This document shows positions 1 to 64,000 of a DNA stretch of 64,000 bases, one piece after another. How positions within the stretch are numbered: the stretch's first letter is position 1; every line of letters starts with the position of its first letter. The notes under the pieces are model-generated. The model had not been told where the DNA came from. It did no database searches and saw only the letters and a program-made list of their open reading frames with translations. The stretch comes from Prolixibacteraceae bacterium (GTDB lineage Bacteria; Bacteroidota; Bacteroidia; Bacteroidales; Prolixibacteraceae). Where the stretch lies: contig JAFLKN010000035.1 of assembly GCA_019163175.1 (NCBI GenBank), positions 1 to 64,000 of the forward strand, given 5' to 3'. The translations under genes and the position numbers were made by a program.

Positions 1-2
1 CT

Positions 3-593
3 ATGAAAATAGGAAAAAACAAAATGGTTTCCCTGACATACGATTTACATTACGATGATGCTGAGGGAGAATTGATTGAACAGGCTACCACCGAGAAACC
101 ATTGAGTTTTGTGTTTGGTGCAGGCTTGATGCTTCCAAAGTTTGAAGAGCATCTTGAAGGTTTCGAAGTGGGAAATCCTTTCGAAATTAGCTTACAGGAC
201 GTTGACGCGTATGGCGAATTAGACGAAAATGCAATTGTTGACCTTCCAAAACATATCTTCTTTATTGAAGGCGAATTTGATGAAGAAATCGTATCGGTTG
301 GAAATACAGTTCCAATGATGAGCACCGGCGGTCAAAGATTGAATGGACTTGTCTTGGAAATTACTGACGATATCGTAAAAATGGATTTTAACCACCCATT
401 GGCTGGCGAAAATTTATTCTTTAAAGGTCAGATTACCGAAGTTAGAGAAGCAACCGATGAAGAAATTGCTGCTACTTTAGGTGGCGGAGGTTGTGGCTGC
501 GGCAGCGGAGGCTGTGGTTGCGATGATGAAGAAGGTTGTGCCGATGGAAGTTGCAGCACCGAAGGTAAAGGTGGATGCGGATGCGGTTGTTAG
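3..593 (+). CDS. slyD: SlyD-like FKBP-type peptidyl-prolyl isomerase with Cys-rich tail
   Basis: The first ~150 residues match the SlyD layout: an FKBP half-domain beginning MKIGKNKMVSLTYDL, an inserted chaperone flap (roughly residues 70-120), then the FKBP remainder containing FNHPLAGENLFF. Family members catalyse proline isomerisation and act as cytosolic chaperones and metal carriers. The last ~38 residues are Gly/Cys rich with nine cysteines, several as CGC, and no histidine, whereas the E. coli tail is rich in both His and Cys. The start at base 3 agrees with family N-termini, so the gene looks complete although the window edge hides its promoter. It lies 92 bases before chorismate synthase. 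Confidence 0.88.
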   Translation: MKIGKNKMVSLTYDLHYDDAEGELIEQATTEKPLSFVFGAGLMLPKFEEHLEGFEVGNPFEISLQDVDAYGELDENAIVDLPKHIFFIEGEFDEEIVSVGNTVPMMSTGGQRLNGLVLEITDDIVKMDFNHPLAGENLFFKGQITEVREATDEEIAATLGGGGCGCGSGGCGCDDEEGCADGSCSTEGKGGCGCGC

Positions 594-685
594 TCAACTT
601 AATCAGATAATATTAAGATGTTGTTTCAGAATTTCGTATTTTGGAACAACATTTTTAGTTTTTATGAATCTCTTTTTTGGACAGT

Positions 686-1759
686 ATGAATAGTTTTGGA
701 CAAATTTTCAGGTTGACTTCGTTTGGAGAATCACATGGAAAAGCCATTGGTGGAATTATTGACGGATGTCCGGCGGGTCTGGATATCGATATCGATTTTA
801 TTCAGAATGAATTAAATCGTCGTAAACCCGGTCAATCGAAAATTACCACCCAGCGTGACGAAAGTGATCAGGTTGAATTTCTTTCCGGAATATTTGAAGG
901 AAAAACACAAGGCACACCAATCGGGTTTATTGTCAGAAATAAAGATCAACATTCATCAGATTACAATGACCTTAAAGATGTGTTTCGCCCATCTCATGCC
1001 GACTATACCTACATTCAGAAATACGGAACCCGCGATCATCGCGGAGGAGGTCGCTCATCAGCCAGAGAAACTATAGCGCGGGTTGTTGCCGGAGCTGTTG
1101 CAAAATTGCTTCTGTCCAAGTCTGGAGTTTCCATTCAGGCCTATGTTTCGAGAGTTGGCAATATTCAAATCGACAAACATTATTCGGAGCTTGATTTGAA
1201 CCAAACGGAATCGAATATTGTTCGTTGTCCTGATGAACAAACAGCTGAGCGTATGATTGCCCGAATTGAAGAAGCTGGCCGTAATCACGATACTGTTGGA
1301 GGCGTTGTAACAGGTGTAATTAAGGGAGTTCCTTCAGGTTGGGGCGAACCAGTTTTTAATAAGTTACATGCCGATCTGGGTTTTGCAATGCTTGGAATTA
1401 ATGCCGTGAAGGGTTTTGAATACGGATCCGGATTTGAAGGTACCCGCTTATCAGGCTCTGAACACAACGATGTTTTTATAAAAACCGAAAATGGTGTCCG
1501 AACAAAAACCAATCATTCAGGTGGAATTCAGGGTGGGATTTCGAACGGCGAGGATATTTACTTTAATGTAGCCTTTAAGCCTATTGCAACCTTACTGAAG
1601 GAACAAAATACTGTTGATCGGGATGAAAATGAGGTTGTAATCAATCCAAAAGGTCGCCACGATCCCTGTGTTCTGCCAAGAGCTGTTCCAATTGTTGAGT
1701 CAATGGCGGCTATTGTGCTTGCCGATCATTATTTATTGAGCAGAATTAACAACATTTGA
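686..1759 (+). CDS. aroC: Chorismate synthase
   Basis: Catalyses 5-enolpyruvylshikimate-3-phosphate to chorismate, the last step of the shikimate pathway, using reduced FMN. The 357-residue protein carries family hallmarks: [18 protein letters not shown] near the N-terminus, a conserved [14 protein letters not shown] segment around residue 120, and [20 protein letters not shown] near the C-terminus. A TTG at 677 is in frame, but the ATG at 686 gives the usual N-terminus ([18 protein letters not shown]) and is preferred. The stop is followed one base later by the DUF134 gene, suggesting co-transcription. Confidence 0.95.
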
Positions 1760-1760
1760 T

Positions 1761-2174
1761 ATGTCGCGCAGAAAACTGCAACGTAAAATTATTACTCCAC
1801 CTACCATTAAGGGAATATCGGTATTCGGATTGCTTCACAAAAAGAGTGAAAAAATACGACTGTTTCTTGAAGAATATGAATCAATCCGGCTACTTGATTT
1901 TGAAAACATGACGCAAGAAGAGGCTGCTATTCATATGGAAGTATCGCGCCCTACACTAACGCGTATCTATGAGAATGCCCGGAAGAAAGTTGCACGTTCT
2001 CTGGTTGAAGGTGTTGATGTGGTAATTAGTGGCGGAGAATACTTGTTTGACGAATCGTGGTACCGTTGCGAATCGTGTAAAGCCAATTTTAATATTTTTG
2101 AAGGTACCGAACATTACTGCCCGGTATGTAAGTCGACCGAAATCATTTCCCTTAATCAGTATTATTCTTCTTAG
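1761..2174 (+). CDS. DUF134 DNA-binding protein with C-terminal zinc ribbon
   Basis: A 137-residue protein of the DUF134 family. Residues ~40-80 form a sigma70-region-4-like helix-turn-helix (MTQEEAAIHMEVSRPTLTRIY), which is characteristic of the family. The C-terminus has two CxxC pairs (CESC and CPVC) about 20 residues apart, consistent with a zinc ribbon. Family members are presumed DNA-binding regulators and no specific target is established. It begins two bases after the aroC stop codon, so it probably shares a transcript, but nothing in the sequence links it to aromatic biosynthesis. Confidence 0.85.
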   Translation: MSRRKLQRKIITPPTIKGISVFGLLHKKSEKIRLFLEEYESIRLLDFENMTQEEAAIHMEVSRPTLTRIYENARKKVARSLVEGVDVVISGGEYLFDESWYRCESCKANFNIFEGTEHYCPVCKSTEIISLNQYYSS

Positions 2175-2289
2175 CTAACGCTTTGCCAAATACATTGCAG
2201 GTCATTTACTTTATACTGGTTTGCTTCACTTGAATTCCCAGCATCTGGTTCTCAATAATTTTTTTTGGCGGCAACTTTTATGTATTTGA

Positions 2290-3279
2290 TCAATAAACGA
2301 ACTCAATATTGTCGACCCAAAATACCGTTTCGGTGGAGCCAGTATACAAAATCCCCTGATAACTCGATGTAAAATAGAAAATCAAATGAGTAGGAACGTC
2401 ATTTGGTTTGCCCCAGCCCGTTTCTACCAACGAAACCATTTTCCCTTGCGAATTTTTAACAAAAACCTCACCCGACCCTGGAATTAATCCCATTGTCTTG
2501 GCATCGTACTCTTTAAGGTGCGTAATATCACCGTAGTAAATGGGGAATGTGGAGTCATTGATCCATTCCTTAACTGTTCCGATAAAGAACTGGCGGGCAC
2601 CTCCAATTCTGGTTGCGAATACATTTCCATTTTTATCCTCCCATCGTTTTTGAAGGATCAGGCAAAACTCTGATTTATCATTCCCTTCAGCTGGATCGGT
2701 GCTATATATAGCTTTCACTCTTTGGTTTCCTACCTTATATTTGTAGTCAAATTTTACGGCCTTCGGCTTCCTGGTAAAGAGAACTCCCTGATTTACATTT
2801 TTCAGCGGATCTTTTAAACTCTTAATCGGTTCAATCAAATCACCTACGAACAAAGTACCAGCAATTAAGACTTCAACTTTGAGTCCGGCAATATTATCTT
2901 TTCTGATGGATGTTTCTAAGCGGCAGCAATAGCCATTCTCTCTCTTTTCAGGAAAAACTCTTGTATTTCCGATGTCAAGAACCATTTTAGAATAAATATT
3001 GGTTGTAGCCCAAGGCGATTTCTTATCATTTAAGGTTGTGTCATAAAAATCTGATTTCGAGTCAACTTTCCCTACTCCAAAAAGTTCGATGGTATTGCCA
3101 CTTAACAAGATGGATTCCTTCACTTTTCGGGCATACCAAAAATCGAGCGATGAATAGTTTAACTGTCCGACATTATCAACATAAGGACTCAGATTATTTT
3201 GTGAAAAAACATGTATTCCGAAGCTGAATATGAAGAACAAAATCATTAAAATTTTCGGATATCTTTCAGAATTATTCAT
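2290..3279 (-). CDS. Secreted PCMD-like (putative carbohydrate metabolism domain) protein
   Basis: A 329-residue protein with an N-terminal signal peptide (hydrophobic residues ~8-26 ending near FSQN). The C-terminal two thirds resembles the Bacteroidota PCMD domain: a beta-rich fold whose last strands read FYFTSSYQGILYTGSTETVFWVDNIEFVY-like, with the characteristic SS-G-GS-VDN pattern. The family name refers to association with carbohydrate-related surface proteins and no reaction is established. It stands alone, facing away from fucI, so a link to fucose use is only positional. Assignment to PCMD is by pattern and moderate. Confidence 0.6.
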   Translation of the reverse strand: MNNSERYPKILMILFFIFSFGIHVFSQNNLSPYVDNVGQLNYSSLDFWYARKVKESILLSGNTIELFGVGKVDSKSDFYDTTLNDKKSPWATTNIYSKMVLDIGNTRVFPEKRENGYCCRLETSIRKDNIAGLKVEVLIAGTLFVGDLIEPIKSLKDPLKNVNQGVLFTRKPKAVKFDYKYKVGNQRVKAIYSTDPAEGNDKSEFCLILQKRWEDKNGNVFATRIGGARQFFIGTVKEWINDSTFPIYYGDITHLKEYDAKTMGLIPGSGEVFVKNSQGKMVSLVETGWGKPNDVPTHLIFYFTSSYQGILYTGSTETVFWVDNIEFVY

Positions 3280-3346
3280 GAACCTAAGAGTTATTAACTG
3301 ATTTTTTGACGAAGTAGTTTTTGCTGTGCCGGTTTTAATCAGGGTG

Positions 3347-3354
3347 CAAATTTA
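3347..3354 (-). promoter_or_regulatory. Candidate -7 box upstream of the PCMD-like gene
   Basis: Read on the minus strand the bases are TAAATTTG, a perfect match to the Bacteroidota TAnnTTTG element, 68 bases before the start codon at 3279. No TTG was found at the ideal -33 spacing. The rest of the 329-base divergent gap (3280-3608) shows no gene or strong hairpin, and I could not identify a matching box for fucI. Confidence 0.4.
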
Positions 3355-3608
3355 CTTGAATAATCGTTTAAAACTTCATTGCATATTATCTTTTGATTGC
3401 GCTTTCCTTTGTTTATAGGATGGGTCGAATACTTCATTCATAAAGCGTAAACCTCTTACGATGTAATACTAAAAAAGCTATAAATTTCCAGAAATGTGTT
3501 TCCCGGCATTTCAAGTTCTGAAAAAAAGTATTTACTTAGCAGCACAGTACAGGATAACAGAAAAGTACTATATTCAAATTCAGATACGCTAAAAAATAAA
3601 AGGTAAAA

Positions 3609-5396
3609 ATGAATCAAAACACAAGACTTATAGGTCGTTTGCCCAAAGTTGGTATCCGTCCTGTAATTGACGGAAGAGAAATGGGCGTACGCGAGTCGCT
3701 CGAAGTACAAACCATGAACATGGCCAAAGCTGCCGCTAAATTAATTGAAGAAACCCTTCGTTTTCCGAGTGGCGAAAAAGTAGAATGTGTAATAGCAGAT
3801 ACTACCATTGGTGGCGTTGCAGATGCTGCCATGTGCGCCGATAAATTTGAAAAAGAAGGTGTTGGCGTATCGTTAACAGTTACACCATGCTGGTGCTATG
3901 GAACTGAAGTTATGGATACGACTCCCCTTTTACCTAAAGCGGTTTGGGGTTTCAACGGAACCGAACGCCCGGGTGCTGTTTACCTTGCAGCTGCTTTAGC
4001 CGGATATTCGCAAAAAGGACTTCCTGCTTTTGGAATTTATGGCCGCGATGTACAGGATTCAGGTGATACCAGTATTCCTGCCGATGTTCAGGAAAAAATC
4101 ATTCGATTTGTAAAAGCTGCTTTGGCTTCAGCACAAATGAAAGGAAAATCCTATTTGTCAATCGGCTATTCTTCAATGGGTATTGCCGGTTCAATGGTCG
4201 ACCCTGATTTCTTTCAGGAATATTTGGGTATACGTACCGAATTTGTTGAATCGGTTGAGTTTTTACGCCGGATTGAAAAGGGCATTTTTGATCCGGAGGA
4301 ATATGCAAAAGCTATGGCATGGACCAAAGCCAATTGCATTGAAGGTGATGATCACAACCGTGCGGCCAAACAATCTTCGCGCGAACGAAAAGATTGGGAA
4401 TGGGAAATTGTAGTTAAAATGACTTTGATTGCCCGCGACCTAATGATTGGAAATCCAAAACTCAAGGAAATGGGATTTGGCGAAGAATCGAAAGGTAGAA
4501 ATGCCATTCTGGGCGGTTTCCAGGGACAACGCCAGTGGACTGATTATTATCCCAATGCTGATTTTACGGAAGCTATCCTGAACTCTTCATTCGATTGGAA
4601 TGGGATTCGTCAGGCTTTTGTTTTTGCAACCGAAAATGATAGTTTGAATGGTGCCTCCATGCTATTTGGTCATTTGCTAACAAATACTGCACAAATTTTC
4701 TCTGATGTTCGTACTTATTGGAGTCCGGATGCAGTTAAACGCGTAACAGGAAAAGAATTAACAGGAAAAGCATCAAATGGGATTATTCACCTGATTAACT
4801 CAGGTTCCACAACGTTAGATGCTACAGCTCAACAACACGATGCCGACGGAAATCCAGCAATGAAAGCCTTCTGGGAAATTAGCGAAGAAGAAGCTGCAGC
4901 CTGTTTGGAAAATACACGTTGGTGTCCGGCCGATTTGGGATATTTCCGTGGTGGAGGTTATTCCTCGCAGTTTAAAACTGCTGGCGAAATGCCGGTTACA
5001 ATGTCAAGAATAAATCTGGTAAAAGGAATTGGTCCGGTTCTTCAAATTGCTGAAGGTTGGACAGTTGAGTTGCCAGATGATGTACATCAGGTTTTAGATA
5101 AACGTACAAATCCGACTTGGCCAACGACCTGGTTTGTTCCACGTTTGGCTGATAATGATGCTTTTAAAGATGTTTATAGTGTGATGGCAAACTGGGGTGC
5201 AAACCATGGCGCTATCTCGTTTGGTCATATCGGAGCCGATCTTATTACACTGGCTTCCATTCTTCGCATACCAGTTAATATGCACAATGTTAGCGACGAT
5301 AAAATCTTCCGTCCAAGTGCATGGTCGGCTTTCGGAACAGATAAAGAAGGAGCCGATTATCGTGCATGTGCCACTTATGGACCTTTGTACAAATAA
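3609..5396 (+). CDS. fucI: L-fucose isomerase
   Basis: Interconverts L-fucose and L-fuculose in the cytoplasm, the first step of fucose catabolism, and often accepts D-arabinose. Its 595 residues are close to the E. coli enzyme (591). Family motifs are visible: [14 protein letters not shown] near residue 95, [13 protein letters not shown] and FSDVRTYW (carrying the Mn2+-ligand Glu and Asp), and [15 protein letters not shown] followed by MHNV near the C-terminus, the His-containing part of the metal site. The start ATG follows an AT-rich stretch. A GntR-type regulator lies 120 bases downstream. No fuculokinase, aldolase or permease is in the window. Confidence 0.96.
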
Positions 5397-5424
5397 AAGT
5401 GTATAAAGTGATTTAAAGGCCGGA

Positions 5425-5453
5425 TTGCCTGAAGTTAAAAATTGCTACCTTCG
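5425..5453 (+). promoter_or_regulatory. Candidate promoter for the GntR gene
   Basis: TTG at 5425-5427, an 18-base gap, then TACCTTCG at 5446-5453, one mismatch from TAnnTTTG. The same 18-base spacing occurs at the permease and sulfite reductase promoters in this window. It lies upstream of the hairpin at 5469-5502, so transcripts started here must pass that hairpin to reach the regulator gene. Confidence 0.4.
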
Positions 5454-5468
5454 CAACATGAATAGATT

Positions 5469-5502
5469 AAAAGCCTGAATTGTATTTCAATTCAGGCTTT
5501 TT
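5469..5502 (+). terminator. Intrinsic terminator or attenuator between fucI and the GntR gene
   Basis: A perfect 14-base inverted repeat (AAAAGCCTGAATTG / CAATTCAGGCTTTT) with a five-base TATTT loop and a short T run. It sits 73 bases after the fucI stop and only 14 bases before the regulator start codon. It can terminate fucI transcripts, but any promoter of the regulator probably lies upstream, so it may also attenuate that gene. Confidence 0.7.
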
Positions 5503-5516
5503 CCAAAATAAGCCGA

Positions 5517-6512
5517 ATGGAAAAATTTGTTTTCAAAACCGACGAGGGTTCTTCGCAAACCAAGCTACAGCAGCTGATTCATGCGGTTACCGAAGCAATT
5601 AGTTTAGGAGTTCTAAAAGAAGGCGACTTCTTGCCTTCTGTCAATCAGCTGAATAAAGATAGTGGCATTTCAAGAGATACCATTTTTAAAGCATATTCAA
5701 TTTTAAAGCAGCGCAGCATCATTTCTGCTACACCTACCAAGGGTTATTTTGTAGCTTCTGAATCGTACCGGGTTTTTGTATTACTTGACGATTTTAGCGC
5801 ATTTAAAGAACAATTTTACAAATCCTTTAGGGCAAATCTCCCTGATAATTATTCAGTTGACCTTCTTTTTCACCATTACAATCCAGAGGTATTCAATCAG
5901 CTTATTCTGAATAGCATCGGACGTTACAGCATGTATATTGTGATGAATATCGACAATAGAAATATGGAGAATGTGGTTCGGAAAATTGATCCTAAAAAGC
6001 TGCTTATTCTGGATATGGGAACTGACCCTAAAAATGAGGTTTCCTATTTAACCCAAGATTTTAATCAGGCGGTTTACGATTGCCTAAATTCAGGATTAGA
6101 GCTTATTCAGAAATATCAGGAATTTATACTCGTTTTCCCACAGAACACCCCACATCCACACGAAACCATCGATGCATTTAACCGTTTTTGCGAGGACCAT
6201 GAATTGAAACATACAGTTCTGGATAACATTGAAAACAGAGATGTTCTGCCTGGGCAGGCCTATCTAGTTATCAAAGATTCCGATCTTGTTAAAATTGTAA
6301 AAGATTGCAAAAGGAACGGATATAAAATTGGGACAGAAGTCGGTATTATTTCTTACAACGATGCGCCTATGAAAGAAATTGTTGGTGCCGGAATCACTGT
6401 GATTTCTACTGATTTTATCCGCATGGGAAAAGATTGCGCCAACTTTATTTTATCCAAAGAGAAAGTTGCTGAAGTAATTCCAACACGATTAATTGTGAGA
6501 GGCTCATTGTAA
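5517..6512 (+). CDS. GntR-family transcriptional regulator with sugar-binding-like C-terminal domain
   Basis: A 331-residue regulator. Residues ~15-85 form the GntR winged helix (GVLKEGDFLPSVNQLNKDSGISRDTIFKAY, then a wing ending KGYFVAS). The remaining ~240 residues resemble a LacI-type periplasmic-binding-protein fold (SIGRYSMYIVMN, KLLILDM, GTEVGIISYNDAPMKEI, VISTDF), the arrangement common for Bacteroidota sugar-responsive GntR proteins. Its position directly after fucI suggests that it senses fucose or a downstream metabolite and controls fuc genes; this is inference, as no operator was identified. The start is fixed by the first in-frame ATG after the hairpin. Confidence 0.85.
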   Translation: MEKFVFKTDEGSSQTKLQQLIHAVTEAISLGVLKEGDFLPSVNQLNKDSGISRDTIFKAYSILKQRSIISATPTKGYFVASESYRVFVLLDDFSAFKEQFYKSFRANLPDNYSVDLLFHHYNPEVFNQLILNSIGRYSMYIVMNIDNRNMENVVRKIDPKKLLILDMGTDPKNEVSYLTQDFNQAVYDCLNSGLELIQKYQEFILVFPQNTPHPHETIDAFNRFCEDHELKHTVLDNIENRDVLPGQAYLVIKDSDLVKIVKDCKRNGYKIGTEVGIISYNDAPMKEIVGAGITVISTDFIRMGKDCANFILSKEKVAEVIPTRLIVRGSL

Positions 6513-6695
6513 ACTCAAATATCTTGAATATAGCTTCAAAATCTGAAATTTGAAAACGGATTCATAAGCATAGCAATAGAATTCAGGGATTAAGCGTTCT
6601 AAGTAAGTAAGCATTGAAAAACCGTTGATATTTTCAGTAAATTCCAAATTGATGGCACGTTCATTGCTACATTAATTAAAACACTCTGTTTAGAT

Positions 6696-7274
6696 ATGAA
6701 AAAGCTGATAATCCTTTTGTTTTTTGCTGCAAGTGCCTGGTTGGCCAATGCTCAGGATTTTTTTGATGCCGGAATAAAGGCCGGTTTGAATACATCAAAA
6801 CTTTCGACTCGCATCAGTGATTATACTCCTCAAACAATAAACAATTATTCATTTGGTGCATTTACCCGACTAAATTTAGGTCGTTTTTATATTCAGCCTG
6901 AAGCTTATTACAATTCAAAAGGTGGTGAATATATCGACCGACTTAACTTGAGCACACTGAATTCGTTTGATCTAAAAGCCATTGATGTTCCGGTATTGCT
7001 TGGTTTAAAGATTATTAATCAGAAAGCCTTTAATCTGAGGATTTTGGCAGGACCAGCATTTACTTTTGTAACAGATAAAAGTGTCAATGGTCAGTTTAAT
7101 GAGTCTGGATTGAGAGATAATTTCTTTGGTTGGCAATATGGGGCTGGCGTCGATATCCTCTTTGTTACTTTTGACGCCAGAATGCAATCGTACAGCGAGG
7201 ATATATACACTTCTCCTGATTTTGATACAAAAAATGGTACTTTTGTTCTCAGTTTAGGCATAAAATTATTCTAA
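6696..7274 (+). CDS. Outer membrane beta-barrel protein (PorT/OMP_b-brl_2-like)
   Basis: A 192-residue exported protein. A signal peptide occupies residues 1-19 (cleavage near ANAQ). The mature part begins DAGIKAGLNTSKL, typical of small outer membrane barrels in Bacteroidota, and alternates hydrophobic and aromatic residues in short strands ending at a terminal aromatic (GIKLF). Members are structural or porin-like, and no specific function can be read. The next gene follows 13 bases later and is also exported, so the two are probably one transcription unit. Confidence 0.75.
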   Translation: MKKLIILLFFAASAWLANAQDFFDAGIKAGLNTSKLSTRISDYTPQTINNYSFGAFTRLNLGRFYIQPEAYYNSKGGEYIDRLNLSTLNSFDLKAIDVPVLLGLKIINQKAFNLRILAGPAFTFVTDKSVNGQFNESGLRDNFFGWQYGAGVDILFVTFDARMQSYSEDIYTSPDFDTKNGTFVLSLGIKLF

Positions 7275-7287
7275 TATCGGTTACTGA

Positions 7288-7830
7288 ATGAGACGGTTTA
7301 TTTTAACAATCATTTCCTCCTGCGCAGTGCTATTTGCATTTGCTCAGGAGGAAATTGTTTTAGATACCATTTCAAAATATAAAGGCGAAGTTAATACACG
7401 CCAATTCACAATAGGAAAACCTTTACTTTCCGATGATTCATTTGTACCTGAGAAATTGAATTTATTTGATAATTTTCTATTTACTCAACCTCTAATACCT
7501 AGTTGGAATAAGAACCTCGATTTTTTAAAATATTTGGGTAGTTCAGGCGTATCAACGGAATCATATACAATTTCGGGCTTTGGATACTCTCCTTTTTTCC
7601 TAAATGGGAAAGTTTTCAATCAGGCTACTTACCGTTTAAACGATCGTTTTTCTTTCGGTGGAAATAGTTTTGGTGCTCAGTCTGTTTTCGATAAGCCCAA
7701 ACTAAATCCGGCTATTCAGGATATGAATACCAAAGGAGCCTCCATGTTCTTGCAATATAAAGTAAGTAAGAATTTTAAGGTCGAAGGTCGGGTGAGCATT
7801 TCAAATCGTTCAAATCCCTGGGAACCTTAG
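7288..7830 (+). CDS. Exported protein of unknown function
   Basis: A 180-residue protein with a signal peptide (residues 1-19, ending FAFAQEE). The mature sequence is polar and aromatic-rich, with features of a short beta-structured envelope protein (ISGFGYSPFFLNGKVFNQATYRLNDRFSFGG), and ends abruptly at GRVSISNRSNPWEP. I do not recognise a named family. It follows the barrel protein by 13 bases and probably shares its message. The ~150 bases after it hold no visible gene. Confidence 0.6.
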   Translation: MRRFILTIISSCAVLFAFAQEEIVLDTISKYKGEVNTRQFTIGKPLLSDDSFVPEKLNLFDNFLFTQPLIPSWNKNLDFLKYLGSSGVSTESYTISGFGYSPFFLNGKVFNQATYRLNDRFSFGGNSFGAQSVFDKPKLNPAIQDMNTKGASMFLQYKVSKNFKVEGRVSISNRSNPWEP

Positions 7831-7980
7831 GTCTTTACGTTATCTCCAATTTGCAATACTGAAATTCATGACTTCATGGTCTTTCCTAAAAATTCTATTG
7901 CGAAGTGAATCTTTTTATCGGGCAGAATAAATATTAAACATTTCAACTAAATTTGGCACACTTTTACATGAGGTACATTT

Positions 7981-8601
7981 ATGCTGGACAAGATCAGAAA
8001 AGTTGAAAAAGTTTTTAAACAATTAGACAAAGAAACTGAAAAGTTTGGCAAGCAATCCGGGCTTAAATGTCTGACAAATTGCAATTTGTGCTGTCTTAAA
8101 AAGGGATTGGAAGCCAACGTTCTCGAATTTCTTCCACTCGCCTATTATTTAGTCAAGAATAACCTGCACAATGCAGCCCTTGATTTGCTTGATACCAATC
8201 CGGAACACTGCATTAGTCTGGCAAAAACACAGGTTCCCGGGCAAACTGCTGGATGTTCTATATACGATCATCGCGGATTGATCTGCCGTTTATTTGGTTT
8301 TTCAGGAGTGCGCGACAAAAATGCCAGGCTTTCAGTCTACACCTGTACTTATATGAAAGCCGAATTTTCGACGGAATATAAAGCAACAATGGAACGAATA
8401 AATATGAACATGCATATTCCTGTCGTTTCAGACTTTTATTATCAAATCTATTATATTGATCCTCAATTGGCCAATGACTACAATCCGATTAATGTAAGCA
8501 TTCGTAAAGCCATTGAAAAAGTGGCCTACTACTATGCAAATAAGCCAATCCGAAAATCAAGAGTAAAGGAAAACACTCCAGTTGCTAAGGAAGTAAAATG
8601 A
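7981..8601 (+). CDS. YkgJ-family cysteine cluster protein
   Basis: A 206-residue protein with the YkgJ/CxxCxxCC pattern: CLTNCNLCCLKKG near residues 30-42, an additional C in the AGCSIYDHRGLICRLFG segment, and a later C near CTYM. The family is thought to bind zinc or an iron-sulfur cluster and its role is not settled. The C-terminal ~30 residues are basic and probably disordered. The stop overlaps the arfB start by four bases (ATGA), indicating translational coupling. Confidence 0.82.
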   Translation: MLDKIRKVEKVFKQLDKETEKFGKQSGLKCLTNCNLCCLKKGLEANVLEFLPLAYYLVKNNLHNAALDLLDTNPEHCISLAKTQVPGQTAGCSIYDHRGLICRLFGFSGVRDKNARLSVYTCTYMKAEFSTEYKATMERINMNMHIPVVSDFYYQIYYIDPQLANDYNPINVSIRKAIEKVAYYYANKPIRKSRVKENTPVAKEVK

Positions 8602-9014
8602 CCACAACGATTGTAAATATTCCTGATTTATCTTCTGAATTTCAGTTCGCTACTTCGCGAAGTAGTGGACCGGGCGGACAAAATGTAAATAAAGTAAATT
8701 CGAAGGTAGAGTTGCGTTTTGATATACCCAATTCATCGCTGCTTGCTGATGAACAAAAGGCTGTTTTACTTCAGAAATTGGCATCAAAACTTAGTACTGA
8801 TGGTGTGTTTAGCGTTATTTCACAGCGCGACCGTTCACAGCTTTCGAATAAAGAAGATGCAATTACAAAGTTTTATCTGATCATTGCTAAAGCTTTAACG
8901 CCGGTTAAACCGCGTAAAAGAACCAGACCGACAATGGGTTCGGTCGAAAAACGATTATCCGGTAAACGAATTAAATCTGAGATTAAACAAAACCGACAAA
9001 AGATTGATGATTGA
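8598..9014 (+). CDS. arfB: Alternative ribosome-rescue factor ArfB (peptidyl-tRNA hydrolase)
   Basis: Hydrolyses peptidyl-tRNA on ribosomes stalled at the end of truncated messages. The 138-residue protein has the class I release-factor GGQ motif (SSGPGGQNVNKVNSK, about residues 21-35) and the basic C-terminal tail (KPRKRTRPTMGSVEKRLSGKRIKSE) that enters the empty mRNA channel. It is full length for the family (E. coli 140). It overlaps the cysteine-cluster gene by four bases. Confidence 0.93.
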   Translation: MTTTIVNIPDLSSEFQFATSRSSGPGGQNVNKVNSKVELRFDIPNSSLLADEQKAVLLQKLASKLSTDGVFSVISQRDRSQLSNKEDAITKFYLIIAKALTPVKPRKRTRPTMGSVEKRLSGKRIKSEIKQNRQKIDD

Positions 9015-9126
9015 AACCAGATAGTTTTTGCCAAGTAATGATTACATGATCTGTATCGTATTAATAATTCAGTATTAAACATCCCTTTCTTCTACTTATT
9101 TAAGCTGCGAATTTTGAAGCTTTTCG

Positions 9127-9134
9127 TATTTTTG
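9127..9134 (+). promoter_or_regulatory. Candidate -7 box for the MscS-type gene
   Basis: TATTTTTG is a perfect TAnnTTTG element, 51 bases before the ATG at 9185. Its presence argues against translation starting at the in-frame GTG at 9134, which overlaps the box. Confidence 0.5.
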
Positions 9135-9184
9135 TGCTTCCAAATCCAGATTTGAGTTTAAATGCCAAACATGATATTACCTGT

Positions 9185-10459
9185 ATGAAATCACTTTATT
9201 TGCTCTTGACGGAAACATTCATAAAATTGAATTTTCTTGAAATGTATGCCAGGCTTTCTGCTGTTATTCTAACTTTTTTGGCTCTTTTATTAGTGGCAGT
9301 TATTGTTCATTGGATTACTAAAATAATTACAATCAGGGTAATACATAAGCTTGTAGAAAACACCAAAACTGAATGGGACGACTATCTGTTAAAGCATAAA
9401 GTATTTCAATCTTTAGCACATCTTTCTTCGGCACTGGTCTTTTATTACTCTTGCAACTTCTCTGAAATACTGGAAGTGACAAGTTTCATGACTACTTTAA
9501 CCAATATTTATTTCGTAATTATTTTCGTTAAAGTGGTATCCGGAACTTTAAAGGCCGCAAATGATATTTACCTCACTACACCATACGCTGCAAGCCGCTC
9601 CATAAAGGGATACATTCAGCTGGTCATGATTCTGGTTTATTTTGTAGCTATAATTTTCATTGTCGCCTTCATTTTCAAAAAATCACCGCTTGGATTACTC
9701 ACTGGTCTTACTGCATTTGCCGCCGTACTTTTACTGGTTTTTAAAGACCCTATTCTCGGTCTGGTTGCCAGTATTCAGCTTTCAGCCAACAATATGCTCA
9801 AACCTGGCGATTGGATTGAAGTACCCAAGCATAATGCGAACGGAACAGTTATAGATATTTCATTGACTACTGTTAAAGTTCAGAATGGCGATAAAACAAT
9901 TTGCACAATCCCGACTTATTCGCTGGTTACTGATTCGTTCCTGAATTGGTCTGGAATGGAAGAATCTGATGGAAGGCGTATAAAGCGATCAATAAATGTT
10001 GATATGAAGAGTGTTCGTTTTTGCGATACACAAATGCTCGAAAAATTCAGACAATTCAGGTTGATCAGTAATTATATAGTTGAAAAACAAAATGATATAA
10101 CTGAATACAATAAAAATCTTGGAATTGAGAATGACACAGTTCCAAACGGACGGAGGCAAACTAATCTGGGTGTTTTCAGGAAATATCTCGAAGAATACCT
10201 GAAAAGTAACCCAAAAATCAATCAGGATATGGCCTTTTTGGTAAGGCATTTGCAACCGACCGAAACCGGAATCCCTATCGAAATCTACGTATTCAGTAAA
10301 ATAAAAGAGCTAAATGAGTATGAAAATATTCAGTCTGATATATTTGACCATATTCTGGCAATTATTCCCGAATTTGAATTGCGTGTCTTTCAGTCCCCCT
10401 CGGGAAATGATATCAGGGATCTTTCAGAAAATTTATCTACCGGAATTATTAAGAATTAA
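9185..10459 (+). CDS. Mechanosensitive ion channel family protein (MscS type)
   Basis: A ~424-residue membrane protein. Transmembrane segments lie near the N-terminus (LSAVILTFLALLLVAVIVHW), at ALVFYYSC and IYFVIIFVKVV, and in the pair before the beta domain (LVMILVYFVAIIFIVAFIF; GLTAFAAVLLLVFKDPILGLVA), the last being the pore-lining helix. A cytoplasmic MscS beta domain follows (MLKPGDWIEVPKHNANGTVIDISLTTVKVQNGD). The family releases solutes during osmotic downshift. The upstream GTG at 9134 would add 17 residues inside the promoter, so the ATG at 9185 is chosen. Confidence 0.88.
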   Translation: MKSLYLLLTETFIKLNFLEMYARLSAVILTFLALLLVAVIVHWITKIITIRVIHKLVENTKTEWDDYLLKHKVFQSLAHLSSALVFYYSCNFSEILEVTSFMTTLTNIYFVIIFVKVVSGTLKAANDIYLTTPYAASRSIKGYIQLVMILVYFVAIIFIVAFIFKKSPLGLLTGLTAFAAVLLLVFKDPILGLVASIQLSANNMLKPGDWIEVPKHNANGTVIDISLTTVKVQNGDKTICTIPTYSLVTDSFLNWSGMEESDGRRIKRSINVDMKSVRFCDTQMLEKFRQFRLISNYIVEKQNDITEYNKNLGIENDTVPNGRRQTNLGVFRKYLEEYLKSNPKINQDMAFLVRHLQPTETGIPIEIYVFSKIKELNEYENIQSDIFDHILAIIPEFELRVFQSPSGNDIRDLSENLSTGIIKN

Positions 10460-10611
10460 AATTGCGATTTAGAGCCGGATGGCAGTAGAAATCTGATATA
10501 TTTGTCACCATAACAAATTTGTTTGTCGAATCGATTTTTGCAATTTTGCTTTCAGATCATTACAAACATGATGTTTTTCAACAAGAATATTTAAAATTTA
10601 TCATTTTTTTA

Positions 10612-10619
10612 TACTTTTG
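10612..10619 (+). promoter_or_regulatory. Candidate -7 box for the first Lrp/AsnC gene
   Basis: TACTTTTG matches TAnnTTTG exactly and lies 38 bases before the ATG at 10658. The 198-base gap before this gene is AT-rich and holds no other gene. Confidence 0.45.
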
Positions 10620-10657
10620 GGTTTCAAATTTACAAACGACAGTTATAACTATACATT

Positions 10658-11137
10658 ATGAATGATCTGCATATTGAACCACTTCCCAACATCGACGAAC
10701 TGGATGAGAAAATTCTGAAATTAATTACAAAAAATGCCAGAATACCGTTTTTGGAAGTTGCCCGCGAATGTGGCGTTTCTGGAGCTGCTATTCATCAGAG
10801 GGTTCAGCGTTTACTCAACCTTGGAGTGGTTTCCGGGAGTGAATTTATTGTAAATCCACAAAAACTCGGATATTTCACCTGTGCCTATATGGGTATTCAC
10901 CTCGAAAAAGCAAAATTCCATCAACAAGTAGTTGATGCCCTGGTAAAAATTCCGGAGGTTGTTGAATGTCATTATGTTACTGGATCTTATGCTATTTTCA
11001 TCAAGGTTCAGACCAAAACCAATAAGCATTTGAAAAAGCTCATTGATGAAGATCTTCAGGAAATTGAAGGAATTGCTCGAACAGAGACCTTTATATCGCT
11101 CGAAATGGAATTTAAACGTCAGGTTCCAATTAAATAA
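10658..11137 (+). CDS. Lrp/AsnC-family transcriptional regulator
   Basis: A 159-residue protein with an N-terminal helix-turn-helix (LDEKILKLITKNARIPFLEVARECGVSGAAIHQRV, residues ~14-50) and a C-terminal RAM (ACT-like) domain (VVECHYVTGSYAIFIKVQTKTNKHLKKLI) that binds amino acids and forms oligomers. It is closely related to the next gene, sharing ARIPF, IHQRV/VHQRV, VECHY-TG-YAIFVKV and the TETFISL ending, so the two are tandem paralogues. Each has its own -7 box, and a terminator separates them. Likely a global or local amino-acid-responsive regulator; targets unknown. Confidence 0.9.
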   Translation: MNDLHIEPLPNIDELDEKILKLITKNARIPFLEVARECGVSGAAIHQRVQRLLNLGVVSGSEFIVNPQKLGYFTCAYMGIHLEKAKFHQQVVDALVKIPEVVECHYVTGSYAIFIKVQTKTNKHLKKLIDEDLQEIEGIARTETFISLEMEFKRQVPIK

Positions 11138-11153
11138 CCTGATCAAAATATTA

Positions 11154-11193
11154 AATTAAGGGGTATCAATAAAAATGGCACCCCTTAATTTTT
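11154..11193 (+). terminator. Intrinsic terminator after the first Lrp/AsnC gene
   Basis: An 11-base perfect inverted repeat (AATTAAGGGGT / ACCCCTTAATT) with a 15-base loop, followed by TTT, 17 bases after the stop codon. It separates the two paralogous regulators into independent transcription units. Confidence 0.75.
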
Positions 11194-11266
11194 GAACCAA
11201 TTCTTAGTTTTATATCCAAAGTGAATATATTGGCTAAATAATTAATCAAAATCATCGATTTTTAGC

Positions 11267-11274
11267 TAATTTTG
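11267..11274 (+). promoter_or_regulatory. Candidate -7 box for the second Lrp/AsnC gene
   Basis: TAATTTTG matches TAnnTTTG exactly, 31 bases before the ATG at 11306. Confidence 0.45.
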
Positions 11275-11305
11275 GAGCATTCTAATTTTATTTATAACAA
11301 GCATC

Positions 11306-11770
11306 ATGACTCTAAGAAATCAACTGGATGACATTGACCTGAGAATTTTGGATATCATTTCGAAAAACGCGAGGATTCCATTTAAAGATGTTGCTGCTGA
11401 AGTTGGTGTCTCGAGGGCGGCCGTTCATCAACGCGTAAACAGAATGATTGACCTGAACGTGATTGTTGGTTCTGGTTATCACATTGATCCTAAAAAAATT
11501 GATTTCAAAACCTGCACATACATCGGTGTATTCCTTGAAAAAGGAAGTCTATACTCAACAGTTGCTGGTCAATTAAAAGAAATTCCGGAAATTGTTGAAT
11601 GTCATTATACCACAGGCCAATATGCTATATTTGTTAAGGTCTATGCCAAAGATAACGAGCATTTGCGTGATCTTTTAAGCGACAAAATTCAGAAGATTGG
11701 TGGCGTTGCCAGTACTGAGACTTTTATTTCGCTTGATGAAACATTTAAGCGCGAAGTTCCGATCTTTTAA
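11306..11770 (+). CDS. Lrp/AsnC-family transcriptional regulator (tandem paralogue)
   Basis: A 154-residue regulator with an N-terminal helix-turn-helix (LRILDIISKNARIPFKDVAAEVGVSRAAVHQRV) and a C-terminal RAM domain (IVECHYTTGQYAIFVKVYAKDNEHLRDLL), ending TETFISLDETFKREVPIF. It is very similar in length and motifs to the upstream gene, implying local duplication. The recognition helix differs from the paralogue (SRAAVHQRV against SGAAIHQRV), so the operators may differ. It converges on the beta-propeller lipoprotein gene with 10 bases between stop codons. Confidence 0.9.
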   Translation: MTLRNQLDDIDLRILDIISKNARIPFKDVAAEVGVSRAAVHQRVNRMIDLNVIVGSGYHIDPKKIDFKTCTYIGVFLEKGSLYSTVAGQLKEIPEIVECHYTTGQYAIFVKVYAKDNEHLRDLLSDKIQKIGGVASTETFISLDETFKREVPIF

Positions 11771-11780
11771 TTAGCCTAAA

Positions 11781-12860
11781 TTAGTTCGTTTTAAATGCAA
11801 AATCTCCAGGAGAGATTCCAACTTTAAATTCATCAATTAATTTTCCTGAGGCTGTATAACGGTAAACTAGTCCGTTTTGTCTATGGTCAATGGCATCACC
11901 TACATAGATTTCCTTATTTAACGGGTCGATAGCCAAACTAAAGAAACCACCGTACAAATTTGTATATTTGGATGCAATAAAAGGTTGCTCCGGAAGTCGC
12001 TTTTCAGAAACAGCCATTTTCCAAACATGTCGGTTTAAGAAATACAAAGTGTCACTTGTCGGATTTATGCACAGATTAAGTGGATGATCCCCTTTTGCGA
12101 AACGAAATATACGCTCAATCTCCAAAGTTTCTGCATCAATCTTCACCAATCCAGCTTGTTCGTATCCGTATGGACTTCCTTCAAAACCACCGTCAGTTAG
12201 CACCCAAACCTTATTATTCTTGTCAATAACCAAACTATTTGGTTGTTTAAAAACTTCAATTGAATCCGACAATTCATCTGTATCAGAGTTTATTACCAAT
12301 ATTTTATTGTCATATGACCAGCAATTGGTAAAAACCTTGTTCTTGTACTGAATCATTTGCTCAGTTGAATGTTGATTAAATTCTGAATTTGAATTGCGAA
12401 CAGATATCGTTCCGGTTATTTGAAAGGTAATTGGATTAAAAATGCTTATTTTCTTCGCATAGAGGTCAGTAATGTAAGCTTTCTTTTCATTGACAAAATG
12501 AACGTAGCGTGGAGAACTTAAGCCGGAAATATTCCCTCTGTATTCGCCGGTGCGACTGTCGATAATATAGATTTTGCCTGAATTGTTTACCACAATAAAT
12601 CCCAGGTTACCCCAAATACTCATCGACTGGGCAACATCGCCAAGAGGTGCGCCATTTCGGGCCTGAAACACTTGATTATAAACCCTTTTTGCCTTTGGAT
12701 CATAAAATGACAATGATGAGTTTCCATACATGAAATTTCCTTCGTTAACGATGTAAACTCCACGATCGCTTGAAAAGTCAAAGAAAACTGTATCAACAGG
12801 GCTCTCTTTGCACGAATACAGAATCAGCAGACCAACTAATATGGAAAGAAATATCTTCAC
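11781..12860 (-). CDS. Beta-propeller lipoprotein, BtuG-like (YncE/DUF5074 type)
   Basis: A 359-residue lipoprotein: signal peptide with the lipobox LILYSC, then repeated propeller blades with YncE-like strands (KAYITDLYAKKISIFNP; GEYRGNISGLSSPRYVHF; VWVLTDGG; KEIYVGDAID). In Bacteroides the surface lipoprotein BtuG is a beta-propeller that captures vitamin B12 and sits with BtuB. Here the gene is the third in an operon behind a cobalamin riboswitch and a TonB receptor, so a BtuG-like role is likely by context. Translation starts with GTG overlapping the receptor stop (GTGA), indicating coupling. Confidence 0.8.
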   Translation of the reverse strand: MKIFLSILVGLLILYSCKESPVDTVFFDFSSDRGVYIVNEGNFMYGNSSLSFYDPKAKRVYNQVFQARNGAPLGDVAQSMSIWGNLGFIVVNNSGKIYIIDSRTGEYRGNISGLSSPRYVHFVNEKKAYITDLYAKKISIFNPITFQITGTISVRNSNSEFNQHSTEQMIQYKNKVFTNCWSYDNKILVINSDTDELSDSIEVFKQPNSLVIDKNNKVWVLTDGGFEGSPYGYEQAGLVKIDAETLEIERIFRFAKGDHPLNLCINPTSDTLYFLNRHVWKMAVSEKRLPEQPFIASKYTNLYGGFFSLAIDPLNKEIYVGDAIDHRQNGLVYRYTASGKLIDEFKVGISPGDFAFKTN

Positions 12861-14848
12861 TTTTTATACTGGAATTGAACGGTTACAGAATAATACCGGC
12901 CGGGCATTGGGCGCCACAAAATAGCCATATAATCGGTATTGAGCAGATTTTCTATATTGATTCCTACATCCACCAGAACAGGTTTAAATTCAATCCTTTT
13001 TCCGGCAGTCAGATTGATCAGCCAATATGGATTCAGTACTTTTTCATAGTCTGATTCTACATTGTTGCTCGAAGTATAGCGTTTCCCGGTAAACGGAGCA
13101 TTAATTTTCAGATACCAGGCTTTGCAATTTCCTTCAAGGTAAATATTAGCTTTATATTTGGGTATGTAAATCAGTTGTTTACCTCTTGATTCATCAACCG
13201 ATGGAACTGCATCAATATTGGATGTTGCAGTATGCGAATAATTACTCTTCAAACTGAAATTAATATCATTCGCAAAGTTTTTTTGAAATGTCATCTGAAT
13301 TTCAGTCCCTCGGGCAAGTACTTTTCTAACGTTACTGGCCTCCCAATAATATGCTCCGTTGGCCGATGGCTGCCATACAATCCAGTTTTCAATTAACGAG
13401 GCAAAACCCGAAATTTGTCCAGCTATAATTGTATTTTCATTTTTCTGCGAAAATCCAAGTGTCAGATCACCTGCATATCCATCCTCAGGTTTTAAATTCG
13501 GATTTCCGCCGGGTAGCCAGTATAAATCGTTTAATCCGGGTTGATGGTAATTTCGTGTAAGATTAAATTTAACTGAAGCTTGCCTTTTTTCCCAGGGAGA
13601 ATATTCCAGTCCTAATGATGGTATAAAGCCGATTAACTGGTTGTTATAAAGATCACTTCTTGCAAGTAATGAAAGTGAAACTTCAGGTATTGCCTGAATA
13701 TAGATAGCATTTAGCAGTGAAAGTTCGAGTCGGTCATGTTCATAGCCCAATTTTTGAGCCTGATCAAAAACTGATACAGTGTGGTAGCTTGAATTAATTG
13801 ACCAACTGAATTTAAGCAGTTTAGCTGGATTCCAATCAAAGTTTAGCTGATTGGTGTAACTCTTTTCTTTGCTTTTGCTGTTGAAATTTACAAAACCGGC
13901 TTCAGTACTTGCTCTGAAATAATTCAAATCATTCAAATTCACTCCCCCAACCCATTCCAATTTGCTTTTTTCTCCCACATATTTCCATGAAAATACACCT
14001 CGAAGATTCTGATCATCCTGAGTTTCTGTTCTTACATCGCCTTCGAACGACATCAACTGAGGCAAATCCCTATGACTTTGATGGCCCCAGAATTTAGCGG
14101 AGAACGAATGGTTTTTATGCCGTGCATAAATCTCCTGAAGCAAGCCCTGCTTGGAGTATCCGGCATTTTTTTGTACCGTTTTGTGCATGGGCAAAACGCC
14201 ATAGTTGAAGTATGAAAAATCATTCTTACTTCGATCGGAAAACAATCGGGTTTTAAATTGAATTTTACCATTTCCAAAGCCAACATTCAGATATTCTTTG
14301 TTGGTTGAAAAGCTTTCAATGGTTTGTATATACCTGATGCTTAGCTTATCTGTCCAATCGGGTTTGTTGTTGATCAAAACACTCCCACCTAAGGCTCCAG
14401 AACCCGCTTGCAGAGAACTTCCTCCATGCAAAAGACTAATGTCGTCGATAAAATAAACCGGGAATAGTGAAAAATCAACGTCGCCGCGCATTGGAGAGTT
14501 CAGCTTGATGCCATTCCAATACACTTGTGTATGCGATGGAGCTGTGCCCCGGAATGAGGCTGAAGCCGTTGATCCTCGCCCGTATGATTTGATAAATATG
14601 GGGGAATAGGACGATAGCAACTCAGAAATGGTCAATGTTTTCATCATCTGTAATTCCATCGTGTCGATATGCGTAATGAGCAATCCCGATTCTTCGATCT
14701 TTTTTTTGCCAAAAACCTGTACTTCCTGAATGGAAATGGTATCTATAAGTCTTTGTGCTTTAATTTCTTCAGTAAAAAAAACAATGAGCAAGTAACAAAG
14801 AATAACTTTGAAATTCAGACCAATATCTATTCTGCTTTTGGATTTCAC
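12857..14848 (-). CDS. TonB-dependent outer membrane receptor, probably for cobalamin (BtuB-like)
   Basis: A 663-residue receptor. After a signal peptide (ending ~EEIKAQ) come a TonB-box-like segment (DTISIQEVQVFGKKK), a plug domain (SELLSSYSPIFIKSYGRGSTASASFRG; GGSSLQAGSGALGGSV) and a 22-strand barrel with a terminal aromatic strand (YYSVTVQFQYKK). Length and plug match BtuB-type receptors more than the ~1000-residue SusC type. The cobalamin riboswitch upstream supports B12 as substrate. The start is GTG at 14848, four bases after the stop of the T9SS protein gene. Confidence 0.85.
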   Translation of the reverse strand: MKSKSRIDIGLNFKVILCYLLIVFFTEEIKAQRLIDTISIQEVQVFGKKKIEESGLLITHIDTMELQMMKTLTISELLSSYSPIFIKSYGRGSTASASFRGTAPSHTQVYWNGIKLNSPMRGDVDFSLFPVYFIDDISLLHGGSSLQAGSGALGGSVLINNKPDWTDKLSIRYIQTIESFSTNKEYLNVGFGNGKIQFKTRLFSDRSKNDFSYFNYGVLPMHKTVQKNAGYSKQGLLQEIYARHKNHSFSAKFWGHQSHRDLPQLMSFEGDVRTETQDDQNLRGVFSWKYVGEKSKLEWVGGVNLNDLNYFRASTEAGFVNFNSKSKEKSYTNQLNFDWNPAKLLKFSWSINSSYHTVSVFDQAQKLGYEHDRLELSLLNAIYIQAIPEVSLSLLARSDLYNNQLIGFIPSLGLEYSPWEKRQASVKFNLTRNYHQPGLNDLYWLPGGNPNLKPEDGYAGDLTLGFSQKNENTIIAGQISGFASLIENWIVWQPSANGAYYWEASNVRKVLARGTEIQMTFQKNFANDINFSLKSNYSHTATSNIDAVPSVDESRGKQLIYIPKYKANIYLEGNCKAWYLKINAPFTGKRYTSSNNVESDYEKVLNPYWLINLTAGKRIEFKPVLVDVGINIENLLNTDYMAILWRPMPGRYYSVTVQFQYKK

Positions 14849-14852
14849 TAGC

Positions 14853-17270
14853 CTATTTTTTTACAATTTTCTGTTGAAAAATCTGATTTGCAGCCAATAT
14901 CCTGATCACATAAACTCCGGAATGAAATTCTGATAAATAAATCTCTGATTTTTGGCCGTTTGCATGATAAATGCACTTGCCTTCAGTATTGAAAATATCT
15001 ACGGCCGTTAATGGTAAAGAAGACTCAATCCAAATTGATTCAGTAAATGGATTGGGTTGAACTTTACAAATCAACTGATTTTTTATTGACGCTTGATTTC
15101 CGGTAATGGATTCGGAATGAACTTTGGAGACATCAATTCCAGATTTGATCAAATAATCGTCGGGTTTTTCAGGAGAGAAAATAGCCTTTCCCCATTCGTC
15201 GGTCGTCAGGCTAATCTTGCTCTGATCTTTTGCTTCAAGCTGAACAATCTGACTGGCAATTACTTCAGATGATTTAATTGCAACATTCCGATTCAAATCC
15301 ATCGTACACGAATATCTTTTTAGCTGGACTTCAACTTTCTGATTGGTTTTAACACTATCGCTTCCTGAAGCTAAATGGGTGACTGTCCATGGCAAACTAT
15401 TGTCGGCAATGTGATAGATTAAAATTTCATCATTATTATTCACTTTAATTTGTTCGAACCCATTCACAACAGGCTGTTGATTAAGCATAACAATCCAAGT
15501 TTTCCTGTTAGTTCCCGATGATTGAGAACCGCCATATCCAAAATGAAAAAGAACTGAACCTTCGTCCACTTTAGGAATTTTCCACAAATAAAGCTTAGAG
15601 CCGCCTTCAGCATCATCACGGAAAGCCCATTCTGCATTTAAATCAGTATTTTTAAATGCAGCGGCGATGGCGTGAGCGAGCGAAACAAAAGGAATTTCGG
15701 CCAATCCATACGATTTTTGAGTACGGTCAACCTTCGAAGTCAGGTCGAATTGATCTACCCAAAATGATTGACGAGGTACAATCGTATTTTCACTGGTTTT
15801 AATTGAAATGAAGACCTTTTTCTTTTCCGATTCAGGGAAGACTTCAATTAATACAGAATCCCGTATTGATTTGAGATCAAGGGCTTCTAAAAACAGCCAA
15901 CTTTTACCAGTCTGTTTTCCCTTCAAAAAATATTTCCCGTCAGCCTGAACGATTTCAGCAATTGATTGATTGCCAATTCTCCATGTTGGATTTATCCCGG
16001 TCAACGTATTCCCATTTTGATCGGTCAGTTTTCCGCTCAATTCCAGTTTGTCATTTACTTTTAAGGTTTTGGAAGAAAGTGTAATTACGGCTTTCCCGAT
16101 CGAAAAAATCTCCAGTTCCTTTTCCGTATATAGATTTGAATTCGCCGAGGAGGAAGCTCTCAGTGTAAATGATCCTGGTTTTAGAGCAGTAAGCTTTCCA
16201 TTTAAAATACTTACCAATTCTGAATTGCTGACAGTCCAATTCAGCGAGGTCTCCTGTTTTATCCCATTTACGAACAAAATGGCATTTAGACTAACTGATT
16301 CGTTCATTCTGATTTTAGGAGATATATCCTGAATAACAATAATCGTCTGGGTTCCGGAAACGGTTGCCGGTTCCACATCACGGATTCCGGTTATTTCAGT
16401 CGAAATTTCACCGAGCCATCCTGCCATGTCATTCATCCCGGTATATACCCGGATAAAATGAATTTCATCCAATTGTACCGGTTTCATATCCTTGTCAACA
16501 GCCCAGCCTATATCGATGGCGTCTCCCCCACTACCCTCTATTGCAGTGGTATAGGGATTATCGGGCAACTTTTCGGTAAATGATAAAACCGGTGTATTAT
16601 CGGCATAGCCAAACTTGCGGCGATACGAATTTACAACTCCGGGATTTGACAAATCAATAAATCCGCCGATGCGCGTGCCTTTCAGCGTGTATTTGTCGAC
16701 ATCAACTTTAGGAAACAAATCAGAGCTTGGATAATAAGGCTGTGCATGAAAACTGTTCTCTGGAATAATCCCGGATTTTCCCAGGTTATCAGTCCATTGA
16801 ATATCGCTGGCTTTCGTCAAACCACTGTTTTTGTAGGTAACCTCGTATGAGAAAAGTGTTGAATTCCAGAAATGGTCACTTCCGGCTATTTCGTACCATA
16901 TATCATCAGGAATTCCATTTTTGTTTTCATCTTTCATAACCTGAATAATACCTGGCTCCGACCATGTAAGCGTTGCATTTCCATAAATAGTAAAGTCAAT
17001 GCCATATGGATTTGATGGATCATTCTTAATTCCCTGACTAAAATAGTAGGTCGCAGTTCCTCCATAGGCTCCTAAACTAACCAATCCTTTATTTACTCCA
17101 ACGATCGATGCGGCAGCTTCAGGAGTTCCAATATATTCAGCGTTGGTGTATTGCCCGGGTGCGGGAAGATATTCAATGATTTTAGAGGCAAACTGAGCAT
17201 TTGAATCATGGAAAAACATCATCAGAATACTGGTGACAAATACCGCATATGAATTTCGAAATTGGATCAT
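14853..17270 (-). CDS. Secreted surface protein with Ig-like domains and type IX secretion tail, in B12 locus
   Basis: An 805-residue exported protein and first gene of the riboswitch-controlled operon. Signal peptide residues ~1-25 (ending SNAQ). Residues ~30-280 form a conserved domain found in Bacteroidota cell-surface proteins near B12 receptors (APGQYTNAEYIGTPEAA; WSEPGIIQVMKDENKNGIPDDIWYEIAGS). Two Ig-like (BIG2-type) domains follow (~300-480), then a DUF4430-like segment near residues 520-640 (GGSKLYLWKIP..LLNQQPV-type region) that elsewhere binds cobalamin-type ligands, and a C-terminal sorting domain (VQPNPFTESIWIES..GVYVIRI..KIVKK). A surface B12-capturing accessory role is inferred from position. 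The DUF4430 assignment is tentative. Confidence 0.72.
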   Translation of the reverse strand: MIQFRNSYAVFVTSILMMFFHDSNAQFASKIIEYLPAPGQYTNAEYIGTPEAAASIVGVNKGLVSLGAYGGTATYYFSQGIKNDPSNPYGIDFTIYGNATLTWSEPGIIQVMKDENKNGIPDDIWYEIAGSDHFWNSTLFSYEVTYKNSGLTKASDIQWTDNLGKSGIIPENSFHAQPYYPSSDLFPKVDVDKYTLKGTRIGGFIDLSNPGVVNSYRRKFGYADNTPVLSFTEKLPDNPYTTAIEGSGGDAIDIGWAVDKDMKPVQLDEIHFIRVYTGMNDMAGWLGEISTEITGIRDVEPATVSGTQTIIVIQDISPKIRMNESVSLNAILFVNGIKQETSLNWTVSNSELVSILNGKLTALKPGSFTLRASSSANSNLYTEKELEIFSIGKAVITLSSKTLKVNDKLELSGKLTDQNGNTLTGINPTWRIGNQSIAEIVQADGKYFLKGKQTGKSWLFLEALDLKSIRDSVLIEVFPESEKKKVFISIKTSENTIVPRQSFWVDQFDLTSKVDRTQKSYGLAEIPFVSLAHAIAAAFKNTDLNAEWAFRDDAEGGSKLYLWKIPKVDEGSVLFHFGYGGSQSSGTNRKTWIVMLNQQPVVNGFEQIKVNNNDEILIYHIADNSLPWTVTHLASGSDSVKTNQKVEVQLKRYSCTMDLNRNVAIKSSEVIASQIVQLEAKDQSKISLTTDEWGKAIFSPEKPDDYLIKSGIDVSKVHSESITGNQASIKNQLICKVQPNPFTESIWIESSLPLTAVDIFNTEGKCIYHANGQKSEIYLSEFHSGVYVIRILAANQIFQQKIVKK

Positions 17271-17295
17271 TTAGTTGCAAAATCATGAGTATAAG

Positions 17296-17376
17296 TTGGA
17301 TTTTGCAGCTTTTCAGAAATGAAAATGAAAAGTACATACGGTTTTTCGCTTTTTCGCCGAAAGCTTCAAAATCCAA
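17296..17376 (-). promoter_or_regulatory. Candidate expression-platform stem between cobalamin riboswitch and start codon
   Basis: Two arms, at 17360-17376 and 17296-17313, can pair as TTGGATTTTG/CAAAATCCAA (10 bases), one mismatch, then AGCTTT/AAAGCT (6 bases). The stem begins seven bases after the B12 box and ends 25 bases before the ATG at 17270. No U run follows it, so it is not a classical terminator and may act on translation or as an alternative structure. Confidence 0.5.
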
Positions 17377-17382
17377 TTTGAG

Positions 17383-17562
17383 CAGGCAGGTCTTCTGACT
17401 TATCCTCTCTGTAGCACCTTCCCGTTCTGAAAATCAGAACAGTGGTTATTGTTACAAAGTTCTACCGGAATTACAGCAGCGGGAACTGTGCAGGAATTGC
17501 CGAACAAAACGACTCACCTGTTTCCCTTTTAATCCTGAAATAGGAACCTAATCTGCTGCAAA
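17383..17562 (-). ncRNA. Cobalamin (B12) riboswitch
   Basis: Read on the minus strand this leader has the class hallmarks in order: AAAAGGGAAACAGGTG near 17525, the CCCGCTGCTGTAA core near 17480, CCACTG near 17440, GGGAAG near 17420, and the B12 box AGTCAGAAGACCTGCC at 17400-17385. Such elements sense adenosyl- or methylcobalamin and repress B12 uptake genes when ligand is abundant. It precedes the T9SS surface protein, TonB receptor and propeller lipoprotein. The ends are estimated from conserved segments. Confidence 0.95.
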
Positions 17563-17771
17563 GTTATATAAAAGATCGAAACAATAATTTTTGCTGAAAG
17601 AAATTAAGTCTTTTAATTGAATGAGTTCATAAACCGCAGGAAATGTAATCTTGAGCCAGAAATAACTATCAGAAAATAAGCTGGATAAGTCGAATAATTA
17701 ACACAATATTGATTGTTGACAATTCTTTATATCTAAGCTTGAATTTGCCAGCGGAATCTGCTAAAAGTGCT

Positions 17772-17779
17772 TATTTTTG
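17772..17779 (+). promoter_or_regulatory. Candidate -7 box for phoH-purC
   Basis: TATTTTTG, a perfect TAnnTTTG match, 26 bases before the PhoH start codon. Outside the riboswitch, the 17563-17805 stretch holds no visible gene. Confidence 0.5.
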
Positions 17780-17805
17780 CAAAGCATTAAAAGCGTTAAA
17801 CGTCT

Positions 17806-18816
17806 ATGTTCGAAAAGCTAATTCATCTCGAAGGTATTGATCCACTCGAATTTTTCGGGGTGAATAATGCCAAAATGAATCTGATAAAGTCCTTCTTTCC
17901 GAAGTTAATTATAGTCTACAGGGGCAATGATGTGATTGTAAAGGGTGACGATGAAGAAATTCTTCGGTTCGAATCGAAATTTCATTTAATCATTGATCAC
18001 TACAATCAATTCAATGTATTGCCTGACAGCGTTATTAACCAGGTTTTCCTGAACGAATCTGAAGGCAATACCGACTCTGTTGAAGAGGAAAAAGACATAT
18101 TGCTTTTTGGCATTAATGGAAAAGCTATTCGGGCAAGGACTCCAAATCAACGAGTTCTGGTTGATGCATGTAAAAACTCGGATCTGATTTTTGCTATTGG
18201 TCCGGCAGGAACTGGGAAAACATATACTGCAATTGCATTAGCCGTGAGAGCGCTTAAAAACAGGGAAATAAAGCGGATTATTCTTAGTCGGCCAGCCGTT
18301 GAAGCTGGTGAACGTTTAGGCTTTCTTCCAGGTGATTTAAAGGAAAAGATCGATCCTTATCTACAGCCCCTGTATGATGCGCTTTTGGACATGATTCCGG
18401 CAAAAAAACTGGACGAGTTTATGAAAGATGGTACCATTCAAATAGCGCCGCTGGCCTTTATGCGTGGCAGAACACTTAGCAATGCATTTGTAATACTCGA
18501 TGAAGCTCAGAATACCACTATTAATCAGCTTAAAATGTTCCTTACCCGAATGGGTATGAATACAAAATTTGTGATTACCGGAGACGAAACGCAAATCGAT
18601 TTACCTTTGCAAAGCCCGTCAGGATTGATTTTAGCCAAGAAAATACTAAAACATATCAAGGACATTTCTTTCGTCCAGTTCGATGTTAAAGATATCGTCA
18701 GACACCGCTTGGTTAGAGAGATTGTTGTGGCTTACGAAAAACACCATGCGCATGAATTATTGCGAAAAGAAAAAGCAAAAGAAAAAGTTAGAACAGATAA
18801 AACAGAAGAAAAATGA
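17806..18816 (+). CDS. PhoH-family ATPase
   Basis: A 336-residue cytoplasmic protein. An N-terminal ~100-residue portion resembles the small RNA-binding-like module of PhoH/PhoL proteins. The PhoH ATPase domain follows with Walker A ([15 protein letters not shown], near residue 130), [16 protein letters not shown], Walker B ([12 protein letters not shown]) and a sensor segment ([17 protein letters not shown]). The family is linked to phosphate starvation, RNA metabolism and ribosome maturation. The C-terminus is lysine-rich. The stop overlaps the purC start by four bases (ATGA). Confidence 0.92.
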
Positions 18817-19760
18817 AAAAAGCATTAACACGTACCGATTTTAATTTTCCGGGACAAAAGAGCGTTTACCACGGAAAAGTTAGAGATGTTTATAACATCA
18901 ACAATGAATATCTGGTAATGGTCGTTAGCGACCGTATTTCTGCCTTCGATGTAGTTTTACCAAAAGGAATTCCATACAAAGGGCAGGTATTGAATCAGAT
19001 AGCAGCAAAATTTCTGGACGCTACCAGTGACATTGTTCCAAACTGGAAAGTAGCAACTCCTGACCCAAATGTAACGGTAGGATTACATTGCGATCCATTT
19101 AAGGTTGAGATGGTTATTCGTGGCTATTTGACCGGTCATGCATGGCGCGAATACCGAAGCGGAAAAAGAACTTTGTGCGGTGTTCAGTTACCAGACGGCA
19201 TGGTAGAAAACCAAAAATTTCCGGAGCCTATTATTACGCCAACAACAAAAGCTTCCGAAGGACATGATGAAGATATTTCCAAAGAAGAGATTATTGAACA
19301 AGGAATTGTAGGCAAAGAAGACTATGAAACTCTTGAAAAATACACACGCGAGGTATTTCGGCGTGGTACTGTTATTGCTGCTGAAATGGGTCTGATTTTA
19401 GTGGATACCAAGTATGAATTTGGAAAGAAGGATGGTACAATTTACCTGATCGACGAGATTCATACGCCCGATTCTTCGCGGTATTTTTATGCTGAAGGAT
19501 ACGAAGAACGTTTGGCTAAAGGCGAAGGACAAAAGCAGCTTTCAAAAGAGTTTGTAAGGCAATGGCTCATCGAGAACGGTTTTCAAGGAAAAGAAGGGCA
19601 AGTGGTTCCGGAAATGACTGAAGAATTTGTCACTTCAATATCTGAACGTTACATCGAACTTTTTGAAAACATTACAGGTGATAAGTTTGAAAAATCTGAC
19701 TTATCTAACCTTCAGGAACGAATAGAATTAAATGTTACCAACTTCCTAAAAAATCAATAA
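18813..19760 (+). CDS. purC: Phosphoribosylaminoimidazole-succinocarboxamide synthase
   Basis: Condenses carboxyaminoimidazole ribotide with aspartate, using ATP, in purine synthesis. The 315-residue protein has the SAICAR synthase features [29 protein letters not shown] at residues ~22-50, the [12 protein letters not shown] segment, a conserved [10 protein letters not shown]-type motif and [14 protein letters not shown]. It overlaps phoH by four bases, so the two are translationally coupled. A strong terminator follows the gene. Confidence 0.96.
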
Positions 19761-19764
19761 AGAG

Positions 19765-19799
19765 AAGGCTGCCTTGAGATACAGGGCAGCCTTTCTTTC
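19765..19799 (+). terminator. Intrinsic terminator after purC
   Basis: A nine-base perfect stem (AAGGCTGCC / GGCAGCCTT) with an 11-base loop and a T-rich tail (TCTTTC), starting four bases after the purC stop codon. Confidence 0.75.
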
Positions 19800-19827
19800 A
19801 TTACAAAATTGATTGATTAATTGATAT

Positions 19828-20430
19828 TTAAAACCTTGCAGAAAACCTTATTTCAATTGGTGATGGTGCAATAACATATCCTCTGGGTGAAAGCTGAAAG
19901 AACAAATCACCATGTCTGAAAAAGACGCGTCCATCGATTCGTACCTTATTGCAGTTGTCAGGTAAGTGCCTGAAATAGACGTTCCTTGGCGGCTCAACTA
20001 CGCAGTAACCTATTCCCTGATGATACCTGTAAAAGTTATTCCCAAAATAGTAATAATCTCCATGCTGATGCTTAAATACCAAGGGATTATGGTCGAATCT
20101 ATTGTAAACTCTTCCGTATTTGGGATGAGTGAAAAAGTCAGGGTTTGAATGTTTATTTCCTTTATAATATTTGGGATGATATTCTTTCCGGTTGTCATTT
20201 CGTGTGTAATCACCACGATCCCACTTTTCATTCTTCCTCTCTTTCCAATCATTTTTAGTTATTTTTTGTCCATGCCGGTCTGACTGGCGATATTCTTTCC
20301 GATCATTTTCCTTTTCGCGTCCGTCATTCTTGTGGCGATTTTGTGCTCCTGCTTCGAAAGAACAAGCAATAAGTAGAATGGAAATTGCATAAACCGGAAT
20401 ATATTTTCTTAAGTTATCAATTGTTTTCAT
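19828..20430 (-). CDS. Exported basic protein (DUF6515/DUF6600-like)
   Basis: A 200-residue protein with an N-terminal signal or lipoprotein-like segment (VYAISILLIACSFEAGAQN). Residues ~30-95 are low-complexity and rich in Lys, Arg, Asp, Asn and His (about eleven DR/DN/RK-type repeats). The remainder is beta-rich and aromatic, with the pattern YYYFGNNFYRYHQGIGYCVVEPP..LPDNCNKVRIDGRVFFRHGDLFFQ, similar to small Bacteroidota periplasmic proteins of the DUF6515 type. Function unknown. It converges on purC. Confidence 0.6.
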   Translation of the reverse strand: MKTIDNLRKYIPVYAISILLIACSFEAGAQNRHKNDGREKENDRKEYRQSDRHGQKITKNDWKERKNEKWDRGDYTRNDNRKEYHPKYYKGNKHSNPDFFTHPKYGRVYNRFDHNPLVFKHQHGDYYYFGNNFYRYHQGIGYCVVEPPRNVYFRHLPDNCNKVRIDGRVFFRHGDLFFQLSPRGYVIAPSPIEIRFSARF

Positions 20431-20630
20431 GGCCTTCAGTTATTAAGGTGAATAAATAATTTTAGAACGCTACCGGTAAGTTACTTGCTGTAAAACAAAG
20501 CTTGTGCCAAAAACAATGAAATATTAAATCAAATTATACGACACTGATATAAAGATATTTGAATAAGATTTTTTGTTTGAATTTTCCATTTCCGTATTGA
20601 AATCTCACGGTATAGTTGTTTAAATAATGC

Positions 20631-20638
20631 TATTTTTG
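20631..20638 (+). promoter_or_regulatory. Candidate -7 box for ruvX-def
   Basis: TATTTTTG, perfect TAnnTTTG, 16 bases before the GTG start of ruvX. The short spacing supports the GTG at 20655 as the true start. Confidence 0.5.
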
Positions 20639-20654
20639 CCAAAAAATAAGCATT

Positions 20655-21074
20655 GTGGGTAGAATTTTAGCTATTGACTACGGACAAAAACGGGTTGGAC
20701 TCGCGGTCACTGATCCGCTTCAGATTATAGCAACCCGGTTGGTTACGGTTCCGACTCATGAAATATGGGCATTTCTGAAGGACTATTTTGCAAAGGAACA
20801 TGTTGTAAAAGTTATTGTAGGATACCCTATGCAAATGAACAATCAGCCATCACAAGCCGTTCAATATATAAATCCGTTCCTAAAGAAGTTTCAGAAGGAC
20901 TATCCTGAAATGCCTTTGGAGCAAGTTGATGAGCGATTTACATCAAAAATGGCATTTCAAACAATGATTGATGCTGGTCTTAAAAAGAAAGACCGACAAA
21001 ATAAAGAGACTGTTGATGGTGTTAGTGCCACAATCATTTTACAGAGTTATTTAGAACGAAAAAATTACAACTAA
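20655..21074 (+). CDS. ruvX: Holliday junction resolvase-like RuvX (YqgF)
   Basis: A 139-residue RNase H-fold nuclease of the YqgF family, implicated in Holliday-junction resolution and 16S rRNA 5'-end processing. It shows AIDYGQKRVGLAVTDP at the N-terminus (first acidic residue), VDERFTSKMA mid-protein and DGVSATIILQSYLE near the C-terminus. It starts with GTG, chosen because the family N-terminus (GRILAIDYG) begins there and a -7 box lies just upstream. Its stop overlaps the def start by one base (TAATG). Confidence 0.93.
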   Translation: MGRILAIDYGQKRVGLAVTDPLQIIATRLVTVPTHEIWAFLKDYFAKEHVVKVIVGYPMQMNNQPSQAVQYINPFLKKFQKDYPEMPLEQVDERFTSKMAFQTMIDAGLKKKDRQNKETVDGVSATIILQSYLERKNYN

Positions 21075-21625
21075 TGATTTACCCGGTTACTGTATTTGGC
21101 GATCCGGTACTCAGAAAAAAGGCTGAGCCAATTACAAAGGATTTTGTGGATTTAAAGGAATTTGTCCAAAACATGTTTGAAACGATGTACAACTCGGATG
21201 GGGTTGGTTTAGCAGCGCCACAGGTTGGACAGGCAGTCCGTATTTTCGTGTTGGATACCACACACAATGAAGAAGATGAGCCGGCTGGAATTATTAAGGC
21301 ATTCATAAATCCTGTTATTGTTGAGAAATCTGGAGATGATTGGGTAATGAACGAAGGTTGTTTAAGCTTACCTGAAATACGTGAAGATGTTATTCGGCCA
21401 GAGACTGTTCGTATTAAATATGTAGATGAGAACTTCAACGAACATGAAGAAGAATATAGCGGATTTACTTCCAGAGTAATTCAACACGAATATGACCATT
21501 TAGAAGGTGTGATGTTTGTAGATTACCTTAATCCACTAAAAAAGAGAATTCTTAAAAGCAAACTCACAGCGATTAGCAAAGGAAAGGTTCTGCCCAAATA
21601 CCGAATTAGAATTCCCGGAAAATAA
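21074..21625 (+). CDS. def: Peptide deformylase
   Basis: Removes the N-formyl group from nascent proteins. The 183-residue protein has all three catalytic motifs: GVGLAAPQVGQ (residues ~44-54), EGCLSLPEIR with the metal-ligand Cys, and QHEYDHLEGVMFVD with the HExxH ligands and catalytic Glu. It overlaps ruvX by one base, so the pair is probably co-translated. Confidence 0.97.
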   Translation: MIYPVTVFGDPVLRKKAEPITKDFVDLKEFVQNMFETMYNSDGVGLAAPQVGQAVRIFVLDTTHNEEDEPAGIIKAFINPVIVEKSGDDWVMNEGCLSLPEIREDVIRPETVRIKYVDENFNEHEEEYSGFTSRVIQHEYDHLEGVMFVDYLNPLKKRILKSKLTAISKGKVLPKYRIRIPGK

Positions 21626-21747
21626 AAACGATCATTTCATTGGTCAAAATCCTCGATTCGTGTAAAAAATTGAACTTTCAGTAAAAAAGTGATTTTACTG
21701 TTTAACCATACAAAATAGTTTATCGTATCTGGCAAGAAAACCATAAA

Positions 21748-23760
21748 ATGCCAGCTACGCAAAGTATACTTCCCAAAATCCCGTTTATTCGAATAACTGG
21801 TCTTTTTTTGATTGGTATTCTTTTGAATCATTACCTGAGTCTTGATGCTAAACTTGTTGCGATTTTATGTACCCTATTGATTTCAGCTCTTATTTTCTTT
21901 TGGGCGAACAGTAGTTACAGCACAATACGGATCCAAAATTTTTTAATCTCTGTCGGAATTGTATGTATTGGAATTTTTTATCCTGTCAAAGTTAAGGAAA
22001 GACCGCTACCCTCTTTCGAACGAAAAGATTACTTTATGGCTGAAGTTTGTCAGAAACCAGCTGAAAAAGCCCGAACATACCAAACCGTTTTACTGATACA
22101 GAACAAGCTGTTGCCCAAGCCAGAAAAGGTTATGGCCTATTTCAGTAAAGAAAAATTCGATTCTACATTAAGCACTGGTGATCAAATAATAATTTTGGCC
22201 AAACCGCAGATAATCAAAAATATGGGTAATCCATTTGAATTTGATTATCAGTCGATGATACAGGCACGGAATATCTGGTTCTCCGTCTATCTGACTAATG
22301 GTAATTATTTGAAAACAAGGTATAAGGTTCACAGAGTAATCTACACAGCTGAACAGGTGCGGGATAAGTTAATTTCCATTCTCACAAAAGTTATTCATGA
22401 GAAAGAGGAACGGTCGGTTATTTCTGCACTGACTTTAGGTTACCGGGCCGAAATTGGACAGGATACCATGGATTATTTTGCTTCGACAGGAGCTATGCAC
22501 GTTTTATCTGTTTCTGGATTACATGTGGGGTTAATTTATTTTATTCTTGGTTTACTACTGTCTTTTCTAAAACGTGGCAAAACCGGTAAGGCAATTTTTG
22601 CTTGTGTAATGATTTTATTTCTCTGGATTTACGCTTTTATTTCTGGCTTTTCGCCATCTGTGCAACGGGCAACGGTTATGTTTTCATTTGTGATTATTGG
22701 CAACGGTCTGCGTCGTCCGGTAAATATATATAACACACTTATGGCCTCTGCCCTATTATTAATGTTACTTAATCCTGATGTGATTTTTGATATCGGATTT
22801 CAACTTTCCTATTTAGCCGTTTTTGGAATTATTCTGATACAACCAGCTCTATATAAATTAATTGACGTAACAAATCCGGTTGCCAAATGGATTTGGAGTT
22901 TAACTACAGTTTCTGTTGCAGCTCAGCTGACAACCTTTCCATTGGGGCTGTTCTATTTTAATCAATTTCCGAATTTATTTTGGCTAAGCAATTTCATCGT
23001 AATTCCGGCAACAACTCTAATTATCTGGCTTACATTAGTCTTTTTCAGTGTTTGTCCGATACCAGGTCTTGCACTTATTCTCGGAATTGTTATTGAAAAA
23101 ATTACTCATTGGATGCTTGTTGTATTGAAATTTCTTGATTCTCTACCATATGCCGTTAGCCAAGGGATTGTGCTAAGTCAGACCCAGGTTTTTATATTGT
23201 TTTCGGGCATAATTGCAATTATTCTATTTTTTACCTCTAAAAGAAAAGGCTGGCTTTTATCCTTTTTAGTAGCAATCCTACTTTTTCAGTTAAGCAATTT
23301 TTACGAAAAGAGTAAAGTGTTCAACCAAAGAGAGATAATTGTATATAACTCGAAGAGTATGATGATTCATTTAGTTAATGGAAGAACAAATTATCTGATT
23401 ACCAATGATGTTCAGAATTTATCAGAGAATGAAATATCGACTTTTGAAAAAGTAAGAAATCATCTAGAATTAAATCCTACACAAATCATATCGCTGGACC
23501 AATCCTGTAAAAGCGAATATGGTGATCTGGTTATAAATAAGAATCAGCTAAAATTTATTAACGCAACCATAAGTTCAGGTTCTGTGCGTGAAATGAAGAA
23601 AATCAGTGAATTAATAACCTTGAAGATTCAGGCAACAGATTCGAATACTGCAACAATTGAAAAAAATATCTACACTGGAAATTCAGATTTATTTGGAGAA
23701 TCAAAACCGGAATACTTCTGCACTAAACTGAACGGTGCTTTTCTTTGTCAAATAAAATAA
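21748..23760 (+). CDS. ComEC/Rec2-family membrane protein
   Basis: A 670-residue polytopic membrane protein. After two or three N-terminal helices comes a DUF4131-like soluble segment, then the competence domain with VISALTLGYRAEIGQD, GAMHVLSVSGLHVGLI (the ComEC signature), SGFSPSVQRATVMF and about eight further helices. The C-terminal ~150 residues lack the metallo-beta-lactamase HxHxDH motif found in long ComEC proteins. It could be the DNA-uptake channel or a paralogue with another transport role. No other competence genes are nearby. Confidence 0.87.
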   Translation: MPATQSILPKIPFIRITGLFLIGILLNHYLSLDAKLVAILCTLLISALIFFWANSSYSTIRIQNFLISVGIVCIGIFYPVKVKERPLPSFERKDYFMAEVCQKPAEKARTYQTVLLIQNKLLPKPEKVMAYFSKEKFDSTLSTGDQIIILAKPQIIKNMGNPFEFDYQSMIQARNIWFSVYLTNGNYLKTRYKVHRVIYTAEQVRDKLISILTKVIHEKEERSVISALTLGYRAEIGQDTMDYFASTGAMHVLSVSGLHVGLIYFILGLLLSFLKRGKTGKAIFACVMILFLWIYAFISGFSPSVQRATVMFSFVIIGNGLRRPVNIYNTLMASALLLMLLNPDVIFDIGFQLSYLAVFGIILIQPALYKLIDVTNPVAKWIWSLTTVSVAAQLTTFPLGLFYFNQFPNLFWLSNFIVIPATTLIIWLTLVFFSVCPIPGLALILGIVIEKITHWMLVVLKFLDSLPYAVSQGIVLSQTQVFILFSGIIAIILFFTSKRKGWLLSFLVAILLFQLSNFYEKSKVFNQREIIVYNSKSMMIHLVNGRTNYLITNDVQNLSENEISTFEKVRNHLELNPTQIISLDQSCKSEYGDLVINKNQLKFINATISSGSVREMKKISELITLKIQATDSNTATIEKNIYTGNSDLFGESKPEYFCTKLNGAFLCQIK

Positions 23761-23772
23761 GACGAACTTGTA

Positions 23773-24387
23773 TCATTCGTCAAAAATACCTTTCCCCTGG
23801 CGAATAACCACCGGAACATCTTCAGTAAGATCAACAACGGTTGAAGGTATATTATCACCATATCCTCCATCAATAACAAGGTCAACAATTTCCCTAAACT
23901 TTTCATAGATCAATTCCGGATCAGTTGAATATTCAATGATGTCGTCATCGTCATGAATGGAGGTTGACATGATCGGATTCCCCAACTCACGAACAAGTTC
24001 AATAACAATTGAATTATCTGGAATTCGTATTCCAACAGTTTTCTTTTTTCCCTTAAAATACTTAGGGACATTGCTGTTGGCATTCAGTATGAAGGTAAAC
24101 GGACCCGGCAAATAGCGCTTCAGCAACTTAAAAGATTGATTAGACACCGGTTTTGAAAAATCGGATAGATGACTTAAATCACTGCAAATGAATGAGAAAT
24201 TAGATTTTTCGACCTGAACATTTTTATAACGGGCAATTTTTTCAACCGCTTTGCCATTTGTAATATCACATCCAAGTCCATAAACTGTATCGGTGGGATA
24301 AATAATAATTCCGCCATTACGAAGTACTTCGACAACTTGCCTGATATCTTTGGGGTTTGGATTTTCAGGATAGATTTTTAAAAACAT
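23773..24387 (-). CDS. YrdC/YciO/Sua5-family protein (threonylcarbamoyl-AMP synthase-like)
   Basis: A ~204-residue protein of the Sua5/YciO/YrdC fold with NGGIIIYPTDTVYGLGCD near the N-terminus, LLKRYLPGPFTFIL in the middle and GIRIPDNSIVIELVRELGNPIMSTS. Sua5/YrdC members form threonylcarbamoyl-AMP for the tRNA t6A37 modification. The sequence is nearer the YciO branch, whose function is less certain. An ATG at 24447 is in frame, but a minus-strand -7 box (TAAATTTG, 24452-24445) lies on it, so the ATG at 24387 (MFLKIYPENPNP) is preferred. Confidence 0.85.
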   Translation of the reverse strand: MFLKIYPENPNPKDIRQVVEVLRNGGIIIYPTDTVYGLGCDITNGKAVEKIARYKNVQVEKSNFSFICSDLSHLSDFSKPVSNQSFKLLKRYLPGPFTFILNANSNVPKYFKGKKKTVGIRIPDNSIVIELVRELGNPIMSTSIHDDDDIIEYSTDPELIYEKFREIVDLVIDGGYGDNIPSTVVDLTEDVPVVIRQGKGIFDE

Positions 24388-24444
24388 TGAACCCTCCACT
24401 TTTTGTGAGACCGTAAATTTAGTTATTTTGGCTTGTTGTTTCAT

Positions 24445-24452
24445 CAAATTTA
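24445..24452 (-). promoter_or_regulatory. Candidate -7 box for the YrdC/YciO gene
   Basis: Minus-strand TAAATTTG, a perfect TAnnTTTG match, 57 bases before the ATG at 24387. It overlaps the alternative upstream start, arguing against it. Confidence 0.45.
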
Positions 24453-24458
24453 TAACAT

Positions 24459-25142
24459 ATGCTTAAAGAGTTCATGATAACCGAAGATGGCTCACACACC
24501 ATCTATCTTCCTGAAATGGATGAGCATTATCATTCAGTTCATGGCGCAATTCAGGAATCTGTGCAAATTTACATTCAGCAAGGTCTGCTACAATCCACAA
24601 AGAACGAAATATCAATTCTGGAAATCGGATTTGGAACTGGGCTAAATGCTTATCTTACATACTGCTATGCTAAAAAGATGAAAATAAAGGTCGATTATTT
24701 TAGTCTGGAAAAATACCCCCTAACTGAAACTGATTTTTTGAAATTGAATTATCCCGACATAATTTTTCCGGAGTATTCATCTGTTTTCGGGCAAATACAT
24801 TCTGCAGATTGGGATATATTTGCTGAAATATCGCCTGAATTCAGGCTTCAAAAAATTCATGCGGATTTATTGAATTTTCAGTTTAGCCCAATACCTCAGT
24901 TCGATTTGGTTTACTATGATGCATTCGCCCCTGGGAAACAGCCTGAAATGTGGTCAGATGAAATCTTACAAAAAGTGGCAGCATCAGTAAAGATTGATGG
25001 AATTATAGTTACCTATTGTGCAAAAGGTACTGTAAGGCGTGCGCTTATGGCTTCTGGATTTGAAATGGAACGCTTACCTGGTCCTGTTGGGAAAAAAGAG
25101 ATTTTGAGAGGCAAAAAGGCCAATTCAGTTCTTCCCAAATAA
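24459..25142 (+). CDS. mnmD: tRNA (mnm5s2U34)-methyltransferase MnmD
   Basis: A 227-residue SAM-dependent methyltransferase corresponding to the methylating domain of MnmC, acting alone as in many bacteria that lack the oxidase half. It shows the SAM-binding motif EIGFGTGLNAYLTY (~residues 52-65), YYDAFAPGKQPEMWSDE, and the C-terminal GTVRRALMASGFEMERLPGPVGKKEILRG. It would complete the wobble-uridine modification. Divergent from the YrdC/YciO gene. Confidence 0.9.
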   Translation: MLKEFMITEDGSHTIYLPEMDEHYHSVHGAIQESVQIYIQQGLLQSTKNEISILEIGFGTGLNAYLTYCYAKKMKIKVDYFSLEKYPLTETDFLKLNYPDIIFPEYSSVFGQIHSADWDIFAEISPEFRLQKIHADLLNFQFSPIPQFDLVYYDAFAPGKQPEMWSDEILQKVAASVKIDGIIVTYCAKGTVRRALMASGFEMERLPGPVGKKEILRGKKANSVLPK

Positions 25143-25304
25143 TAAAAAATAATCTATATTCGTAGCCTGAAAATCATATTTTCAAAATAGCTGATAATCA
25201 ATTTAAAGACCGATTGGAAGACATCTCATATCGAAAATGATTAATCTGGATTTTGGAGTTAAGTTATTAGAAATTGTTTAATATATATTTATAAAAAGAA
25301 GAAC

Positions 25305-26015
25305 ATGAAATTAAGATCATTCATTTATGCATCGGCACTTGTCTTAACTGTAGGAGTTGCAGGATGCCAAAATTCAGGTAAAAAAGGCGAGGTCGTTCTT
25401 GCTAGTAAAAACGATTCAGTAAGTTACTCATTGGGTGTACTGATTGGCGAAAGCAACAAACAACAAATGAAACAGGCTCCAGGCGTTGACCAGCTTAACA
25501 AAGAAATCATGATTGCCGCTTTCGAAAAAGCATTTATGGGCGATTCTGTACAGATTAAAGCTGAAAGCTGTAATGCAACTGTTCAGAAATTTTTTGCTGA
25601 AATATCTAAAGTTGAAGCTGATAAAAATATTAAAGCTGGAGAAGAATTTCTTGCTGCGAATAAAAATAAAGCAGGTGTTGTAACTCTTCCAAGTGGACTT
25701 CAATACGAAATTATTAAAACCGGAACAGGTCCAAAACCAAAAGCTGAAGAACAGGTAAAATGTCATTATCATGGTACAACTATCGATGGAAAAGTATTTG
25801 ACAGTTCTGTTGATCGCGGTGAGCCTGCAGTATTCCCTGTTAACCGCGTTATTCCAGGATGGACAGAAGCTTTACAGTTAATGCCTGTTGGTTCTAAATG
25901 GAAATTATATATCCCTTCTGCATTGGCTTATGGAGAGCAAGGTGCTGGTCAGGATATCAAGCCAAATTCAACCCTAATCTTCGAAGTTGAATTGCTGGAA
26001 ATTGTAAAACAGTAA
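25305..26015 (+). CDS. FKBP-type peptidyl-prolyl isomerase lipoprotein
   Basis: A 236-residue exported isomerase. The N-terminus has a lipobox (GVAGC at residues ~18-22), then an FkpA/Mip-like helical dimerisation region (~residues 35-115), and a C-terminal FKBP domain (EQVKCHYHGTTIDGKVFDSSVDRGEPAVFPVNRVIPGWTEAL; SALAYGEQGAG..TLIFEVELLEI). Such proteins aid folding at the outer or inner membrane. The gene is monocistronic, with a strong terminator 19 bases after the stop codon. Confidence 0.93.
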   Translation: MKLRSFIYASALVLTVGVAGCQNSGKKGEVVLASKNDSVSYSLGVLIGESNKQQMKQAPGVDQLNKEIMIAAFEKAFMGDSVQIKAESCNATVQKFFAEISKVEADKNIKAGEEFLAANKNKAGVVTLPSGLQYEIIKTGTGPKPKAEEQVKCHYHGTTIDGKVFDSSVDRGEPAVFPVNRVIPGWTEALQLMPVGSKWKLYIPSALAYGEQGAGQDIKPNSTLIFEVELLEIVKQ

Positions 26016-26033
26016 TTTATTTTTCAATACCTC

Positions 26034-26071
26034 AAAGCACTCTTGTATTATGAATGCAAGAGTGCTTTTTA
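26034..26071 (+). terminator. Intrinsic terminator after the FKBP lipoprotein gene
   Basis: A 12-base perfect stem (AAAGCACTCTTG / CAAGAGTGCTTT) with an 11-base loop, followed by a T run. Confidence 0.85.
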
Positions 26072-26100
26072 TTTTTGCTAATTAAAACCGAGAATACAAT

Positions 26101-26472
26101 ATGAGCATGCAGGTAAAAGGAACTCTCCAACAAATTCTAAAGTTAGAATCGGGAGTTAGTAAAGCTGGTAAAGAATGGAAGAAACAAGATTTTGTTTTAG
26201 TAACTAATGAGCAATTTCCCAAAACAGTATGTTTTACACTATTTGGTGACAAAATATCATTGATTGAAGGTATAAATGAAGGTTCTGAAGTTGAAGTGTA
26301 CTTTTCGATTGAATCGCGCGATTTTAATGGCAAGTGGTATCACAATATCAACGCTTGGAAAATTGAACGTGCCGGAGCTGTTAGTGCATCAAAGAACTAT
26401 CCACCTGAATTTTCAGTCGGCGATATTCCTCCTGAATCAGCTGATGATTCGGGTAACGACCTTCCATTTTAA
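26101..26472 (+). CDS. DUF3127 domain-containing protein
   Basis: A 123-residue Bacteroidota protein of the DUF3127 family, presumed an OB-fold single-strand-binding-like protein. Family pattern: VKGTLQQILKLESGVSKAGKEWKKQDFVL, FGDKISLI, EVEVYFSIESRDFNGKWYHNINAWKIE. The acidic C-terminal tail (PPESADDSGNDLPF) ends like the SSB tip that binds partner proteins, which supports an SSB-like role. Function has not been established for the family. Confidence 0.88.
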   Translation: MSMQVKGTLQQILKLESGVSKAGKEWKKQDFVLVTNEQFPKTVCFTLFGDKISLIEGINEGSEVEVYFSIESRDFNGKWYHNINAWKIERAGAVSASKNYPPEFSVGDIPPESADDSGNDLPF

Positions 26473-26475
26473 ATG

Positions 26476-26513
26476 AAAAGAGGCAATATTCTATACTGAA
26501 TATTGCCTCTTTT
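26476..26513. terminator. Bidirectional intrinsic terminator between convergent genes
   Basis: A ~15-base near-perfect inverted repeat (AAAAGAGGCAATATT / AATATTGCCTCTTTT) with an eight-base loop. A-runs on one side and T-runs on the other serve both the DUF3127 gene and the convergent response-regulator gene ending at 26531. Confidence 0.8.
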
Positions 26514-26530
26514 AGCTAAGAAATATGGGC

Positions 26531-27613
26531 TTAGATTTCAATCAGACTATTTTTTAAAGCAAACACAATCACCTCAATCATATTGTTTGCACCCGACTTC
26601 TCCATGAGGCGAGTCCGATGCTTTTCTACTGTACGGTCAGAAATTGCAAGCCGATCAGCTATAATTTTAATGGGTAATCCTTCCATTGACAAGCAAAGTA
26701 CCTCATTCTCCCTTTTAGTAAAAAAAGTATTGCTTTGGTTCTTTGGGTTCAGACTTTTCTGTTTAAATATCTCAGTAATTTTCTCGCCAAGTGCCTCTGA
26801 TATCTTAATATTTTCGTGTTTTAGCAGATTATAAATTTCGTCAGCATACTGTTGGCTATCTATTTCGGAATTCGATCTTTTTAAAGGATTTATAATTCCG
26901 ATAAACAATTTATAATTCGAATACTTTTCGAATTCAGAAATTACCAAATGAACAGGAGAATCTTCATTCCCTGAAGTTTTAAGGATAACATCATCATTAA
27001 AAGCCATATTTTTCTCAGAATGGAGTTTTTTAATTTTCTCCTGAATTTTCTTTAAAGAAACAGAGTCAAAAATTTCATCAATTTTCTTCCCTATCAGGTT
27101 ATTTTCATTGGCTTTGATCATATTTATGAAGGCCATATTTGCTTTAAAGACTTTAGTCCCATCAAATAAGAAAATTCCAACCGGCGAGAGATCAAATAAT
27201 TGGTTGAAACCTAACCGAGCCTCTTCGCGAATAGTTCTGAATTTTTCAAGCCTTTTTTCAATTGACCGGATTAAATCTGCATTGATAATGGGTTTAACCA
27301 AATAGTCATCGGCCCCAAGTGACATGCCAAATCGGATATCTTCCAATTCTGAGCTACCTGTTAAAAAGATAAAGGGTATTCGGTTTAAAATTGAACTTTC
27401 TTCTAACACCCGGTAAACCTGGTAGCCATCTATAGTATCCATATTAATGTCACACAAGATCAGATCTGGGTTATATTCAAAAGCTTTTTGTATTCCGGAC
27501 GCCCCATTATTGGTAACACATACATCATATTTATGAACCAAAAGGACGTTTTGAATTGTAACTCCTAATCTTTCGTCGTCCTCAATAACAAGTATCTTCT
27601 TTTGAAAATTCAT
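26531..27613 (-). CDS. Response regulator: REC-PAS-LuxR
   Basis: A 360-residue regulator with three parts. Residues 1-~125 are a receiver (ILVIEDDERLG; phospho-Asp in LILCDINMDTIDGY; Lys in ADDYLVKPI). Residues ~140-260 are PAS-like (FDLSPVGIFLFDGTKVFKANMAFINMI). Residues ~295-355 are a LuxR helix-turn-helix (FTKRENEVLCLSMEGLPIKIIADRLAISDRTVEKHR). Phosphorylation is presumed to control DNA binding. No kinase is adjacent on the same strand. The divergent kinase at 27953 lies 339 bases away but has its own LytTR partner. Confidence 0.9.
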   Translation of the reverse strand: MNFQKKILVIEDDERLGVTIQNVLLVHKYDVCVTNNGASGIQKAFEYNPDLILCDINMDTIDGYQVYRVLEESSILNRIPFIFLTGSSELEDIRFGMSLGADDYLVKPIINADLIRSIEKRLEKFRTIREEARLGFNQLFDLSPVGIFLFDGTKVFKANMAFINMIKANENNLIGKKIDEIFDSVSLKKIQEKIKKLHSEKNMAFNDDVILKTSGNEDSPVHLVISEFEKYSNYKLFIGIINPLKRSNSEIDSQQYADEIYNLLKHENIKISEALGEKITEIFKQKSLNPKNQSNTFFTKRENEVLCLSMEGLPIKIIADRLAISDRTVEKHRTRLMEKSGANNMIEVIVFALKNSLIEI

Positions 27614-27684
27614 AATTGCTAATTATTCTATTAAACAAGATATTTACTGATTGTTCTACAAATAAATATCTTGCATAAATATAT

Positions 27685-27738
27685 TACAAAACATTGTAAT
27701 TGTGACTAAATCAATTGAGAAAAAAAATAATTGATTTA
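27685..27738. repeat. Two perfect inverted repeats in a divergent intergenic region
   Basis: TTACAA-N4-TTGTAA at 27685-27700 and TAAATCAATT/AATTGATTTA at 27708-27738. Both lie in the AT-rich 339-base gap (27614-27952) between the LuxR-type regulator and the propeller kinase. They could be operators. I see no gene in this gap. Confidence 0.4.
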
Positions 27739-27952
27739 TTCATTTTAATTGCTACTGCACAAATAAATAGGTTTTAGGATCAGGTTTATATGTATCATAT
27801 TTCGAGCTTATTACAGAAAAATAAACTAATTACAACTACAAATTCTGGTTTTATCAAAATTAAGAGAGAATCTTATTTTATATTTACCTACTATAATTTG
27901 TGGCATTAGTTTTTCCGCAAGTTTTATCCATACCTAATTTGATTTAAAGGGA

Positions 27953-30919
27953 ATGAATGCTATTCGCTTGTTTTTAATTCTACTAATCATTCCTGCATAT
28001 GGGATATTTGCAGCCAACCAGCAAAGATTAAACAAAAGCTTTGTTTACAGGCATTTTGACTCAAAGAACGGATTATCGAGCAACCAAACTTCTCATATTT
28101 TTCAGGATACGAAAGGCTACTTATGGATTAGTCATTGGAAAGGGTTAAGTCGCTTTGACGGAAATAATTTTGTCAACTTCAGAGATGTTGACGGTTTATT
28201 TGCCAGTTCGTCGTTTGACATGATTGAGTTTGTACCCGATCACTTTCTTGTTCAGCACACTAAAGGCATTAGTCTTTTTACACCGCAAAAGCAAACATAC
28301 AAAGTTGCGTTCCCCGATACAATTAATGGGTTACGAATTGGACAAGGATTATATCACAACAATCAATTCTGGATTTTTAATTGTTATACATCGACATCAA
28401 AAAAGATATGTCACTTAAAATATGATGAGAATTGGATTACTGAACATGAAGCTTTTGGTGATACTATCCTTTCGATTCTTCAACCTAAACCGAATGAGAA
28501 AGCATATCTCCTTTCCGAAAAATATGTATATCAGTTGAATAATGGGTTACTATCAAAGGTTAAAACACTAAAGCACAAATATGCCAGTTTCGCTATTGAT
28601 CAATACAATACCTGTTGGGGATTCTCAAAATCAGACCGACGGTTTTATATGATTGCAATTGAAGGCTCCATTTTTACCGAAATACCAACAAACCTATTTG
28701 CACAAAATCTAATCGATCAAAAACGACCAGACTGTTTTATCGTTTTACCTGATAACGAGGGGATTGTTTATTTCAATTCTAAATATGAACTGTTTTTGGC
28801 GACTAAATCTGGGAATAAACAATTGGGGCATAGTTTCAGTCTGATCCGCCAAATGTTGATTGATAAAGAAAAGAATCTGTGGATTGCCACCGAGGAAGGA
28901 ATTTTCAATTTTTACAGATTGGATTTTGAACGTGTTAAACTTAAGTTTTCCGACAAATCTGATATGTTTTGGAGTATCGCTCAATTCGGTAAAAACAGAA
29001 TAGTTGCCGGGCGATTTGGTTTTGGATTTGTTGAATTAATGGATTCTGTTTGGAAACCGGTGCCAATGAATTATTCAAAAGACCTTAAAAGTGGAATGGA
29101 ACCCAACGCCTCCTACATGGGCGCAATTTCAACGAACCAGCAAGAGGCTTGGTTTCCAGTATGGCATGGACTTGTCAAATTTGACAAAGCAGGACAATGG
29201 AAGACTTTCCCGTTGCCAACCACACCCGAACATCTTTATATCGATTCGAAGTCGCCGGACACTATATTTGCGGCCACATCTGGGGGTATGCTTACTATCG
29301 GCCCTAATGATAAAATTGATTGGATTGGAAAATCTGCTGGGTTTTCAGGTTTTCAGAACGAAAGCATAGTGAAAGATAAATTCAACCGATTTTGGTTAGG
29401 CAGCAGTCAGGGGCCTGTACAAGTTTATGATGGTAAACGCGTATTGTCTGCAAACGAGACCCCTGCAATGAGTAATGTTATTTCATCGGTTAAAGATTCG
29501 AAAGAGAATTTATGGTTTGGTACCGACAAAGGCCTCTTCTATTTCGATTATACTTCAACCAAACAGATAAAAGCTGAAACAGTGAATGAGTCAATTGACC
29601 TGCTTGTAAATTATAATGACTCAATTTTGGTTGCCCTTGGCTTTAAAAAACTCGTATTGATCAATTACAAGAGTATCCCTTTTGGTATTAAAATATATAA
29701 CGAACATGAACTTGGGGTTATGCAGAATACTTATATGATTGATAACCAAGGTTATTTATGGTTCTCAACCATGTACGATTTAATTCGGTTCAATCCATTG
29801 AAACTCATCAATCATTCCTCAAATCACATACTTCAGCCATTTGTATCATCGGTTGAATATTCGACAGATAATGTACATTGGGAAAAGCACAAACAGCTTA
29901 CAATTCCTGAAATTAAAAATAATAATCTAAAATTCAGCTATATAGCTTTGGTTTATAAAAATCAGGAACAGCTTCAATATCGAACATTTCTTGAGAATTT
30001 TGATACCTGGAGCCAGCCAACAGCAAATCGCGAAGTGTATTATACCAATTTGGAACCTGGACAATATCGACTTGGCGTACAATGTTCCGTTGATGGTCAA
30101 AACTGGTCGCCAGTTTCTTACAGCGATTTTGTTGAAATAAAGGCTATTTGGTATCAAATTATATGGGTTAGGATAGTTTTGCTTGGATTGCTCATCATTT
30201 CGTTATTAGCATTCAGCTTTAAAATAAATAACAATCTTAATAAAGCTAAAATCAGAAAACTCACAGAACAAAAAAATCTCAATCAACTACAGCTACAACT
30301 GGTTCGCTCCAAGCAAATACCGCATTTTTCGGGGAATGCCCTTGCCAATATAGAACATTACATTTTTACGGCAGACTTAAAACAGGCCAATAAATACCTA
30401 AGTAAACTTTCCCGTTTATTAAATCAGACCGATCAGGATGCTGATAAACCCGCCCGCCCGTTAATTAAGGAATTGGATTTAGTTCAACTCTATCTCGAAC
30501 TTGAAATTATGCGTTTTGGCGACGACTCTATTGGATATAAGATACTAATTAATGATGCAGTTGATAAAGAAATTCTTATTCCGAACATGCTCTTGCATAC
30601 CTGGGTTGAAAATGCTGTAAGGCATGGCTTACGACATAAAAAGGGCAAAGGACTGATTGTAATTGCAGCCAGTCAAAATAATAATATTCTGCATCTATCG
30701 GTTGAAGATAATGGTATTGGGCGTGATAATGCTAACAAAATGGGAACGGCTGGTAGCGGTAAAGGATTACAAATTCTAAAAAGCCAATTTGAAATTTATA
30801 ACCAATTTAATGAATTGAAAATTCAAATGCATATCATGGATCTTTGGGCTGAAGATGGCGAAGCTGCCGGCACGCGGTTTAGCATTGATATACCAGCAAA
30901 CTATTCATTTAGTCTGTGA
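27953..30919 (+). CDS. Two-component-propeller sensor histidine kinase (LytS/His_kinase type)
   Basis: A 988-residue membrane kinase. A signal peptide (residues 1-20) precedes ~700 residues of periplasmic two-component-regulator propeller repeats (SSNQTSHIFQDTKGYLWISHWKGLSRFD; KNLWIATEEGIFNF; ENLWFGTDKGLFYF) and a Y_Y_Y-like beta domain (YRTFLENFDTWSQPT..YTNLEPGQYRLGVQCS). One membrane helix follows (~residues 735-758), then a His_kinase dimerisation segment with the phospho-His in KQIPHFSGNALANIEHY, and an ATPase domain (NMLLHTWVENAVRHG; VEDNGIGR). It probably phosphorylates the LytTR regulator 132 bases downstream. Confidence 0.9.
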   Translation: MNAIRLFLILLIIPAYGIFAANQQRLNKSFVYRHFDSKNGLSSNQTSHIFQDTKGYLWISHWKGLSRFDGNNFVNFRDVDGLFASSSFDMIEFVPDHFLVQHTKGISLFTPQKQTYKVAFPDTINGLRIGQGLYHNNQFWIFNCYTSTSKKICHLKYDENWITEHEAFGDTILSILQPKPNEKAYLLSEKYVYQLNNGLLSKVKTLKHKYASFAIDQYNTCWGFSKSDRRFYMIAIEGSIFTEIPTNLFAQNLIDQKRPDCFIVLPDNEGIVYFNSKYELFLATKSGNKQLGHSFSLIRQMLIDKEKNLWIATEEGIFNFYRLDFERVKLKFSDKSDMFWSIAQFGKNRIVAGRFGFGFVELMDSVWKPVPMNYSKDLKSGMEPNASYMGAISTNQQEAWFPVWHGLVKFDKAGQWKTFPLPTTPEHLYIDSKSPDTIFAATSGGMLTIGPNDKIDWIGKSAGFSGFQNESIVKDKFNRFWLGSSQGPVQVYDGKRVLSANETPAMSNVISSVKDSKENLWFGTDKGLFYFDYTSTKQIKAETVNESIDLLVNYNDSILVALGFKKLVLINYKSIPFGIKIYNEHELGVMQNTYMIDNQGYLWFSTMYDLIRFNPLKLINHSSNHILQPFVSSVEYSTDNVHWEKHKQLTIPEIKNNNLKFSYIALVYKNQEQLQYRTFLENFDTWSQPTANREVYYTNLEPGQYRLGVQCSVDGQNWSPVSYSDFVEIKAIWYQIIWVRIVLLGLLIISLLAFSFKINNNLNKAKIRKLTEQKNLNQLQLQLVRSKQIPHFSGNALANIEHYIFTADLKQANKYLSKLSRLLNQTDQDADKPARPLIKELDLVQLYLELEIMRFGDDSIGYKILINDAVDKEILIPNMLLHTWVENAVRHGLRHKKGKGLIVIAASQNNNILHLSVEDNGIGRDNANKMGTAGSGKGLQILKSQFEIYNQFNELKIQMHIMDLWAEDGEAAGTRFSIDIPANYSFSL

Positions 30920-31051
30920 TTTCTGTTCTTGTTGTACGGTTTCATCTTTTGATGGAATATATTCGAATTCAAATATTTCCAATTGAATGCATTTTTATAT
31001 TTTTGATGAAGATTTTAGTTTTACCTTTCTGACATCTATACCAACCACCCT

Positions 31052-31789
31052 ATGAGTATTATAAGCTATCTGATTGTTGAAGATGAAATAAAATCGAGGC
31101 AGACTCTCCTTAAGAAGATAGATATGTGCCATTTGGATAATCTAAAGTGCATGGGACTGGCTGCTGATGCAGAAGAAGCTTTATGGTTTGTTGAAAAAAA
31201 CTATCCTGATATTATTTTAGTTGACATCAATCTTCCAGGTAAAAATGGATTTGAGTTTCTGGATAACATCAAAAGAGAAAATTACGATCCGGAAGTTATT
31301 TTTACCAGTGCTTATACTGAAAGTGAATACTTACTTAAGGCTCTAAAAAAAGGAGCCGTCAACTACTTAATTAAACCCATAGATATCGACGAATTAACTT
31401 CATCTTTTGAGAAAGCAATTTCACGAGTTCTGCTCAAACGTAACCAGGTATCATCATCAGGAAAAATTAAACTAATTGGAATAAAGGAAGTTCTGTATTT
31501 AAAACCGGAGCAGGTTGCTTATTGCCGGGCAGATGGCCACTATACCAATATGTTTTTAACCAATGGTAAATTGGAGCTTATTTGTCAGAGTATCGGATCG
31601 ATAGAAAAGGATCTGCCTTCCAAAATGTTTTTCAGGATAGACCGCAGCAGCCTTGTAAATATCAATATTGTTGAATCTATTGACCTGAAAAAGCAAACTT
31701 GTATGCTTGGAGAAAATGGATTTAACCTGAGTATTGAAATCTCGGTTATTGGGCTTAAACGACTAATGAACAGGCTTGAGCAAAAGTAA
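31052..31789 (+). CDS. LytTR-family response regulator
   Basis: A 245-residue regulator. The receiver (residues ~1-125) has YLIVEDE, the phospho-Asp in DIILVDINLPGKNGFEFL, Thr/Ser in IFTSAYTE and Lys in NYLIKPID. The C-terminal LytTR DNA-binding domain (IKLIGIKEVLYLKPEQVAYCRADGHYTNMFL..FFRIDRSSLVNI) follows. It is the likely partner of the upstream propeller kinase, a standard pairing in Bacteroidota. It converges with lptD, 20 bases between stops. Confidence 0.92.
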   Translation: MSIISYLIVEDEIKSRQTLLKKIDMCHLDNLKCMGLAADAEEALWFVEKNYPDIILVDINLPGKNGFEFLDNIKRENYDPEVIFTSAYTESEYLLKALKKGAVNYLIKPIDIDELTSSFEKAISRVLLKRNQVSSSGKIKLIGIKEVLYLKPEQVAYCRADGHYTNMFLTNGKLELICQSIGSIEKDLPSKMFFRIDRSSLVNINIVESIDLKKQTCMLGENGFNLSIEISVIGLKRLMNRLEQK

Positions 31790-31809
31790 TTGCCAAATCC
31801 CATTTTAAA

Positions 31810-34455
31810 TTAATTGTCGCGCCACGAACTTTGTTTTGATATTTTTAGGTCACGAAGCATTGCAGAACTAGCTGAAAGATTGAAACTATAACTTTTTCTG
31901 TCGCCAAAAGGAACAAAACTAAAGGCCATACTCCAGCAATGTAATGTGCGACTAATGTTTACAGTTGTAAACGAAAATTTCATGGCCTGAACGTCGAAGT
32001 TCGTGTTCATATCCATTTGCCATTTATCGGTCAAACTCAATCGGCCACCTAAATTTAAACTCTGATTAATTGTACCTTTTATTTTGCCATTTGCATCGGG
32101 TCGGTACGGATTATTGTAGTAGAACGAATAGTCGAACCTAAAACTCCATGGAATATTAAAATCGGCATACTGAATTCCGTCCTTTTCTACAGGTTCTTCT
32201 TCTTCGGGTTTCTCAACAGCACCTTTATTTTCGGGTGCTTCCTTTTTCCCCTTTTTCGACTCAAAATTCATCCCAAACGACATGTTGGCATTGGTTAAGC
32301 GTCCAAGTTTGTTAAATCCTTTTAAGTGATTCCACACATATTCGTCATACATATTTCCCTTATCATCAACCATATATGGATTCATATTGGCCCCTACATT
32401 TACACTAACACCTTTTATCGTTGTTCGTGCTGTAATCGAAATCGGAGTAAGTTTAAACGAATCCGCAATCATGTTGTACGATGTATTCGTACTGATATCA
32501 ATAATCTTAACCGTTTTCAATTTCGATTTTTCATCCTTTGAAGCAATACTGTCATTAGTTTCTAAGACCTTAGCTTCAAGATTATTATTTATAGATAAAC
32601 TAATCGCACCACTTTCTCCCCTTCCGGTATAGCCAAAAACACCACGTTCAAAATGAGAATAGAATTGCTCTTTTCCGTTACCATCTAAGTATGAATCCCA
32701 AAATCTGAATTTTTTCTGTCCAAAATCCGGAGTATAACTAAAACTGACGGAAGGAGTTATTTTATGTCGGATTTTCTTAATCTTTGAGTTTGGATTGCGC
32801 ATGATGTACATTCCATAGATGTTGGTCGATGAACTAAGGCTATAGGAATATTCGTAGTTTCTGCGGAATGAATATACGGTGTCAACAACCACATGATCGG
32901 GCTGCCCGGATAGCGGATTATTATAGTTTTCATCGTAGTGTTTGTTGATGTAATTGGTGTACCAGCGTTCAGCATAACTAAAGCTTGGACTCATATTAAT
33001 AAATTTCAGCAAATTGAAAGATGGCAATGAAATTGGAATTGAATGACGAATTCCGTTCTGCCAATCACGCACCAAGGATTTATCCAGAAGGTCTTTTTCT
33101 TTTGCTGTAATCGAATTCTTCATGTTTCCGGAATAGCTAAAACTGATTTTTTCGTACCACTTAACAGCCCCAATCCTATTCTTAACCTTGAACGGATTGA
33201 CTTTAGACATATTTACGGTCAGTTCAGGCAAACTTAAAGAAATAGTAGTATCGCGAGAATTTTGGGAATGGCGCAAGTTGAGCGACATGTTGAATGGTGT
33301 ATTTTCAAATTTTTTCGAATACGAAATACTCGATGATTTTTGGGTCTGTAAATAATTCTGGATTGATGTTTTATTGTTTACATACGAGTTTTCCTTATCA
33401 AACGAACTGGTTGATAAATTCACGTTGGCTGAAAAAGTCCGGTTGGGATTAGCTTTTGAATCTTGCGCATGCGACCATGTTACACTAAATCCACGTGTTG
33501 TTTTGGCATCAGGAAGTGGTTCTTCCGAATACTTATTCAAATTATAGCTAAAATCAAAACTTCCACTGTACTTGTATCTGACCTTATAGTTGGTATGTAG
33601 TTTTGTCGCCCAAGATCCCTTTGAATAAATATCTCCTCTCAATGCCAGATCAAAATTGTCATTAGCAGCCCAGTAATATCCTCCTTCACGCAAAAAGAAC
33701 CCACGCGATTGCTCTTCTCCATATGTTGGGATCAAGATTCCGGAAGTGTATGTGGTTGAATTAGGAAAATATCCGAATGGAATCATCGGAAAATAGATTG
33801 GAAAATCCTCCAATACCATATATGCAGGGCCTGTAATAATCTTTTTGTTTGAAATTACTTTTGCTCTGGTCATTCTAAGGTAAAAATGAGGATGCTCAGC
33901 ATCGCAGGTGGTATATTTTCCCTTTTCAAGTACAAATTCGTCTTTGCTTATTTTTTTAGTCAAATCACTGTGCACAAATCCATCCCCCTGTGATGTTTTC
34001 ACATCAGCGATAATTCCCTTTTGAGTCTCGAAATTATACCGTAATGTTTTCGACTCAAATTCCTCATCACCATCTTTAAATACGGGGGTTCCAACTATAG
34101 TTCCGGTTGAGTCAGGCAAACCCTCAGCATATACCTCTTTTGTAGCAAGGTCCAACATGATATAATCGGCCTTAAGTTCAATGGTTTGATAATTAACCAC
34201 ACCCTTTTTGTACATGTATACTTTTTGATTGTCAAAATCGGCAATAGTAGAATCTTCGGCAGTATAGGTAATGATGGCTTCGAGCACAGGTTTGGCTAGA
34301 GAATCTTTTGCCTGAACCGGTAATATAGCCAAACTATCATTTAACGCTGGCTGCTTAGAGGTCGAAATCGTATCGGACTTCAGGTTTAGCTGTCCAAATG
34401 AAGATAGGGCAACTAAAAATAATATATTTGTAAGAAGATTTTTTATCAAAACCAC
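31810..34455 (-). CDS. lptD: LPS-assembly outer membrane protein LptD (putative)
   Basis: An 881-residue outer membrane protein. Signal peptide residues 1-~22 (ending SSFGQ). An OstA/LptA-like N-terminal beta-jellyroll region follows (VYMYKKGVVNYQTIELKADYIMLDLATKEVYAEG; SKTLRYNFETQKGIIAD), then a large barrel (IPFGYFPNSTTYTSGILIPTYGEEQSRGFFLREGGYYWA onward). It is of the Bacteroidota LptD type that inserts lipopolysaccharide or lipooligosaccharide. It starts with GTG, as no ATG occurs between a minus-strand -7 box (TATTTTTG, 34500-34493) and the coding start. Confidence 0.85.
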   Translation of the reverse strand: MVLIKNLLTNILFLVALSSFGQLNLKSDTISTSKQPALNDSLAILPVQAKDSLAKPVLEAIITYTAEDSTIADFDNQKVYMYKKGVVNYQTIELKADYIMLDLATKEVYAEGLPDSTGTIVGTPVFKDGDEEFESKTLRYNFETQKGIIADVKTSQGDGFVHSDLTKKISKDEFVLEKGKYTTCDAEHPHFYLRMTRAKVISNKKIITGPAYMVLEDFPIYFPMIPFGYFPNSTTYTSGILIPTYGEEQSRGFFLREGGYYWAANDNFDLALRGDIYSKGSWATKLHTNYKVRYKYSGSFDFSYNLNKYSEEPLPDAKTTRGFSVTWSHAQDSKANPNRTFSANVNLSTSSFDKENSYVNNKTSIQNYLQTQKSSSISYSKKFENTPFNMSLNLRHSQNSRDTTISLSLPELTVNMSKVNPFKVKNRIGAVKWYEKISFSYSGNMKNSITAKEKDLLDKSLVRDWQNGIRHSIPISLPSFNLLKFINMSPSFSYAERWYTNYINKHYDENYNNPLSGQPDHVVVDTVYSFRRNYEYSYSLSSSTNIYGMYIMRNPNSKIKKIRHKITPSVSFSYTPDFGQKKFRFWDSYLDGNGKEQFYSHFERGVFGYTGRGESGAISLSINNNLEAKVLETNDSIASKDEKSKLKTVKIIDISTNTSYNMIADSFKLTPISITARTTIKGVSVNVGANMNPYMVDDKGNMYDEYVWNHLKGFNKLGRLTNANMSFGMNFESKKGKKEAPENKGAVEKPEEEEPVEKDGIQYADFNIPWSFRFDYSFYYNNPYRPDANGKIKGTINQSLNLGGRLSLTDKWQMDMNTNFDVQAMKFSFTTVNISRTLHCWSMAFSFVPFGDRKSYSFNLSASSAMLRDLKISKQSSWRDN

Positions 34456-34492
34456 AGTTTATAAGATATGCTCGTGTATCTTGTTCGGTCTG

Positions 34493-34500
34493 CAAAAATA
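34493..34500 (-). promoter_or_regulatory. Candidate -7 box for lptD
   Basis: Minus-strand TATTTTTG, perfect TAnnTTTG, 38 bases before the GTG start. It is one of two divergent boxes in the 34456-34581 gap. Confidence 0.5.
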
Positions 34501-34553
34501 TAAATAAGGCCTATACCTAAACGTCAAGAAATGTAAAATAATTTTAATATTTC

Positions 34554-34561
34554 TATTTTTG
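34554..34561 (+). promoter_or_regulatory. Candidate -7 box for the amidase gene
   Basis: TATTTTTG, perfect TAnnTTTG, 20 bases before the ATG at 34582. It overlaps the in-frame GTG at 34561, which is therefore unlikely to be the start. Confidence 0.5.
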
Positions 34562-34581
34562 TGCTGAAATACAATCTTATT

Positions 34582-35892
34582 ATGATGAAATACGATTATT
34601 ACAAGGTGTTTATCGTCCTAATCTTTGGTTTATTTATTTCTGAAAGTTCCTTTTCATTAGAACCAACAGTTAAAAGTGCCAGACCGATGGTCGTAGTTAT
34701 TGATCCGGGGCATGGCGGAAAAGATCCAGGTGCTGTAAATAAGAGTATTCGCGAAAAAGATGTTGTACTTGGGATTGGACTCAAACTCGGCAAGTTACTA
34801 AACGAAAGCTATTCCGATGTAAAAGTTGTATATACGCGTAGTACCGATGTATTTGTTCCTTTGATTGACAGATCAAGAATTGCCAATAAGAATAAAGCTG
34901 ATTTATTTATTTCTATCCATGCTAATTATTGCGCCACTCCATCAACCCGCGGTACCGAAACTTTTACTTTAGGTCTGCACCGGTCGCAAGACAACCTTGA
35001 TGTTGCCAAGAAAGAAAACTCGGTAATCTTATTGGAAGAGAATTATTCGGAAACTTATGAAGGATTTGATCCCAATGTGACCGAATCGTATATCATGTTC
35101 GAACTGGTACAGGATGCTTATATGGATCAAAGTTTATCATTTGCAGATGCGATTCAAAATCAGTTTAAATCACGATTCTCCACACCAAACAGGGGAGTTA
35201 AACAGGCCGGATTCTTGGTTCTTCGACAATCATCTATGCCAAGTGTTTTGGTAGAAGCTGGTTTTTTGAGTAATCAGGCAGAAGCCAATTATCTGAGCAG
35301 TGATGAAGGCCAACGGAATATTGCAGTATCCATATTTGAAGCTTTCCGGAAAATTAAATCAAAAAATTCTGGTGCCTCTGCCCCATTAATTGCAGAAAAA
35401 ATGACACCAGTGGCTTCCAATAAACCAAGTTCGAAACAAGAACCTGAAGTAATTGAAAAAGCGAAAGAGAAAAAGCCAGCAGAAAAATCGGAAATAATCG
35501 AAGAGAAAAAGCTTGGGTTAAATGATCAGCAACAGAAATCATCTTCTGACCAAACAAATTTACCACAACAAAAGGCGGAATCTAAAATCCAGAATTCCAA
35601 ACCGGAAGAAACTCTGGCAGTTCTTGCAGTGACTGATCTTGGCACCTATTACAGTGTACAAATTGGGGCCAATACAATTCCAGTTGAACCGACTGCTTCT
35701 AATTTTAAAGGATTGAAAGAAGTGAGAAGAGAAAAGACTGATAAATATTACAGGTACTATATTGGAAAGGAAACATCTTTTGAAAAAATTACACCCATTT
35801 GGCAACAAATCAAACAAAAGTTTCCACAAGCCTTTATTGTATCTTTCACTAACGGGAAACGAATAATTATTGACAACAAACCCAAATCATAA
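34582..35892 (+). CDS. N-acetylmuramoyl-L-alanine amidase with SPOR-like C-terminus
   Basis: A ~436-residue exported peptidoglycan amidase. After a signal peptide (residues ~1-26) comes an Amidase_3 domain (~40-235): VVIDPGHGGKDPGAVN with the zinc His, KNKADLFISIHAN with the second His, and MPSVLVEAGFLSN with the catalytic Glu. A Lys/Glu/Gln-rich linker (~250-350) leads to a C-terminal ~75-residue SPOR-like domain (YYSVQIGAN..FKGLKEVRREKTDKYYRYYIG..FPQAFIVSFTNGKRI). The enzyme would split daughter cells. The first ATG after the -7 box (34582) is taken as the start. Confidence 0.9.
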   Translation: MMKYDYYKVFIVLIFGLFISESSFSLEPTVKSARPMVVVIDPGHGGKDPGAVNKSIREKDVVLGIGLKLGKLLNESYSDVKVVYTRSTDVFVPLIDRSRIANKNKADLFISIHANYCATPSTRGTETFTLGLHRSQDNLDVAKKENSVILLEENYSETYEGFDPNVTESYIMFELVQDAYMDQSLSFADAIQNQFKSRFSTPNRGVKQAGFLVLRQSSMPSVLVEAGFLSNQAEANYLSSDEGQRNIAVSIFEAFRKIKSKNSGASAPLIAEKMTPVASNKPSSKQEPEVIEKAKEKKPAEKSEIIEEKKLGLNDQQQKSSSDQTNLPQQKAESKIQNSKPEETLAVLAVTDLGTYYSVQIGANTIPVEPTASNFKGLKEVRREKTDKYYRYYIGKETSFEKITPIWQQIKQKFPQAFIVSFTNGKRIIIDNKPKS

Positions 35893-35987
35893 AACAAGCA
35901 AAAACTTTGGTTTAAAGTGCCTAATGCATTTGGTTTCCTGCTCAATGCTACATAGCTTTGTTATAGAAAACAGAAATTAAAAGAAAC

Positions 35988-37247
35988 ATGATTAAAATAT
36001 CAAAATATACCAAACTAGGCTTTTTAGTTATTTCCTGTCTCACAATTGTAATTTGGGGCATCAATTACCTTAAAGGTATGGACCTTCTAAAGAAAAGTTC
36101 AAACTACTATGTAATTTATGAAAAAATTGATGGACTGTTGGAATCCAGCACAGTATCAATCAATGGGTATCAAGTTGGTCAGGTCTCCGAAATAGGATTT
36201 TTAGGCGATTATTCGGGTCGCCTTTTGGTTACAATGTCGATTGAAGGTGATTTTAAAATTGCAAAAGGCACCACTGCAAAAATCATTTCCAGTGATATTA
36301 TGGGTACAAAATCTATTCGGCTCGAGATTACTCATTCTGGTGAATACTATCAACCAGAAGATACTATACCAGGCGCAACTGAGACCGATTTAAAGGAACA
36401 AGTTAGCATGCAGGTACTTCCACTCAAGAAAAAGGCTGAAGAACTCATAGCATCATTGGATTCAGCTTTAACTGTGGTAACCTATGTTTTTAACGAAAGA
36501 ACACGTGATAATCTGAGCCAGAGCTTTGAAAATATTAATCGTACCGTTGCCAATATCGAATCAGCATCTTCAGAACTGAAGAGTCTTATGGGTAATGGCA
36601 GAATAAATTCGATTGTTACAAATCTGGATAGTATTAGCACAACCATAAAACAAAATTCAGGTCAGATTACAAATATTATTAATAATCTCTCATCCCTATC
36701 CGATTCATTGTCAAAGCTTAATATAAGTCCGGTTTTTGAGCAGATCAGTTCATCTATTGCAGGATTAAATACTATTATTCAGAAATTGAATACAACAGAA
36801 AGCTCAGCGGGGTTATTGATTAACGACCCAGTACTTTATCAGAATCTTAATAATTTGGCTGGAAGTCTGGATTTGCTTTTAAAAGATGTAAGAAATAATC
36901 CCAAACGCTATGTTCACTTTTCAGCATTCAATATTGGCAAAGATGTTTACATTACATCAAAACCATCAACGCCAGTTGAAAAAGATCAGGTTATTTATAA
37001 GGTTCATTTGATTTCAAGTCCAGCTAAATTATCTACTGAATCTACTTTTTTTAAAGGTTTAGGAGCAATCGAGGAAATGAAAGTAAGTGAAACATACAAT
37101 TACATGACAGGAAAAACATCCGATTTTGCATTAATTACTAAACTTCTTGATGCCGCAAGAACTAATTTTCCTGATGCAAGTATTGTTGCTTTTAAGAACG
37201 GACGAAAGATAAAGTTAGAAAAAGCTATCAAAAAACTAACAAATTAG
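35988..37247 (+). CDS. MCE/MlaD-family lipid transport protein with SPOR-like tail
   Basis: A 419-residue protein: one N-terminal membrane helix (GFLVISCLTIVIWGINYLKG), an MCE domain (~residues 35-115: SNYYVIYEKIDGLLESSTVSINGYQVGQV), a long helical region with coiled-coil character (~125-280), and a C-terminal ~75 residues resembling the SPOR-like domain of the preceding amidase (YKVHLISS..FKGLGAIEEMK..FPDASIVAFKNGRKI). MlaD proteins handle phospholipid movement between membranes with an MlaEF ABC transporter, not present here. It follows the amidase by 95 bases and may be co-transcribed. Confidence 0.85.
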   Translation: MIKISKYTKLGFLVISCLTIVIWGINYLKGMDLLKKSSNYYVIYEKIDGLLESSTVSINGYQVGQVSEIGFLGDYSGRLLVTMSIEGDFKIAKGTTAKIISSDIMGTKSIRLEITHSGEYYQPEDTIPGATETDLKEQVSMQVLPLKKKAEELIASLDSALTVVTYVFNERTRDNLSQSFENINRTVANIESASSELKSLMGNGRINSIVTNLDSISTTIKQNSGQITNIINNLSSLSDSLSKLNISPVFEQISSSIAGLNTIIQKLNTTESSAGLLINDPVLYQNLNNLAGSLDLLLKDVRNNPKRYVHFSAFNIGKDVYITSKPSTPVEKDQVIYKVHLISSPAKLSTESTFFKGLGAIEEMKVSETYNYMTGKTSDFALITKLLDAARTNFPDASIVAFKNGRKIKLEKAIKKLTN

Positions 37248-37533
37248 TTAATTAACAATAATTTATATTATTGAAAGTTAGCCTACATCCCTTTATTGGC
37301 AAGCATTTAATTAAACTAAATATTTAAGTATTTGATAATCAGCGATTTAATATTATTAAAAAAATATTAATTTTTTTTTTCTTTTTAAATGCCTGAGCAT
37401 TAAAGACCTTATCTTTTTTTTGTAATAGTCAAGTGAAATTCCATTTTTTTGTTACATTTTTTTTCACAAAATTTGTTTTCAAGGAAAATTTCAGGAATAC
37501 AGTTTGTCAAATTTTTTAATATCCTGCTCCAAA
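37248..37533. other. AT-rich region upstream of dnaA
   Basis: About 286 bases with long T and A runs (notably near 37360-37390 and 37445-37465). Position next to dnaA makes a replication origin possible, but I found no clear TTATCCACA box, so this is only a positional hint. No gene seen. Confidence 0.25.
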
Positions 37534-38964
37534 ATGATTAATGATTATCGTTTGGTTTGGGATCGTTGTCTGTCAATTATTAGAGACAACGTTCCAGGCA
37601 TTAGTTTTAAGACATGGTTCGAGCCGATAGTTCCGGTTAATCTGGATGATGAAGTTCTAACAATACAGGTTCCGAGTCCGTTTTTTTACGAATATCTCGA
37701 AGAACAGTATATTGATTTACTCCGTAAGACTTTAAGAAAAGAACTTGGGCAGGGAGCAAAGCTTGAGTATATAGTCGTTATGGGAAATAATCAGAGCAAT
37801 TCTCAGCCCTATACAGTAAAATATCCTACTAATAATAACAGTAAAATTCAAAATAAGCCAATGAGCATTCCTCTTAAAACAGAAGGAAAGCCATCGATTA
37901 AAAATCCATTTATTATTCCCGGAATTCAAAAAATTCAAATTGATCCTCAGTTAAGGCTTGACAATACTTTTGAAAACTTTGTTGAAGGTGAATGCAATCG
38001 CCTTGCGCGTAGTGCCGGATATGCTGTATCTCAAAATCCAGGAGGAACGGCGTTTAATCCTTTGATGATATATGGAAACTCAGGTTTAGGAAAGACCCAT
38101 CTGGCTCATGCCATTGGTATTGAAGTAAAAGAACGTCATCCGGACAAAGTTGTTTTATACGTAAACGCCAATAAATTCCAAACACAATTTACCGAAGCAA
38201 CCAGAAATAACAACAGAAATGACTTTCTGAATTTTTATCAGATGATTGATGTTTTGATTCTGGATGATGTTCAGGAATTCGCCGGAAAGGAAAAGACTCA
38301 AGAGACTTTTTTCCATATTTTCAATCATTTACATCAAAGCGGCAAGCAACTGATTTTGACTTCTGATAAACCTCCTATTGAACTCAAAGGCCTTGAGCAG
38401 AGATTATTATCCAGATTTAAATGGGGTTTGACAGCCGATTTACAGCAACCAAGCTTCGAAACCAGAATGGACATTCTGAGACGAAAGATTTACAAGGATG
38501 GTATTGACATTTCGGAAGAAGTACTTGAATACATTGCTTCGCACATCACCAATAACATCAGAGAACTCGAAGGTGCGTTAGTATCGCTTTTAGCTCAATC
38601 AACGCTGAACAGAAAGGAAATAACCATTGAGCTGGCCAGCGAAATGATTAATAAGCTGGTTAAAAACTCAAAACGCGAATTATCTATCGATTATATATCT
38701 AAAGTTGTTTGTGACTATTTTAATATGCCTGTCGATTCGCTTCAGGCTAAAACCAGAAAACGTGAAGTTGTTCAGGCAAGGCAACTGGCCATGTATTTCT
38801 CGAAAAACATGACAAAATCTTCTCTGGCTTCAATTGGCTCGCAAATTGGCAACAAAGATCATGCAACTGTACTTCATGCTTGTAAAACGGTCACTAATCT
38901 GAAAGAAACAGACAAGGCTTTTAAACTTTGTGTTGACGAGATTGAAAAGAAATTGAAATTATAA
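37534..38964 (+). CDS. dnaA: Chromosomal replication initiator protein DnaA
   Basis: Binds origin DnaA boxes and melts DNA to start replication. The protein is ~476 residues. Domain I begins DYRLVWDRCLSIIRDNVPGISFKTWFEPI. The AAA+ core has Walker A GNSGLGKTHLAHAIG and Walker B VLILDDVQEF, followed by LSRFKWGL. Domain IV (~385-470) has the DnaA signature GSQIGNKDHATVLHACKTV. An in-frame TTG at 37504 exists, but the ATG at 37534 starts at the conserved N-terminus. A strong terminator follows the gene. Confidence 0.97.
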   Translation: MINDYRLVWDRCLSIIRDNVPGISFKTWFEPIVPVNLDDEVLTIQVPSPFFYEYLEEQYIDLLRKTLRKELGQGAKLEYIVVMGNNQSNSQPYTVKYPTNNNSKIQNKPMSIPLKTEGKPSIKNPFIIPGIQKIQIDPQLRLDNTFENFVEGECNRLARSAGYAVSQNPGGTAFNPLMIYGNSGLGKTHLAHAIGIEVKERHPDKVVLYVNANKFQTQFTEATRNNNRNDFLNFYQMIDVLILDDVQEFAGKEKTQETFFHIFNHLHQSGKQLILTSDKPPIELKGLEQRLLSRFKWGLTADLQQPSFETRMDILRRKIYKDGIDISEEVLEYIASHITNNIRELEGALVSLLAQSTLNRKEITIELASEMINKLVKNSKRELSIDYISKVVCDYFNMPVDSLQAKTRKREVVQARQLAMYFSKNMTKSSLASIGSQIGNKDHATVLHACKTVTNLKETDKAFKLCVDEIEKKLKL

Positions 38965-38965
38965 C

Positions 38966-39000
38966 ATAAAAAAGCAGATCAGTTTGATCTGCTTTTTTTA
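38966..39000 (+). terminator. Intrinsic terminator after dnaA
   Basis: A stem of ~15 bases (AAAAAAGCAGATCA / TGATCTGCTTTTTT) with a tri-base loop, ending in a T run just after the dnaA stop codon. Confidence 0.88.
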
Positions 39001-39020
39001 TGCTGAAAAAGTTTGATTAA

Positions 39021-39884
39021 ATGATTTATCTTGTATTGAGCATTCTTTCATCATCAGTAATTTTTATTACCTTTAAAATTACTGAACAGTTCAAAGCCAA
39101 TTTAATTAAACTAATATCCATCAATTATTTAGCTGCATTTATCTTAGGATTTAGTTTCAACCGCTACCCTATCTCCCTTGAGCACATACTAACTTCAGAA
39201 TGGTTACCTTTTGCTTTGCTCGTTGGACTTTCATTTATCCTTATGTTTTTCATGATTGGTTATTCTATCCGGATTTCAGGAGTGGCCGTTACAACTATTG
39301 CAGGTAAAATGTCTATGGTAATTCCAATCCTGTTTTCAATCCTTTATTTTTCAGAAAAAACTCCTTCAGTAAAAGTTGCAGGTCTAATTTTGGCTACTGT
39401 TTCTGTTTTTCTAACAGTTTACAGACCAACTGATAAAAAGATAAACCTATGGCCCGTAATTTTGCCACTAGTAATTTTTTTAGGATCAGGAATTACCGAT
39501 TCGATTGTAAAATATGCACAAACCTTTTTTGTTCCAAATGAACTAAGTTTATTATTCTCAACTGTTGTTTTCCTTACAGCACTAGTTTTAGGACTAACCT
39601 TCATTCTATTCAGATTAAAAACAATTTCAAAAAGCATTACAACTGCCGAAGTGATTGGTGGAACAATTCTTGGTGTAGCGAATTTTGGATCACTGTATTT
39701 CTTTGTTATGGCCTTAAACAACAGTAAATTCGATAGCTCAATATTATTTGGATTGAATAATATTTGTATTGTATTATTTTCAGTTTTAATTGGCGCTTTG
39801 GTATTTAAAGAAAAGCTTTCAAAGCTTAATTTTGCTGGTGTAATCATGGCGTTCGCAGCCATTCTGATTTTAATGAACTACTAA
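39021..39884 (+). CDS. EamA/DMT-family transporter
   Basis: A 287-residue protein with about ten transmembrane helices arranged as two EamA-like halves (first half ends near AGLILATVSVFLTVYRP; second half near FAGVIMAFAAILILMN). This superfamily exports or imports small metabolites; the substrate cannot be told from sequence. Its stop overlaps the yigZ start by one base (TAATG), suggesting co-translation. Confidence 0.85.
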   Translation: MIYLVLSILSSSVIFITFKITEQFKANLIKLISINYLAAFILGFSFNRYPISLEHILTSEWLPFALLVGLSFILMFFMIGYSIRISGVAVTTIAGKMSMVIPILFSILYFSEKTPSVKVAGLILATVSVFLTVYRPTDKKINLWPVILPLVIFLGSGITDSIVKYAQTFFVPNELSLLFSTVVFLTALVLGLTFILFRLKTISKSITTAEVIGGTILGVANFGSLYFFVMALNNSKFDSSILFGLNNICIVLFSVLIGALVFKEKLSKLNFAGVIMAFAAILILMNY

Positions 39885-40483
39885 TGGAGGATACCTTTAA
39901 AACCATATCGAAACCGGTGCAGGGACTTTTTAAAGATAAAGGCAGTAAATTCATTTCCTACGCTTATCCAATAGAATCCGAGGATGAAGTCAGGAATATT
40001 GTTCAAATCCTGAAGAAGGAACACCATTCGGCACGGCATCATTGTTATGCCTGGCGTTTAGGGTACGAAAAGTTGTTATTCAGAGCTAATGATGACGGAG
40101 AACCCTCCTCAACTGCTGGGAAACCCATTTTAGGGCAAATCCAAAGCTACGATCTTACCAATATATTGATTGTCGTTGTTCGTTATTTTGGAGGCACATT
40201 GCTTGGGGTAAGCGGCCTAATTAATGCATATCGAAATGCTGCACAAGATGTACTGAATCAGGCTGAAATTGTTGAGAAATTGGTTGAAAAACAACTTTAT
40301 ATTGAATTTGATTACGGAGTTATGAATGAGGTTATGAAAATTTTCAAAGACGAAAAATTGCCTCAAAACGAATCTCAGTTTGATTTAAAATGCCAGATTA
40401 AAACTCAAATCAGGTTAGGTGAATTGAACCGTATTGAAGAAGCCTTTATAAAAGTTGAAGGCTTAACAATTAAATACATCTGA
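39884..40483 (+). CDS. YigZ/IMPACT-family protein
   Basis: A 199-residue protein of the UPF0029/IMPACT family. The N-terminal domain has the signature KDKGSKFISYAYPI, KKEHHSARHHCYAWRLG, NDDGEPSSTAGKPILGQI and VRYFGGTLLGVSGL. The C-terminal domain is the small ferredoxin-like DUF1949 module. Bacterial YigZ function is unresolved (proposed nucleic-acid or translation related). It overlaps the EamA gene by one base. Confidence 0.9.
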   Translation: MEDTFKTISKPVQGLFKDKGSKFISYAYPIESEDEVRNIVQILKKEHHSARHHCYAWRLGYEKLLFRANDDGEPSSTAGKPILGQIQSYDLTNILIVVVRYFGGTLLGVSGLINAYRNAAQDVLNQAEIVEKLVEKQLYIEFDYGVMNEVMKIFKDEKLPQNESQFDLKCQIKTQIRLGELNRIEEAFIKVEGLTIKYI

Positions 40484-40577
40484 GAACTAAATTGCCTTGT
40501 ATTTTAGGGCAAGCAAGGTGTTAATAACGTTTTCATAACTAATAAACCGTATCTTAGTATAGCTGATAAAAACGCTT

Positions 40578-40585
40578 TAATTTTG
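40578..40585 (+). promoter_or_regulatory. Candidate -7 box for the pyrBI transcript
   Basis: TAATTTTG matches TAnnTTTG exactly. It lies 226 bases upstream of pyrB and about eight bases before the leader reading frame at 40593. It lies in the gap after yigZ, so pyrB has its own promoter and a transcribed leader. Confidence 0.45.
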
Positions 40586-40592
40586 AGTTTTG

Positions 40593-40802
40593 ATGGAACA
40601 CTTGATCAAACTATATTCCCAAATTTTAGGTGAAACAATTCACTTGAAAAGTATTTTCCTCAACTCCTTAAGTTTCCATCATTTAAGCCATTCGGCTCAA
40701 CAAAGCTTTACTCCGGAATATCCGGTCGAATATGAAAGCCAACAGGATAAAAGTTTCTGTTGGCTTTTTTTTGCTACACAACCAACAAAAAATAATACAT
40801 AA
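40593..40802 (+). CDS. Possible pyrB leader peptide spanning the attenuator
   Basis: A 69-codon reading frame (starts [12 protein letters not shown], ends TQPTKNNT) that begins right after the -7 box, reads straight through the terminator at 40735-40772 and stops one base before the pyrB start codon. No homology is recognised. In E. coli pyrBI a 44-codon leader with the same relation to its terminator couples translation to attenuation in response to UTP. Coding status is uncertain: its start would be nearly leaderless and the frame could be fortuitous. Confidence 0.35.
40735..40772 (+). terminator. Candidate attenuator terminator upstream of pyrB
   Basis: An 11-base perfect stem (AAAGCCAACAG / CTGTTGGCTTT) with an 11-base loop and eight T residues, 31 bases before the pyrB ATG. 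It lies more than 250 bases past yigZ and downstream of a -7 box, so it sits inside the pyrB leader rather than ending yigZ. Confidence 0.75.
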
Positions 40803-40803
40803 A

Positions 40804-41715
40804 ATGAAGAAGAGAGATTTAATTTCGATTACTGATTATTCAAAAGAAGACTACTTGCGAATTTTGGAACTTGCAGCCGATTTTGAGAAAAATCCAAACC
40901 AGAGGCTACTTGAAGGAAAAGTAGTCGCTTCTTTGTTTTTTGAACCATCAACCCGCACGCGATTAAGTTTCGAAACGGCAATTAACCGATTGGGCGGACG
41001 AATTATCGGTTTCTCCGATGCTGGTTCGTCAAGTGTTTCGAAGGGTGAAACTTTACACGACACAACTAAAATGGTTAGCAATTACGTCGATTTAATCGTT
41101 ATGCGCCATCCACTTGAAGGTAGTGCACGCTATGCTGCCGAAGTAGCTGATGTTCCGGTTATCAATGCCGGCGACGGTGCCAATCAGCATCCGACGCAAA
41201 CCTTACTCGACATGTATTCCATCCTGAAAACGCAGGGAACGCTCGATAATATTAACATTTTCATGGTTGGTGACTTAAAATACGGACGCACCGTTCATTC
41301 TCTGCTTATGGCAATGACCGAATTTGAAAACCCGATTTTCAACTTCATTGCTCCTGAAGAGTTGGCTATGCCTGAAGAATACAAATTATTTTTAAAAGAA
41401 AAAGGTATTCGTTATTTCGAACATACTGAAATCAATGACAACATTAATCACGCTGATATTATCTACATGACACGTGTTCAGAAAGAGCGTTTTATGGATC
41501 CAATTGAATACGAAAAAGTGAAGAATGTTTACATTTTGCGCAACCATATGCTACAAAATACCAAACCTAACATGCGTATTCTCCACCCGCTTCCTCGTAT
41601 CAACGAAATTCATCCTGATGTTGACAGCAACGAAAAAGCCTATTATTTTGAGCAGGCCCGCAACGGTGTTTACACGCGTCAGGCCATTATTTCTCACATC
41701 CTCAACCTTAAATAA
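40804..41715 (+). CDS. pyrB: Aspartate carbamoyltransferase catalytic subunit
   Basis: Joins carbamoyl phosphate and aspartate, the committed step of pyrimidine synthesis. The ~303-residue protein has the carbamoyl-phosphate motif [14 protein letters not shown] (~residues 50-63), [25 protein letters not shown] and the aspartate-loop region [14 protein letters not shown]. An upstream in-frame extension from 40732 runs through the attenuator hairpin and is rejected; the ATG at 40804 matches family N-termini. pyrI follows eight bases after the stop codon. Confidence 0.97.
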
Positions 41716-41723
41716 ATATCATC

Positions 41724-42194
41724 ATGAGCGATCAATTAAAAAAGAAGCTTAAACTGAAAGTCAGTGCAATCAATAATGGCACTGTTATCGATCATATTCC
41801 TTCTGAAAATCTGTTTAAGGTAATTTCTATTCTGGGATTACAGAACATGAAAAACCAAATTACTTTTGGGGCAAATTTTGAAAGCGAAAAGCTGGGGAGC
41901 AAAGCAATTATTAAACTTTCAGATGTTTTTTTTGAAGACGATGAGATCAACAAAATTTCATTGATTGCCCGTAATGCCAAGCTAAACATTATTCGTGATT
42001 ACGAAGTAGTTGAAAAACGTGTGGTTGAAGTGCCCGACAAGGTAATTGGAATTGTAAAATGCTTTAATCCGAAGTGCATAACTAACAACGAAGAAATTAC
42101 GACACAATTTACAGTTATTTCGAAAAACCCACTCGACTTGAAATGTAAGTACTGCGAAAAGATCACGCACGAACACCAAATGGTTATTAAATAA
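41724..42194 (+). CDS. pyrI: Aspartate carbamoyltransferase regulatory subunit
   Basis: Forms the dodecamer with PyrB and binds CTP/ATP for allosteric control. The 156-residue protein has an N-terminal nucleotide-binding domain ([26 protein letters not shown]) and a C-terminal zinc domain with four cysteines (CFNPKCI then LKCKYCEKI). Length and order match E. coli PyrI (153). Its presence means the ATCase here is of the allosteric class. Confidence 0.96.
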
Positions 42195-42211
42195 TATCAT
42201 AAAAGTATCAA

Positions 42212-42667
42212 ATGACACAACCAGATTTCACTGCAACCTTCCAAAAAGTATCGGATTTGGTTGCCTTCAACCCTGAAGATTTACTATTCAGGATTTGCGA
42301 ACTTCTAAAACAGGAAGTTTACCATTACGATTGGGTGGGATTTTACATTCTTGATCCTGTAAAAAATGAATTGGTGTTAGGTCCATATGTTGGGAAGCCA
42401 ACTCAACATACGCATATTGCTGTTGGAAAAGGTATTTGTGGTCAGGTTGCCGAAAACGGGCAAACAATGGTTGTTCAGGATGTGACTCAGGTTGAAAACT
42501 ATATTTCTTGTGGTCTTGATGTTCAATCAGAAATCGTAGTTCCTGTGATGAAAAATGACCGTTTTGTTGCCGAATTGGATATTGACAGCCACTCTCCAGC
42601 ACCATTTACTTCTGCTGACACCGATTTCCTAAGCAAAATATGCAATCTTTTGGTATATCGCTTTTAG
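42212..42667 (+). CDS. GAF-domain protein, free methionine-(R)-sulfoxide reductase-like
   Basis: A 151-residue single GAF domain with the fRMsr pattern: YDWVGFYILDPVKNELVLGPYVGKPT, VGKGICGQVAENGQT, VENYISCGLDVQSEIVVPV and VAELDIDSHSPAPFT. Classical fRMsr uses three cysteines (84, 94, 118 in E. coli). Here the second (GICG) and third (YISC, 24 residues later) are present, but the first is replaced by His in the QHTH segment. Function as reductase with a two-Cys cycle is possible but unproven. It starts 17 bases after pyrI. Confidence 0.82.
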   Translation: MTQPDFTATFQKVSDLVAFNPEDLLFRICELLKQEVYHYDWVGFYILDPVKNELVLGPYVGKPTQHTHIAVGKGICGQVAENGQTMVVQDVTQVENYISCGLDVQSEIVVPVMKNDRFVAELDIDSHSPAPFTSADTDFLSKICNLLVYRF

Positions 42668-42777
42668 TCTTTATTTGTTTGATTTTAAAAACGATATAAA
42701 ACACTGAAGAAACTCCGGATATTATTTTTCTGAAATAAATACATAGTAATCCAATATTTTAAACGTTTTGGTTGTTT

Positions 42778-42825
42778 AGATAGTTTAATTTGTAGTAAAT
42801 TGTATTACTGCAAATTAAACTATCT
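42778..42825. repeat. Long perfect inverted repeat upstream of the DedA gene
   Basis: 15-base perfect arms (AGATAGTTTAATTTG / CAAATTAAACTATCT) enclose a second five-base stem (AGTAA / TTACT) around the loop ATTGTA, giving an almost continuous 21-pair hairpin. No T run follows, so it is not an ordinary terminator. It lies between the GAF gene and dedA, 33 bases before the latter. Confidence 0.65.
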
Positions 42826-42857
42826 GTTATTTGCTCGAATTGTTTATTCCGGAAACC

Positions 42858-43517
42858 ATGATGAACGAAATATACGAAATACTTTTTCATACCAACGAGG
42901 CTCTTTTTGCTATCGTTTCCGAAAATATTTGGGAAGCCTACTTTGTGCTTTTTCTTATTATATTTTTGGAAACAGGATTGATTGTATTCCCATTTCTTCC
43001 AGGTGACGGATTACTTTTTTCGGCTGGCGTAATTGCTGCATCATCAGAAATGAGTATCTTAATTTTGGTACCCATATTAATTCTGGCAGCCATACTGGGA
43101 AACCACTTTAACTATAGAATTGGAAAACAAATTGGAAATAAAATAGAAAGAAGCGAAAATAAACTGGTGCAAAAATATCTGGTAAAATCCATTATTCAAA
43201 CCCGGAAATTCTATCAGAAACATGGCAAAAAATCGATCATAATTGGCAGGTTTTTCCCGGTTATCCGCACTTATATTCCATTTTTTGCCGGAACTGTAAA
43301 GTTTGATTTTCAGATGTTTAAATCATATACATTTATTGGATCCATAATTTGGGTTCCATTTTTCACCTTGAGTGGTTATTTTCTGGGAGAACTGCCGTGG
43401 ATTAAAAATAATTTTGAAATCATCTTTCTTGGATTAATCATTGTAACATTAATCCCATTCTTTTATGCGGCTATTAAGACACTATTATTTAAAGATAAAA
43501 TAAAGGTGGATTCCTAA
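42858..43517 (+). CDS. DedA-family membrane protein
   Basis: A ~219-residue integral membrane protein with the DedA features: an N-terminal re-entrant helix ([34 protein letters not shown]), the G..R..P..R..F.G motif region ([22 protein letters not shown]) and two C-terminal helices. DedA proteins act in membrane homeostasis as lipid carrier flippases (for example undecaprenyl phosphate). A TTG at 42831 is in frame, but ATG at 42858 or 42861 is more likely; 42858 is reported. Confidence 0.88.
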
Positions 43518-43531
43518 TTGATATCGAAGTC

Positions 43532-43560
43532 TTGATTATCCGGCAAAAAAGCTATTTTTG
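43532..43560 (+). promoter_or_regulatory. Promoter for the amino-acid permease gene
   Basis: TTG at 43532-43534, 18 bases, then TATTTTTG at 43553-43560, perfect for both Bacteroidota elements. It is 20 bases before the ATG at 43580 and excludes the upstream in-frame start at 43532. Confidence 0.6.
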
Positions 43561-43579
43561 GTACTTCAAATCAAGATTT

Positions 43580-45097
43580 ATGTCAAAACTATTTGCTACA
43601 AAGCCATTATCGGTATTGCTCTCTGAATCAAGTTCGGATCATGGATTAAGAAGATCACTTAGTGCTTTAAACCTGACAACTCTAGGAATTGGTGCCGTAA
43701 TTGGTGCAGGTATTTTTGTATTAACTGGACAGGCTGCAGCTCAGTATGCTGGACCGGCCATTGTCATTTCATTTTTGATTTCAGGATTTGCATGCTTATT
43801 TGCAGGTTTGTGTTATGCCGAATTTGCTTCGATGATTCCTATTTCGGGTAGCGCATACACATACGCCTATGCTACAATGGGTGAATTTGTCGCCTGGATA
43901 ATTGGCTGGGACTTAATTTTGGAGTATTTATTTGCTGCCTCAACGGTTTCTGTTGGCTGGTCGGGTTATGTGGTAAGCTTTCTAAAAGATTTTGGAATTA
44001 TCATTCCGGCACAATTTACTGCAGCATTGGGGACAGTTCTTGTTGATATTCCGCAAATCGGATGGAAAGCAATTACTCCGGAATTAACCAAAAGCCTGGC
44101 TGATTCTGGAATTGCCATCGATAGTCTCCCACATCTTTCAGCTATTCTAAACTTACCTGCAATGTTTATTGTGGCAGCAACAACAATATTGTTACTCGTT
44201 GGCATACGCGAGTCGGCCAAATTCAATAATGTAATGGTTATTATTAAGGTTTTTGTAATTCTTCTGTTTATTGGCATCGGATTTATGTTTGTAAATAAAG
44301 CAAACTGGCAACCGTTCATTCCTGAAAATACCGGAGAATGGGGTCATTATGGCTGGAGTGGGATTTTCCGTGGCGCTGCAGTTATTTTCTTTGCCTACAT
44401 TGGGTTTGATGCAGTTTCTACGGCCGCACAAGAAGCTAAAAATCCCAAAAGAGATATGCCTATCGGTATTCTGGGATCACTAGGAATTTCGACAATATTG
44501 TATGTTTTGGTCGCAATTGTACTGACGGGTATTGTTAGTTATACCTTTTTGAATGTAGCTGATCCTATTGCCGTTGGTGTTGACGCGATGGGTCCAGGCC
44601 TTTTCTGGTTAAGACCAATTATTAAGATAGCTGCTATTGCCGGATTAAGTTCTGTTATATTAGTGATGCTTTTGGGGCAACCACGAATTTTCTTTTCGAT
44701 GTCAAAAGATGGTTTGCTACCGCCGATTTTTTCAAAGATTCACCCACGTTTTAAGACGCCATATGTAAGTACACTTATTACAGGTTTTGTGGCTTTAATA
44801 CTTGCCGGAGTATTACCAATTAATATACTTGGCGAACTTGTGTCTATCGGCACACTGCTTGCTTTTGCAATTGTTTGCATTGGGATTATAATTCTGAGGG
44901 TAAAGCGTCCGGATATCCCAAGATCTTTTAAAACACCTTTTGTTCCTCTTGTGCCAATTCTGGGCGCCGGTATTTGTATTTTACAGATGTTGTCGTTACC
45001 ATGGGAAACTTGGGCACGTTTAATTGTTTGGATGGCTTTAGGCTTCGTGATCTATTTCGTTTACGGAATCAGAAAAAGCAGACTAAGAGATAAGTAA
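43580..45097 (+). CDS. APC-family amino acid permease
   Basis: A ~505-residue transporter with about twelve to fourteen helices. The APC signature is near the N-terminus ([34 protein letters not shown]), followed by [27 protein letters not shown] and [28 protein letters not shown]. The layout is close to the CAT/YfnA-type cationic amino acid permeases of bacteria. Substrate specificity cannot be determined. The ATG at 43580 follows a well-matched promoter. Confidence 0.9.
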
Positions 45098-45112
45098 TTT
45101 TTTAAAACTATA

Positions 45113-46018
45113 ATGTCACATCATAACTCTTCAGTTAAATCAATACTTTTTGCCTTACTGGCAAATCTTGGAATAGCAATAACCAAAACTGTTGCCGCAG
45201 TTATAACAGGTTCAGGAGCTATGTTGGCCGAATCTATACATTCATTTGCAGATTGTGGCAATCAGGGTCTTCTGTTTTTAGGATTGAATGCGTCTAAAAA
45301 AGAGCCCACCCCAGATCATCCGCTCGGTTATGGGAAAGCCATATTTTTCTGGTCGTTTATTGTTGCCCTGATTTTATTTAGTATGGGTGGTCTATTTTCG
45401 ATTTACGAAGGAGTACATAAACTTAGTTCGCACGAAGGCTTAACCTCACCCTATATTGCAATCGTGGTTCTTTCAGTTAGCATGCTACTTGAAGGAGCAT
45501 CGCTTTGGGGATGCATCACCCAGATTAATAAAGTAAAGCATGGCGAAAGTCTTTGGAAATGGTTTCGGAATAGTCGTCAAAGCGAATTGGTTGTTGTTTT
45601 AGGCGAGGACATTGCTGCACTGCTGGGACTTGCATTTGCACTTATTTCAGTCATATTGTCAATGGTTACTGGAAATCCTGTATTTGATGCCATTGGAAGC
45701 ATTGGTATTGGTGTATTGCTGGTTATTATTTCCTTCTTTTTGGCTGCTAAAATTAAAGGTTTGTTAATCGGGCAAAGCGTTGATTTGGAAGTGCGCGAAG
45801 AAATTTCGAAGTTCCTTGAAGCTCAACCTGAAGTGAATAAATTGCTGAATTTAATTACCCTTCAGTTAGGAGCACAAATTATGGTTGCAGTAAAAGTTAA
45901 AATGGAAAAGGTTGACTCTGTAGATCAATTAATTCAGAATATTAACCGTTGCGAAGCTGCCCTTAAGAAACAAAATCAGGCCATTAAATGGATTTTCTTT
46001 GAGCCTGATGTGGAATAA
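45113..46018 (+). CDS. Cation diffusion facilitator family transporter
   Basis: A 301-residue CDF protein with about six helices. Metal-binding signatures are AMLAESIHSFADCGNQGLLFLG (~residues 35-56) and LGEDIAALLGLAFAL (~160-175), followed by a cytoplasmic C-terminal domain (VDLEVREEISKFLEAQPEV). CDF members export Zn2+, Mn2+, Fe2+ or Co2+. The first site's HSxxD suggests Zn/Mn-type handling, but the ion is not certain. The gene starts 15 bases after the permease stop codon. Confidence 0.88.
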   Translation: MSHHNSSVKSILFALLANLGIAITKTVAAVITGSGAMLAESIHSFADCGNQGLLFLGLNASKKEPTPDHPLGYGKAIFFWSFIVALILFSMGGLFSIYEGVHKLSSHEGLTSPYIAIVVLSVSMLLEGASLWGCITQINKVKHGESLWKWFRNSRQSELVVVLGEDIAALLGLAFALISVILSMVTGNPVFDAIGSIGIGVLLVIISFFLAAKIKGLLIGQSVDLEVREEISKFLEAQPEVNKLLNLITLQLGAQIMVAVKVKMEKVDSVDQLIQNINRCEAALKKQNQAIKWIFFEPDVE

Positions 46019-46756
46019 CTATTTACTCAATCGTTCTACATTTTCCCCAATTATTACCAAAGCTGGCATAGGTGGTTTTTGAGTTTCGAGTATTTGGGCA
46101 ATAGTGCCAAGTGTTGCCTCTAAAGCTGAAGAATCGGGCTGCGAGACTTTACTTAGAATTTGTATTTTAACTTCCGGAGAGATAGCCAGATCCATTAATC
46201 GCTGAGACAAATGCACCAGTTTATTGAGTCCCATAAAGAAAATGATTGGAGATCCCGAATTCAATACAGAAACAAAAGTTTGCAAATCGCAAAAATCACC
46301 TTCGCAATAATGTCCAGTACCAAATAATACCATACTGTTTTTTCCGCGTTCAGTCAGTGGAATACCATACAGCGAAGCGGCACCTAAAGCAGAAGTAACT
46401 CCAGGAATTGCTTCATAATTCAAGCCATTTTCAATACAAAACCTGATTTCTTCAGCACCGCGTCCAAAAATCATTGGATCGCCAGATTTCAAGCGAACAA
46501 CCTTTTGCCCTTTTGCTGCTAATTCAATGATCAATTGGTTAATCCACTCTTGTCTTCCGGTTTGATCCTGTCCATCCTGATAAATTTTCCCTACATAAAT
46601 TTTCTTTGCCTCCGGTCTGGCCAAGTTTAAAATTTCTTCACTCACCAGCGCATCATGCAAAATGCAATCTGCTTCTTGTATTCGTTTAAGCGCTTTAATA
46701 GTAAGCAATTCGGGATCGCCAGGACCAGCACCAACTATGGAAATAAGAGAAGACAT
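46019..46756 (-). CDS. cobA: Uroporphyrinogen-III C-methyltransferase
   Basis: SUMT converts uroporphyrinogen III to precorrin-2 using two SAM, the entry to siroheme. The 245-residue protein shows VGAGPGDPELLTIKALKRI at the N-terminus, YVGK, VVRLKSGDPMIFGRGAEEI and YEAIPGVTSALGAASLYGIPLT. As last gene of the sulfite-reductase operon it supplies siroheme for CysI. It lies 75 bases after the SDR gene with no terminator seen. Its stop abuts the convergent CDF gene. Confidence 0.95.
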   Translation of the reverse strand: MSSLISIVGAGPGDPELLTIKALKRIQEADCILHDALVSEEILNLARPEAKKIYVGKIYQDGQDQTGRQEWINQLIIELAAKGQKVVRLKSGDPMIFGRGAEEIRFCIENGLNYEAIPGVTSALGAASLYGIPLTERGKNSMVLFGTGHYCEGDFCDLQTFVSVLNSGSPIIFFMGLNKLVHLSQRLMDLAISPEVKIQILSKVSQPDSSALEATLGTIAQILETQKPPMPALVIIGENVERLSK

Positions 46757-46831
46757 AAAGAATTATGAATTGTAAATGATTAATTATGAATGAGAAGATC
46801 AGGAACCTATTAATAGTTTTGCTTTGAAGCT

Positions 46832-47668
46832 TTACTTTTGAATTGGCTTCAGGCTGTCAAGATAATCCATCGGACTTTGATATTTAAACTGATAGTTCAA
46901 TAGACGTAAAAGTTTGCTGCTGTCGATGATTTTGAAGGCTTCAGGATCATTTGATATGGAAGGTTCAGTCAGACCAGAAATCAGTGCTGCTTTGCCGTAA
47001 AAATCCTTTTTCAATGGATGCTCCGGACAACAGGCATTTAGAGTTTCACCCCAAAGTTCTTGCTCGATAATGGCTTCAATGATCCCAATACAATCGTCCT
47101 GATGAATCAGATTTACCGGTGTATTTGGCACTGCTTGTCCCGATTTCAACAGAAAGCGGGCTGGATTCCGATCAGCACCGATCAATCCACCAAATCTGAC
47201 AATGGTTGTTTTAAAATCTGACAGACTTTTAAATAGATTTTCAGCAATAACCAGTGCTTTCCCACTTGATTTATCGGGGAAAAGTTCATCCGATTCACTT
47301 GCTGTTTGCAGATTTTCAGGATAGACCGAAGTTGAGGAAATGAAAATAACCTTTTGTATCTCCGACTCTAAAATTAACGAAATCAATCCTGCAATTTGAG
47401 CAGGAAATACACTTTCAATTTCAGCAATTCTGCGCGGCGGTATCGAAATTATCAGAACATCACAATCAAAAAATGTTGAATCATTTACCTCCGCTAATTT
47501 TTCATTTAAAACTATCTTATAAGGTTGTATTCCTGCATTTTGAAGCAAATCGAACTTCTCGGTTGAAGTTACCGAACCTTTTACTGTAAAACCATTATCA
47601 AGCAAATGTCTTGCTAAAGGCACTCCCAGCCATCCACAACCTAAAATTGAAATTATTCCTGATTTCAT
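46832..47668 (-). CDS. NAD(P)-binding SDR-type epimerase-like protein (YeeZ type)
   Basis: A 278-residue Rossmann protein. N-terminal GxGxxG-like motif (SILGCGWLGVPLARHLLDNGFTVKGSV), then VIFISSTSVYPENL (SDR catalytic Ser region) and GRDRNP-like (IVRFGGLIGADRNPARF). Similar to YeeZ and related NAD-dependent epimerase-type proteins of unknown substrate. It lies between the HemD-like gene and cobA in the siroheme and sulfite operon, so an accessory role there is possible but unknown. Confidence 0.8.
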   Translation of the reverse strand: MKSGIISILGCGWLGVPLARHLLDNGFTVKGSVTSTEKFDLLQNAGIQPYKIVLNEKLAEVNDSTFFDCDVLIISIPPRRIAEIESVFPAQIAGLISLILESEIQKVIFISSTSVYPENLQTASESDELFPDKSSGKALVIAENLFKSLSDFKTTIVRFGGLIGADRNPARFLLKSGQAVPNTPVNLIHQDDCIGIIEAIIEQELWGETLNACCPEHPLKKDFYGKAALISGLTEPSISNDPEAFKIIDSSKLLRLLNYQFKYQSPMDYLDSLKPIQK

Positions 47669-47681
47669 TCTGACGATTCAA

Positions 47682-48029
47682 TTATTTACTATTCTCTTTC
47701 ATCCAGTGCGCTATGGAGTATTGAACAAACGACAATTCATCCTGTTCAGCCAGAAGAACTACCTTGTTGGTAAAATAGCGCCAGGCAGCCTGTGCAGTTG
47801 GGTTTCCGTTGGCTATAATTAGCGAAGACGGGGGTGGAAAATTTCCCGAAGCTCTGTAGCTTTCAATTCCAGCAGGACTAAAGAAAAGGAAAGCATCGAA
47901 TACTTCGTTTTCAAATTTTTCAACAGGCGTTTCAGTATTAACCTCGACATACTCTACTTGCTGATTGTAAAGCCACTGATGCGTAATTGCGGACATTCTC
48001 TGACCGATAAATAGAAATGGAGTTTTCAT
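47682..48029 (-). CDS. Short uroporphyrinogen-III synthase-like protein
   Basis: A 115-residue protein similar to one lobe of HemD (FDAFLFFSPAGIESYRASGNFPP..IIANGNPTAQAAWRYFTNKVVLLAEQDELSFVQYSIAHWMKE). Uroporphyrinogen-III synthases are ~240-260 residues with two such lobes, so this is about half length. Flanking sequence shows no continuation: the cysI stop is three bases upstream and the next gene starts 13 bases downstream. It may be a genuine single-lobe form or a degenerate HemD. Context with cobA, cysG and cysJI supports tetrapyrrole association. Confidence 0.6.
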   Translation of the reverse strand: MKTPFLFIGQRMSAITHQWLYNQQVEYVEVNTETPVEKFENEVFDAFLFFSPAGIESYRASGNFPPPSSLIIANGNPTAQAAWRYFTNKVVLLAEQDELSFVQYSIAHWMKENSK

Positions 48030-48032
48030 TTT

Positions 48033-49733
48033 CTAATGTTTGAAATCACTTCCTTTTAATGTTGCATTAACGTACTTCTTACGGATTACAAAATCACCAA
48101 ACTTTTCGCCATCGGTGCGATTTTGTGCATAATCAGCAATGATGGGGTTTAATTCAGCCAGAATTTCATCTTCGGTAAGCGTTTCTTTATAGAGGGTATT
48201 TAAGCGGGTTCCATTAAAATTGCCGCCCAAATAAAGATTGTAATGACCTTCTGATTTTCCAACAAAACCGATTTCAGCCAAATAAGGTCTTCCACAGCCA
48301 TTGGGACAACCGGTCATCCGAATCACAATTTCATCCTGAAAAAGTCCATGCTGATCCAGAATTGATTCAATTTTGGTTATAAGCGAAGGAAGATACCTTT
48401 CAGCCTCGGCAAAAGCCAATCCGCAGGTATTTAGCGCCACACAAGCTATAGAATTCTTTCGGAGTCCTGAAATCTCACCAGGTAAAACTCCATATTTTTT
48501 CAGGATTTCGCCAACTTCCGTTTTCCCATCAGCTGATACATTTGCAATTACCAGGTTCTGATTTCCTGTCAGGATGAATTGCCCTTCGACTTTTTTAGCT
48601 ACTTCACGAAGTGCTGATTTCAGCTTAAAATCGCCGCGGTCAGCAACCCTTCCACCTTCAACAAATAATGTCAGGCTCCAATTCGAATCAGCACCTTTGG
48701 TCCATCCCATTCGATCACCATTTCGGGTAAAAGTGTATGGTTTGGGTTCCTGAAAGGCATAGCCCAAAAGTTTCTCAACTTCACTTTTAAACCAAGCTAT
48801 ACCATGATTATCAATGGTATATTTCAGTCGGGAAAGTTTGCGATTTTGTCGGTTTCCATTATCCCGCTGGACTAAAACAACCTTCTCAGCAACTTCAAGT
48901 ACCTGTTCTGGCAAACAGAAACCAATGATTTCGGCTAAACGCGGATACGTCTCCGGCATTCCGAAGGTTGTGCCCATTCCGCCGCCAACAATTACATTGT
49001 AGCCAACAATCTGGCTATTTTCAACAATGGCAATAAAGCCCAGATCCTGAGAGAAAATATCAGAATCGTTGTATGGCGGAATGGCTACAGCAACTTTAAA
49101 CTTTCGCGGAAGATAGCGGTCTCCATAAATTGGTTCAACATCTTTTTTGCTGTCGGCCACAAGCTTTTCGTCGAGCCAAATTTCGTGATAAGCCCGAGTT
49201 GAGGGAAGTAAATGTTCGCTAATACGACGAGCAGTATCATAAACTTCAGCATGTAATTCTGATTCAGCCGGATTTGGGTGACACATCACATTTCTGTTTA
49301 CATCTCCGCAAGCAGCAATTGTATCCATTAAGGCCGCATTCATGCCCTGAATGGTTTTCTTCAGGTTTGTTTTAATTACGCCATGAAGCTGAAAAGCTTG
49401 TCTGGTTGTGAGTTTCAGTGTATGATTGGCATATTGATCTGATAAACTATCCATCTGTAGCCATTGTTTTGGAGTTACTAACCCGCCCGGAACCCGAACC
49501 CGAATCAGAAATGAATAGGCAGGTTCCAGTTTTTGCCGCTTACGTTCCTTTTCCAAATCGCGGTCGAACTGCTGATACATGCCATGAAACTTGGATATTT
49601 GGGTATCGCCAGGGGCAATTGATCCTGTAATCGGATTGGCCAGACTTTCAACCAAAGTTCCACGCAGGTAATTACTGTCGTACTTTAGTTTTTCTACTTC
49701 CGAGAGTTCAGCCCAGTTTATTGTATCGCTCAT
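48033..49733 (-). CDS. cysI: Assimilatory sulfite reductase hemoprotein subunit
   Basis: Reduces sulfite to sulfide by six electrons using siroheme and a 4Fe-4S cluster. The 566-residue protein has the sulfite/nitrite reductase ferredoxin-like domains and the iron-sulfur/siroheme cysteines: [16 protein letters not shown] (Cx5C) and [11 protein letters not shown] (CxxxC) near residues 430-485. Also [15 protein letters not shown]. It follows cysJ by 81 bases, making an NADPH-dependent enzyme with it. Downstream genes make siroheme. Confidence 0.96.
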
Positions 49734-49814
49734 GAAAATTTTAAATTATGAAGTTTAAATGAAAAATTAAATCATTAGGTTTTTGCAAAAAATGCGAAAA
49801 CAGCTTTTCATTAT

Positions 49815-51593
49815 TTAATATACATCTGTTTGAAATCGTTTTTCTTTTTTCAGTGTCTTCAGGTATTCCAGCGCTTTTTCCTCGCTCATGCCACCCTCAG
49901 TTTCGAAGATTTGGAGCAAGGTCTTTTGTACATCGCGCGCCATTTGCTTCATATCGCCACATAGATAAATGCTTGCCCCGTTGTTAAGCCAGTCAAATAT
50001 TTCCTTCTGTCGTTCAATTAAACGATGTTGTACATATACTTTTTCTTTCTGATCACGAGAGAATGCAACATCAATTTTTTCCAGATAACCATCTTTCAAC
50101 AGATTTTGCCATTCTACCTGATATAAAAAATCAGAATGGAAACGGCGTTCTCCAAAGAAAAGCCATGTTTTGCCTTTCTGATTATTGGCTTCGCGATGTT
50201 GTAAAAATGCACGATATGGCGCGACTCCTGTACCGGCGCCTACAAGTATAACTGGGGTTTCATCGTTTTCAGGAAGTTTAAAAGCCGGATTTTTCTCTAT
50301 AAAAACAGAAACCTGTGAGTCGATATCGATACGGTCGGCCAGATAGGTGGAACAAGCCCCGGCACGTTCACGGCCTTTATGCGAATATCGAACGGTGGCA
50401 ACAGTAACATGAACCTCGTTACCAACAGCTGCTTGACTCGACGAAATAGAATACAATCGTGGCGGAAAACTTCTCAGTATGTCGGCAAATTCCTGTGCTG
50501 AAAATTGGAATGGAAATTCCTCTAGTAAGTCCAGCACATCATGTCCGTAAAGATATTGGTCTAACAGAACTTCATTTTTAATAATTTCCAGAAGTTTTGT
50601 ATTTCCTGTTCTTTCCTGATATTTCTGAATCACTTCACGGTTTAACACTGTAATTTCAAGTCTGTCAGACAATGCTTCCTGAAGTGAAAATTCACCTTCT
50701 TTCAGTACCACAATTTCCGTCCCGCTTACATTAATTTGCCTGAGAATACCGTCGATCAAAGCCGGTGGATTGTTTGCAAGGATACCAACAGAATCACCAG
50801 GTTCGTAGGTAATTCCAGAGCCTTCCAACGAAAGCTCAACATGGTAGACTTCCTTATCAGAGTCACGTCCTGTAATTTTTACTTTATCAATTACAGTTGC
50901 CCGAAATGGCCTTTTTCTTGAATACTGATTGATTTGTAAAGAATTTGCCGGCAAAGTACTGTCAGAAACTGCGCTGCCTGGTAATTCAGCAAAAACATTG
51001 ACAAACTGATTAATCCAAAGATCAACTTCATCCTCAAAATCAACATCAAGTGTGAGGATTGGAAGAATAGATTTTGCTCCTGCTTTTGCCAAAGCCTGGT
51101 CGATATCAATACCGGTTTTGCAAAAGAGTTTATAACTTTTATCACCCAAAGCTACTACAGAATAATTGAGGTTTGGCAATTGAGGTGAACGTTTCCCGGT
51201 TATAAAACTGTAAAAATCTTCGGCCATTGCTGGCGGTTCGCCTTCGCCATGAGTACTAACGATGAAAACCAAATTAGTTTCAGAAGCTAATTGTCTGGTT
51301 TTGTACTCATCCAGTGCAACTGATTGTACGTCAACTCCTCTTTCGGCAAGCTTACCAGCTAATTTACCAGCTATTGTTTTGCTGCGGCCAGTATGCGTTC
51401 CATAGAGAATTTTCAGGTATTTGCTGTTTTTTGTCGTTGTAGGTATGTCGGCAGCCCTATTGCTTCCAGATGACACCAATAAGCCTTGAAAATAGCCATT
51501 AATCCAAAGCAGCTGTTCCCGGTTCAAGCCGGCAGAAAGGCTAGATAAAGCGCTAAGCTGTTGCTCATTTAATGGATTAAATTGATTACTCAT
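49815..51593 (-). CDS. cysJ: Assimilatory sulfite reductase flavoprotein subunit
   Basis: Passes electrons from NADPH via FAD and FMN to CysI. The 592-residue protein has a flavodoxin domain (~residues 55-210: KILYGTHTGRSKTIAGKLAGKL; VSTHGEGEPPAMAEDFYSF), a FAD-binding ferredoxin-reductase domain (RLYSISSSQAAVGNEVHVTV; GACSTYLADR) and a NADPH-binding domain (PVILVGAGTGVAPYRAFLQ; GASIYLCGDMKQMARDVQ), ending in FQTDVY-type CysJ C-terminus. The start overlaps the upstream cysG-N stop by four bases. Confidence 0.96.
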   Translation of the reverse strand: MSNQFNPLNEQQLSALSSLSAGLNREQLLWINGYFQGLLVSSGSNRAADIPTTTKNSKYLKILYGTHTGRSKTIAGKLAGKLAERGVDVQSVALDEYKTRQLASETNLVFIVSTHGEGEPPAMAEDFYSFITGKRSPQLPNLNYSVVALGDKSYKLFCKTGIDIDQALAKAGAKSILPILTLDVDFEDEVDLWINQFVNVFAELPGSAVSDSTLPANSLQINQYSRKRPFRATVIDKVKITGRDSDKEVYHVELSLEGSGITYEPGDSVGILANNPPALIDGILRQINVSGTEIVVLKEGEFSLQEALSDRLEITVLNREVIQKYQERTGNTKLLEIIKNEVLLDQYLYGHDVLDLLEEFPFQFSAQEFADILRSFPPRLYSISSSQAAVGNEVHVTVATVRYSHKGRERAGACSTYLADRIDIDSQVSVFIEKNPAFKLPENDETPVILVGAGTGVAPYRAFLQHREANNQKGKTWLFFGERRFHSDFLYQVEWQNLLKDGYLEKIDVAFSRDQKEKVYVQHRLIERQKEIFDWLNNGASIYLCGDMKQMARDVQKTLLQIFETEGGMSEEKALEYLKTLKKEKRFQTDVY

Positions 51594-52051
51594 ATTGTTG
51601 TGTTTTTAAGATTTTCTAAATATTCCTTTAGCAAATTGCGGACTCGGATTGATTCATAAACATTTTCAGCATTAGAACTCACCGCAACTGAAATATTACC
51701 TTCCTGATAAATGGCGGGCGAAACAAACTGGCAAAGTGAAGGATTATCATGGATATTAACCAAAACTCCAGCTTCTCTCCCATCATGCACAATTTGCCGA
51801 TCGAGTTCTTCATTGTTCGTACATGAATACAACATCAGATAACCTTCCAGATCGCCCTTTTCATATTTCTTCTGAAAACAAACTACTCCGGAAGTATAAA
51901 CTTCTTCAGTAATATTTTCAGCAACCACTTCAATGTTGGCCCCGAACCGCTGTAAAATCCTGATTTTCTTTAGTGCACTCTGGCCACCTCCAATAACTAG
52001 TATTTTCCGGTCTGAGATGTCAATTGATATGGGCAAAAATTTACGTGTCAT
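51590..52051 (-). CDS. Precorrin-2 dehydrogenase (siroheme synthase N-terminal type)
   Basis: A 153-residue NAD-binding protein corresponding to the CysG N-terminal/Met8-type domain (PISIDISDRKILVIGGGQSALKKIRILQRFGANIEVVAE; VNIHDNPSLCQFVSPAIYQEGNISVAVSSN). It oxidises precorrin-2 to sirohydrochlorin. Whether it also chelates iron cannot be told, as it is shorter than Met8 (~270) and CysG-N. Its stop overlaps cysJ by four bases. With cobA it completes the siroheme route split across the operon. Confidence 0.88.
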   Translation of the reverse strand: MTRKFLPISIDISDRKILVIGGGQSALKKIRILQRFGANIEVVAENITEEVYTSGVVCFQKKYEKGDLEGYLMLYSCTNNEELDRQIVHDGREAGVLVNIHDNPSLCQFVSPAIYQEGNISVAVSSNAENVYESIRVRNLLKEYLENLKNTTI

Positions 52052-52062
52052 CCTAATCTTAT

Positions 52063-52293
52063 TTAAATCTGGTAATCACTATCAGAGTTTTTTAATCTGC
52101 CAAAGTTTATTCGGTTCCAGGTACGCTCATGAAAATAATAAAGTGCCATTTTGGTAAATACTTCTACGCCTCCAATTGATATCGCCATTTCTGGTTTTCC
52201 GGTAATGATTAGAGAAATTATAATGGTATCAAGAGTTCCAATGGTGCGCCATGAAACCGATTTTACAATACTTCGATATGATTTTTCGCTCAT
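52063..52293 (-). CDS. DUF2061 family membrane protein, first gene of the sulfite reductase operon
   Basis: A 76-residue protein of the DUF2061 family (SIVKSVSWRTIGTLDTIIISLIITGKPEMAISIGGVEVFTKMALYYFHERTWNRI), with one or two predicted hydrophobic helices. DUF2061 genes recur beside sulfate-assimilation genes (CysC/CysN), but a function is not established. It starts 19 bases after the leader terminator and so is directly under the attenuator. It is followed 11 bases later by the precorrin-2 dehydrogenase gene. Confidence 0.88.
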   Translation of the reverse strand: MSEKSYRSIVKSVSWRTIGTLDTIIISLIITGKPEMAISIGGVEVFTKMALYYFHERTWNRINFGRLKNSDSDYQI

Positions 52294-52311
52294 TATTTAA
52301 TAATTTAGTAT

Positions 52312-52345
52312 AAAAAAAGCCCTTCTGACTAGTTCAGAAGGGCTT
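52312..52345 (-). terminator. Attenuator terminator upstream of the sulfite reductase operon
   Basis: On the minus strand AAGCCCTTCTGA / TCAGAAGGGCTT form a perfect 12-base stem with a five-base loop (ACTAG), followed by seven U residues. It ends 18 bases before the DUF2061 start codon, so it must be crossed by transcripts entering the operon. Its 5' arm can instead pair with the upstream leader segment at 52384-52392. Confidence 0.9.
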
Positions 52346-52366
52346 AAATATATTTTGGCAAATGAT

Positions 52367-52483
52367 TTACCATATCCTGTTAACCTTCTGAAAAGACAAA
52401 TGAGAACACATACACATATACATGTTGATGCACACAGCTGAATTCGAATTCGTGAATTTTATTTCAGAAGAAAATTGGTTCAT
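52367..52483 (-). CDS. Cys/Met-rich leader peptide of the sulfite reductase operon attenuator
   Basis: A 38-codon minus-strand reading frame, ATG at 52483, TAA at 52369-52367. Residues 18-26 read CINMYMCMC: three Cys and three Met in nine codons, with a further Met at codon 1. It ends W38 22 bases before the terminator stem. Codons 31-34 (52393-52384) contain the strand that can pair with either codons 5-8 (52470-52462, nine bases) or the terminator 5' arm (nine bases). This is the layout of a translation-coupled leader peptide; stalling at Cys or Met codons would favour readthrough. Not homologous to a named leader I know. Confidence 0.72.
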   Translation of the reverse strand: MNQFSSEIKFTNSNSAVCINMYMCMCSHLSFQKVNRIW

Positions 52484-52521
52484 AAATAAAAGACTAAATG
52501 ATCTGTAATTATTCAATACTG

Positions 52522-52550
52522 CAAAAGTAGATTCTAATTCCAAATTTCAA
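52522..52550 (-). promoter_or_regulatory. Promoter of the sulfite reductase operon leader
   Basis: Minus strand TTG (52550-52548), 18 bases, then TACTTTTG (52529-52522), a perfect TAnnTTTG element. It lies 38 bases before the leader peptide start, placing the start site near 52515. Together these give a leader of ~220 bases before the DUF2061 gene. Confidence 0.6.
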
Positions 52551-52603
52551 AACAAATTCCTGTTTATTTTTCGTTATTCAGCAAAATGGCAATAAACGGG
52601 CTT

Positions 52604-52611
52604 TATATTTG
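52604..52611 (+). promoter_or_regulatory. Candidate -7 box for the ATP-grasp-like orphan gene
   Basis: TATATTTG matches TAnnTTTG exactly and overlaps the in-frame TTG at 52609. It is 21 bases before the ATG at 52633, supporting that start. Confidence 0.45.
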
Positions 52612-52632
52612 TCAAATGTTTCGGCACTCTCT

Positions 52633-53862
52633 ATGACAAAATCTAATGTTTTCTATTTTAATCCAACCTGTGAACTAGCTGTTGCAAATGGATCATTCAG
52701 CTATATGCCACCACTTTTACTCCAAAAGATGGAAAGTGATCTGGCCATGCTTCCTTTTATTTTTGCTACTGAAAATGATTTTGTTCTGACAGAGAATCCT
52801 CCTTCAGCTGACTTTATTCAACGATTAAAGGATGCCGGGTTTGATGTGCCAAGGTTCTGCCGTTTAACCGAATTAGAAGCGTGTCCTGATGGAACATTTG
52901 ACACCATTTCCCCATGGGGATGGAGCCCCGCAGCCCATTTTAAATTAAAGACACTTAAAGAAAAATGCTCCGATAGTTTTAAGTCGAGTCCGGTTTTCAA
53001 TTGGAATGAGAATGCAAAATTCCTTTTTGAACGGGCGACTTCCCTTGATTTTCTGATCGGGTTGCTTGATCAAAATCCATTTCAATGGTTTATTGATCGG
53101 TCAATGGCAGGAGTTGTTGTTACTTCAATAGACGAGATTGAATCAATTTTATCAAAAAAGCAGGAGCTGATATTAAAAGCTCCGCTAAGTTCATCTGGTC
53201 GGGGAATTCAATTCATTCGTAACGGAATACTAAACAACGCAAATAAACAATGGACAGCAGGAGTTTTGATGCAACAGAAATACCTGATCGCGGAGCCGCT
53301 TTTAGAGAAGCTGGCTGACTTTTCATTTCAATTTCAGATATCTTCTGAATGTGAAATTGAGTATTTAGGCAGTTCTTTTTTTGAAACCAGTTCGAATGGG
53401 CAGTACCAGGGCTCCTTTATTCATCATGAATTGTCTGATTTTTTAGCCATTGAAAAATCAGAAGAATTACAAAGCCGGATAAATCAAACAGCAAATACAA
53501 TTAAGAAAGCTTTAAAATTATCAGACTATGCAAAGTGGCACCATGGTTTTTTAGGTGTTGATGCCATGGTTATTAGAAACGGGGGGCGAATATTACTACA
53601 ACCATGTGTTGAGATTAATTGTAGGGCAAACATGGGTATTCTTACGCTGATGCTGGAAAATAAAATTAATCGGGAAGCAAAAGGTAAATTTGAACTTTTT
53701 TATAGATCGGCAGGTGAATTTAATATCTTTTCAATGGACAAGACAAGTAAAAATCCTCTCGTGTTTCGGAAAGGGAAACTTATTTCAGGCTTTTTACCTT
53801 TAGTAGAACCTGATAACCAGCAAAAGTTCGGAGCCTATTTTTCGTTAGGCTCAGCCAAATAA
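52633..53862 (+). CDS. Uncharacterised protein, possibly ATP-grasp fold
   Basis: A ~409-residue soluble protein that I do not recognise as a named family. Features suggesting an ATP-grasp fold are a Gly/Ser-rich loop after a Lys (LILKAPLSSSGRGIQFIRNG, ~residues 185-205), a phosphate-adjacent acidic segment (EPLLEKLADFSFQF), and a C-terminal acidic/Asn metal-site pattern (FLGVDAMVIRNGGRILLQPCVEINCRANMG, ~residues 305-335). The substrate is unknown. The N-terminus begins TKSNVFYFNPTCELAVANGSFSYMPP, with a conserved-looking NPTCELA motif. It overlaps the convergent receiver gene by 28 bases. Confidence 0.7.
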   Translation: MTKSNVFYFNPTCELAVANGSFSYMPPLLLQKMESDLAMLPFIFATENDFVLTENPPSADFIQRLKDAGFDVPRFCRLTELEACPDGTFDTISPWGWSPAAHFKLKTLKEKCSDSFKSSPVFNWNENAKFLFERATSLDFLIGLLDQNPFQWFIDRSMAGVVVTSIDEIESILSKKQELILKAPLSSSGRGIQFIRNGILNNANKQWTAGVLMQQKYLIAEPLLEKLADFSFQFQISSECEIEYLGSSFFETSSNGQYQGSFIHHELSDFLAIEKSEELQSRINQTANTIKKALKLSDYAKWHHGFLGVDAMVIRNGGRILLQPCVEINCRANMGILTLMLENKINREAKGKFELFYRSAGEFNIFSMDKTSKNPLVFRKGKLISGFLPLVEPDNQQKFGAYFSLGSAK

Positions 53863-54242
53863 CGATTAATTGTATCGAGTAAATATTTTAATCGGATGGG
53901 TTTAGTAATAAATTCATCACAACCAGCATCCTGGCACAATCTTTCTTCGCCTGACAAAATGAATGCTGTCTGAACAACAATAACAATATCCGGATAAAGT
54001 GATTTAATAATCCGGGTAGCTTCAATTCCATCCATTTTGGGCATGTTAATGTCCATTAATATTAAATCAATACGCTCAGTTTTCTTAACTACTTCAACAG
54101 CATCCAGCCCATTTTTTGCCCATATGAGGTTTGCTTTAGTTTTCCTTAAAGCAGCTTCAAAATAAATATTGCTTGTTTCGTTGTCTTCAACGATTAATAC
54201 TGTTTTCCCTTCCCAGGAATAAATCAAATCTGTCAGTTCCAT
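53835..54242 (-). CDS. Stand-alone receiver-domain protein
   Basis: A 135-residue single REC domain: GKTVLIVEDNETSNIYFEAAL, phospho-Asp in LILMDINMPKMDGIEATRII, Thr/Ser in VVQTAFILSGEERL and Lys in FITKPIRLKYLL. No output domain. It is the last gene of the chemotaxis operon, right after the (frameshifted) hybrid kinase, so it may take phosphate from it. The 3' end overlaps the convergent ATP-grasp-like gene by 28 bases. Confidence 0.85.
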   Translation of the reverse strand: MELTDLIYSWEGKTVLIVEDNETSNIYFEAALRKTKANLIWAKNGLDAVEVVKKTERIDLILMDINMPKMDGIEATRIIKSLYPDIVIVVQTAFILSGEERLCQDAGCDEFITKPIRLKYLLDTINRYLAEPNEK

Positions 54243-54256
54243 TTTGCAATTATTGA

Positions 54257-54598
54257 TTATATATTCTTTTGCTCCAATTGTTTATAAATTCGGTGGAGTA
54301 ACCAAACTAATTCACCTGAATTAAATGGTTTTCCTAAATAATCGTCCATTCCAGCAGCGACAAACAATTCCTTATCGCTTTGCAGTGGATTGGCGGTCAT
54401 GGCAACAATAGGAACACGATTTGTAACTTTATTCAGACTTTCCCATTCTCTAATTTTCGAAGTTGCCTCAACACCATCCATTTTAGGCATCTGAACGTCC
54501 ATAAAAATAACGTCCGGACGCTCTTTTAAAAATGCCTCAACAGCCTGAACACCATCAGAAACAGCAAGGATTGAATGTCCGAGTTTTTCGAGATTAAT
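54257..54598 (-). pseudogene. Detached C-terminal receiver half of the hybrid kinase
   Basis: Reading on from the broken hybrid kinase in the -1 register gives a continuous receiver: NLEKLGHSILAVSDG, then IFMDVQMPKMDGVEATSKI (phospho-Asp) and DDYLGKPFNSGELVW (Lys). It has no start of its own upstream of the break and its first conserved part is in the preceding frame. An ATG at 54502 could make an 81-residue truncated product, which would lack the receiver's acidic pocket. So this is the rest of the kinase gene, not an independent gene. Confidence 0.75.
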
Positions 54599-55839
54599 AT
54601 AGCAACTTTTTGGTTGATAACGTTATCTTCCGCAAGTAAAATTTTCAATTTTTTATTCGGGATTATCAATTCTTCCAATTCCTGACTTTGAAACGTTAAA
54701 AAAGCTTGTGAAGCAAGACCAAATTCGCAATCAAAATGGAAAATAGCTCCTTTGCCTTCTTCACTTATAATTCCGATATTTCCATTCATCAATTGAACAA
54801 GATTTTTTGAAATGGCCAAACCCAGACCGGTTCCTCCGAATTTTCGAGTGGTTGATGCATCAGCCTGAGAAAAAGATTTGAATAGTTTCAATTGATTTTC
54901 GGCCGAAATTCCAATTCCAGTGTCCTGAACTTCAAAAAAAAGTCGAACCTTTTCACCTTCAAATTCAACGAGACTTACTTGTATTCGGACAAAGCCTTCA
55001 GGAGTAAACTTAATAGCATTATTACACAGATTTATCAATACTTGTTTAAGTCTCAACGGATCGCCAATCAGAAATTCCGGAACGTTGTGTTCAATCTCAA
55101 AAGACAGAGTTAAACCTTTCTGCGTGGCTTTATAACGCAGAATTTTGGTCACCTCAGTAATCTCATCGGCTAACCTAAACTGAATTAGTTCGAAAGTAAC
55201 CTGCCCTGCTTCTATTTTTGAAAAATCGAGCACATCGTTAATGATCATTAGTAGATTTTCGCCAGAGATACCAATAATATCAATAAATTCATGCTGCTCA
55301 TCTGTTAGATCGGTACGTTTAAGTATGTCAATCATACCAATTATGCCATTCATTGGTGTCCTGATTTCATGTGAAATATTGGCCAGAAAAATTGCTTTTG
55401 CTTTAGCGGCAGCCTCCGCCATTTCTTTTGAATTAATTAGCTCATATTGTGTTTTACGTAAGGTCAAATGAAGATTGACCCGGGCAATAAGTTCCTCTTT
55501 ACTGAATGGTTTTGGAATATAATCAACAGCACCCAGTTGAAATCCCTTTACAATGCTATCTTTTTCTTTTTTTGCAGTCAGGAAAATAATTGGAACGTCT
55601 TGTGTTTGCGGATTAGATTTTAGTATTGAGCAAACTTCAAAACCATCAATATCTGGTAATACAACATCCAGAAGAATAAGATCAAATTTATGGGCTCTCG
55701 CCTTTGCCAATGCTGATTTACCGTTAATCGCTGTCGCAATCTGGTACTCCTGATCTGATAAAATATCTTTCATCAAATCGAGATTAAGTTGCACGTCGTC
55801 AACAATCAGAATTTTTGAAACTTGACTACTCTCTTGCAT
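54526..55839 (-). CDS. Hybrid sensor histidine kinase, frameshifted: REC-HisKA-HATPase-(truncated REC)
   Basis: A kinase of ~437 residues before the break. N-terminal receiver (ILIVDDVQLNLDLM; LILLDVVLPDIDGF; VDYIPKPFSKEEL), HisKA H-box (AIFLANISHEIRTPMNGIIGMIDIL), HATPase (INLCNNAIKFTPEGF; VQDTGIGIS; GTGLGLAISKNLV), then the start of a second receiver (LKILLAEDNVINQKVAI) that runs out of frame into ISKNSDIQS and stops. A missing base near 54594-54597 would restore the receiver read at 54257-54598. An ATG at 55866 is possible but overlaps cheB; the ATG at 55839 is chosen. Confidence 0.82.
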   Translation of the reverse strand: MQESSQVSKILIVDDVQLNLDLMKDILSDQEYQIATAINGKSALAKARAHKFDLILLDVVLPDIDGFEVCSILKSNPQTQDVPIIFLTAKKEKDSIVKGFQLGAVDYIPKPFSKEELIARVNLHLTLRKTQYELINSKEMAEAAAKAKAIFLANISHEIRTPMNGIIGMIDILKRTDLTDEQHEFIDIIGISGENLLMIINDVLDFSKIEAGQVTFELIQFRLADEITEVTKILRYKATQKGLTLSFEIEHNVPEFLIGDPLRLKQVLINLCNNAIKFTPEGFVRIQVSLVEFEGEKVRLFFEVQDTGIGISAENQLKLFKSFSQADASTTRKFGGTGLGLAISKNLVQLMNGNIGIISEEGKGAIFHFDCEFGLASQAFLTFQSQELEELIIPNKKLKILLAEDNVINQKVAILISKNSDIQSLLFLMVFRLLRHF

Positions 55840-55844
55840 TTTTT

Positions 55845-56912
55845 TTAAAATGACGTGTTTAACCAATTAATTAATTCTTCAGGACTACCAATCATTCTGG
55901 CAGCATTAAGCTTAATAGCCTCTTTGGGCATACCAAAAATTACCGATGATTTTTCATCCTGTGCAAATGTCATTGCTCCCGACTGCTGCAATTCTAACAT
56001 TCCTTTAGCGCCATCAGCACCCATTCCGGTAAGCAGAATAGCTGAAATATTTTTTCCTGGAAATGTAACTGCCGAACGGAATAATACATCTACCGAAGGA
56101 CGATGTCTGTTTACTAATGGTCCCATTTCAAGCTTGCATTTGTATTGTCCATCAGCTTTAATCAGATGCAAATGACTAAATCCGTTTGCAATATACACAT
56201 AACCGCGTTGAATAACATCACCCTGTTCAGCTTCCTTCACGTTTAATTTGCATTCTGTGTTGAGCCTGTTAGCAAATGCTCTGGTAAATTCACCTGGCAT
56301 ATGCTGCACAATTAAAATTCCGGGTAAATCAGTACGGATATTTTTTAGAATGCGTGAAATAACTTCAGTTCCGCCAGTTGATGCACCAATCAGAATTATT
56401 TTTTCAGAATAAAAGCTGGGATCCTGAAGGCTTTTTGAAGTTTGAACTACTTGATTGGAATGGAGATTTTCGATCAGCCCAATTTTTGAAGATTTTATCC
56501 GGATACGTTCGGTCATTGAGGCGGCTTTTACCGCATCTGTAATTCTAATACTATATTCATCTAATTGCTCTTGATTTAACAACTTTGGCTTAGTGATAAT
56601 TTCTTTGGCTCCCAGTTTTAATGCCCGAATCCCCATATCAGAGCCTTCGCCGGCAACTGATGAAATAACCACAACAGGTATAGGATGTTGTTTCATTAGT
56701 TTTCCTAAAAAAGTCAGACCATCCATACGAGGCATTTCAATATCGAGGGTAATTACATCAGGGAGATTTTCAGCAATCTTTGAAACTGCCTCGTAGGGAT
56801 CTGATGCAGTTCCAATAACTTCGATATCATAATCCTGACTAAGGATTTGAAATAGCGTATTTCTTACCGATGCCGAATCATCAACAATTAAAACCTTAAT
56901 TTTCCGGCTCAT
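55845..56912 (-). CDS. cheB: Chemotaxis response regulator protein-glutamate methylesterase
   Basis: Removes methyl groups from, and deamidates, chemoreceptor glutamates. The 355-residue protein has an N-terminal receiver (VLIVDDSASVRN; DVITLDIEMPRMDGLTFL; KEIITKP) and a C-terminal methylesterase domain with the catalytic Ser-His-Asp segments ILIGASTGGTEVI, IVQHMPGEFTRAFA and LLTGMGADGAKGM. It overlaps cheD by four bases. Confidence 0.96.
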   Translation of the reverse strand: MSRKIKVLIVDDSASVRNTLFQILSQDYDIEVIGTASDPYEAVSKIAENLPDVITLDIEMPRMDGLTFLGKLMKQHPIPVVVISSVAGEGSDMGIRALKLGAKEIITKPKLLNQEQLDEYSIRITDAVKAASMTERIRIKSSKIGLIENLHSNQVVQTSKSLQDPSFYSEKIILIGASTGGTEVISRILKNIRTDLPGILIVQHMPGEFTRAFANRLNTECKLNVKEAEQGDVIQRGYVYIANGFSHLHLIKADGQYKCKLEMGPLVNRHRPSVDVLFRSAVTFPGKNISAILLTGMGADGAKGMLELQQSGAMTFAQDEKSSVIFGMPKEAIKLNAARMIGSPEELINWLNTSF

Positions 56913-57397
56913 TTTATAAGCTTGTTAGTTGATTTTACCAAATACTTTTGCAATACCTCCCCGGTTCCCGTGTTAAAATAAATCTTCCGTCCCAGCCTTC
57001 CACCTGTACTCGAGCTTATAACTTTTACACCCAATTCCGAAACAACTTTAAACGCCAGATCGATATTTCGTTGGCCAACATTAAAAACAGAATAGTGCTC
57101 GCCAAGCACTTCTGCGCCTCCAAAGATTTTACATACAATATCCTCTTTTTTTGCACCAAAGTCAAGCATTTTCTTAAATAATTGCAAAATGGCTACATTC
57201 CCATATTTTGGAGATTCCAAACCATCACCATTCCAATAAGGCAACATGTAATGATTAATACCACCGATCTTTCTTTTCTGGTCAATAAAACAAACAGCCA
57301 CACATGACCCCAACACCGTTGTTACCCATTGTGAATCTTTACCGACTCGCATAGCCGATGGATGCAAAAATTGATCTGATGGGAGATATTCCTTCAT
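56909..57397 (-). CDS. cheD: Chemoreceptor glutamine deamidase CheD
   Basis: Deamidates chemoreceptor glutamines and in other species binds CheC. The 162-residue protein has the conserved catalytic Cys and His: VTTVLGSCVAVCFIDQKRKIGGINHYMLPYW (Cys in GSC, His in NHYML) and KIFGGAEV. No CheC or CheX is visible here, so its partner role is unknown. The gene is immediately after the kinase-like gene (stop and start adjacent) and overlaps cheB by four bases. Confidence 0.93.
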   Translation of the reverse strand: MKEYLPSDQFLHPSAMRVGKDSQWVTTVLGSCVAVCFIDQKRKIGGINHYMLPYWNGDGLESPKYGNVAILQLFKKMLDFGAKKEDIVCKIFGGAEVLGEHYSVFNVGQRNIDLAFKVVSELGVKVISSSTGGRLGRKIYFNTGTGEVLQKYLVKSTNKLIK

Positions 57398-58285
57398 TTA
57401 GTAGCGAACTTCAGAGTCGAGTAAGAAATCTTCCAGATCATCCCAGTCTTCAGTCCCTGAACTTTCTGGAATAGTAACCATTATGCGAATACCTCCCTCG
57501 TAGTTGTCATTCAGACTTACTTTTCCACCTAATAATTCGGAGTATGCCTGAACAATTGATAAACCAAGTCCATGACCTGTATTAATTGAATTTATCTTCT
57601 CATCAAGTTGCTTAAACCGGTCAAAAATTATTCTTCGGTCATCATGATTTATTCCTTTCCCATGATCAGACACCTCGATTGAAAGTGTTCCATTACCAAA
57701 AACAAAATCCAAATTGATGATTGAATTATCTGGACTATATTTTATAGCATTACTAATCAAGTTCTTAATAATCATGTCAAGCTTTTCCTTGTCAGATACA
57801 AATAAAACAGGAGCATCTGCTACAGTCTTGTTTAAACAGGATACCGATAGATCAATATTTTTCTTTTTCAGCTGAGTTTTAAAATATTGGGAGATATTTT
57901 TGCTAAGTTCATAAATATTGATTTGAACCAATTTAGGCTCTTCTTTTCCTGCTTCGATTAGTGCGGCAGCAAATATATTTTTGAGCTGAAAATCGAGATG
58001 AAATGCCTCTTCATAAATAAGATCAGCCAAACGATGGGCATAAGTCATCTCATCTGTTTTAAGCTGTTTAATATTCTCAGCTAAGGCCAATACACTGGCA
58101 AAAGGATTTACTATCTCATTTGTAATGTTGCTAATGAAATGTCCTTTGAGCTTTTCCGAATCGCGGAGCTTTTCGTTAACCTTATAAAGACTTCTAACCA
58201 ACTCTTCATTTTCCTTTTTAAGGTCAGAAATTTGTTTCCTGCATACATCGATTTCGGTATCAGGTTGATTTTTTGAATATTCCAT
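57398..58285 (-). CDS. Histidine kinase-like protein lacking the phospho-histidine (pseudokinase-like)
   Basis: A 295-residue cytoplasmic protein: N-terminal coiled coil (~residues 5-50), a HisKA-like helix pair, and a HATPase domain with N box (IIKNLISNAIKYSPD), G1 (VSDHGKGIN), F box (IFDRFKQLD) and G2 (GHGLGLSIV). The H-box position, normally ISHE, reads FISNITNEIVNPF, with Asn at the phospho-acceptor place. ATP binding appears intact, so it may bind nucleotide without autophosphorylating or act as a scaffold. It lies between cheR and cheD. It could not be a normal kinase unless another His serves; the HFISN His six residues earlier is not the standard position. Confidence 0.78.
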   Translation of the reverse strand: MEYSKNQPDTEIDVCRKQISDLKKENEELVRSLYKVNEKLRDSEKLKGHFISNITNEIVNPFASVLALAENIKQLKTDEMTYAHRLADLIYEEAFHLDFQLKNIFAAALIEAGKEEPKLVQINIYELSKNISQYFKTQLKKKNIDLSVSCLNKTVADAPVLFVSDKEKLDMIIKNLISNAIKYSPDNSIINLDFVFGNGTLSIEVSDHGKGINHDDRRIIFDRFKQLDEKINSINTGHGLGLSIVQAYSELLGGKVSLNDNYEGGIRIMVTIPESSGTEDWDDLEDFLLDSEVRY

Positions 58286-58297
58286 AACCTTTATATT

Positions 58298-59146
58298 TTA
58301 ATATTTGACATAGACACTAGGTGCAACTGATTGAATAGGTAGATTCATATTAATGAGAGACTCAGAATGACCAATAAGCAGGTAACCACCTATTTTTAAG
58401 CAATTCAGAACCTTATTTAGAACTCTTTGCTGAACCATCACATTGAAATAGATTAAGGTGTTCCTTAAAAAGATAACATCAAATTGATCCTTAAACTGAT
58501 ATTCCCCCTCCATCAGATTCAAATAAGCTGGTTTAACTTTTTCCCTGATATCCCTGACAAGTCTGACTTTTTGATCTTTTAAATTTTTGCTTTTCAAAAA
58601 ATAGCGTTGCTTAATTTCAAGCGGAACAACATCTACACTTGAAATTGGATATATAGCTTCCTTAGCCATTCGTAGCATTCGACCAGAAATATCGGTAGCA
58701 AGAATTGAATATTCTATTTTTAAATGCTTTAAACGCATAAATTCTTCGACTGTGACGGCAATCGAATAAGCTTCCTGTCCATTGGAACAGCCTGCACTCC
58801 AAAACTTCATTTCAGGCATAAGTTGTGACTTTTTTTTATCCAGATATTCGGACAATACACGATCTGTAATAAACTTAAAGTGATCCTTTTCTCTAAAAAA
58901 TTCTGTTTTATTGGTGGAAATATAGTCTGCCAAAATTGATAGTTCAGTTGAATCATCGTTTGACGGAAATAACAGCTTTGCATATTCATCAAAGGAGTCT
59001 AGTTCAAGCTCACGAAGCCTCCGTTGCATTCTGGCCTGAAACATGATTTTTTTCTCAACAGGCATTCGTATTCCATACCTTTCAGTGATCAGGTTTCCAA
59101 TCTTGAGAAATAGCTCATCCGATATTTGTATAAATACTGACTTCAT
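58298..59146 (-). CDS. cheR: Chemoreceptor methyltransferase CheR
   Basis: Methylates chemoreceptor glutamates using SAM for adaptation. The 282-residue protein has the CheR N-terminal helical domain (ERYGIRMPVEKKIMFQARMQRRLRELELDSF; YISTNKTEFFREKDHFKFI) and SAM-binding domain (KFWSAGCSNGQEAYSIAVTVEEF; ILATDISGRMLRMAKEAIYP; QFDVIFLRNTLIYFN). It lies 22 bases after the MCP gene. Confidence 0.95.
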   Translation of the reverse strand: MKSVFIQISDELFLKIGNLITERYGIRMPVEKKIMFQARMQRRLRELELDSFDEYAKLLFPSNDDSTELSILADYISTNKTEFFREKDHFKFITDRVLSEYLDKKKSQLMPEMKFWSAGCSNGQEAYSIAVTVEEFMRLKHLKIEYSILATDISGRMLRMAKEAIYPISSVDVVPLEIKQRYFLKSKNLKDQKVRLVRDIREKVKPAYLNLMEGEYQFKDQFDVIFLRNTLIYFNVMVQQRVLNKVLNCLKIGGYLLIGHSESLINMNLPIQSVAPSVYVKY

Positions 59147-59168
59147 AAGTCAAATACAGCTTTAGTGT

Positions 59169-60959
59169 TTAGAACCGTTCGAATTCATCATCCGAAATGT
59201 CGGGCAGATTTAGGTCAATAACCACGCCACGCTTTACTTTTGATTCAGGTTCAGGAAAAGTTTGCTCCTGAATGTTGTGCACATTCTTTATCTTAGAAAT
59301 ATGACTTGTCTTATCAGTTTTAAAGTATGCAATGATCTCCTGAAGTTGTTCTGCCTGTGCTGATAATTCAACGGCATTGGTCGATAACTCCTCGGAAGTT
59401 GCAGCATTTTGCTGGGTTACCAGATTCAACTGCTGAATGGCAATATTGATCTGATCAGCACCAGTGCTTTGTTCTAAATTTGCAGCCGAAATATCTTGAA
59501 TAAGCTGCGACGTTTTCTGAATATCTGGTACAATTTCATTCATAAGCTTACCTGCATCTTCAGCATTAAAAACGCTCGACTTGGTCAACTGGTCAATTTC
59601 TGATGCAGCAAGCTTACTTCTATCAGCAAGCTTACCAACTTCGCTGGCTACAACGCCAAAACCACGACCATGCTCACCTGCCCGGGCCGCTTCCACTGCA
59701 GCATTAAGGGCCAGGATATTGGTTTGAAAGGCGATGTCGCCAATGATTGAAATCTTATTGGCAATTTCATGCATAGCGTCAACTGTTTCAAGTACTTTTT
59801 CGCTTCCATGCAAAATATCAGTTTCGGCTTTAATTGCAATATTTTCTGTCTGTTTGGCATTTTCTTTATTCTGCTGAATGTTGGCCGCCATTTCCTCAAT
59901 TGCTGCAGATACTTCTTCGGCTGAAGCCGCCTGAGTTGATGCCCCCTGGGAAACCAACTGTGAAGTTGAACTAAGTTCCAGACTGGCAGCAGCAAGATTC
60001 TCAGCGGTTGATGCAACGTAACTTATAATTTCGCGAATCCGGTTATTCATTGCCTGAAGATTGCTAGCCAATAGCCCAAGTTCATCTTTTTGATCCAAAT
60101 CAATCTGAGCGGTTAAATCACCTTTAGCCATTTTCTGGGTAAAGTCAATTCCCTTAAATAAAGGTTCTGTAATTTTTCTGGAAATATAAATTGCAATTAT
60201 CCCAGCCAATACCAGAGAAAAAAGTGCAATTAAGAATAATCCATAAACAGATGATTTGATCGATTTATCGAACCCCTCGGCCAGATGAGCTGTATATGCT
60301 GTACTTGAATTACGCAGACTTTCGGCATTACTTTTTAACTTATCGGATATCTGAGTATTTGTTTTTCTTAAATCCAGAAGAATTGCATTCTTTTTAGTTA
60401 GCTCTGCATAATCCGCTTGTGAATTCATTGTAGGCATTTCAATTGGATTAAGCTGATTTTTCTTCGACTTATTCTTTTGGTTTGGGGTATTCGTCGTAAG
60501 AATCTTGCTGTGATTAATCTTATCCTGCAAAATGTTTATCTCCTGCACAGTTTTAAAGGCCATCATAATCACCTGCTCATACTGTGGCATCAGGATTTTT
60601 GTCTCGCTTAAGTTTTGTTCCAATTGTGTAAGATACTTCGATTTTTCAAGCAGTTCTTCACCATGTACCAATATGTCTTTTAACGAGTCTAACTCTATTT
60701 TGGCTAATGTAAAATATTCTGGGTTACCGGTCAGATAATAACCTTCCATGTTAAACGCCACCATGTAGGTCTCAGAACTCAATCTGTTTGATAATTCAAG
60801 CTGAGGCAAATATTCATACGAAAACGAATTAATATTCTTTTTAAAGAGCCACAGCGTTGTGCCATAATATGCTGCCAATATAAATCCGAGGAAGATCAAA
60901 ATTCCAAATGTTCCCAACAGCTTGGTCCGTATCTTTAAATCAACAATTCTCATAGTCAA
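59169..60959 (-). CDS. Methyl-accepting chemotaxis protein
   Basis: A 596-residue transmembrane receptor: N-terminal helix (~residues 14-32), a ~190-residue periplasmic helical sensor of the four-helix-bundle type, a second helix (~235-258), HAMP ([31 protein letters not shown]), and a cytoplasmic signalling hairpin with the conserved tip ([39 protein letters not shown]). Methylation-region Glu/Gln pairs flank it. The C-terminus ends without the WF pentapeptide. It is the only receptor in the window, so it is likely the operon's own input. Confidence 0.94.
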
Positions 60960-60971
60960 TCATTTATATGT

Positions 60972-61454
60972 TTAGTCTACAGCATTTTTCAAACTAATTT
61001 CGTCTTCCGCAAATACTTTTTCAAGATTCAGAATAATAACGGATTCATTATTAATGCTAGCAATTCCATCAATATATTCTGAATTAAACCCTTTTCCATT
61101 TTGTTGAACTGGCCTTAATTGTTCTGCATCAAAAATTACAACTTTTCCTACCGAATCGACCACAAGACCAGAACTTGCCGGTTGACCATCCAGTTCAAAA
61201 ACAAATATCAGGATGCAGGTATTACGGGTTCTTTCGGCTTCCGGAAAACCAAGTTTTAACCGCCCATCAAAAACAGGCAATACCTCACCAAAGAGGTTGA
61301 TGATTCCTTTAAAATACCTGGGAGAATTAGGAACCTTGGTAATTTCTGTCATCTCCAGAATTTTGGTTATATGGCCAATGTTTACTGCTAACAGCTCATT
61401 TCCAATCCTGAATGTAAAATATGAATAAAGTCCTTGAATAACTTCTGCAGCCAT
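60972..61454 (-). CDS. cheW: Chemotaxis coupling protein CheW
   Basis: A 160-residue SH3-fold adaptor linking receptors to CheA. It shows the CheW pattern FTFRIGNELLAVNIGHITKILEMTEITKVPNSPRYFKGIINLFGEVLPVFDGRLKLG and DSVGKVVIFDAEQLRP. Adjacent upstream is cheA (four bases) and downstream is the MCP gene. No odd features. Confidence 0.95.
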   Translation of the reverse strand: MAAEVIQGLYSYFTFRIGNELLAVNIGHITKILEMTEITKVPNSPRYFKGIINLFGEVLPVFDGRLKLGFPEAERTRNTCILIFVFELDGQPASSGLVVDSVGKVVIFDAEQLRPVQQNGKGFNSEYIDGIASINNESVIILNLEKVFAEDEISLKNAVD

Positions 61455-61458
61455 GGTA

Positions 61459-63498
61459 TTACATATATTTTTTAATCACTTTATTCGTATCAATCAAAAG
61501 GGCTAACTGACCTGTTCCCAAAATACTTGCTCCGGAAAATAAATCTAGCCCTTTCATTAACCGTCCCAATGGTTTAATTACCGCCTGATATTCATGAATT
61601 ACCTCGTCGACGACCAATCCAAACAGTAGATTATCAAGTCCGATTATAACGACGAGCTGTTCTTCCGGAGCATTTCCATCACCAATAAACTCATCGTGCA
61701 TATTTAAGCAAGGAAACTCAGCACCTTCTATTTCAATAAGTTGATCCCTTTTTAGTGATTTAGATTTGATGAAGTGTATCTTTTTTATGGTTGACGATGG
61801 GATGACATAGTAGCCATCTCCAACCATAGTCAGCAACCCATCAATAATAGATAGCGAGAGTGGAAGTTTAATTGAAATACGGGTAAATCTATCTTTTACC
61901 GTACTTAACTCAATCACCCCCCTCATTTCCTGAATTCTTTTCTTAACCACATCCATTCCAACGCCTCGACCCGAAACATCGGTGACCAGTTCAGCAGTAG
62001 TGAATCCTGGCTCGAGAATCAACCGGGCAATCTCTTCATCAGTTAAGTTCGAATGATCGTTAATTATCCCTTTTTGAATCGCTTTCTTTTTAATTTGGGT
62101 CAGATCAAGTCCGGCTCCATCATCTTCAACTTCAATCAAAACAGAACTTCCCGTAGTTGATGCTTTAATTTTAACCGTACCAAAAGCCTCCTTTTGCTTG
62201 ATCAACCGGTCATTCCTATTTTCAATTCCATGATCGATCGAATTTCGAATGATGTGAAGAAGTGGTTCAATTAATTTTTCAATAATATTTTTATCCAACT
62301 CGGTTTCCATCCCCTCGGTGATCAGAACAACTTCTTTTTCAAGCGATTTAGATAAATCGTGCACTAACCTATTAAATCTAACAGCTACACTCTGTAATGG
62401 TATTAAACTCATGTCAAATGCATTGTCACGAAGCTGGCGGCTAAGCTTTCCAAAATTTTCGGCAATCAGCTCCAAATCAGGATGATTAAGCATCGATGTA
62501 ATCAATTCAAGTCGCGATTGTGCGGTGATTAACTCGCTCACCAGATTCATATATTGGTCAATTTTTTTTGAATCTACCCGAATTGAATCAACTGTTGTTT
62601 GTGCAAAAGCAGAGTTTTTAGGGATTTCAACCGACGATTTTAATGTTACTGTATCCTCCTCTTTTTCATCTTGAAGAAGGTCGGCTTCTGGCATTTCTGA
62701 TTCAATAATCTCCCATATTTCCTCGTTAAGTTTTGTATTCAGGAAGTTGGCCAGAATAGTTTCGTCATGAAGTACATTCTGTGATGAAACTTTCTCGATC
62801 AGAATTTCTGCCTGATCAGATACAAAAATAAAGACATCACGAAGTGTTTCAATATTTTCGGCAGTTGCGATAAATAAGCTCCAGGAAACATAGCAATTCT
62901 CCGGATTCATTGCGACCAATGCCGGGAGTCTGTCGAATGAAACTTGTATGTTACATTCTCCAAATGCATTAAGTTCATCAATCAGATAAAGCGGATTGGT
63001 ACCGTTCTTCAGAATATTTTCATACGGGACAAAAGAAATGTACCAGGTATTTTGATTCAAATTTGATAGTACTGAGTTTCTGGTGGCGTGAATATCTTCT
63101 TGCTCATCAGAATGAATTTCTGCATTAAGTCGGGCAATTTGCATTCGTGTTTCGGATTTCATCTTTTCAGCAAACCTTGCATCATCGCTTGTTGGTGATT
63201 CAACCATCAGCTGATGTAATCCGTCAATCGACTTTAAAGTAAAACTGATGGCTTCCGAATCAATTTGCCGTTTTTTTGATCGAAAAATATCATATAAAGA
63301 TTCAAGATCATGCGTAACATCACTCAGCAAATCAAACCCAAACATTCCACCACTACCCTTCATGGAATGCATAATCCTAAAAACTTCTTCAATGACCTGA
63401 TGATTTTCAGGTTCATGTTCCAGAAGTAGTAAATTGGATTCGAGCCTTTCGCAGTAATCCTTAACCTCGTCCTTAAATTTTTCGACAAATGAATTCAC
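61459..63498 (-). CDS. cheA: Chemotaxis histidine kinase CheA
   Basis: A 679-residue kinase with P1 Hpt domain (RIMHSMKGSGGMFGFDLLSDVTHDLE, phospho-His intact), a P2-like middle, the P3 dimerisation domain (VDSIRVDSKKIDQYMNLVSELITAQSRLE), P4 ATPase (LLHIIRNSIDHGIENRNDR; VEDDGAGLD; DVSGRGVGMDVV), and a P5 CheW-like domain. It starts with GTG, overlapping the cheY stop by one base (TAGTG). It phosphorylates CheY, CheB and probably the other receivers here. Confidence 0.95.
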   Translation of the reverse strand: MNSFVEKFKDEVKDYCERLESNLLLLEHEPENHQVIEEVFRIMHSMKGSGGMFGFDLLSDVTHDLESLYDIFRSKKRQIDSEAISFTLKSIDGLHQLMVESPTSDDARFAEKMKSETRMQIARLNAEIHSDEQEDIHATRNSVLSNLNQNTWYISFVPYENILKNGTNPLYLIDELNAFGECNIQVSFDRLPALVAMNPENCYVSWSLFIATAENIETLRDVFIFVSDQAEILIEKVSSQNVLHDETILANFLNTKLNEEIWEIIESEMPEADLLQDEKEEDTVTLKSSVEIPKNSAFAQTTVDSIRVDSKKIDQYMNLVSELITAQSRLELITSMLNHPDLELIAENFGKLSRQLRDNAFDMSLIPLQSVAVRFNRLVHDLSKSLEKEVVLITEGMETELDKNIIEKLIEPLLHIIRNSIDHGIENRNDRLIKQKEAFGTVKIKASTTGSSVLIEVEDDGAGLDLTQIKKKAIQKGIINDHSNLTDEEIARLILEPGFTTAELVTDVSGRGVGMDVVKKRIQEMRGVIELSTVKDRFTRISIKLPLSLSIIDGLLTMVGDGYYVIPSSTIKKIHFIKSKSLKRDQLIEIEGAEFPCLNMHDEFIGDGNAPEEQLVVIIGLDNLLFGLVVDEVIHEYQAVIKPLGRLMKGLDLFSGASILGTGQLALLIDTNKVIKKYM

Positions 63499-63863
63499 TA
63501 GCGTATTACTTTTCGTAATGTCTGTAAAAGTTTCTCTGTATTAAATGGTTTCAACAACCAGCCAGTAGCCCCACAGTCACGGGCTTCCTTCATCATATCC
63601 ACCTGATTTTCGGTTGTAAGTACCAAAATGGGCATATATTTATAAAGTTCTATTTGTCTGACTTTTAATATCAGCTCCAAGCCATTGATATTGGGCATGT
63701 GGTAATCAGTCAACAATAAATCAATAGGTCTACCGTCAAAATATTTTAAAGCATCCAGCCCATCACAAGCGGTCAAAACCTCATATCCGGCGCTCGCAAT
63801 ACTAAAAGCCAGTACTTCGCGAATGCTCTCCGAATCATCTACAATCAGAATTTGCTTCGACAT
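63498..63863 (-). CDS. cheY: Chemotaxis response regulator CheY-like
   Basis: A 121-residue single receiver: QILIVDDSESIREVLAFSIASAG, phospho-Asp in DLLLTDYHMPNINGLELIL, Thr in VLTTENQ and Lys in GWLLKPFNTEKLL. It precedes cheA with a one-base overlap. It presumably carries the CheA phosphate to an output apparatus that is not in this window. Confidence 0.92.
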   Translation of the reverse strand: MSKQILIVDDSESIREVLAFSIASAGYEVLTACDGLDALKYFDGRPIDLLLTDYHMPNINGLELILKVRQIELYKYMPILVLTTENQVDMMKEARDCGATGWLLKPFNTEKLLQTLRKVIR

Positions 63864-63864
63864 A

Positions 63865-64000
63865 TCAATCGTTCATAAAAAGTTCGTTACTTAAACCTAC
63901 ATTTTCAAATAATAACCTTTGGTCATCGTCTAAACTCCAATTTAATTGAAATTCAGTCCCTTTTTCATACAATTGTTTTCTAAAAGCAACAATAAGCTGT
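63865..64000 (-). CDS. STAS-domain protein, C-terminal fragment (cut by window edge)
   Basis: The last ~44 codons of a gene running in from beyond the window: the frame reads LIVAFRKQLYEKGTEFQLNWSLDDDQRLLFENVGLSNELFMND and stops at 63867-63865, one base before the cheY ATG. The pattern resembles the C-terminal helix and strand of a STAS domain of the kind found beside cheY in chemotaxis operons. It shares a transcript with cheY. The N-terminus is not visible. Confidence 0.55.
   Translation of the reverse strand, partial: QLIVAFRKQLYEKGTEFQLNWSLDDDQRLLFENVGLSNELFMND

Follow-up and report, generated by a model that had tools for sequence, protein, structure and literature searches.

A Cys/Met leader peptide and a probable trp-type attenuator upstream of the sulfite reductase operon in a Prolixibacteraceae bacterium

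The sulfite reductase operon of a Prolixibacteraceae bacterium is preceded by a leader that is very probably a ribosome-mediated (trp-type) transcription attenuator sensing sulfur amino acids, and that most likely turns on the sulfite-reductase genes when these amino acids run short. The leader lies in the window, a stretch of 64,000 nt, within a genome of 5.9 Mb in 74 contigs. An initial annotation, made from the letters alone, had proposed trp-type attenuation here; comparison now strongly supports that reading. The lack of conservation in related genomes by which it would have been refuted was not found, relatives sharing the leader ORF, the Cys/Met cluster and the pairings, and all coordinates that it gave (promoter, ORF, strands A, B and C, terminator) proved exact to the base on re-checking (Table 1). 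In layout and proposed mechanism the leader follows the trp-type attenuation already known, and the wider regulon and the tandem units described below are the more novel part. For the sulfite-reductase and cysteine genes of Bacteroidota it is a concrete candidate regulator that can be tested sharply and cheaply, because the mechanism is a classical one.

The 38-codon frame with CINMYMCMC at residues 18-26 was confirmed by translation of the ORF, which gives the peptide MNQFSSEIKFTNSNSAVCINMYMCMCSHLSFQKVNRIW. Its Cys codons are numbers 18, 24 and 26, the last of them 12 codons before the stop. We take the promoter-like element to be a Bacteroidota-type promoter by the consensus TAnnTTTG; among the 35 leaders compared, a TAnnTTTG box occurs within 170 nt 5' of the leader ATG in all 35, and a promoter TTG with a spacer of 16-21 nt in 25. 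The intrinsic terminator, a 12-bp stem with seven T, is evident from the sequence and ends 18 nt before the ATG of the first gene at 52293. Several close relatives have, by eye, a GGTnnA..ACC resembling the small hairpin over the window stop codon. The sulfite reductase operon behind the leader is likewise substantiated, with CysJ and CysI exceeding curated NCBIfam cut-offs; what the initial annotation did not give is that the first gene encodes a DUF2061 protein and is followed by cysG-N, cysJ and cysI. From their spacing and strand, the genes from DUF2061 through the uroporphyrinogen-III methyltransferase probably form one operon. Two other candidates were rejected. A terminator serving the plus strand would have AAATATATTT as its tail, and the plus-strand ORF at 52609 points away from it; a second ATGTGTATGTGT in the window genome (contig C12) stands in sequence that by eye has no leader features.

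Table 1. Features of the leader and of the genes behind it, in coordinates of the window
Feature	Position	Strand	Evidence
Promoter-like TTG-N18-TACTTTTG (box TAnnTTTG)	52550-52522	minus	sequence
Leader peptide ORF, 38 codons + TAA	52483-52367	minus	ATG at 52483, TAA at 52369-52367
Putative control codons CINMYMCMC, codons 18-26	52406..52432	minus	ORF translation
Strand A CTTCTGAAA, predicted partner B	52470-52462	minus	sequence and comparative pairing
Strand B TTTCAGAAGG, predicted partner A or C	52393-52384	minus	sequence and comparative pairing
Small hairpin GGTAAATCATTTGCC over stop codon	52357..52371	minus	minimum-energy fold
Strand C CCTTCTGAA	52341-52333	minus	sequence
Terminator 5' arm, overlapping C	52345-52334	minus	12-bp stem
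Terminator 3' arm (strand D)	52328-52317	minus	12-bp stem
T run, seven T, first two within the 12-bp stem	52318-52312	minus	sequence
First gene, DUF2061 small membrane protein, 76 aa	52063..52293	minus	Pfam PF09834, 3e-22
Siroheme synthase N-terminal (CysG-N) type protein	51590..52051	minus	NCBIfam TIGR01470, above cut-off
cysJ, sulfite reductase flavoprotein	49815..51593	minus	NCBIfam TIGR01931, 720 bits, cut-off 668
cysI, sulfite reductase hemoprotein	48033..49733	minus	NCBIfam TIGR02041, 827 bits, cut-off 757
115-aa protein of the cluster, no family match	47682..48029	minus	Pfam/NCBIfam scan
NAD-binding protein of the cluster	46832..47668	minus	Pfam PF13460, just above cut-off
Uroporphyrinogen-III C-methyltransferase (siroheme synthesis)	46019..46756	minus	NCBIfam TIGR01469, above cut-off

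The leader ORF, the Cys/Met cluster and the three pairings recur in relatives. DUF2061 is present in 36 of 101 genomes, that of the window included. At 26 of 30 such loci (L002 to L031, the window being L002) a leader starts no more than 420 nt upstream, and two of the 26 have one Cys in the cluster (L010, L014). No leader was found within that distance at L025, L029, L030 and L031; the genomes of L029 and L030 (G028, G059) have a match to R1, our covariance model of the leader, about 2.2 kb further upstream, which in G028 sits before cysD (L163). The closest named record by its first gene is a Prolixibacteraceae MAG (L032, 92% identity), and records of Sunxiuqinia, Draconibacterium, Mangrovibacterium and Gaoshiqia carry the leader too. 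By eye, leader and terminator stand within 600 nt upstream at 25 of 80 named loci, including L036 and L037, the matches of L010 and L014; at least two more, L050 and L066, have it about 900 nt upstream, beyond the 600 nt that the reading covered. The remaining named loci are mostly from Campylobacterota or Flavobacteriales.

The leader also follows cysI through the family. A search at E 1e-40 detected CysI in 80 of the 140 family genomes. With the 70 strongest R1 matches, and with second CysI fragments in G017 and G119 left out, 62 of the 67 family CysI matches of at least 65% identity have R1 no more than 6 kb upstream and on their own strand. The remaining five lie so close to a contig start (2 to 2,271 nt) that the contig would lack the leader, the shortest leader-to-cysI distance being 2,262 nt. 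None of the 14 family CysI matches below 65% identity has a typed R1 match upstream, and no Cys leader with terminator was seen at five of six such loci inspected; in G142 (L232) a CysI of this group is preceded by a Cys leader particular to it, MNIQKLHTASCCSCTFMCMMCCCCCM, and by a terminator. In practice R1 works at the level of the family, since an order-wide scan at E 1e-4 returned one of 295 genomes, the window genome itself, and a phylum-wide scan at E 1e-3 returned 16 of 395, the window genome included. Among the 17 phylum-wide loci outside the window, L158 has no Cys leader by eye and L156 has a Thr leader.

We aligned 35 leaders, 26 from the 30 loci above and nine from named genomes. 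Selection had required a Cys/Met motif in an ORF of 25-45 codons, and the open frame and the Cys content of these leaders, on average 11.4% Cys and 15.6% Met with the start codon excluded and in each leader at least one Cys and at least three Met besides the start, are therefore there by construction. Gap runs come in multiples of three in 100 of 103 cases inside the ORF versus 51 of 172 after the stop, counting runs that are common to several rows and hence not independent, 63 of the 103 having 9 nt. An ORF of 18-60 codons stands at the leader position in all 34 further strong model matches, Cys not being required, and at least two Cys and two Met codons occur in all 25 further leaders that are not copies of the 35; some of the 25 are alike, and R1 contains ATGTGT columns, so this test of ORF and Cys is partly built in. 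A scan of the window for terminator-like sites with a Cys-clustered ORF upstream, B:C pairing not being required, gave 12 sites, with such an ORF at the leader's terminator only; in 20 first-order Markov sequences, each of 64 kb, there were 101 terminators, two with a Cys-clustered ORF, or about 0.1 per window. A chance ORF is rejected on the frame-keeping gaps, the window scan and the ORFs in further model matches, and the window leader appears to carry an ORF with clustered control codons in a conserved frame. Three of the Cys leader peptides had no NCBIfam or Pfam match. Cys and Met are both enriched and are interleaved in the leaders. We take Cys to be the main signal of the window leader, as the more regular control amino acid, and give about even odds to Met as a second signal, a likely candidate for a co-signal. 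The extremes are a near-all-Cys unit (L099), where no terminator was found, and the first unit of L164, before metY, which has Met without Cys (MKRMMMHMTMMMPERNWRG).

The three overlapping pairings proposed in the initial annotation, A:B, B:C and C:D, are borne out by paired cells, by the covariation score and by partner permutations. Paired cells were counted in an alignment (A3) of 24 of the 35 leaders; L008, L011, L014, L015, L022, L027, L028, L046, L059, L083 and L093 were left out, five of them with strand B shifted by MAFFT. In these 24 leaders C:D is paired in 95.8% of cells, B:C in 96.8% and A:B in 91.2%, the last figure being favoured by the omission of L015, which lacks strand A; A:B and C:D jointly have standard pairs in 93.8% of cells, and moving the partners out of register by one to three columns lowers pairing to 32-65%. 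Strand A is also weak in a few other leaders. The covariation score was reached by none of 500 shuffles for A:B with C:D and by none of 500 for B:C. Two cruder measures, double-sided pair changes and further pair types, were reached by 8 and 28 of 500 shuffles for A:B with C:D, and by 457 and 429 of 500 for B:C, which on these measures does not exceed the shuffles. Four columns, 11 in A, 111 in B, 179 in C and 185 in D, covary and correspond to the loop-closing pair of the terminator: A:B has AU in 12 leaders, UG in 6 and CG in 2, B:C has GC in 7, UA in 6, UG in 6 and GU in 4, and C:D has six pair types. Such joint change is what three exclusive pairings of the same strands demand. In L008 a base in A costs a Ser-to-Pro change in the peptide yet keeps the pair with that leader's own B. 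When the mean duplex energy of own partners was compared with that of dealt partners in 22 chosen representatives, L015 included, dealt partners were as good in one of 20,000 permutations for A:B and in none of 20,000 for B:C or C:D. These controls remove the relatedness of the leaders in part. As judged from the aligned sequences, A:B, B:C and C:D appear to be mutually exclusive pairings, with A missing in L015.

This comparative evidence is stronger than that from folding energy, which alone proves just the terminator. The full 217-nt leader folds with A:B and C:D better than 200 of 200 shuffles (z -3.69); cut after C, it folds with B:C at z -0.88, and 33 of 200 shuffles are as good, so it is mainly the terminator that produces the energy signal. 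For naked window RNA ending after C, B:C is the favoured pairing at equilibrium.

The spacing of control codons, strand B and stop codon was set against the footprint of a ribosome. Of 34 leaders (L006 missing), 31 have no fewer than 12 nt between the last Cys and the CAGAAG core of B, and 25 have 12 or 15 nt, the window leader having 15 nt; the stop codon lies 9-21 nt past the start of this core in relatives. With the usual ribosome footprint, B is just clear of a ribosome modelled on the last Cys, whereas five or seven of its seven bases are covered by one at the stop in 33 of 35 leaders. In the window leader the stop codon comes one codon later than in its nearest relative, and a ribosome modelled there covers two of the seven bases. 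In transcripts ending after C, the modelled probability of B:C exceeds 0.5 in 21 of 35 leaders as naked RNA, in 32 of 35 with a ribosome at the last Cys and in 35 of 35 with the ribosome one Cys earlier, strand A being kept out in the ribosome cases; when A may re-pair around the ribosome the number is 29 of 35. A ribosome on the control codons is predicted by the model to leave B free.

These parts suggest the following course of events, in which stalling, its coupling to transcription and the response to Cys or Met are what we infer. Transcription would start roughly 30 nt before the leader ORF, as placed from the promoter box, and a ribosome would trail the polymerase through the leader. 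With Cys-tRNA (and perhaps Met-tRNA) charged, the ribosome would move across B and reach the stop codon during synthesis of C and D; B being covered, the C:D terminator would form and transcription would end before the operon. With Cys (or Met) in short supply, the ribosome would stall on the Cys/Met codons, the last Cys lying mostly 12-15 nt before B, so that B would be free to form B:C, D would stay unpaired, and the polymerase would read through into DUF2061-cysG-cysJ-cysI and the siroheme genes. In a leader left untranslated, A:B would form first and then the terminator. Since a ribosome stalled at codons 18-26 has already passed A, A:B would act only before or without translation.

An improbable alternative is nascent-peptide arrest, in which the Cys/Met-rich peptide itself would halt the ribosome in response to a signal (a metal, redox state, Cys or SAM) and so set off the RNA switch described above. 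Metal-linked Cys-rich leader peptides do exist, and the MCMC(C) core is little altered over genera and mostly keeps its 12-15 nt from B. The order and number of Cys and Met vary, however (MCCCMCC, MMCMCC, MYMCMW), the ilvD and aspartokinase leaders share the layout with other amino acids, and the metY unit MKRMMMHMTMMMPERNWRG of L164 has Met and no Cys at all, all of which speaks against such arrest. More improbable still is that the ORF is translated but acts through translation coupling or mRNA stability, the hairpin being a plain insulating terminator. Such a hairpin, at 12 bp with a T run, would be strong enough alone, but a plain terminator would need no B, and yet B:C is paired in 96.8% of cells and does better than dealt partners; nor is there a minus-strand ORF of at least 90 aa directly upstream to terminate. 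A metabolite riboswitch (SAM, for example) with an incidental ORF, for which a structured 5' leader with a terminator would speak, has a probability close to nil and is rejected, as the initial annotation had done for SAM, since no Rfam family matches the window leader or 15 related loci at gathering score (the best sub-threshold match is PyrR, 33.6 bits versus 54) and gaps within the ORF keep the frame.

Leaders of other content stand before other genes. In the window genome, two further leaders were reached at weak R1 scores, 40.6 and 39.4 bits. One, MKANFSYMYMCCCFKQSGEGMFSIHG (YMYMCCC), stands with its terminator directly before cysK (G000:C7:98909-99083; L113, L181). The other, MKNISIISLVIVSVVVLLRAE (motif IISLVIVSVVVLL), stands with its terminator before ilvD (G000:C19:98659-98804; L114, L182), has a weak match to an ilv operon leader peptide (NCBIfam/Pfam, E 0.015, below cut-off) and is likely a branched-chain attenuator. 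Other family genomes have leaders before cysK, before an OsmC/cysK operon, before cysD and before metY, which in L164 is followed by a metX-like gene below the NCBIfam cut-off; outside the family they precede metY, DUF2061-cysH and aspartokinase. These genes were identified by scanning representatives; the remaining members were assigned by eye on sequence similarity. In the stretches of the window genome that were read, no complete leader of this type was seen ahead of cysD or metY. In one of its contigs (C20; L243:2366-2500) a Met-rich ORF with MMSMYMIMR at its end runs directly into a stem, TAGCCTTCAA...TTGAAGGCTA, that has no T run; the two precede an aspartokinase-metY-metA region (genes named by eye), perhaps as a translational or Rho-linked variant.

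Codon content differs with the gene downstream, Cys being most frequent before cysK (18.1% Cys, 10.9% Met; n=8) and Met before metY (11.1% Cys, 23.0% Met; n=11), while ilvD leaders (n=3) have 57.6% Ile+Leu+Val and the aspartokinase leader (n=1) has 34.8% Thr. The metY and cysK classes differ in Met minus Cys at p = 0.003, a value uncorrected for relatedness and mixed with taxonomy, because nine of the 11 metY leaders come from outside the family and all cysK leaders from within. From these classes the near-duplicates L151, L152 and L154 and second units were omitted, L144 and L165 were not classed, L172 (cysK first) was placed with OsmC/cysK, and the peptide of L183 repeats that of L010. As judged from codon content, the control codons would specify the product of the pathway, Cys directly and Met further on.

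Cys/Met leaders with a terminator also stand before an OsmC-like gene (L170, L171, L174, L176, L177, L180, L194, L196), identified by scan at L170 and L174. The next gene is cysK in L177 and encodes a Cys/Met-metabolism enzyme in L196; leaders before it and such genes after it suggest a sulfur role for this OsmC. In L167 a leader MQNSFANNSTATYNMACMCSAFTLWKR and its terminator precede a DUF4395 gene.

Eight of ten loci that had been preselected on earlier hints (L069:5541-6010, L070:5541-6010, L164, L165, L197, L198, L199, L200; all outside the window) carry a tandem pair of leader ORFs, both followed by a terminator, the second terminator of L198, GCCCTT...AAGGGC with a T run, being read by eye only. 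The pairs precede DUF2061 in L069 and L070 and metY in most others, the gene of L165 not being identified, and the two units of one locus can differ in Cys and Met content. Codon content that tracks the pathway, together with paired units in series, makes a natural experiment on the signals open to attenuators and on the way two of them combine. We put at slightly under an even chance a broader reading, in which a sulfur-amino-acid attenuator regulon extends over Bacteroidota and related groups (cysJI, cysK, OsmC/cysK, cysD, metY) with the window leader as one member, mixed codons form a bispecific sensor of sulfur supply, and tandem units, in which both stalls have to coincide, serve some operons as a logic gate or as a sharper switch.

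The trp, his, thr and ilv leaders of enteric bacteria are trp-type attenuators, and the window leader is like them in its ORF with control codons, three overlapping pairings, intrinsic terminator and codons for the pathway product. It is unlike them in that its control codons are Cys/Met and lie between A and B, and in its sulfite-reduction operon and Bacteroidota host. Leaders of mycobacteria with Cys codons are reportedly cysteine-responsive (Canestrari 2020).

Other Cys leaders have been described. The uORFC-8-2 motif upstream of cysS in Rhodobacterales (Alphaproteobacteria) is a proposed Cys attenuator with a terminator, and it shares with the window leader an ORF with conserved Cys codons, an intrinsic terminator and the same proposed logic (PMC8632094). 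We set the two apart by location and codon positions as described for the motif, which has two tandem Cys codons at 14-15 before cysS, whereas the window leader has Cys at 18, 24 and 26 before DUF2061-cysJI; a possible third paired region of the motif is described as rare and without covariation (PMC8632094). Actinobacterial Cys leaders have runs of Cys codons upstream of cys operons, and these lie near the stop with no conserved terminator hairpin, unlike the window leader with its last Cys 12 codons off and its terminator (PMC1262725). One paper suggests Rho for these leaders and another translation attenuation. Two Bacteroidota transcriptome papers touch on leader-peptide attenuation or on short ORFs in front of genes and operons, in passages that name no Cys/Met leader for sulfur genes, unlike what is found in the window (PMC9723704, PMC7366714). 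Tandem attenuators are known for Salmonella mgtCBR (PMC3641672). In the literature on leader peptides and attenuators, covered in part, we found no earlier description of Cys/Met leaders before sulfite reductase in Bacteroidota.

Two minor observations concern other RNA or DNA elements. Just after the promoter box, one branch of the leaders (L027, L028, L059, L075, L082, L083, L093) has an inverted repeat like GTGACAAAAGTCAC, which may be a 5' hairpin or an operator, presumably of Crp/Fnr type by its motif; at this place the repeat is shorter, AGAy...AGTCT, in the window and its genus. Elsewhere in the window, the minus strand carries a cobalamin riboswitch at 17368-17566 (Rfam RF00174, 104.4 bits).
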